From a virus: a DNA stretch of 21,914 nt. A program made the translations under genes and the position numbers. Shown one piece after another: positions 1 to 21,914 of this stretch. Positions within the stretch are counted from its first letter, which is position 1. The number at the start of each line of letters is the position of its first letter. Under the pieces are notes generated by a model that was not told the origin of the DNA, made no database searches, and saw nothing but the letters and a program-made list of their open reading frames with translations. Where the stretch lies: the IMG/VR virus record IMGVR_UViG_3300033153_005085, positions 1-21,914 of that record; one strand, given 5' to 3'.

Positions 1-92
1 GAATTAAATTCCGTGTAGATTTTGACGGCGACGGTACAATAGATACAGGTGAGATGTTTAACTTTTCTAGTATAGATTTGAGGCGTAGATGA
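1..92 (+). CDS. Partial C-terminus of a head-tail connector-region protein (EF-hand-like loop)
   Basis: This is the 3' end of a gene that begins outside the window; the open frame starts at base 3 and ends with TGA at 90-92. The 29 visible residues contain a 12-residue stretch, DFDGDGTIDTGE, that matches the EF-hand calcium loop spacing (D1, D3, D5, G6, I8, E12). The stop overlaps the next start as ATGA, so the two genes are translationally coupled. Its place just before the tail terminator suggests a head-completion or connector protein, but that is inferred from gene order only. The full protein is needed to name it. Confidence 0.6.
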   Translation, partial: IKFRVDFDGDGTIDTGEMFNFSSIDLRRR

Positions 93-523
93 GTCTAACG
101 AAAGTAAAACCGTATTTCAAATCAGTTGCAGAGGGTCAGGGTTTTACAATCTGGCCTGACGGTTTTAACTTTGAAAATATCCCAGAGAATTTAATCGATA
201 GGGCTTACCACTTAGAGTTAGATAACTTCTCAGGCGAGGGTCAGAACCAACAGGACCAGGAGATGTTAGTACCTATCATAGTTAGATGTTTTTTTAAGGG
301 CTTTCGAGATCCTGACGGTGCTATAGACACTGCGATCCAAAAAGCTGAGGACTTAATAACGGATGCGGTTAAGCCTAGTAATAGGCTTACACAATATGCT
401 AACGGTATCAAAAACGTTGTTTTCATAAACGGCGGTGCGATCCCGATAGCAGAGTCAAATGATAATACGATATTATTGGAGTTAAATTTTTCTGTGAGAG
501 TCATCTTACAGATATGCGAATGA
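89..523 (+). CDS. Putative tail terminator / tail completion protein
   Basis: A 144-residue protein directly upstream of the tail tube gene. Tail terminators of siphoviruses cap the tube at its head-proximal end and are usually 120-160 residues, so length and position fit. The sequence alternates short helices (around residues 75-95, AIQKAEDLITDAV) with beta-rich segments (62-72, 110-142), as expected for the small alpha/beta terminator fold. The start is ATG at 89, preceded by GAGG and overlapping the upstream stop as ATGA. There is no diagnostic motif, so the call rests on synteny, size and general shape; another head-tail connector protein is the main alternative. Confidence 0.6.
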   Translation: MSLTKVKPYFKSVAEGQGFTIWPDGFNFENIPENLIDRAYHLELDNFSGEGQNQQDQEMLVPIIVRCFFKGFRDPDGAIDTAIQKAEDLITDAVKPSNRLTQYANGIKNVVFINGGAIPIAESNDNTILLELNFSVRVILQICE

Positions 524-541
524 TAAAAAGGGAGGATAAAA

Positions 542-1441
542 ATGTCTTGTAATGGAGCTGGTAACATTAAACTCGAACCCGTCAACGTGACATTCGAGAT
601 AGAGCATCAAGTCTCTGTCCAGGCGATCGCTGACGACACATCGAGTTTATTAGACAAATATTTTAGCATTTATGCAGGTGATAACACTCAATATCACGTA
701 TGGTTTAACGTCGGCGCAGCCGGTGCAGATCCTACGCCTGCAGGCTCAACAGGGATTGAGGTCACTATAGCGGTAGATGATACTGCAGCGACAGTCGCGA
801 CAGCTATTGTAACAGCCGTCGATGCTGAGGGAGACTTTGGCGCGGTAGTAGTTGATAGTACAAAAGTACTTATCACCGCTGCGGCAGTGGGCGAAACCAC
901 TGAGTGGGCTGATGTTGATAGCGGTATGACTTTAACAGTCTGTCAGGAGGGCGGCACTCTCGATCTAGGTTTATTAGATGGCGATGTCGAAACTTCTTTC
1001 GAAGAAATCCTGCTCTCAATTAACTGCCATCAGGAGGGTCTTACACCTTTAGCAGAATTGCGACAGGGTATTACATCCGAGGTTTCTCTGACTATGAAAG
1101 AAGGAGACTTCGATAAGTTTAAACAGATTTTCGCGTCCACTGCAGGCGGTAAATTTACTCCTGTAGCTGGCACTGAAGTGTTTGGATGGGGAGACTCTAA
1201 GCAGGGTCTTAATGCATTAGTACAGGCTAGGCGTTTAAACCTTAACCCTGTAGCTAACGGAGCCGCTGATCACAGTCGCGATCTAACGTTTTGGAAAGCA
1301 TACCCAAAACCGGACACGATCGTTTTCTCAGGCGAAAACCCACAAACGTTATCGATGACATTTAGCATGTACCTAGACGACGCGAAAGATAGCCGGATCA
1401 AAATGTTTTGTTTCGGTGATTACACACAATTTACTCCATAA
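542..1441 (+). CDS. Major tail tube protein with an inserted domain
   Basis: A 299-residue protein placed between the terminator and the assembly chaperones, the usual position of the tail tube (major tail) protein. The C-terminal half (about 140-299) is beta-rich with segments such as TSEVSLTMKEGDFDKF and LSMTFSMYLDD, typical of tube proteins that hexamerise around the tape measure. Residues roughly 38-137 look like a separate domain: HVWFNV, then Gly/Ala/Thr-rich strands with a GIEVTI motif, of a type recurring in phage structural proteins. The start is well supported by GGGAGGA 5-6 nt before the ATG. It should be the most abundant tail protein. Confidence 0.75.
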   Translation: MSCNGAGNIKLEPVNVTFEIEHQVSVQAIADDTSSLLDKYFSIYAGDNTQYHVWFNVGAAGADPTPAGSTGIEVTIAVDDTAATVATAIVTAVDAEGDFGAVVVDSTKVLITAAAVGETTEWADVDSGMTLTVCQEGGTLDLGLLDGDVETSFEEILLSINCHQEGLTPLAELRQGITSEVSLTMKEGDFDKFKQIFASTAGGKFTPVAGTEVFGWGDSKQGLNALVQARRLNLNPVANGAADHSRDLTFWKAYPKPDTIVFSGENPQTLSMTFSMYLDDAKDSRIKMFCFGDYTQFTP

Positions 1442-1458
1442 AATGAGGTTAAAATTTT

Positions 1459-1713
1459 ATGTTAAATATTAATACGAAAGAAATCGTAAAAATAAAAATA
1501 GATGATACAGAGTATGACTTATCACCGCCGACGTTTGAGGCTATCGAGTCCTATCAGGACGATATAGCTGACCTAGGCGAGGATGATCCCAAAATGTTTG
1601 AGATAATGAAAACTCAACTTTTGGACTGCGGTTTACCTGAGGCTATCCTCAAAAAATTGCAGATGCGACACATACTATCGATCATCAAGGTGTTAACTGA
1701 AAAAAAGGACTGA
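1459..1713 (+). CDS. Tail assembly chaperone, G-like (short product)
   Basis: An 84-residue acidic protein between tail tube and tape measure genes, the standard position of the lambda G-type tail assembly chaperone, which coats the tape measure before tube polymerisation. It begins with a beta segment (KIKIDDTEYDL) followed by helices. GAGG lies 9 nt before the ATG. The last sense codons are GAA AAA AAG GAC before TGA. This contains A_AAA_AAG in the correct phase for -1 slippage, so a fraction of ribosomes should continue into the downstream frame to give a fused chaperone. Family-level similarity is not obvious beyond size and position; the frameshift makes the call strong. Confidence 0.8.
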   Translation: MLNINTKEIVKIKIDDTEYDLSPPTFEAIESYQDDIADLGEDDPKMFEIMKTQLLDCGLPEAILKKLQMRHILSIIKVLTEKKD

Positions 1714-1745
1714 CCGACCGCGATCTTATGAGAAGTAAGGTCGCG
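1687..1745 (+). promoter_or_regulatory. Programmed -1 ribosomal frameshift signal (A_AAA_AAG plus hairpin)
   Basis: The heptamer AAAAAAG at 1701-1707 sits in the zero frame as A_AAA_AAG, the same slippery sequence as E. coli dnaX. A 9-bp stem with one G-T wobble follows: CGCGATCTT (1719-1727) pairs with AAGGTCGCG (1737-1745) around a 9-nt loop, 11 nt after the slip site. AAGG at 1687-1690 lies 10 nt upstream and could act as the internal Shine-Dalgarno stimulator known from dnaX. A -1 shift joins the G and T frames with no stop in between. Confidence 0.85.
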
Positions 1746-2009
1746 AGGTTTTACGGTTGGGGAGACGATGAGATAAGCGGGATGTCTGAGATTAAGGTGC
1801 GAAAGTACTGGCAGGCTATCACCGCGATTGAGGCGAGGGAGTGTTTGATGCTTTTAGCTGTTAACGATTATCCTCACTTGAAAAAACACGATAGGTCTAA
1901 AGTCTATCGGCGTTTTTATCGTTTAGCTTATCCAGAGCAGGAGAGTGCTAACACGATGTCAATGGAGGACTTCGCTAAACGTATAGCAGGAGCGGTGAAA
2001 AATGGCTGA
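1707..2009 (+). CDS. Tail assembly chaperone T extension, made by -1 frameshift from the G gene
   Basis: This frame is open from the slip site to the TGA at 2007-2009 and adds about 100 residues to the G chaperone, giving a GT-type fusion of about 183 residues. The first residues after the slip are GLTDRDLMRSKVARFYGW. The FYGW and DDEI pattern is typical of the region just after the shift in such chaperones. The only internal ATG (1728) lies in the loop of a hairpin and has no Shine-Dalgarno site, which argues against independent initiation. In lambda the T part binds the tail tube protein and recruits it to the tape measure. The end overlaps the tape measure start by 8 nt. Confidence 0.8.
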   Translation, partial: GLTDRDLMRSKVARFYGWGDDEISGMSEIKVRKYWQAITAIEARECLMLLAVNDYPHLKKHDRSKVYRRFYRLAYPEQESANTMSMEDFAKRIAGAVKNG

Positions 2010-4398
2010 CGAAAAAGTAACAATCCATATTAAGCTAAACGAAACTGATATTAAAAAAGGTATCAAAGGGATTGAGACTCAAGTAGGTAAAACAGCCAAA
2101 AACGTAGAGGGTAAACTTAGTAAAGCCTTAACAGGCGGTTTTACAAAAGCGGCTAAAACTATTGCAGGTTTTGGCGCAGCATTTTTAGGTTTTCATTTAG
2201 TCCGAGAGGCTGTTGATAATCTAAGCAGTTTCAGTAAGGCGGTCGCCGAAGTATCGACGATCGTACCGGACGCTGTAAAAGTTAACGAGGCTTTTAAAAA
2301 CTCATTGATAGATGTGTCTGCGCAGTTCGGGACATCTGCCACGGCACAGGCTAAAACTTTTTATCAGATCATATCTGCAGGAGTAACCGACGTTACAAAG
2401 GCTAACCAATTACTAATAACCTCTAACAAACTAGCGATCGCGGGTTTAGCTGATGTAGCAGGAGCCGTCGATTTATTAACGACAGTTTTAAAATCCTATG
2501 AGAAACAAAACTTAGATGCTGCGACTGCGGCAGATATTTTATTTACGACAGTGAAACTCGGAAAGACTACTATGGAGGCTCTCCAAAGCTCACTCGGTCT
2601 GATAGTGCCGACAGCCTCGGCGATCGGTGTTAGTTTTGGCGATACCGCTGCGGCAGTTGCAACACTAGCGACCGTCACTGGTAATACATCTGTTGCGGTC
2701 ACTCAGTTAGATGCAGTATTTACGGGAGTTTTAAAAAAGCAGGACATGGCTGCGAAAATGGGTAAACGAGTTGCAAACGCATTTTCATTGCAGGCACTTA
2801 AAACTAAAGGACTGACTAAATTTTTAAGAGACCTAAACGATGCGCTCGGAGGTTCTGAGGAGAAACTTATCAAGTTACTCGGCAGGGCTGAGGGTGCTAA
2901 GGCGATCATGGGTTTAGCCGGAGACGGTTTTAAGAGTTTAGAAAAAAACGTTGACGGATTAAAAAAATCGTTAGGAGCTAACGAGGCTGCATTTCAAAAA
3001 ATGGCGAACACGATAGACTTTCAAATCTTACAATTAAAGTCTAGCTTTGAGGGTTTGGTTCTAAAGTTTACGACTCAAGACGAGGGACCGTTTGTCAGTG
3101 TTCTAAAAGATATTAACAAATCATTACTCGATATGCTTAAAAACTTCTCGACAGTACAGGAGGACTTTGTCAGGCGTATTAAGTCGATGGCGTTAGCTTT
3201 TGTCGCTGCATTTCTTTTGATTAGAGGACCTGCGGGCATTATGGGTTTTATTACCTCGTTAATAAAAGTCAACGCTTTCTTAGTTGAGACGGCGGCAGGG
3301 TTTACAGTTTTAAAGTTTAGAGGTGTAACAACATTCAAGGCTATACAGGTCGCTGCAATTTCTGCCGGTGCTAGTATGCAGGCATTAAGAGCAACAGTGA
3401 CAGCTCTAAAAATCGCCATCAGTCTGGGTTTACTGATAGCACTGGATGCGTTAATAAATAAGTTTTTAAAATTGCAGGACCTCACGGGTAGTGTATCAGG
3501 TGCTTTCAAGATTATGTTTATGGAGTTAAAGATATTATTTATGCAGTTTTCCGTAGGCATAAACGCGGCGTTTGCGTCGTTAGCTGAAAAAATACCAGGC
3601 CTCGGAAAGTCGATAGCTAAACCTTTTAACGATGCTGCAACCACTGCTTACAACTCTGTACTAACAATGCAGGAGCAGTTGCGACTATTGGTAGACTCGT
3701 ATCGACTGGCACAGGAGGAGTTAGCATCTCAGGGTCCTCTAAATCCGTTTAAAGATAAGGACACTGGTAAAACTTTAGGTGATTCTGCAATGGAGGCTGC
3801 GGAGGCAGTCGGTTATGCCTCAGGCCTTATTAGTATTTCGATAACAAAATCATTAACCGAGGGTACAAAACAATTTAACAAATTTCAAAAAGCAGTAAAT
3901 AAAACAATGAAACAGGGAGTAGTGAACACTATTTCTAAAAGTATGCAGTCTGTTGTAGGTGCGATCATGTCAGGCGGCGACGCTTTCGGCGCGTTTGCTA
4001 AATCAGTTGCCGGTACAATGGGAGAGTTAGCTATACAATTAGGACAGATGTTTATTATGGCTGGTATCTCGGTCGAGGCTATGAAAGTACTCGGCGGAGC
4101 ATCCGCGATAGTTGCGGGTTTAGCATTAGTCGCAGTCGGTACGATCTTAAAGTCCATGTCTGGAGGCGGTGCCGCTGCATCAGCTCCGGTCGGTGGAGGA
4201 GGCGGAGTAACCGGCATACCTCCGAGTGAGGGAGGGATCGATGCCGATCCTGAGGAGGTCGAACAGCGCGACCCGGAGACCAGAGTACAAGTAGTAGTAC
4301 ATGGTGACATCCTAGACTCGAAAGATACAGGCCTCAGAATTTTAGATATTTTAAACGCAAACTTTGATAATGAAGGCGGGAGGTTAGCGGTAACATGA
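2002..4398 (+). CDS. Tape measure protein
   Basis: A 798-residue protein that sets tail length and later helps DNA pass the cell envelope. The N-terminal 60 residues are Lys-rich and helical. Residues about 75-250 resemble the TP901-type tape measure core, with the AEVSTIVPDA start, repeated Ala-rich helices and a VTGNTSVAVTQLDAVFTG region. Hydrophobic segments lie near 395-425, 470-490 and 675-715, and a Gly-rich linker (about 720-745) precedes an acidic C-terminal tail. At the usual 0.15 nm per residue the tail would be near 120 nm, an estimate only. The ATG at 2002 overlaps the chaperone stop. This is the longest gene in the window, as expected for a siphovirus. Confidence 0.92.
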   Translation: MADEKVTIHIKLNETDIKKGIKGIETQVGKTAKNVEGKLSKALTGGFTKAAKTIAGFGAAFLGFHLVREAVDNLSSFSKAVAEVSTIVPDAVKVNEAFKNSLIDVSAQFGTSATAQAKTFYQIISAGVTDVTKANQLLITSNKLAIAGLADVAGAVDLLTTVLKSYEKQNLDAATAADILFTTVKLGKTTMEALQSSLGLIVPTASAIGVSFGDTAAAVATLATVTGNTSVAVTQLDAVFTGVLKKQDMAAKMGKRVANAFSLQALKTKGLTKFLRDLNDALGGSEEKLIKLLGRAEGAKAIMGLAGDGFKSLEKNVDGLKKSLGANEAAFQKMANTIDFQILQLKSSFEGLVLKFTTQDEGPFVSVLKDINKSLLDMLKNFSTVQEDFVRRIKSMALAFVAAFLLIRGPAGIMGFITSLIKVNAFLVETAAGFTVLKFRGVTTFKAIQVAAISAGASMQALRATVTALKIAISLGLLIALDALINKFLKLQDLTGSVSGAFKIMFMELKILFMQFSVGINAAFASLAEKIPGLGKSIAKPFNDAATTAYNSVLTMQEQLRLLVDSYRLAQEELASQGPLNPFKDKDTGKTLGDSAMEAAEAVGYASGLISISITKSLTEGTKQFNKFQKAVNKTMKQGVVNTISKSMQSVVGAIMSGGDAFGAFAKSVAGTMGELAIQLGQMFIMAGISVEAMKVLGGASAIVAGLALVAVGTILKSMSGGGAAASAPVGGGGGVTGIPPSEGGIDADPEEVEQRDPETRVQVVVHGDILDSKDTGLRILDILNANFDNEGGRLAVT

Positions 4399-5168
4399 GT
4401 TTAGAAACTTTCTCAGTCTTTTACTATGATTATGAAATAACCGAGGATAACAAATATCTCAATTTTGACGAGGGGTCAGGAGAGTTAACTGCGATAGTCG
4501 CTTTAGGTGACCATAGCTGGACTCAATTATGTTTAGCCGTACAGTCTGCTTTAAACGATGTCGGCACTCAAGTCTATACGGTAACCCCTAACAGGTCTGA
4601 CCGCACAGTCACTATCGAGGGAGACACATCAAACTTTACATTAAAAATCACTACAGGCGTTAACGCATCCGCTGCAGTTTTTGGTTTACTCGGTTTTACA
4701 GGCGCGGATGTTTCCGGCGCAGATACTTTCACAGGTAACTCTCAATCGGGGAGTGAGTACTACCCGCAGTTTATTTTACAGGATCACATATCATCAGATA
4801 ACTCTCAGCGTGCTGTTGAGGGTACGGTTAGAAAGTCAGCCTCAGGAGTCGTCGAGGTCGTTAGGTTCGGAGTCGAGACTTTTGTACAAATGAATATCAG
4901 GTTTGCAACTAATAAAGCTATGGACGGTAAGGTTATAAAAAGCAATGCGACAGGCATCGAGGATCTCCAGGCATTTATGCAGCATTTGATTACAAAGGCT
5001 CCTGTCGAGTTTATGCCAAACTTAAACGCTAGAAACACATTTGAAACATTGATTTTAGAAAGCACACGCGCAGACCGTAACGGCATCGGTTACGAGTTAC
5101 GAGAGTTATATAATAAAGGACTGCCGGGGTTTTTTGATACTGGCATTATGAAATTTAGAGTTGTTTAG
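4395..5168 (+). CDS. Distal tail-like structural protein
   Basis: A 257-residue protein immediately after the tape measure (ATGA overlap), the slot where siphoviruses encode the distal tail or first baseplate protein. The N-terminal 115 residues form a beta-rich domain with the pattern of short strands, a helix (WTQLCLAVQSALNDVG) and a TVTIEGDTSNFTLKITTG segment ending in LLGFTGAD. I recognise this as a recurring domain in phage virion proteins. The C-terminal 140 residues contain VVEVVRFGVETFVQMNIRF and GFFDTGIMKFRVV. A Dit-like role is inferred from position; no family motif fixes it. Confidence 0.5.
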   Translation: MSLETFSVFYYDYEITEDNKYLNFDEGSGELTAIVALGDHSWTQLCLAVQSALNDVGTQVYTVTPNRSDRTVTIEGDTSNFTLKITTGVNASAAVFGLLGFTGADVSGADTFTGNSQSGSEYYPQFILQDHISSDNSQRAVEGTVRKSASGVVEVVRFGVETFVQMNIRFATNKAMDGKVIKSNATGIEDLQAFMQHLITKAPVEFMPNLNARNTFETLILESTRADRNGIGYELRELYNKGLPGFFDTGIMKFRVV

Positions 5169-5180
5169 AGGAGTGTTAAT

Positions 5181-6062
5181 ATGAGTGTAGGTAACGGTCA
5201 ACCCGCAACAGCGACCACGTTTAACAGTGGGTTTTTATCTCGCACTGTTGACAGTGACACTGTAGGTATAGTTGGTTTAAAGCACGCCGCAAGTGGCGGA
5301 TTGATAACCAATGCCCAGCAACAGATAAATACTAACGAAAGCGACATATCTGATAACACATCTGACATCGCGGTTAACACTGCTAACGTATTAACTAACA
5401 CCGGTAACATCTCAACTAATACAACTAACATCAGTACAAATCAATCTAACATAACTACTCTGCAGGCGACTGCACCGACAGCCGATGAGAAAGCGGCACT
5501 AGCTGGCACTGATGGTGCGCCTGCAGTTGGCAATAAATACGTGACAGACTCCGATCCTAGATTAGGAGGAGGAGGAGGCGGTGCAGGTGCTCTATGGTTT
5601 AACGATACCGACGCTCCTATTGAGGAGTATGAGCAGGGCATCCAAAAGCATTTTTTCTCAGAGCAGGAGATCGGTAACCAAAAGTTATATTTACCTTTAA
5701 ACGTGCCGAGCGGTTACACTGCCGGTAATCAGATAAGCGTTTACCTAAAAGTCCACACTGCGGCGACATCAAATGACTATAACATGCAGGTAGTAACGAC
5801 TTTGATCAGAGACGGCGTGGACGCTATCACCTCAACTACAAACCAAAACACCGCAGACAGCGGAGACATAACAGCGAGTACGGCTAACCTTTATAAGAAA
5901 CTGACGATAACTTTAACTGACGGCAGTGGAGAGATAAACAGTGTAGCTGTAGGACCTGACGATTTACTAATTTTGGAGTTAACGAGAAAGGCTGTAGCCG
6001 GGACTGACATTACTGAGGACGTTAAGTTTGTACCTAGCACATCCGACTTTGTATTTGTATAG
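5181..6062 (+). CDS. Trimeric tail fibre-like protein with coiled-coil stalk
   Basis: A 293-residue protein with three visible parts. Residues about 45-92 contain regularly spaced N-T-x-x-I/V units, a heptad pattern with Asn in the core that is typical of trimeric fibre stalks. A conserved-looking linker (PTADEKAALAGTDG to YVTDSDPRL, about 97-130) and a Gly run follow. The C-terminal 150 residues form a beta-sandwich-like domain with alternating strands (QISVYLKVHT, KKLTITLTDGSG, DLLILELTRK), likely a receptor- or glycan-binding head. It has a strong ribosome site (GAGGAG). The repeated stalk codons make the DNA itself repetitive at 5320-5460. Confidence 0.65.
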   Translation: MSVGNGQPATATTFNSGFLSRTVDSDTVGIVGLKHAASGGLITNAQQQINTNESDISDNTSDIAVNTANVLTNTGNISTNTTNISTNQSNITTLQATAPTADEKAALAGTDGAPAVGNKYVTDSDPRLGGGGGGAGALWFNDTDAPIEEYEQGIQKHFFSEQEIGNQKLYLPLNVPSGYTAGNQISVYLKVHTAATSNDYNMQVVTTLIRDGVDAITSTTNQNTADSGDITASTANLYKKLTITLTDGSGEINSVAVGPDDLLILELTRKAVAGTDITEDVKFVPSTSDFVFV

Positions 6063-6071
6063 AGGTAAAAG

Positions 6072-8057
6072 ATGATACAAAAAAAGATCCTTACATTGAT
6101 TTTTGTTTTCCTTTGTTTAGCGATGTTGACGATGCTTTTAGCATCTAACTCAGATGCGAGAGTGAGAGAAAGTTTTAGGCAACATTTCGAGCCTGATAGA
6201 AACTTACTAGCAAACCCCGGTTTTGAAAACTACTCGGCATCGTGGACTAAACACGCATCGGACACTTTCGCAGTTGAAAGCACTACGCCGTTAGACGGAA
6301 AACGACACATACTTTATACATCCTCATCAACTGGTAGATGCATGGCATCCGAGGTGATAACCGTACAGTTAGGTATGCGAGGGCATGACTGCGAGGGGTC
6401 GATAAAAGTTATTAACGATCTTAACTCTACCGGAGATTTAACTTTAGATGTCTACGATGGATCAAACCCTATTGTATCAGTACCAATTCAAAGCACGTCG
6501 GCATCTATTTCTCAATGGGTCCGTACTCCAGTTTTTAGCTGTCCGGGTTCAGGCACGATGCAGTTACGACTCTGCTCTGCTAATGGGTCTCTTAGTACTG
6601 TAAAAGCTGATAGTGCATGGTTAGGTGATACCCGCAGAGACATGCAGGTCTCGCAAGCTGAAGTTATCGGTACATTAAAATACGATGGTGCTACAAATTG
6701 TGTTTGGTTTACTACAAGTGGAACATGGGTTGATTTTGGTCAAGACACAGATTGTAACGTGGCGACTGTGACGGGCCGGGCGCAGGTTCCTGCGACTAAA
6801 CTGCCTAGAATTGTTTTTCCATCATTAGGGCCAGGCAAGTATACTGTAGTAGCTCAAGGACAAATGTTACCTCATTATTCTGGTTCTGCAACTACTTGCC
6901 GTTTTTCATTAGCCGCGGATACTGGTACACCATCGGTTAGAGCCGGAGCGATACAACTATATTCCAGTTCTGCAACAACAGAAGACCGCGCAGAACAGTT
7001 AGTTGGCACATGGATATATCCAAACGCTGTTGGTGAAACGTCGTTTTCGATACAGTCATATCGTGCAGCCGGAGGCGGCGAGTGCCAGATACCAATTACA
7101 GACTCAAATATCGACTTGACTTTTACTGTTACTAAATTTCCTCTAGAGTCGCAAACAGCATACGACTTAAACGAACAGGGCTTTTTTATCTCTGCTAAAA
7201 ATAGTGTCGGTGCTTTCAGTATTGGAACAGGTAATGATGGCAGTTGGCAGGAAATGGATAACAGCGGCATTTCGCTTGTTTTAAATCCTGGCTCTGGTCC
7301 GGCTATGCAGACATGCACAAGTACAGAGGTCGCATCTGGTCTAACTTGTAGCGGAAATGAAAACATAGGAATTTCATTTGATATTTCAAAACCAAGATCG
7401 ATAATTGCTTGCGTTGATCTAAGCCATCTTTTCTCAGCGGTTCAGGTTACACAGCAATTTAAAATAATTGAAACAGCTAACAACTCGCAAACACAGGTTG
7501 TCGATACTGAGGAGGCTTTGTTCGCTTGGAACGCTACAGGAACCCACACTATGACACCGGGCCATAGTTTTTGCCGCACCTTTAATTTTACGAGTGTGGG
7601 CCAAAAAACTTTGAGACTAGTTGAATACACAAGCGGAGTATCCTCATTAACGTTAAACAGATGTCCTGAAACTAATGCTGTAAACTGGGTTATCACTGAC
7701 GCTGTTGAGGGTCATCAGATTGTCATTAACAATACAGTTTCAAGTCCTGTATTGTCCGGTAGACAAATATGCTCATTCAAAATAAACAATAGCGCAGGAA
7801 CACCGGTTGAATTTTTAGACGATGGGTGCATCGCTAGTATCACCGATATCGGAGTCGGAGACTACGAATTATATTTTGAAACTAATTTTTGGCCCACAAA
7901 ACCGAGTTGCACTGTCACGATGCAGAGCACGGTGCACGATGGATCATGCCATATAGAGGACACAGTCAGCGACTCAAAGATGGATGTGGTCTGCCATACT
8001 CTATCAGCTACGCCTTCAGATAGAGCGTTTTATGGAATTTGTATAGGACCGCGATGA
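6072..8057 (+). CDS. Large Cys-rich protein with N-terminal signal peptide, function unknown
   Basis: A 661-residue protein that starts with a classical export signal: KK, a hydrophobic core at about 6-24, and a likely cleavage after SDA near residue 29. The mature part begins with a carbohydrate-binding-like jelly-roll pattern (LLANPGFENYSASWTKH). It continues with several beta-rich domains carrying about 19 cysteines, spaced so that most domains hold a pair, as in disulfide-bonded extracellular proteins. A cleaved signal peptide is odd for a virion protein, because tails assemble in the cytoplasm. It may be a fibre with a hydrophobic anchor, or a true exported phage protein. The ATG is preceded by AGAGGT. 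Confidence 0.6.
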   Translation: MIQKKILTLIFVFLCLAMLTMLLASNSDARVRESFRQHFEPDRNLLANPGFENYSASWTKHASDTFAVESTTPLDGKRHILYTSSSTGRCMASEVITVQLGMRGHDCEGSIKVINDLNSTGDLTLDVYDGSNPIVSVPIQSTSASISQWVRTPVFSCPGSGTMQLRLCSANGSLSTVKADSAWLGDTRRDMQVSQAEVIGTLKYDGATNCVWFTTSGTWVDFGQDTDCNVATVTGRAQVPATKLPRIVFPSLGPGKYTVVAQGQMLPHYSGSATTCRFSLAADTGTPSVRAGAIQLYSSSATTEDRAEQLVGTWIYPNAVGETSFSIQSYRAAGGGECQIPITDSNIDLTFTVTKFPLESQTAYDLNEQGFFISAKNSVGAFSIGTGNDGSWQEMDNSGISLVLNPGSGPAMQTCTSTEVASGLTCSGNENIGISFDISKPRSIIACVDLSHLFSAVQVTQQFKIIETANNSQTQVVDTEEALFAWNATGTHTMTPGHSFCRTFNFTSVGQKTLRLVEYTSGVSSLTLNRCPETNAVNWVITDAVEGHQIVINNTVSSPVLSGRQICSFKINNSAGTPVEFLDDGCIASITDIGVGDYELYFETNFWPTKPSCTVTMQSTVHDGSCHIEDTVSDSKMDVVCHTLSATPSDRAFYGICIGPR

Positions 8058-9124
8058 CAGCTCTAAAACTCCTCATCTATTGGATAACATTTCCGTTAAA
8101 ACTACCGATCCTTACACTCCTACAAATCTACGGAGAGTTTTCAAACCCACAGATTTACAACATAAAAGAGATACCAAAACGAAAGGGATTTGAAAAACCA
8201 GATACTCCCTCTATCATAAATCATCAGTGGCCTGAGGCGGGTTATCCTGATCACTCAGCATCTAGGACTGGAGAGTGTGTAGATGTCGGACTCATTCAAA
8301 AAGGTGAGTTGAGAGTGTTTGTAAAAAACACTGGAGAGATAACTAGAGGACCTCACGGAGTTGAAAACGGACCTCCTGTAAGTGGCGACATGGTATGTGG
8401 TTTTTTGTTAGGTTACACGTCGCCGTGGTCTAAAGATCCTAAACCTGCTCAGTATTTAGAGTGGTTAGCTGATTGGATGATAGAAAATAACGAGGGTCCG
8501 ACCGAGCGCATGGACTGCGGATATCGCCGTAACCCGCTCCTGGTAGGGGCGCAGAGCCTTTTACCTTTAGCACTTTATAAAACTGCCTATAACGAAACTG
8601 GAGAGGAGCGTTTTTTAAAAGCGTACCGTAGACTTTTGTGGATGGGTTACGGAGTGCTCGCTTTAGTACCTACGGCGTACATGCATAAATATCCTGAGTG
8701 GGTTAAAAAACTTCTTAAATTTTTGAAATTCAAAAACCCTGTGCATAATATCCGATCACTTTATAACGATGCGAACTGCATGAGGTGCCTCGCTGTTTTG
8801 ATACGACAGTCAAAGGGTATGTCTCAATTTTACTGGAGACTATGCGCTTTAGTAGTTTGGTTTGGATCTCGTCGATGGCATTTACCTTTTATGGACTTTT
8901 ATGGTTTAGGTAAGGTCAGAGAAAGCACAAAGGACTATGTCTCCTGGATGCTAGAGGGTGAGAAACGATATGATAAAACTATGGCGATCGCTCCTGTTCG
9001 TTACCCTAAATGGGGCGAGTCATGGGACGACGAGAGATATGATAACTCTATAGTTTACAACGTGAAAACAATCGGTATTTATTTCGATTGGTTTTATGCG
9101 ACTAGAGGTGACACAGATGCCTGA
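8054..9124 (+). CDS. Unknown membrane-anchored protein, possible alpha-helical toroid domain
   Basis: A 356-residue protein with a hydrophobic N-terminus (about 3-28, LKLLIYWITFPLKLP) that could be an uncleaved anchor. The rest is rich in Trp, Tyr and Arg, with repeated helix pairs (QYLEWLADWMIENN, FLKAYRRLLWMGYG, FYWRLCALVVWFGSRRW) and acidic-aromatic loops (SGDMVCGFLLG, WGESWDDERYDNS). Helix pairs with such loops occur in alpha/alpha-toroid glycan-active enzymes, but I see no catalytic signature and do not assign one. ATG 8054 is chosen over the TTG at 8039 because it overlaps the upstream stop as ATGA and has AGGA 5 nt upstream. Its coupling to the preceding Cys-rich exported protein suggests a joint role. 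Confidence 0.6.
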   Translation: MTALKLLIYWITFPLKLPILTLLQIYGEFSNPQIYNIKEIPKRKGFEKPDTPSIINHQWPEAGYPDHSASRTGECVDVGLIQKGELRVFVKNTGEITRGPHGVENGPPVSGDMVCGFLLGYTSPWSKDPKPAQYLEWLADWMIENNEGPTERMDCGYRRNPLLVGAQSLLPLALYKTAYNETGEERFLKAYRRLLWMGYGVLALVPTAYMHKYPEWVKKLLKFLKFKNPVHNIRSLYNDANCMRCLAVLIRQSKGMSQFYWRLCALVVWFGSRRWHLPFMDFYGLGKVRESTKDYVSWMLEGEKRYDKTMAIAPVRYPKWGESWDDERYDNSIVYNVKTIGIYFDWFYATRGDTDA

Positions 9125-9545
9125 GTGGAGAGAGTTAATGATAATAGTCGGCGGGGTTTTTTTCGCTATCTATATCGTTTACATCCTCACATCAAAACTC
9201 ATCGATAGGTACTTTAAAAAGGTCGATACCCTTGAGGCGGTTAAAGACTTAGTTATTGAAACTCAACTAAAAAGCCTCGGTAAAATAGTCGAGACACATA
9301 CGGAAAATATGGATGACATAAAGGACGCGATACATGAGTCCGAGAAACAAATCATTGAGGCTCGAAACGACATCAAGGAAAACTCCCAGAGTTTTATCAG
9401 ACTACACACCGCTTTGAAAGAGTTTGTCAGAGAAACTAGCACACGGTTACAACGGATTGAAACCGGTAAAATAGTCCAGGTCGGTAAAGATACCTGGATG
9501 TTTAAAAATACGCAGGGAGGCGGAGGAGATGGCGACGCTGCATGA
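9117..9545 (+). CDS. Membrane-anchored coiled-coil protein, possible inner spanin
   Basis: A 142-residue protein with one N-terminal transmembrane segment (about 8-25, IIVGGVFFAIYIVYIL). A long charged helical region (30-125) with heptad-like spacing follows, then a short Gly-rich tail. An N-terminal anchor with a periplasmic coiled coil is the topology of inner-membrane spanins (Rz type), and the gene directly precedes the endolysin. Other phage membrane proteins of this shape exist, so the role is tentative. ATG 9117 is preferred over 9096 because AGAGGTG lies 6 nt upstream of it and it overlaps the previous stop by 8 nt. It overlaps the endolysin start by 17 nt. Confidence 0.5.
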   Translation: MPEWRELMIIVGGVFFAIYIVYILTSKLIDRYFKKVDTLEAVKDLVIETQLKSLGKIVETHTENMDDIKDAIHESEKQIIEARNDIKENSQSFIRLHTALKEFVRETSTRLQRIETGKIVQVGKDTWMFKNTQGGGGDGDAA

Positions 9546-10014
9546 GTGGAGTTTACTAAGATATTTTAGACCTAAAGGCACTTTCGACAAATGGCATAAC
9601 TCAGCTATAATGGATTTTCGTTTGCTAAAGATCCTCGACGACTTCAGACATCACATCAACTCTCCGATAATAGTTACATCAGGTGCGGGAGGTACGCATA
9701 AAAGTACGCAGTCATATCATTATCAAGGTAAGGCTGTCGACATAATAGTAAAAGGTTATAGCAGCACTCTGCTCGATCTTTTACTAGAGGCGTTGAGTTT
9801 TCCGTTTAGCGGAGTGGGGTTGTATCCGCTATGGAAGTATCGAGGGTCTGTCAAGGGAGGTCTGCATTTAGACATCAGGCCTGAGAATGATACCCGGCGC
9901 ACAGCGAAATGGCTAGGCATAACCCGGTCTAACTACGTTGACGGAAAGTTGATGACCAGTACTGATTACATGGGTCTGACATATGAAAATATTAAAAAAC
10001 ATGTCAGACTTTAA
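9529..10014 (+). CDS. Endolysin-like peptidase, M15 family (LD/DD-carboxypeptidase fold)
   Basis: A 161-residue protein with the M15_3-type zinc peptidase pattern. His64 and Asp71 lie in SYHYQGKAVDI, and His113 (with Asp115) in GGLHLDIRP; together these form the expected H-x6-D plus H-x-D zinc site. Such enzymes cut peptide bonds in peptidoglycan stem peptides. Length matches single-domain M15 endolysins, with no added cell-wall binding domain, which is common for phages of Gram-negative hosts. No signal peptide is seen, so it would need the adjacent holin-like protein to reach the wall. A very strong GGAGGCGGAGGAG site precedes the ATG. A tail-borne peptidase is the alternative, but the neighbours favour host lysis. 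Confidence 0.85.
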   Translation: MATLHEWSLLRYFRPKGTFDKWHNSAIMDFRLLKILDDFRHHINSPIIVTSGAGGTHKSTQSYHYQGKAVDIIVKGYSSTLLDLLLEALSFPFSGVGLYPLWKYRGSVKGGLHLDIRPENDTRRTAKWLGITRSNYVDGKLMTSTDYMGLTYENIKKHVRL

Positions 10015-10028
10015 ATAGGAGGCTAAAT

Positions 10029-10265
10029 ATGGATTACAGTCAAATCATTGAGTGGATTACCGCAAACGCTCCTGCAGTAGTGCAGTGGGTTTTGATGGGT
10101 CTCGGAGCATTGGTAGTCGCTGCGCAGTCGTATGTACTCGCGACTCCTGGCACTGACGACGATAACTGGTTAGCGGGTATCGAGGCTAAACCTATCATCG
10201 GCGACATCCTCAGGTTTTTTAAGGCTTTCAGTCCGATACAGAGAAAGAGTGGAGACTCAAAATAA
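10029..10265 (+). CDS. Holin-like small membrane protein
   Basis: A 78-residue protein with one strong hydrophobic segment (about 15-38, PAVVQWVLMGLGALVVAAQSYVLA), a short acidic loop (TPGTDDDN) and a C-terminal amphipathic part ending in FSPIQRKSGDSK. Size, a single membrane span and position right after the endolysin fit a class III-like holin or a related phage membrane protein. The ribosome site TAGGAGG is strong. The pattern with a TPGTDDD-like loop and a terminal FSPI motif recurs in small phage membrane proteins, as far as I recall, but a holin role has to be tested. Confidence 0.5.
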   Translation: MDYSQIIEWITANAPAVVQWVLMGLGALVVAAQSYVLATPGTDDDNWLAGIEAKPIIGDILRFFKAFSPIQRKSGDSK

Positions 10266-10533
10266 GGCTAAAAACCTCATTGAGTTTTTCTTTCGGTTCG
10301 CACTATTTATAAAAGATCGTGTGCCTCGACCGTTTCGCCTTATCTATAACGAGGTTATGTGCTATCTGAGGCGCGAAAGAGTGCGGTATTTAGTTAAAAA
10401 GATCAAAAAAAACAGGGTTAAACGTGCTAAAAACATCGATAAAAAGTACCATAATCACACTTATTATGACTATCTCGATCACGCCATACGCGAGGGTAGG
10501 AAAAATAAGCGTGGAGGATCAGAAAAACCTTGA
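10249..10533 (+). CDS. Small basic protein of the lysis cassette, function unknown
   Basis: A 94-residue, strongly basic protein (about a third Lys/Arg) with an N-terminal hydrophobic/aromatic stretch (LIEFFFRFALFIKD) and a long positively charged helix (about 40-65). It starts with GTG at 10249, inside the end of the holin-like gene, with only a weak purine-rich site (AGAAAGA) before it, so the exact start is uncertain. Its second half overlaps the next gene in another frame by 110 nt. It could be an amphipathic membrane-surface protein. I do not recognise a family. Confidence 0.5.
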   Translation: METQNKAKNLIEFFFRFALFIKDRVPRPFRLIYNEVMCYLRRERVRYLVKKIKKNRVKRAKNIDKKYHNHTYYDYLDHAIREGRKNKRGGSEKP

Positions 10534-10726
10534 AACATTTGTCAAAAACTGTGAGGGCTGTCAGTATGAATTGACGGAGACTCGCGATGCATTGGCTGAA
10601 TGTGTGTCTACTACTGATTTTACTACTCGCTGGTATCAAGATCCTATTATCATAGCTGGTATTTCGTTTGTCAGTTTCGGTTTAGGTGCGGTATTATCTC
10701 ATTTAGTATATGGAGATGACAGATGA
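10424..10726 (+). CDS. Exported protein with signal sequence, Cys motif and C-terminal membrane span; spanin-like
   Basis: A 100-residue protein nested out of frame in the preceding gene. Residues 1-23 form a plausible signal sequence ending in PYA. A periplasmic segment with Cys43, Cys46 and Cys60 in a helical region (CEGCQYELTETRDALAEC) follows, then a C-terminal transmembrane segment (about 74-95). The start is GTG at 10424, with AGGG 7 nt upstream. A later GTG (10511) would remove the signal sequence. Nested starts and this topology recall spanin genes, and the position at the end of the lysis cassette agrees. No lipobox is present, so it is not a standard outer-membrane spanin. Its stop overlaps the next start as ATGA. 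Confidence 0.5.
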   Translation: MLKTSIKSTIITLIMTISITPYARVGKISVEDQKNLETFVKNCEGCQYELTETRDALAECVSTTDFTTRWYQDPIIIAGISFVSFGLGAVLSHLVYGDDR

Positions 10727-12960
10727 CTTTAGAGCTATCAGATGCGACAGAAAATGCCTCACGCCGAACAGTTAAAAACCCTCAAATAGTTTTAGAAATA
10801 GACGGCATTGATACTCGTTTCGGATCGGACCAGATTTTAGAACTGATCCGCATTGGAGATCCCGGTCTGTTGATCGACGGCACATGGGTTGTCGGAGGTT
10901 ATCGCGAAGTTGAGGACCAGGAGGCATATATCTCCCTCGATGGCACTACTACATCGATAAACCAACAGTTAAGGCCTGATAAGGGTCAGGGTACATCGAT
11001 CACCTCACTGAAAATATCTCTTTTAGATATAAATAATGAGGTCACAAATCTTATCTCACCTGGACAGGTAGTCGCTGATGTAGCAGGCAGAAAGGCGAGA
11101 GTTTATTTAGGATTTAAGGGAGGCACCTCATACCCTGAGGACTATCTCCTGATTTTTAGAGGTATCATCTCAGAGATCAACGCGCCTCCAGGGGTTATCG
11201 ATTTAGTTATTTCACACCCCGAACAGAAAAAAAGGGTATCTATTTATGAAAGTTTCGAGACTACTCTGGTCGGCGACATCGACGACAGCACTACTACTAT
11301 TGTTCTGGACTCAGTTAGCAATGTTTTTACTCGCATTACTGGTCCTGACGGGTCTTATGATAGTGCATTTAAAAGCTACATTCGTGTAGAGGATGAGGTA
11401 ATACTTTTTACTGGCCTATCGGGTAACACGTTAACCGGAGTTATTAGAGGTCAGTTAGGTACTGCAAACGTCGCGCACGACGATGAGGAGGATGTAGCTA
11501 CAATTTACAGACTTAACGACAACTCAATGACTTTAGCTTTAAAGATTATGTTATCAGGCCTTGATGATTACTATCAGACAGGAGTGGAGGCAACAAACTT
11601 CGAGCTAGTGCCTCCGGCGACAGAACCAGCGAACACTATTTATTTTGATAACCTTGATGTATCTGAAAGGTACGGAGTTATCGAGGGAGATTACATAACA
11701 ACTACCGGTGCGAGTAACGGTGCCAACAACGTCACGCTGAAACAAATCACTGATGTTACTAAAACAGATACAGGATCATACCTAACAATCGACGGCGTTA
11801 CGTTTACAAAAGAAGTCGACACCGCAGCGACGATCTCATTTAGATCACAATATGATACTCTACCTGATGGATGTCTTATGCATCCCGATGAGGTCGATGT
11901 TTTCAGACATGAGGAGTTGAGAGATTTTTTCTTACCTAGTTCTGACCTGGATTTTTTTGTAGCTGACACGATCGACGATGCTAAACAATGGCTTGAGGAG
12001 GAGATTTACTTACCTACTGGAGGGTTTTCCGTACCTCGGAAAGCTAAATCATCAGCGGGTTATCACATCGGTCCTATACCAGGATCTAAAACCACGATAC
12101 TAACAGAAAACAATATCGTTAACCCTGACAAATTGGTTTTAAAAAGATCGATCACTAGAAACTTTTTTAACACTATCATCTACAAGTTTGACTTTGATGT
12201 ACTTGAAAACAAACCGCGCAGAAATTATGTCAATATAGATAACGATAGTTTTAACCGCATCCCTATAGGGAAAAAAGCTCTGATCATTCCGGCGCATGGT
12301 ATGCGTGAGGCTGACGGCGCACAGACTTTAGCTGCAACAGTTAGCAACAGAAAATTAGAGCGGTATAAATTCGGTGCAGAGCACATAAACAAAATGCAGG
12401 TATTTTTTGGCGATGGGTTTGTGATTGAGGTCGGCGACATCCTAATCTTAGATCCGACAAACCTAAAGATAGCTAACACCGCTGACGGTAACAGAGAGAA
12501 AGAGTCAAAACTGTTCGAGGTAGTTAATAAGAGTATGGACTTTAAAACAGGGTCTATCACTATAGACATAGTCGATACTGCTTACACACTCGATGCCAGA
12601 TATGCGTTGATAGGGTTAGCGAGTGATATCAAGACAGGGATATCAACATCAAGTTTTATCATTAAAGAGACTGGAGATAGTGCATATGGCGAAAACGAGT
12701 TTAGAAAATGGGAGGACTTCGAGGACGTGTCCGTCGTGGTTCATTCGCCTGACTCGGTTACTCGCTATGATACTAGCGAAGTCGGCAGTTTCACGTCAAA
12801 CACGATCACGCTTAAAACGGCGTTGAGTTTCACACCTCAGGCCGATGATATTATGGAGTTTGATGTTTATACTAACGCGATAGAAAATATAAAATTGTTA
12901 TATGGTTTTATGTCTGACTCCGATTTTGGAGACGGCGGTAAACAATATCTAATGCTATAG
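10723..12960 (+). CDS. Baseplate hub / tail-tip structural protein
   Basis: A 745-residue protein with features of tail hub proteins. A beta-rich N-terminal part (about 20-170) includes LKISLLDINNEVTNLI and RKARVYLGFKGG, resembling the first hub barrel. Residues about 215-255 carry the recurring tail motif (VEDEVILFTG, GVIRGQLGT, AHDDEED). A domain near 275-470 includes DDAKQWLEEEIYLPTGGF, and residues 555-640 contain a second barrel (FVIEVGDILILDP, FKTGSITIDIVDT). The C-terminal 100 residues are a separate beta domain. Hubs close the tube and hold fibres. It is unusual that this gene lies after the lysis genes. Assignment is from shape and motif, not from an enzymatic signature. Confidence 0.55.
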   Translation: MTLELSDATENASRRTVKNPQIVLEIDGIDTRFGSDQILELIRIGDPGLLIDGTWVVGGYREVEDQEAYISLDGTTTSINQQLRPDKGQGTSITSLKISLLDINNEVTNLISPGQVVADVAGRKARVYLGFKGGTSYPEDYLLIFRGIISEINAPPGVIDLVISHPEQKKRVSIYESFETTLVGDIDDSTTTIVLDSVSNVFTRITGPDGSYDSAFKSYIRVEDEVILFTGLSGNTLTGVIRGQLGTANVAHDDEEDVATIYRLNDNSMTLALKIMLSGLDDYYQTGVEATNFELVPPATEPANTIYFDNLDVSERYGVIEGDYITTTGASNGANNVTLKQITDVTKTDTGSYLTIDGVTFTKEVDTAATISFRSQYDTLPDGCLMHPDEVDVFRHEELRDFFLPSSDLDFFVADTIDDAKQWLEEEIYLPTGGFSVPRKAKSSAGYHIGPIPGSKTTILTENNIVNPDKLVLKRSITRNFFNTIIYKFDFDVLENKPRRNYVNIDNDSFNRIPIGKKALIIPAHGMREADGAQTLAATVSNRKLERYKFGAEHINKMQVFFGDGFVIEVGDILILDPTNLKIANTADGNREKESKLFEVVNKSMDFKTGSITIDIVDTAYTLDARYALIGLASDIKTGISTSSFIIKETGDSAYGENEFRKWEDFEDVSVVVHSPDSVTRYDTSEVGSFTSNTITLKTALSFTPQADDIMEFDVYTNAIENIKLLYGFMSDSDFGDGGKQYLML

Positions 12961-12970
12961 GAGTTAACTA

Positions 12971-13720
12971 ATGGCAGATTTAGGTAACACTAGAAATAAG
13001 CTAAATGACACGGAAATTTCCGCAAACAAACCTTTGACCGAGGCTCTTTTTTTAAAGCTAGGCGGTCCTATTAACGACTACATTGATTTTGTAACTAACT
13101 TCGAGGCTAACGCTGCATTGAAGTCTGCGGCCTTTAGCTCATCAGATACATGGGATGTGCCATCAGATGTTACAAAAGTACTCGCGATAGGTTGGGGAGG
13201 CGGAGGTGCAGGCGGCGCAGGAGGTACCGGGGTAGCTCAGAGTGGCGACGGCGGCAGCGGCGCACCGTGGGGAGTCGGCGTTGAAACCGTCACACCTAGC
13301 GGATCGGTAACGGTTACGATAGGCGCAGGAGGTACCGGCGGTGCAGGTACTGGCCCTAATGGAGGACCCTCGGCGTTTGGCTCTGTAAATTTTAGAGGCG
13401 GTCGAGGTGGATTATTTTGGAGTGGCACATCGTATACTCAGCCTCCCTTTGGCGGAGCGGCTGAGGGCGGCACTATTTCACAGGCTGGCGCAGACTCTTT
13501 CGCCTCAACAGGCGGCACATCAGCCGGTAATTGGGGAGGCGGAGGCGGCGCGGGACCAGGCGGCGCAGGAGCTAACGGAGTTGTAACCGGTCAGCCTCCG
13601 GCGGCAGGAGCTAACACCGGCGGAGGCGGTGCAGGTGCTACGACCGGAATAGGCCCTTTCAACGGCGGCGACGGCGGATCAGGTAAAATCACAATTTTAT
13701 ACTGGTCTTATCAGGCTTAG
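12971..13720 (+). CDS. Glycine-rich tail adhesin / receptor-binding protein
   Basis: A 249-residue protein with a short N-terminal attachment region (KPLTEALFLKLGGPINDYIDF). It is followed by the phage glycine-rich domain motif: a WDVPSDVTKVLAIGWGGGGAGG entry, then many GGAGG/GGGGG islands to the C-terminus, which ends with GKITILYWSYQA. Such domains build polyglycine-II-like sandwiches at the tips of fibres, as in gp38-type adhesins, and bind host surface receptors. The islands make the DNA locally GC-rich and repetitive (13190-13690), a likely site of recombination and host-range change. TAGGAGT precedes the ATG. It is the last gene of the rightward late operon. Confidence 0.75.
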   Translation: MADLGNTRNKLNDTEISANKPLTEALFLKLGGPINDYIDFVTNFEANAALKSAAFSSSDTWDVPSDVTKVLAIGWGGGGAGGAGGTGVAQSGDGGSGAPWGVGVETVTPSGSVTVTIGAGGTGGAGTGPNGGPSAFGSVNFRGGRGGLFWSGTSYTQPPFGGAAEGGTISQAGADSFASTGGTSAGNWGGGGGAGPGGAGANGVVTGQPPAAGANTGGGGAGATTGIGPFNGGDGGSGKITILYWSYQA

Positions 13721-13923
13721 ATTACATCAAAATCAGTAGGATTATCTTTAAGAGAGTCGGGGTCTGTCGGACCAGATTTGTCTAACCAGTTTGGAGTATC
13801 GTTTGATCTCTCGACGATACCTAACAGACGACCTGCGGCGTATGAGTATAAAAGCAAACCGAAACATGTACCTAACGTCACACATAAAATTAGACCAACC
13901 GCGTGTAAGACTTCGACTATCAT
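13717..13923 (-). CDS. Small single-span membrane protein, hypothetical
   Basis: A 68-residue protein on the opposite strand, converging on the adhesin gene with a 4-nt overlap. It has one hydrophobic segment (about 5-33, VLHAVGLILCVTLGTCFGLLLYSYAAG) and an acidic, Pro/Asp-rich cytoplasmic-like tail ending in PTDFDVI. A competing frame (13748-13984) gives an Arg-rich product with a TTG start and looks less natural. No clear Shine-Dalgarno site precedes the ATG, which lowers confidence. It could be an immunity or exclusion membrane protein, but nothing in the sequence shows a function. Confidence 0.4.
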   Translation of the reverse strand: MIVEVLHAVGLILCVTLGTCFGLLLYSYAAGRLLGIVERSNDTPNWLDKSGPTDPDSLKDNPTDFDVI

Positions 13924-14053
13924 AGTGATATGATACGCGACATGCGCCTAGAAAGTAACCAAAACATAGCGAAAAAACTATCAAATATGCTATAAAAACC
14001 CCGCTTTTTTACCGATATATAGGGTAGTTTCGTAGGCATTTCACATTAAAAAC

Positions 14054-14127
14054 CGCTGAGAGGGTTTTGATGTTTATTAATTTCATTTCTTTGTTGGTTC
14101 CGATCACCTTGTCCGACCCTCTCAGCG
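14054..14127 (+). repeat. 11-bp perfect inverted repeat with 52-nt interior (structured RNA or terminator candidate)
   Basis: CGCTGAGAGGG (14054-14064) is the exact reverse complement of CCCTCTCAGCG (14117-14127). The interior has an AT-rich first half and then two TCCGA copies 13 nt apart. TCC and TTTT follow the stem. It could fold into a closing stem of a small RNA, act as a long-loop terminator, or be a protein site. Confidence 0.5.
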
Positions 14128-14137
14128 TCCTTTTATA

Positions 14138-14167
14138 TTGACTAACTTTTTACCATCTGTGTTTATT
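14138..14167 (+). promoter_or_regulatory. Candidate sigma70-type promoter for the nuclease gene
   Basis: TTGACT (14138-14143) matches 5 of 6 bases of the -35 consensus. TTTATT (14162-14167), 18 nt on, matches 4 of 6 of the -10. Transcription would start at about 14174, the ATG of the nuclease gene, which has no Shine-Dalgarno site. This would make a nearly leaderless message. The -10 match is modest. Confidence 0.35.
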
Positions 14168-14173
14168 AGTCCT

Positions 14174-14680
14174 ATGGATCACAAAGCATCTACAAAAAAA
14201 GCACTCGAAAAATATTACCTAAAACAAATGCCTAAGAAAAAACGTAAACCGAACCAAAAACCAGAACGAGACCTACAAAAAGCAGTGCTAGTATGGTTAC
14301 GACTAAATAAATTCGACTGTCATCACGTAGAGTCGAAAGCCGTTTATAACCAGAAAGCAGGTCGCTACATGACCGGTCAAACTGTTTCAGGGATGAGTGA
14401 TATAGTTGGATGCTCTGGAGATGGTGTCTCTGTGTGGGTAGAACTGAAGTCAAAGGGTCGCCGAAAAACCCTGCGTCCTGGTCAACATGAGTTTTTACTG
14501 AGAAAGATAGGCTGTCATTGTTTCGCTGTTTGCGTTGACTCGGTCGAGATGTTAGCGACTGTCTGGGATGAGTATCAAAATATTGAAAGTCGTCAGGATC
14601 GAGTGCGCTTTCTGAAAAACCACCTGCCAATACCTTATAAGAAAGGTGAGGATGAGTTTGACGATGAGTTTGGGTTTTAG
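14174..14680 (+). CDS. VRR-NUC domain nuclease (PD-(D/E)XK superfamily)
   Basis: A 168-residue protein with the VRR-NUC pattern: Glu31 in the N-terminal helix (PERDLQKAVLVWLR), Asp76 in GMSDIVG, Glu90 and Lys92 in VWVELKSK, and Gln104 in LRPGQHEFL. The remainder (HCFAVCVDSVEML) is the last strand/helix of the fold. Phage members are stand-alone nucleases thought to act on branched or structured DNA during recombination or packaging. A Lys-rich N-terminal segment may aid DNA binding. ATG 14174 is preferred over the TTG at 14138, which fits a -35 hexamer. Later ATG 14228 also retains the domain. It converges with the leftward early operon, overlapping by 4 nt. Confidence 0.8.
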   Translation: MDHKASTKKALEKYYLKQMPKKKRKPNQKPERDLQKAVLVWLRLNKFDCHHVESKAVYNQKAGRYMTGQTVSGMSDIVGCSGDGVSVWVELKSKGRRKTLRPGQHEFLLRKIGCHCFAVCVDSVEMLATVWDEYQNIESRQDRVRFLKNHLPIPYKKGEDEFDDEFGF

Positions 14681-14862
14681 TTTTCATTTTTTTTACTCAA
14701 AATGTCAGCTATTACTAACAGTGTCTTTTTTATCCCTAGTATCTCGTTAACAAGTAGTGACACCATTGCTGTTTTTGAGTCCAAACCCGGCTCTCTCATA
14801 GCCTGTAAAACTGTTGCAGAGTCTTCTTTTAACATTTCTGCTAATTTTTCAATCTGTGACAT
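14677..14862 (-). CDS. Small helical protein, hypothetical (last gene of the early operon)
   Basis: A 61-residue protein predicted almost wholly helical (IEKLAEMLKED, ATVLQAMRE, KTAMVSLLVNEILGIKKTLLVIADIL). It has no Cys and a Lys/Asn-rich C-terminus. A strong GGGAGGA site lies 5 nt before the ATG, which follows directly on the TAA of the upstream lipoprotein gene, so it is coupled to it. A small helical partner or regulator encoded next to a lipoprotein could be functionally linked, but I recognise no family. Confidence 0.7.
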   Translation of the reverse strand: MSQIEKLAEMLKEDSATVLQAMREPGLDSKTAMVSLLVNEILGIKKTLLVIADILSKKNEN

Positions 14863-15012
14863 TTATCCTCCCTCATCGATCCGTTTCGCCATACAAAAAC
14901 AAGTGCCTCCGATGATAACCGAGTCAAGCGGGTAACATCTCTGTTTACACTTATCTAAAAACGTGCAGCCAGAGAGAGTTAAAAGTAAAGCTAACGCCAA
15001 CATCCCTTTCAT
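14863..15012 (-). CDS. Small Cys-rich lipoprotein, superinfection-exclusion candidate
   Basis: A 49-residue protein with a short lipoprotein signal peptide: MKG, a hydrophobic core (MLALALLLT) and the lipobox L13-S14-G15-C16. The mature product would be 34 residues starting at Cys16, with four more cysteines (22, 26, 38, 40) that could form two disulfides. Thr at +2 does not favour inner-membrane retention, so outer-membrane sorting is likely in an E. coli-like host. The ATG overlaps the upstream stop as ATGA, and GAGGGG lies 6-7 nt upstream. Early phage lipoproteins such as T5 Llp and lambdoid Cor block receptors against superinfection; that role is an inference here. An outer spanin is less likely because the lysis genes are far away. 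Confidence 0.75.
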   Translation of the reverse strand: MKGMLALALLLTLSGCTFLDKCKQRCYPLDSVIIGGTCFCMAKRIDEGG

Positions 15013-15320
15013 ACTTCTAACCCCTCTAACTGAACGCCTAGTAAACTAGCCTCTATCAAAACTCTGCTTTTATCGTTATGCGTGAGGGCATCCCTGTCCT
15101 CATCGGTTAACCCCTCCCACATTTCTAATAACCTGACCTGTTCTGTCGTTCTGCGCTTTTTACCCTCAGCCATGAGTTGCGGGAAAATGTTATTTTTAAA
15201 ATGCTCATGCTCTAGCTGTTCAAACTCTGTGCGCTCCGGTCTGCCTGACTGGAGTTTATCGTTTATCTCTTTAAACTCTTTTTGGATCGGGTTGTCGAGG
15301 TCGTACATCTGCATACTCAT
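15009..15320 (-). CDS. Hypothetical early protein, charged and helical
   Basis: A 103-residue protein rich in Glu, Lys and Arg with several helices (QKEFKEINDKLQSG, EQLEHEHFKNNIFPQLM, TTEQVRLLEMWEGLTDEDRDAL). No Cys, no membrane segment and no known motif. The start is supported by GGAGGG 7 nt upstream and an ATGA overlap with the preceding basic gene. Its stop overlaps the lipoprotein start in the same way. The Trp-Glu-Gly-Leu segment and acidic helices could mediate binding to another protein. Function not recognised. Confidence 0.75.
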   Translation of the reverse strand: MSMQMYDLDNPIQKEFKEINDKLQSGRPERTEFEQLEHEHFKNNIFPQLMAEGKKRRTTEQVRLLEMWEGLTDEDRDALTHNDKSRVLIEASLLGVQLEGLEV

Positions 15321-15439
15321 CTACTAGCCCTCCGAGCCTTTCGCTGCGCCTTTCGTTTCACTCTGCATTTAGCTTTGTGGTCTTTTGTTTTTGGATGTGA
15401 TTTTTTACGATCCCTAATTTTCTTACGCTTTTTTGGCAT
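15317..15439 (-). CDS. Very basic 40-residue protein, possible nucleic-acid binder
   Basis: A 40-residue product in which more than half the residues are Lys or Arg (starting MPKKRKKIRDRKK), with one Cys at position 25 and no hydrophobic core. It fills the gap between the SSB gene side and the next gene with coupled junctions at both ends: TAATG with the micropeptide upstream and ATGA with the downstream gene. GGAG lies about 9-10 nt before the ATG. Such composition suggests binding to DNA, RNA or ribosomes, possibly an early host-takeover protein, but this is inferred from composition only. Confidence 0.6.
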   Translation of the reverse strand: MPKKRKKIRDRKKSHPKTKDHKAKCRVKRKAQRKARRASR

Positions 15440-15501
15440 TACTCAACACTCCATACTAAAGCTAAACACACCACAAATACTATAACGTAAATCCAAACCA
15501 T
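15439..15501 (-). CDS. 20-residue membrane micropeptide
   Basis: A 20-residue ORF encoding one hydrophobic helix from Val2 to Val16 with a terminal WSVE and one Cys. It lies between the SSB gene and the basic 40-residue gene. Its TAA overlaps the next ATG by one base (TAATG), and it starts 4 nt after the SSB stop. The ribosome site is weak and close (AGGT, 2 nt spacing), so translation may depend on coupling to the SSB gene. Conserved junctions argue that it is real; chance remains possible at this length. Confidence 0.4.
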   Translation of the reverse strand: MVWIYVIVFVVCLALVWSVE

Positions 15502-15504
15502 GAC

Positions 15505-16026
15505 CTAAAACGGTAGGTCCTCGTCAGTATCGAAACTCGGAGTCATGTCAGGTATGTCCTCCTCGCTTACTACATCGTTTAGATAATTGTTAACATAAAG
15601 ATTGTGATCGTTAACAGTCCTGCCGCTTTTGTTAACCCATGGGTTCGGCTGTATAAAACACTCCGCAACCCTACCTAAAGTCGACCGCAACATCTGCTCG
15701 ATTTGTTCGGGGTCGTTTATGGTTTTTCTGTCGTGCTTTAGTTTCGACATCATCATTTTGAAAAACTTTCGCGAGTCAGTCCTGTCAAGTCTGGAGTTAC
15801 ACCATACCTTACGGTTTTTGTGTTTACCGTCTACGATAGTCCACTCAACAGTCGCCTTTAACTCATCAGGTAACCATGTCACGTTACTAACTGTAGCGGT
15901 GTAAACTCCCTCCTCCATAGGACCAAACTCTTTCTCTGTAGTTTCTTTCTCGAAAACATCGGGGTCATCAGATGCGTAGGTTGTCATCCATTGTTTGTTG
16001 CCTTGAGTCTGGTTTTGGTTTGTCAT
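15505..16026 (-). CDS. Single-stranded DNA-binding protein, DUF669-like
   Basis: A 173-residue protein with an OB-fold-like middle (about 35-150: GVYTATVSNVTWL, ATVEWTIVDGKHKNRKVWCNSRL, LGRVAECFIQPNPW). An acidic C-terminal tail ends in DEDLPF, closely resembling the bacterial SSB tip DDDIPF, through which SSB recruits partner proteins. The DUF669 family comprises phage SSB-like proteins often encoded beside Sak4-type annealing ATPases, as here. CAGGAG lies 8 nt before the ATG. The first 59 nt overlap the end of the ATPase gene in another frame. It should bind ssDNA during replication and recombination and dock the ATPase or helicase through its tip. Confidence 0.8.
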   Translation of the reverse strand: MTNQNQTQGNKQWMTTYASDDPDVFEKETTEKEFGPMEEGVYTATVSNVTWLPDELKATVEWTIVDGKHKNRKVWCNSRLDRTDSRKFFKMMMSKLKHDRKTINDPEQIEQMLRSTLGRVAECFIQPNPWVNKSGRTVNDHNLYVNNYLNDVVSEEDIPDMTPSFDTDEDLPF

Positions 16027-16780
16027 TTTTAGTCTCCTGTTTTGTTTTTGGTTTTATTATTTTTGGCTCTGTTTGTTTTTTAGTTTTTGTTATCTGTCCG
16101 TTGAGTGTCTTAACTAGGTTATTATAATCGAGCGGCATCTCTTTAGGCAATATCCCCGACCGATCACCTGCGTTTAGGTTTTCGTTACCCTTTGTGCGCA
16201 TTATCCTCGCACCTGTCGTGTCTTGAAAGCAGTAAAAAATCATGTCGCACATCCCGTGGATCGCCTTTCTAGCAGTCGATCCGAGGGTAGTGTCAGTGTA
16301 GGCTAGAGTCCTTTCGGTGACTCCCTCTTTTACAGTCCTATCTTTTGTGTCAGTGTGCGAGACTAAAACCAAACCGTAACCGTTTTGAGTTAGCCCTCTA
16401 ACAACTCTCATAAACTCGTTACGGGTCTTATGGTATGCCTTACCGTAGTCAGCCTCAGAGACATGAGTTATACCTAATGACTTACACACGTACTCCTCGC
16501 ACATCTGCCACGCATTATCAATGATATCGATAATCACAGTGTCAAACTCTCTGGGCTTTTGGAGGATGAGGTTTTTCACTATCACCTGCACATGTTCCCA
16601 GCGTGTCGGGGTTACCTGATAAACTTCTAAAAACTTTAGACCCGGTTCTGTCGCGATAAATAACGCTTTCGGAAAGTTAGAACAGAAAGTTGATTTACCT
16701 GCTTTAGGTGCTCCGTAAATCAGATAGGTGTAAAGTCCTACGTTAGTCTCTTTTTTAGTCCGTGTTTTTGGTAAGTCCAT
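15968..16780 (-). CDS. Sak4-like RecA-fold ATPase (single-strand annealing recombinase)
   Basis: A 270-residue protein with a RecA/AAA_24-type core: Walker A GAPKAGKST at about residues 23-31, Walker B EFDTVIIDIID at about 78-88, and a sensor-like GYGLVLVSHTD strand. The C-terminal 50 residues are Lys/Gln-rich and disordered (TKKQTEPKIIKPKTK). Phage Sak4 proteins promote annealing of homologous single strands with the cognate SSB, which is the next gene. ATG 16780 is preferred because AAGGA lies 5 nt upstream. ATG 16786, two codons earlier, overlaps the preceding stop as ATGA but leaves no spacing for that site. The tail overlaps the SSB gene by 59 nt. Confidence 0.8.
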   Translation of the reverse strand: MDLPKTRTKKETNVGLYTYLIYGAPKAGKSTFCSNFPKALFIATEPGLKFLEVYQVTPTRWEHVQVIVKNLILQKPREFDTVIIDIIDNAWQMCEEYVCKSLGITHVSEADYGKAYHKTRNEFMRVVRGLTQNGYGLVLVSHTDTKDRTVKEGVTERTLAYTDTTLGSTARKAIHGMCDMIFYCFQDTTGARIMRTKGNENLNAGDRSGILPKEMPLDYNNLVKTLNGQITKTKKQTEPKIIKPKTKQETKNDKPKPDSRQQTMDDNLRI

Positions 16781-16782
16781 AG

Positions 16783-17004
16783 TCATCCTTTTTTACATAT
16801 TTTTTCTAATTTGTTTAAAAACCTGCTAAATTCTTTTTCGGTAAGTGTAAAATATCCGCCGTGTTCATTTTCGTCTATTACTATAACATTTTCTTTTGTA
16901 CCGTATTTTTTTATCTTACTGATCCTTATATATTTGTAATCGACACCGTTACTTTTAGGCCTAACAACTATCGTTCTTTTATTAACATTTTTAGGAAACT
17001 CCAT
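16783..17004 (-). CDS. Small early protein, hypothetical (first gene of the leftward operon)
   Basis: A 73-residue basic protein with beta-strand patterns (RTIVVRP, YKYIRISKIKKYG, ENVIVIDE, GGYFTLTEKEF) and a C-terminal helix (FSRFLNKLEKICKKG). It looks like a small beta-sheet plus helix fold. It is AT-rich compared with most neighbours. AAAAGGAC lies 6-7 nt before the ATG, directly beside an operator palindrome, so it is the first product of the early operon. Possible roles include recombination accessory or regulator; no family recognised. Confidence 0.7.
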   Translation of the reverse strand: MEFPKNVNKRTIVVRPKSNGVDYKYIRISKIKKYGTKENVIVIDENEHGGYFTLTEKEFSRFLNKLEKICKKG

Positions 17005-17015
17005 CAGGTGTCCTT

Positions 17016-17050
17016 TTGTATATACAATCTCCTGATATACATTTGTATAT
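17016..17050 (-). promoter_or_regulatory. Pair of palindromic operators controlling the leftward early operon
   Basis: TTGTATATACAA (17016-17027) is a perfect 12-bp palindrome. ATATACATTTGTATAT (17035-17050) is a 16-bp palindrome with a 2-nt centre. Both contain TGTATA half-sites and their centres lie 21 bp apart, two helical turns, as for cooperative dimer binding. They lie just upstream of the ribosome site of the first early gene, so a bound repressor would block transcription. No confident -35/-10 pair could be placed. Confidence 0.65.
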
Positions 17051-17440
17051 GCATTTAACCTAGTACTCTATCTGTCTAACCGATAATTTTTACAATTGCA
17101 AGTAAATCAGAGAGGCGACCGAAAACTTTGACGTACTAGGTATACATCGGATGGGTCGTTTAGTTTTTTACTTCTAACGATCTTAGGTGTTTAACGATCG
17201 CCTCCCTAAATCTGGACCTGTTCGCACCTTTGTAAGGCACAGGTAGTGTTTATTTTTCTCGCGTCAAAAGTCAACTTTTAGCTTGATTTTTTTACTCTGT
17301 AATATCTACACTGATTTTGGTCATACCTACTTGAAAGGACATCGACATCCGCACTGCCTGGTAAAAGGGTAGGCGGATGTCACCTTTTATCTGGCATGAC
17401 TTACGCGGTTAAAAAATCTCTTTATAGGTATGGATGGGTT
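17051..17440. other. Divergent control region and possible replication origin
   Basis: About 390 nt without a convincing gene. It contains interleaved inverted repeats: ACCTAGTAC (17058-17066) with GTACTAGGT (17133-17141), and GAGGCGACCG (17112-17121) with CGATCGCCTC (17195-17204, one mismatch). A direct repeat TAACGATC occurs at 17175 and 17192. A T-rich stretch (17250-17300) includes TGTAAT (17298-17303), a -10-like hexamer without a good -35. Position beside the replicative helicase fits an origin, but no known iteron family is recognised. Confidence 0.4.
17344..17381 (+). promoter_or_regulatory. Strong hairpin in the leader of the helicase gene
   Basis: GACATCCGC (17344-17352) pairs perfectly with GCGGATGTC (17373-17381). 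After a bulged A the stem can continue for six more pairs, two of them G-T (17354-17359 with 17367-17372), around a 7-nt loop. CACCTTTTAT follows, too weak a T-tract for a clear terminator. It may attenuate the helicase message, stabilise the leader, or bind an initiator protein. Confidence 0.55.
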
Positions 17441-18904
17441 ATGTCAACTAATGAAAATCTACTCGACGACTTCAATGAATTAATGTCTAACGCCTCGGAT
17501 GAGGATAAGAAAAAATATCTTGAGTTAGCTGAGGACTGCGGCATCGACATCAGCCGGGGTCTTTCCGACGCTGACAAAGCGAAGTATCCTAGCGCCGAGG
17601 ATGGGTTTTACACTTTCAACTCTCAAGGTCAGTCAATACCTCAACACATTGAGTTTGCGGATTATGTCGTCGATAAGTACAACCTCCTGGCTGAAGAGGC
17701 TTTCGCGTACCTTTACAAAGCTGGGTTCTATACCTACATAGGGAAAACGGCTATCGATAACATGATCCTTTCGGTCTCATATGACAAAATCAAGCCCTAT
17801 CATATGGACTCGTTTCGCAGGGTCTTACTGGCTAAAGCGTTCGGTAGGATGCAGTATCTAAAAGACACAAACGGCATGATAAACCTCAACAATGGCATCC
17901 TAGATGTACAAAATAATAGGCTTATCGATCACTCGCCACGGTATTTTTTTAAGTACAAACTCGAGCACGACTACAAACCCGGTGCGAAATGCCCTAAATT
18001 TATGAGTTTTCTAAACGACATTTTCGCAGGATCTCAGGAGTTGATCGACCTCACCGCTGAGATTTTTGGTTACTCCCTTATCGGTGGTGAGCAGTGGTTA
18101 CATAAGGCGTTCGTGCTCTACGGCGACGGGAGAAACGGAAAGTCGACCTATCTCGAGATACTCTCAGCCCTACTCGGTCACCATAATATCACCGCGTGTA
18201 GTTTAGCTAACCTACACAAACCTTTCTCAGTCGTCAGCCTCGACGGAAAACTCGCTAACATATTAGACGAGACTCCAAACGATACTATCAACTCGGAGGC
18301 ATTTAAAACCGCGACATCGTCGGGATTACTTCGAGCCTCCCATAAAGGAAAGGAAGAGTTTGATCTCAGGTGCGACGCTCGTTTTCTATTCGCTGCAAAC
18401 AATCTGCCGAAATTTAAGGACACGTCTAGAGGGGTTATCGAAAGGCTTTACTTTATACCCTTTGAGGTCTATATCGAGCCGGAAAAAAGAGATCATAAAC
18501 TCAAGTCTAAAATCGTATCTACCGAGTTAGAGGGCATTTTAAATTTCGCTATTGAGGGTTTGGCTCGACTGTTAGAGCGTGAACAGTTGCCGGACACATA
18601 CGGACATGAGCGGATCATGCGACTTTACAGAAAGACTTCAGACAGTGTTTTTGAGTTTGTCGATGAGATAGTTGATATCGATACGACACTTGAAAACCAT
18701 ATCGATACCAGGATTATTTTTGACAGATATCGCACATTCTGCGAACTGCAGGGTAACCCGATTGTAAAATATCGAACCTTTGTGCAGCGATTTAAAGCGA
18801 TTTTAGTACAGCGTTTTGGGACCGATAAGGCCAGAGATATGGAGTCAAAAACGAGAGAGACTAGAGGCTATAAACACGTTATTTTATCGTCAATGCTGCA
18901 CTAA
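17441..18904 (+). CDS. D5-type SF3 helicase (phage/plasmid P4-family primase C-terminal type)
   Basis: A 487-residue replicative helicase. An N-terminal D5_N-like region (about 60-190) precedes an SF3 AAA+ core: Walker A GDGRNGKST (228-236), Walker B NILDET with Asp276/Glu277, and sensor motif C AANNLP with Asn320/Asn321. An arginine-rich GVIERLYFIPF segment follows, then a winged-helix-like C-terminus. No archaeo-eukaryotic primase domain is visible before the D5_N region, so priming may come from another gene or the host. ATG 17441 (MSTNENLL) is chosen because the upstream ATG at 17396 has no ribosome site and adds an unlikely N-terminus; 17396 remains possible. It unwinds DNA at the phage origin. 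Confidence 0.88.
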   Translation: MSTNENLLDDFNELMSNASDEDKKKYLELAEDCGIDISRGLSDADKAKYPSAEDGFYTFNSQGQSIPQHIEFADYVVDKYNLLAEEAFAYLYKAGFYTYIGKTAIDNMILSVSYDKIKPYHMDSFRRVLLAKAFGRMQYLKDTNGMINLNNGILDVQNNRLIDHSPRYFFKYKLEHDYKPGAKCPKFMSFLNDIFAGSQELIDLTAEIFGYSLIGGEQWLHKAFVLYGDGRNGKSTYLEILSALLGHHNITACSLANLHKPFSVVSLDGKLANILDETPNDTINSEAFKTATSSGLLRASHKGKEEFDLRCDARFLFAANNLPKFKDTSRGVIERLYFIPFEVYIEPEKRDHKLKSKIVSTELEGILNFAIEGLARLLEREQLPDTYGHERIMRLYRKTSDSVFEFVDEIVDIDTTLENHIDTRIIFDRYRTFCELQGNPIVKYRTFVQRFKAILVQRFGTDKARDMESKTRETRGYKHVILSSMLH

Positions 18905-19208
18905 GTCTGTGGCGTGGTGTTTTAGGTGCGGTAAAAACTCAGATCGAAATTAACCCCTATATTCAGTGAGTCATTTATAGTATGCGTTAAGTATATGATT
19001 TTATAGCGGCGTGTGCGACGAGGATGTGCCATGGTTTTTTGAACCACGCCACACTCTAACTTTTTGATTTTACTTATTTATTATTGTTTTGTGACATGGT
19101 TACTAAGAAAATAGACTATAAGAGAAATAATAAAAAAGTATAAAAAGGTATATACTACTATAAATGAATAGGGGCGATACCTCGTCACCTCGTCACAGAC
19201 TGAGTGCG
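18905..19208. other. Convergent intergenic region with inverted repeats and an AT-rich tract
   Basis: No gene is supported. TGTGGCGTGGT (18908-18918) right after the helicase stop is the exact reverse complement of ACCACGCCACA (19043-19053). ACTCTAAC (19053-19060) pairs with GTTAGAGT (19208-19215). A local hairpin TGGTT/AACCA (19032-19046) competes with the first. The tract 19057-19170 is about 80 percent A+T. CTCGTCAC occurs twice in tandem (19181-19196). No clear terminator with a GC stem and T-run is seen. Confidence 0.55.
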
Positions 19209-19718
19209 TTAGAGTTTTTTGTTTTCCCTTTCTTTCAAAAGCATTTCGGCTACAGCCTCAAGACTGTGTCTAGCTCTGTTTTTTCTCGCACAGTAGGTGC
19301 GCTTTAATTGAATGTCGTCAGGATCATAGCCGGTTAACTCTGCTCGGATGAGAGATACCAGGGCGTTTTCTAAATGCTCGGCTAACTCTTTTTTATTAGA
19401 CACGCTGTTTCGCTTTCTTTTTTGGCTCGAATGATTTAATTTTCTAAAACTCCTAACCAATCTAGAAACATGATATTCAAACGCTGCATCGATAAGATCC
19501 TCAGGACACTCATAGCCGAGCCTCAAACATAATGCCTCTACTTTTTGTCTACTGTTCGGCGGAGCAATCGCGCCGCTTTCTAGTTTTGATAAGTTACCAG
19601 AGTCAAACTTGCCTCTCCGGGATGCCTCCCTTAAACCTAAATCGTTATTTTTTCTGATATCTCTGATAATCATACCGAATATATCGTTTTTCATATAACG
19701 CACACTATCATAAATCAT
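19209..19718 (-). CDS. XRE/Cro-CI type helix-turn-helix transcriptional regulator
   Basis: A 169-residue protein. Residues about 15-70 form an XRE helix-turn-helix: RDIRKNNDLGLREASRRG, then FDSGNLSKLESGAIAPPN as the recognition-helix region (LSKLESG is the signature). The remaining 100 residues are basic and helical. No Ser-Lys peptidase domain is seen, so SOS-type self-cleavage is unlikely. The start is uncertain: ATG 19718 or ATG 19694 (MKNDIFGM), neither with a Shine-Dalgarno site. A palindrome 30 bp upstream could be its autoregulatory operator. It may also bind the operators by the leftward early operon. It could be a lysogeny repressor or an early-to-late switch. Confidence 0.75.
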   Translation of the reverse strand: MIYDSVRYMKNDIFGMIIRDIRKNNDLGLREASRRGKFDSGNLSKLESGAIAPPNSRQKVEALCLRLGYECPEDLIDAAFEYHVSRLVRSFRKLNHSSQKRKRNSVSNKKELAEHLENALVSLIRAELTGYDPDDIQLKRTYCARKNRARHSLEAVAEMLLKERENKKL

Positions 19719-19747
19719 AGGCGTTTAGCATCTAGATATAGGTCAGT

Positions 19748-19762
19748 GTGTAATGTTTACAC
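19748..19762 (-). promoter_or_regulatory. Candidate operator upstream of the repressor gene
   Basis: GTGTAATGTTTACAC is a 15-bp palindrome with 6-bp arms and a 3-nt centre, about 30 bp before the repressor start. Its half-site (GTGTAA) differs from the TGTATA operators by the early operon, so it may serve a different protein. TATGAT just before the second possible start resembles a -10 element, without a good -35. Confidence 0.4.
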
Positions 19763-19798
19763 GGTGCGATCATCGCATAACTCGTCGCTGTCGGTTTT

Positions 19799-19990
19799 TT
19801 AGCCCTCGGTGCATACCTCAGGCTGCGATTTACTCTGTGTGATGATCCTATCGGATAATGATAGTAACTCTCTGGCTGTTCGTTTTGTCTGATAGCATCG
19901 GCCTTGGTTACACTGTTCAATGTATCGGCCTAATGCGTCGATTAGGATATCAATCTCTTTCGGACTCAGTTTCAAAATCATCTTCTGCAT
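19799..19990 (-). CDS. Small helical protein, hypothetical
   Basis: A 63-residue protein with two helices (PKEIDILIDALGRYIEQCNQGRC and KRTARELLSLSDRIITQ), a pattern common in small phage proteins of unknown role. It overlaps the end of the preceding gene by 41 nt. ATG 19990 has AGGCGG about 4 nt upstream; ATG 19981 is a second option. The overlapping frame 19732-19920 lacks such organisation. No function assigned. Confidence 0.6.
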   Translation of the reverse strand: MQKMILKLSPKEIDILIDALGRYIEQCNQGRCYQTKRTARELLSLSDRIITQSKSQPEVCTEG

Positions 19991-20225
19991 CGATCCGCCT
20001 TTTGGTTCGGTGCCATGCTCTGGCCATAGCAGTGAAAACCCTTGATGAGTCTACAAACCGAAACTCGTCAGGCTGCCAAAATACCATGTCGCCTGTAGGG
20101 GTCTCGATTAATGCCCGCGCAGTCCTCACATCCCATGCGTGAAAGAGTCCGCGTTTTGGATCTATCTCTGATTTTGTTTCAACTGGTCTTGTAAACCATT
20201 TTATAAATACGTCTCGCATTATCAT
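19950..20225 (-). CDS. Hypothetical protein, DNA- or metabolite-binding not established
   Basis: A 91-residue protein with a beta-rich middle (GLFHAWDVRTARALIETPTGDMVFWQPDEFRFVD) and a basic then acidic C-terminus (WHRTKRRIDAEDDFETESERD). ATG 20225 is chosen because it overlaps the upstream zinc-ribbon gene stop as ATGA; an upstream GTG at 20264 would add 13 residues inside that gene. A likely strand pattern with W/F residues suggests a small barrel. It belongs to the chain of coupled early genes. Not recognised. Confidence 0.65.
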   Translation of the reverse strand: MIMRDVFIKWFTRPVETKSEIDPKRGLFHAWDVRTARALIETPTGDMVFWQPDEFRFVDSSRVFTAMARAWHRTKRRIDAEDDFETESERD

Positions 20226-20416
20226 AGTTGATAGTCTTTTACCTGAGACCTGCACGCCGGGCACATGTACTGACGTTTCACATCCTCAGATATAAAAACA
20301 TTATCACACCTCAAACAGTGTTTGTAACCCTTTTTGATAACTCGCATACCATGGTACTCTCTTATGTTTCTAACAGCTCTGGTATTCGACTTTGAATTGA
20401 GGTGATAACATCCCAT
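20222..20416 (-). CDS. Zinc-ribbon protein, C-x2-C / C-x2-C
   Basis: A 64-residue basic protein whose C-terminal half is a zinc ribbon: CLRC and CPAC knuckles separated by 16 residues (DNVFISEDVKRQYM), a spacing typical of rubredoxin-like and transcription-factor ribbons. The N-terminal part is Arg/Asn-rich. AGAGGA lies 6 nt before the ATG. It is the first of four consecutive Cys-rich genes on this strand, reading right to left from its upstream neighbours. Probable nucleic-acid or protein binding, specific role unknown. Confidence 0.7.
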   Translation of the reverse strand: MGCYHLNSKSNTRAVRNIREYHGMRVIKKGYKHCLRCDNVFISEDVKRQYMCPACRSQVKDYQL

Positions 20417-20417
20417 A

Positions 20418-20633
20418 CTAGTCCTCTAGAAATTGAGTTAACCAGGCGTATGTCTTGATGTCGCCGCAGTTGCCGCATTTTATCTGTTCGTGGTCGGCTG
20501 ACATTGTTTTACCTAATCCCTCGAAATATTCTGCATCGATACGCTGACCGATAACGATGGTTTTTCTCATCTTATACATCGGTGACTGACATTTTTCGCA
20601 TGTTAGGATTTTGTTTTTAGGGATGTGACTCAT
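20418..20633 (-). CDS. Zinc-ribbon protein with CEKC and CGNC knuckles
   Basis: A 71-residue protein: CEKC near residue 12 and CGNC near residue 53 enclose a beta-rich middle (RKTIVIGQRIDAEYFEGLG), the layout of a YgiT-like or HTH-less zinc ribbon. The C-terminus ends in TYAWLTQFLED. The ATG overlaps the upstream stop as ATGA, so translation is coupled, although no good Shine-Dalgarno site is seen. YgiT-type domains occur in antitoxins, but no HTH and no toxin partner is visible, so that reading is not supported. Confidence 0.7.
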   Translation of the reverse strand: MSHIPKNKILTCEKCQSPMYKMRKTIVIGQRIDAEYFEGLGKTMSADHEQIKCGNCGDIKTYAWLTQFLED

Positions 20634-20842
20634 AGTTTATCACACCTTTCAAGTGCTTTACATGGGTCACATTTGTGCATTACTAGTCTTTCATTTTCTC
20701 TGTTTTGGTACTCAGCACAGGAGCACTCCAAACCCAATGCCTCAGCTAAAATATTATTTTGTTTTTGTAGCTCAGTACACCTGCATTTGTAACAATAATA
20801 TTCAGTCATTTTTGTTTTACATTTCGGGCATACCACACTCAT
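20630..20842 (-). CDS. Cys-rich zinc-finger/coiled-coil protein A
   Basis: A 70-residue protein with CPKC and CYKCRC in the first 22 residues, a short helix (TELQKQNNILAEALGL), then CSC and a C-terminal CDPCKALERCDKL. Ten cysteines in 70 residues suggest two zinc sites bridged by a helix. The pattern of helix, C-x-C and CDxCKxL is shared with the next upstream protein, pointing to a duplicated pair. GGGAG with TTAGG precedes the ATG, which overlaps the upstream stop as ATGA. Function unknown. Confidence 0.7.
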   Translation of the reverse strand: MSVVCPKCKTKMTEYYCYKCRCTELQKQNNILAEALGLECSCAEYQNRENERLVMHKCDPCKALERCDKL

Positions 20843-21054
20843 CTTAAACCTAACTCCCTCAAAAGTTTACATCCATCGCACTCATACGATCCCTCGTTTG
20901 TCTGATCGCATCCGCAGTTATCTTCAAGGCATTTCTGCATAGCATCCCTTTCCTCGGTTAGCTCCTCTATCTGTTGGCAGTAGTCGGAGTGAAACTCAAA
21001 TAGTTCTATGGTATTAAAATCACATTTACAACGTCCACAATGTGCTCCTGTCAT
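20839..21054 (-). CDS. Cys-rich zinc-finger/coiled-coil protein B (paralogue of its neighbour)
   Basis: A 71-residue protein: CGRCKC at the N-terminus, then FHSDYC giving a C2HC-like finger, a coiled coil (QQIEELTEERDAMQKCLE), and a C-terminal CGC with CDGCKLLRELGL. The order finger, helix, C-x-C, CDxCKxL parallels the neighbouring 70-residue protein, though identity is low by eye. A strong AAAGGAG site lies 8 nt before the ATG. It could bind DNA, RNA polymerase or another host protein. Confidence 0.7.
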   Translation of the reverse strand: MTGAHCGRCKCDFNTIELFEFHSDYCQQIEELTEERDAMQKCLEDNCGCDQTNEGSYECDGCKLLRELGLR

Positions 21055-21076
21055 CTCTCACTCCTTTAAGCGTTGG

Positions 21077-21289
21077 TTAGTCTGCATTCCATTCTTGAAT
21101 ACAATGCATATCATAAGCCATTTTTATATATGAGAATTCTTTCCAATTCATTTTAGCAGTATAAAGAACTGGCTCATTATCTTTATCAAGGCCAATAAAT
21201 ATCATAGGAGTTAACTCTGTATGTTCTATTGATTGTATAAAATGATTTAATTCATCATGTACAACAGACTTTAGTTCAATAACTTTCAT
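21077..21289 (-). CDS. Small hypothetical protein, AT-rich outlier
   Basis: A 70-residue protein with a helix (VVHDELNHFIQSIE), strands (TPMIFIGLD, PVLYTAKMN) and a C-terminal helix (WKEFSYIKMAYDMHCIQEW). By hand count only 59 of its 213 bases are G or C (28 percent), well below neighbouring genes, and it uses GAA more than the phage's usual GAG. This suggests recent transfer. A GAGGAG/GAGGG site precedes the ATG. No family recognised. Confidence 0.65.
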   Translation of the reverse strand: MKVIELKSVVHDELNHFIQSIEHTELTPMIFIGLDKDNEPVLYTAKMNWKEFSYIKMAYDMHCIQEWNAD

Positions 21290-21316
21290 CCCTCTACTCC
21301 TCGTCGCTTTGCGTGG

Positions 21317-21457
21317 TTATCTAAATTTAGGCCTAACATAAACAACAAATAAATATGTAAATAAAGCTTTAGGAAAACGCCACCAAAAATGCAGGTGCCC
21401 ACAATTCGGATAGTTCATATAACTTTTGGATTCAACTAAAAAACCTTTCCAGGCCAT
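21317..21457 (-). CDS. 46-residue aromatic, basic peptide with hydrophobic C-terminal half
   Basis: A 46-residue product: MAWKGFLVESK, then a Cys/His/Trp-rich centre (CGHLHFWWRFP), then a hydrophobic stretch (ALFTYLFVVYV) and a basic end (RPKFR). The start overlaps the upstream stop as TGATG and has GGGGGAG 5 nt upstream, a strong site. The hydrophobic part could insert in the membrane. It resembles no protein I know; its signals make it a likely real gene. Confidence 0.55.
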   Translation of the reverse strand: MAWKGFLVESKSYMNYPNCGHLHFWWRFPKALFTYLFVVYVRPKFR

Positions 21458-21756
21458 CACTTCTCCCCCTCAATCTTTGCGCGTTTTATTTGGTAGTTGG
21501 TCGCGGCGTCTTCATATGCTTCCAACCTAATCTCCAAACCCCTGTCCGTATCTTCGCTTGAATATCTAGATAAAAAATAATCAACTTCACCTGCCAAAGC
21601 AGTTGCTTTTTCCGCCAGCGCATCCGCTTCGGCTAACAGCTCTTGATATGTGGAGTAGGCAATAAATCTTTTAGTATCTGGCTTTTCTGTATTCCAAGCG
21701 TAGAATACTCCGTATTGATCACGGGGTCTGGCCCATATCTCTTTTCGTTCAGACAT
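21457..21756 (-). CDS. Hypothetical helical protein
   Basis: A 99-residue protein beginning MSERKEIWARPRDQYG, with a short beta part (GVFYAWNTEK, KRFIAYSTY) then long helices (ELLAEADALAEKATALAGEVDYFL and EIRLEAYEDAATNYQIKRAKIE). ATG 21756 is chosen because AAGGGA lies 8 nt upstream and it overlaps the upstream stop by 8 nt; an upstream start at 21813 would add 19 residues lying within the previous gene. Possibly a small phage structural or regulatory protein. Not recognised. Confidence 0.65.
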   Translation of the reverse strand: MSERKEIWARPRDQYGVFYAWNTEKPDTKRFIAYSTYQELLAEADALAEKATALAGEVDYFLSRYSSEDTDRGLEIRLEAYEDAATNYQIKRAKIEGEK

Positions 21757-21914
21757 CGTCACTTCCCTTGTAGGTTTGGTAAGATTTAAGTGCTGGCCTG
21801 GCGTACTTGCCAATATCTGTTGTGTACGTTACGCCAGAAATTTTTGTATATACCGACGAATCATTATCGAATGCAGCATAGACCCGGAATGCCTCTGCCA
21901 TCTCTTCAATAAGC
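21749..21914 (-). CDS. Partial protein, C-terminal 54 residues, running off the window edge
   Basis: An open frame from the right edge to TGA at 21749-21751. The visible residues (EEMAEAFRVYAAF, SSVYTKISGVTYTTDIGKYARP, SYQTYKGSDDV) have a helix-then-strand pattern. It overlaps the next gene by 8 nt, as typical in this operon. Internal ATG at residue 5 exists, but the frame stays open to the edge, so the true start may lie outside. Function unknown. Confidence 0.5.
   Translation of the reverse strand, partial: LIEEMAEAFRVYAAFDNDSSVYTKISGVTYTTDIGKYARPALKSYQTYKGSDDV

What the first reader, a model, noticed from the sequence alone, without database searches (positions are those of the whole stretch)
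14863..15012. Unreported-looking early lipoprotein with five cysteines
A 49-residue coding sequence with a clear LSGC lipobox, coupled ATGA start and good ribosome site, encoded in the early recombination operon rather than near the lysis genes. The position and size resemble receptor-blocking lipoproteins of T5 and lambdoid phages.
Basis: partly seen in the sequence, partly recalled or inferred. Interest (0 to 1): 0.7.

Follow-up and report, generated by a model that had tools for sequence, protein, structure and literature searches.

The report
Tiny toxin-shaped lipoprotein in phage operon
A bacterial virus carries a gene, apparently expressed early, for a 34-residue lipid-anchored protein that is predicted to fold like a miniature scorpion-toxin or defensin domain; it probably sits in the host's outer membrane and may block re-infection, but its function is not shown.

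Summary
The minus-strand ORF 14863-15012 encodes MKGMLALALLLTLSG|CTFLDKCKQRCYPLDSVIIGGTCFCMAKRIDEGG. It has a lipobox, a ribosome site, ATGA coupling upstream and TAAATG downstream, and is the second-last gene of the Sak4/SSB operon. No shuffled window (0 of 1500) gave a comparable lipobox ORF with its cysteine pattern.

Membership in the Cor/Llp/Rtp45 receptor blockers is not supported. Those have about 57-62 mature residues and one non-lipid cysteine pair; this has 34 residues and four such cysteines. The only profile hit (E 0.085) covers just the signal peptide.

G-X-C-X-C. AlphaFold2 on the single mature sequence gives helix-hairpin (pLDDT 85). All 18 chains scoring Z>=2 in the second-look alignment are short scorpion toxins (CS-alpha-beta fold, about 1 A over 26 residues). 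No homologue was found in phages, plasmids, viral contigs or bacterial genomes.

Distant relatives also carry unrelated small lipoproteins in early operons. One of them, L382, has an early and a separate late one, which argues against a displaced o-spanin. Best reading: a disulfide-stapled outer-membrane lipoprotein binding an envelope protein, most likely for superinfection exclusion (confidence 0.4).

The parts
14863..15012 (-). 49-aa lipoprotein precursor; signal peptide 1-15, lipobox LSGC, mature 34 residues with CX3C (22,26) and GXCXC (38,40)
14866..14967 (-). mature domain: helix carrying CX3C, then a beta-hairpin whose second strand carries CXC (predicted minimal CS-alpha-beta fold)
   Evidence: AlphaFold2 pLDDT 85.2; Foldseek and VIA matches to short scorpion toxins
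15009..15320 (-). upstream 103-aa cytoplasmic-looking protein, coupled by ATGA; no family match
15317..15439 (-). 40-aa very basic ORF, coupled by ATGA to the 103-aa gene
   Evidence: weak coding score
14677..14862 (-). downstream 61-aa protein, last gene of the operon; no convincing family
15505..16026 (-). ssDNA-binding-like protein (phrog_378; DUF669-like just under the Pfam cut-off)
15968..16786 (-). Sak4-like recombination ATPase (phrog_124 E 9e-48; AAA_24)
16783..17004 (-). 73-aa protein, first gene of the operon
14138..14680 (+). convergent nuclease-like gene (phrog_93 endonuclease, phrog_5702 resolvase; VRR-NUC-like by eye)

Best explanation
14863-15012 is a genuine phage gene, apparently expressed early with the recombination genes (inferred from the operon). 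Its product is exported and lipidated at Cys16, and Thr at +2 should send it to the outer membrane if the host has an E. coli-like Lol system (inferred). In the periplasm C22/C26 of the helix pair with C38/C40 of the hairpin, giving a two-disulfide CS-alpha-beta-like domain of about 30 residues (framework shown; fold predicted; disulfides inferred). The most likely role is to bind the periplasmic side of a host outer-membrane protein, the phage's own receptor, so that sister phages no longer adsorb. This would work like Llp on FhuA or Rtp45 on LptD, but through an unrelated fold (inferred by analogy).
For: Gene and lipobox. Fold: the 34-residue mature sequence modelled without an alignment gives H3-11, E15-19, E22-26, mean pLDDT 85, 20 residues at 90 or more; the full-length model shows the same order. 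The Foldseek top PDB hit is GS-tamapin (prob 0.80), followed by other tamapin entries and CD4M47 mimics. In the VIA second look all 18 chains with Z>=2 are short scorpion toxins, best rmsd 0.9-1.1 A over 26 residues. Framework C[2]X3C[3]/C[5]X1C[6]: PMC5234102. Small phage lipoproteins do block receptors from the periplasmic face: Llp/FhuA (PMC9586334) and Rtp45/LptDE (PMC12685063). cor and rtp45 lie between the tail-tip gene and exo/erf/ssb. Unrelated small Cys-containing lipoproteins occur in early operons of relatives L191, L195, L169 and L382, as expected of a receptor-specific, quickly replaced gene.
Against: There is no homologue anywhere searched, so neither sequence conservation nor an alignment-based fold is available. 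The fold rests on a single sequence; Foldseek E-values are not significant (0.6 at best) and VIA Z is about 3, as expected for 30 residues. No host, receptor, expression or adsorption data exist. The protein is about half the length of known exclusion lipoproteins. The window shows no late lipoprotein, so an o-spanin role is not excluded.
Confidence: 0.4

Rival explanations
1. It is an early-expressed outer-membrane lipoprotein of another kind: a disulfide-stapled binder that inhibits a host envelope enzyme or machine, or blocks a later entry step (DNA uptake), rather than adsorption.
For: The fold and location evidence fits any envelope binder; CS-alpha-beta domains elsewhere are mostly binders or blockers (PMC5116183, PMC4303811 abstracts). 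The early slot in relatives holds different lipoproteins.
Against: No specific target can be named; receptor blockers are the only small phage lipoproteins with a solved mechanism found here.
Confidence: 0.3
2. It is the o-spanin of this phage, displaced into the recombination operon, working with a late inner-membrane partner such as 9096-9545.
For: It is the only lipoprotein in a window that holds the endolysin. 9096-9545 resembles an i-spanin (phrog_89, E 2e-4). Four-cysteine o-spanins exist, 35 of 526 (PMC6139136). In relatives the lysis enzyme can lie in the early operon (L169, L170).
Against: It is about 5 kb from the lysis genes, on the other strand, with no adjacent or overlapping i-spanin. 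18 of 73 relatives carry a different late lipoprotein directly upstream of the tail gene, and L382 has both a late and an early one, so the two classes are separate. The PHROG spanin hit covers only residues 1-28. No proline-rich region.
Confidence: 0.15
3. It is a member of the Cor/Llp/Rtp45 family proper, very diverged.
For: Similar genome position; weak profile hit.
Against: The hit is confined to the signal peptide; length and cysteine architecture differ; no match to PDB chains, which should include those of the Llp and Rtp45 entries.
Confidence: 0.04
4. The ORF is a chance reading frame or a decayed gene without function.
For: No homologue found; modest coding score.
Against: Tight coupling at both ends, ribosome site, lipobox, confident model from the sequence alone, and 0 of 1500 shuffles with the cysteine framework.
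Confidence: 0.05

Closest known systems
Phage T5 Llp and T1/phi80 Cor (FhuA-blocking lipoproteins)
   Same: Small phage lipoprotein with a typical lipobox, stabilised by disulfide; for Cor, placed between tail and recombination genes
   Different: About 59-62 mature residues, one cysteine pair far apart in sequence; no CX3C/CXC; no sequence similarity beyond the signal peptide
Phage Rtp Rtp45 (LptDE-blocking lipoprotein)
   Same: Small lipoprotein encoded beside the recombination genes; hairpin plus disulfide
   Different: 57 mature residues, single CX7C disulfide, long hairpin inserted in the LptD lumen (PMC12685063)
Two-component o-spanins (Rz1, PseT.2)
   Same: Small outer-membrane lipoprotein; some have four cysteines
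   Different: No partner gene adjacent, outside the lysis cassette, no proline-rich or known o-spanin domain
CS-alpha-beta mini-proteins (short alpha-KTx5-type scorpion toxins, defensins)
   Same: CX3C on a helix and CXC on the last strand; predicted structure within about 1 A over 26 residues
   Different: Lacks the third disulfide; N-terminal cysteine is lipidated; phage origin; no detectable sequence homology, so convergence is likely

Membership tests
Cor/Llp/Rtp45 exclusion lipoproteins | Signal peptide with lipobox | tested here: met
   LSGC at 13-16
Cor/Llp/Rtp45 exclusion lipoproteins | Sequence similarity over the mature domain | tested here: not met
   PHROG 1119 E 0.085 on residues 1-26 only; mature part alone gives no hit
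Cor/Llp/Rtp45 exclusion lipoproteins | About 60 mature residues with one cysteine pair | tested here: not met
   34 residues and four cysteines, against 57-62 and two in Llp, Cor (T1, phi80) and Rtp45
Cor/Llp/Rtp45 exclusion lipoproteins | Gene next to the tail-tip or receptor-binding gene | tested here: inconclusive
   Between the tail module and the recombination genes, with the nuclease gene and others in between
Cor/Llp/Rtp45 exclusion lipoproteins | Binds the receptor and stops adsorption | not testable with these tools
   Host and receptor unknown
o-spanin | Outer-membrane lipoprotein signal | tested here: met
   Lipobox, Thr at +2
o-spanin | Gene embedded in, overlapping or near an i-spanin gene in the lysis cassette | tested here: not met
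   Neighbours are a hydrophilic 103-aa and a 61-aa protein without N-terminal membrane anchor; lysis genes are at 9.1-10.7 kb on the other strand. T4-like phages show that separation occurs, so this lowers but does not kill the case
o-spanin | Match to an o-spanin profile over the mature domain | tested here: not met
   phrog_16495 E 0.21, residues 1-28 only
CS-alpha-beta fold | C[2]X3C[3] ... C[5]X1C[6] framework | tested here: met
   C22-X3-C26-X11-C38-X-C40 (definition in PMC5234102)
CS-alpha-beta fold | Helix followed by two-stranded sheet, CX3C on helix, CXC on last strand | tested here: met
   Predicted model only; nearest PDB chains are short scorpion toxins
CS-alpha-beta fold | Third disulfide C[1]-C[4] of defensins and most toxins | tested here: not met
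   No C[4]; C[1] position is the lipidated cysteine
CS-alpha-beta fold | Disulfides C2-C5 and C3-C6 formed | not testable with these tools
   Needs protein
Defensin/scorpion-toxin Pfam families | Sequence match | tested here: not met
   No Pfam or PDB-sequence hit for the mature part at E 10

The most novel reading that the evidence does not exclude
A phage encodes a membrane-tethered, toxin-shaped (CS-alpha-beta) mini-protein, evolved independently of eukaryotic toxins and defensins, that plugs or jams a host envelope protein from the periplasmic side early in infection.
Probability: 0.3. Interest if true: 0.75.

Novelty: new variant of a known kind. Interest (0 to 1): 0.5.

Why it matters
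If correct, one of the smallest disulfide folds known has been adopted by a phage as a lipid-anchored envelope effector. That would add a second structural solution to lipoprotein-mediated superinfection exclusion, and a roughly 30-residue, chemically synthesisable ligand for a bacterial outer-membrane protein. It also shows that early operons of this uncultivated siphophage group repeatedly carry short Cys-containing lipoproteins that sequence-based annotation cannot name.

Tried and rejected
Homologues of the lipoprotein: tblastn in phages and plasmids at E 10; peptide-pattern scans of viral and genome contigs; 43 relatives' whole records. All empty. PHROG Cor and spanin hits rejected as signal-peptide matches. 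The viral structure library gave only unconvincing matches. Alignment of the early lipoproteins: only L191 and L195 are homologous to each other (E 6e-11); the window protein matches none. Sak4 relatives in bacterial genomes, sought to identify the host: none. Papers on phage-encoded CS-alpha-beta or defensin-like lipoproteins: none found in the held library, which is incomplete.

Full report
Observation. On the minus strand, 14863-15012 encodes MKGMLALALLLTLSG|CTFLDKCKQRCYPLDSVIIGGTCFCMAKRIDEGG. All claimed features hold: LSGC lipobox, five cysteines, ATGA overlap with the upstream 103-aa gene, and GAGGGG eight bases before the start. The stop is followed at once by the ATG of a 61-aa gene. 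The operon runs 17004 to 14677: 73-aa protein, Sak4-like ATPase (phrog_124, E 9e-48), ssDNA-binding-like protein (phrog_378), 40-aa basic ORF, 103-aa protein, the lipoprotein, 61-aa protein. It converges on a nuclease-like gene at 14138-14680. The frame is the only positive one of six by codon score. In 1500 dinucleotide shuffles of the window, 12 lipobox + Shine-Dalgarno ORFs had four or more further cysteines and none had CX3C...CXC.

Not Cor/Llp. Llp, T1 Cor, phi80 Cor and Rtp45 were read from their genome records. They are 75-77-aa precursors with one cysteine pair besides the lipid cysteine, and in Llp and Cor that pair lies far apart. The window protein is half as long when mature and has two pairs with fixed spacing. 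The weak PHROG Cor hit covers residues 1-26 only. An unrelated 123-aa lipoprotein of relative L196 gives the same hit, and the mature sequence alone gives none. So the family filing fails, although 'works like' remains possible. The periplasmic jamming mechanism of Llp (PMC9586334) and the LptD-distorting mechanism of Rtp45 (PMC12685063) show what such a lipoprotein can do.

What the fold suggests. The spacing C-X3-C-X11-C-X-C, with Gly two residues before the first Cys of CXC, is the core of the cysteine-stabilised alpha-beta framework (C[2]X3C[3]/C[5]X1C[6]; PMC5234102). AlphaFold2 without any alignment gave helix-strand-strand for the full protein. For the mature 34 residues it gave mean pLDDT 85, with 20 residues at 90 or more: helix 3-11 carrying both CX3C cysteines, strands 15-19 and 22-26, the second carrying CXC. 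Foldseek against the PDB ranked the short scorpion toxin GS-tamapin first (probability 0.80), with further tamapin entries and the CD4M47 scorpion-toxin mimic in the list. In the second-look alignment all 18 chains with Z of 2 or more were short scorpion toxins; the best aligned 26 residues at 0.9-1.1 A (Z about 3, which is low in absolute terms because the domain is tiny). E-values are not significant, so this is shape plus cysteine framework, not homology. Pfam and PDB-sequence searches with the mature part were empty. Convergence is the likeliest origin.

Relatives. Patterns from Sak4, the nuclease and the 745-aa tail protein brought in distant relatives from IMG/VR: L169 and L170 (54% and 52% on Sak4), L184-L197 and L316-L388. 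None encodes a homologue of the lipoprotein. 18 of 73 loci have a different, 63-123-aa lipoprotein immediately or just upstream of the 745-aa tail gene. In some it overlaps an upstream membrane-protein gene, as expected of a two-component spanin pair. The window's gene in that slot, 10424-10726, is not a lipoprotein. Separately, small Cys-containing lipoproteins occur in replication or recombination operons: L191 14630-14893 and L195 10414-10653 (homologous to each other, E 6e-11), L169 3785-4033, and L382 14163-14381. The last lies beside a DUF2800 nuclease and an Enc34-type ssDNA-binding protein and is ATGA-coupled. L382 carries both an early and a late lipoprotein, so the two are separate classes. 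That weakens the o-spanin rival for the window gene but does not remove it: the window itself has no late lipoprotein, and four-cysteine o-spanins exist (PMC6139136).

Mechanism. Shown: gene, lipobox, cysteine framework, operon. Predicted: the fold. Inferred: export, lipidation, outer-membrane sorting, two disulfides, early expression, and binding to an envelope protein. Superinfection exclusion is the most likely single function (0.4). Another envelope-binding role is close behind (0.3) and an o-spanin is at 0.15.

Verdict. A real, orphan, early-operon phage lipoprotein with a predicted CS-alpha-beta fold.

Noticed in passing
window 14045-14136: A 13-bp-stem hairpin with a 48-nt loop lies between the tail module and the nuclease gene (RNA fold z -4.7, 0 of 200 shuffles as stable). 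It encloses the start of a 23-codon ORF (14070-14141) whose ribosome-site-like GAGAGGG lies in the stem; possibly a leader or regulatory element.
   Followed up: partly
window 10424-10726; L184 6116-6400, L189 6717-6971, L190 6042-6323: 18 of 73 relatives carry a lipoprotein just upstream of the 745-aa tail gene (several ending in GYxCxSPDD-like motifs), o-spanin-like by its overlap with a membrane-protein gene. In the window the slot is filled by a 100-aa protein that looks by eye like a signal peptide plus C-terminal membrane segment.
   Followed up: partly
L191 14630-14893 (-), L195 10414-10653 (+), L382 14163-14381 (-): Cys-rich small lipoproteins in early operons of relatives; the first two are homologous and match no family confidently.
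   Followed up: partly
L169 13564-13992, L170 5225-5617: In the two closest relatives the endolysin-like gene lies at the end of the recombination operon, whereas in the window the M15 endolysin is in the late tail operon (9529-10014).
   Followed up: no
window 6072-8057; L184 3512-5485: A long tail-module protein (661 and 657 aa) begins with what looks like a Sec signal peptide followed by NLLxNxGxE, unusual for a virion protein; no Pfam, PHROG or NCBIfam match in the window copy.
   Followed up: no
window 9096-9545: Inner-membrane coiled-coil protein next to the endolysin, weakly like i-spanins (phrog_89, E 2e-4).
   Followed up: no
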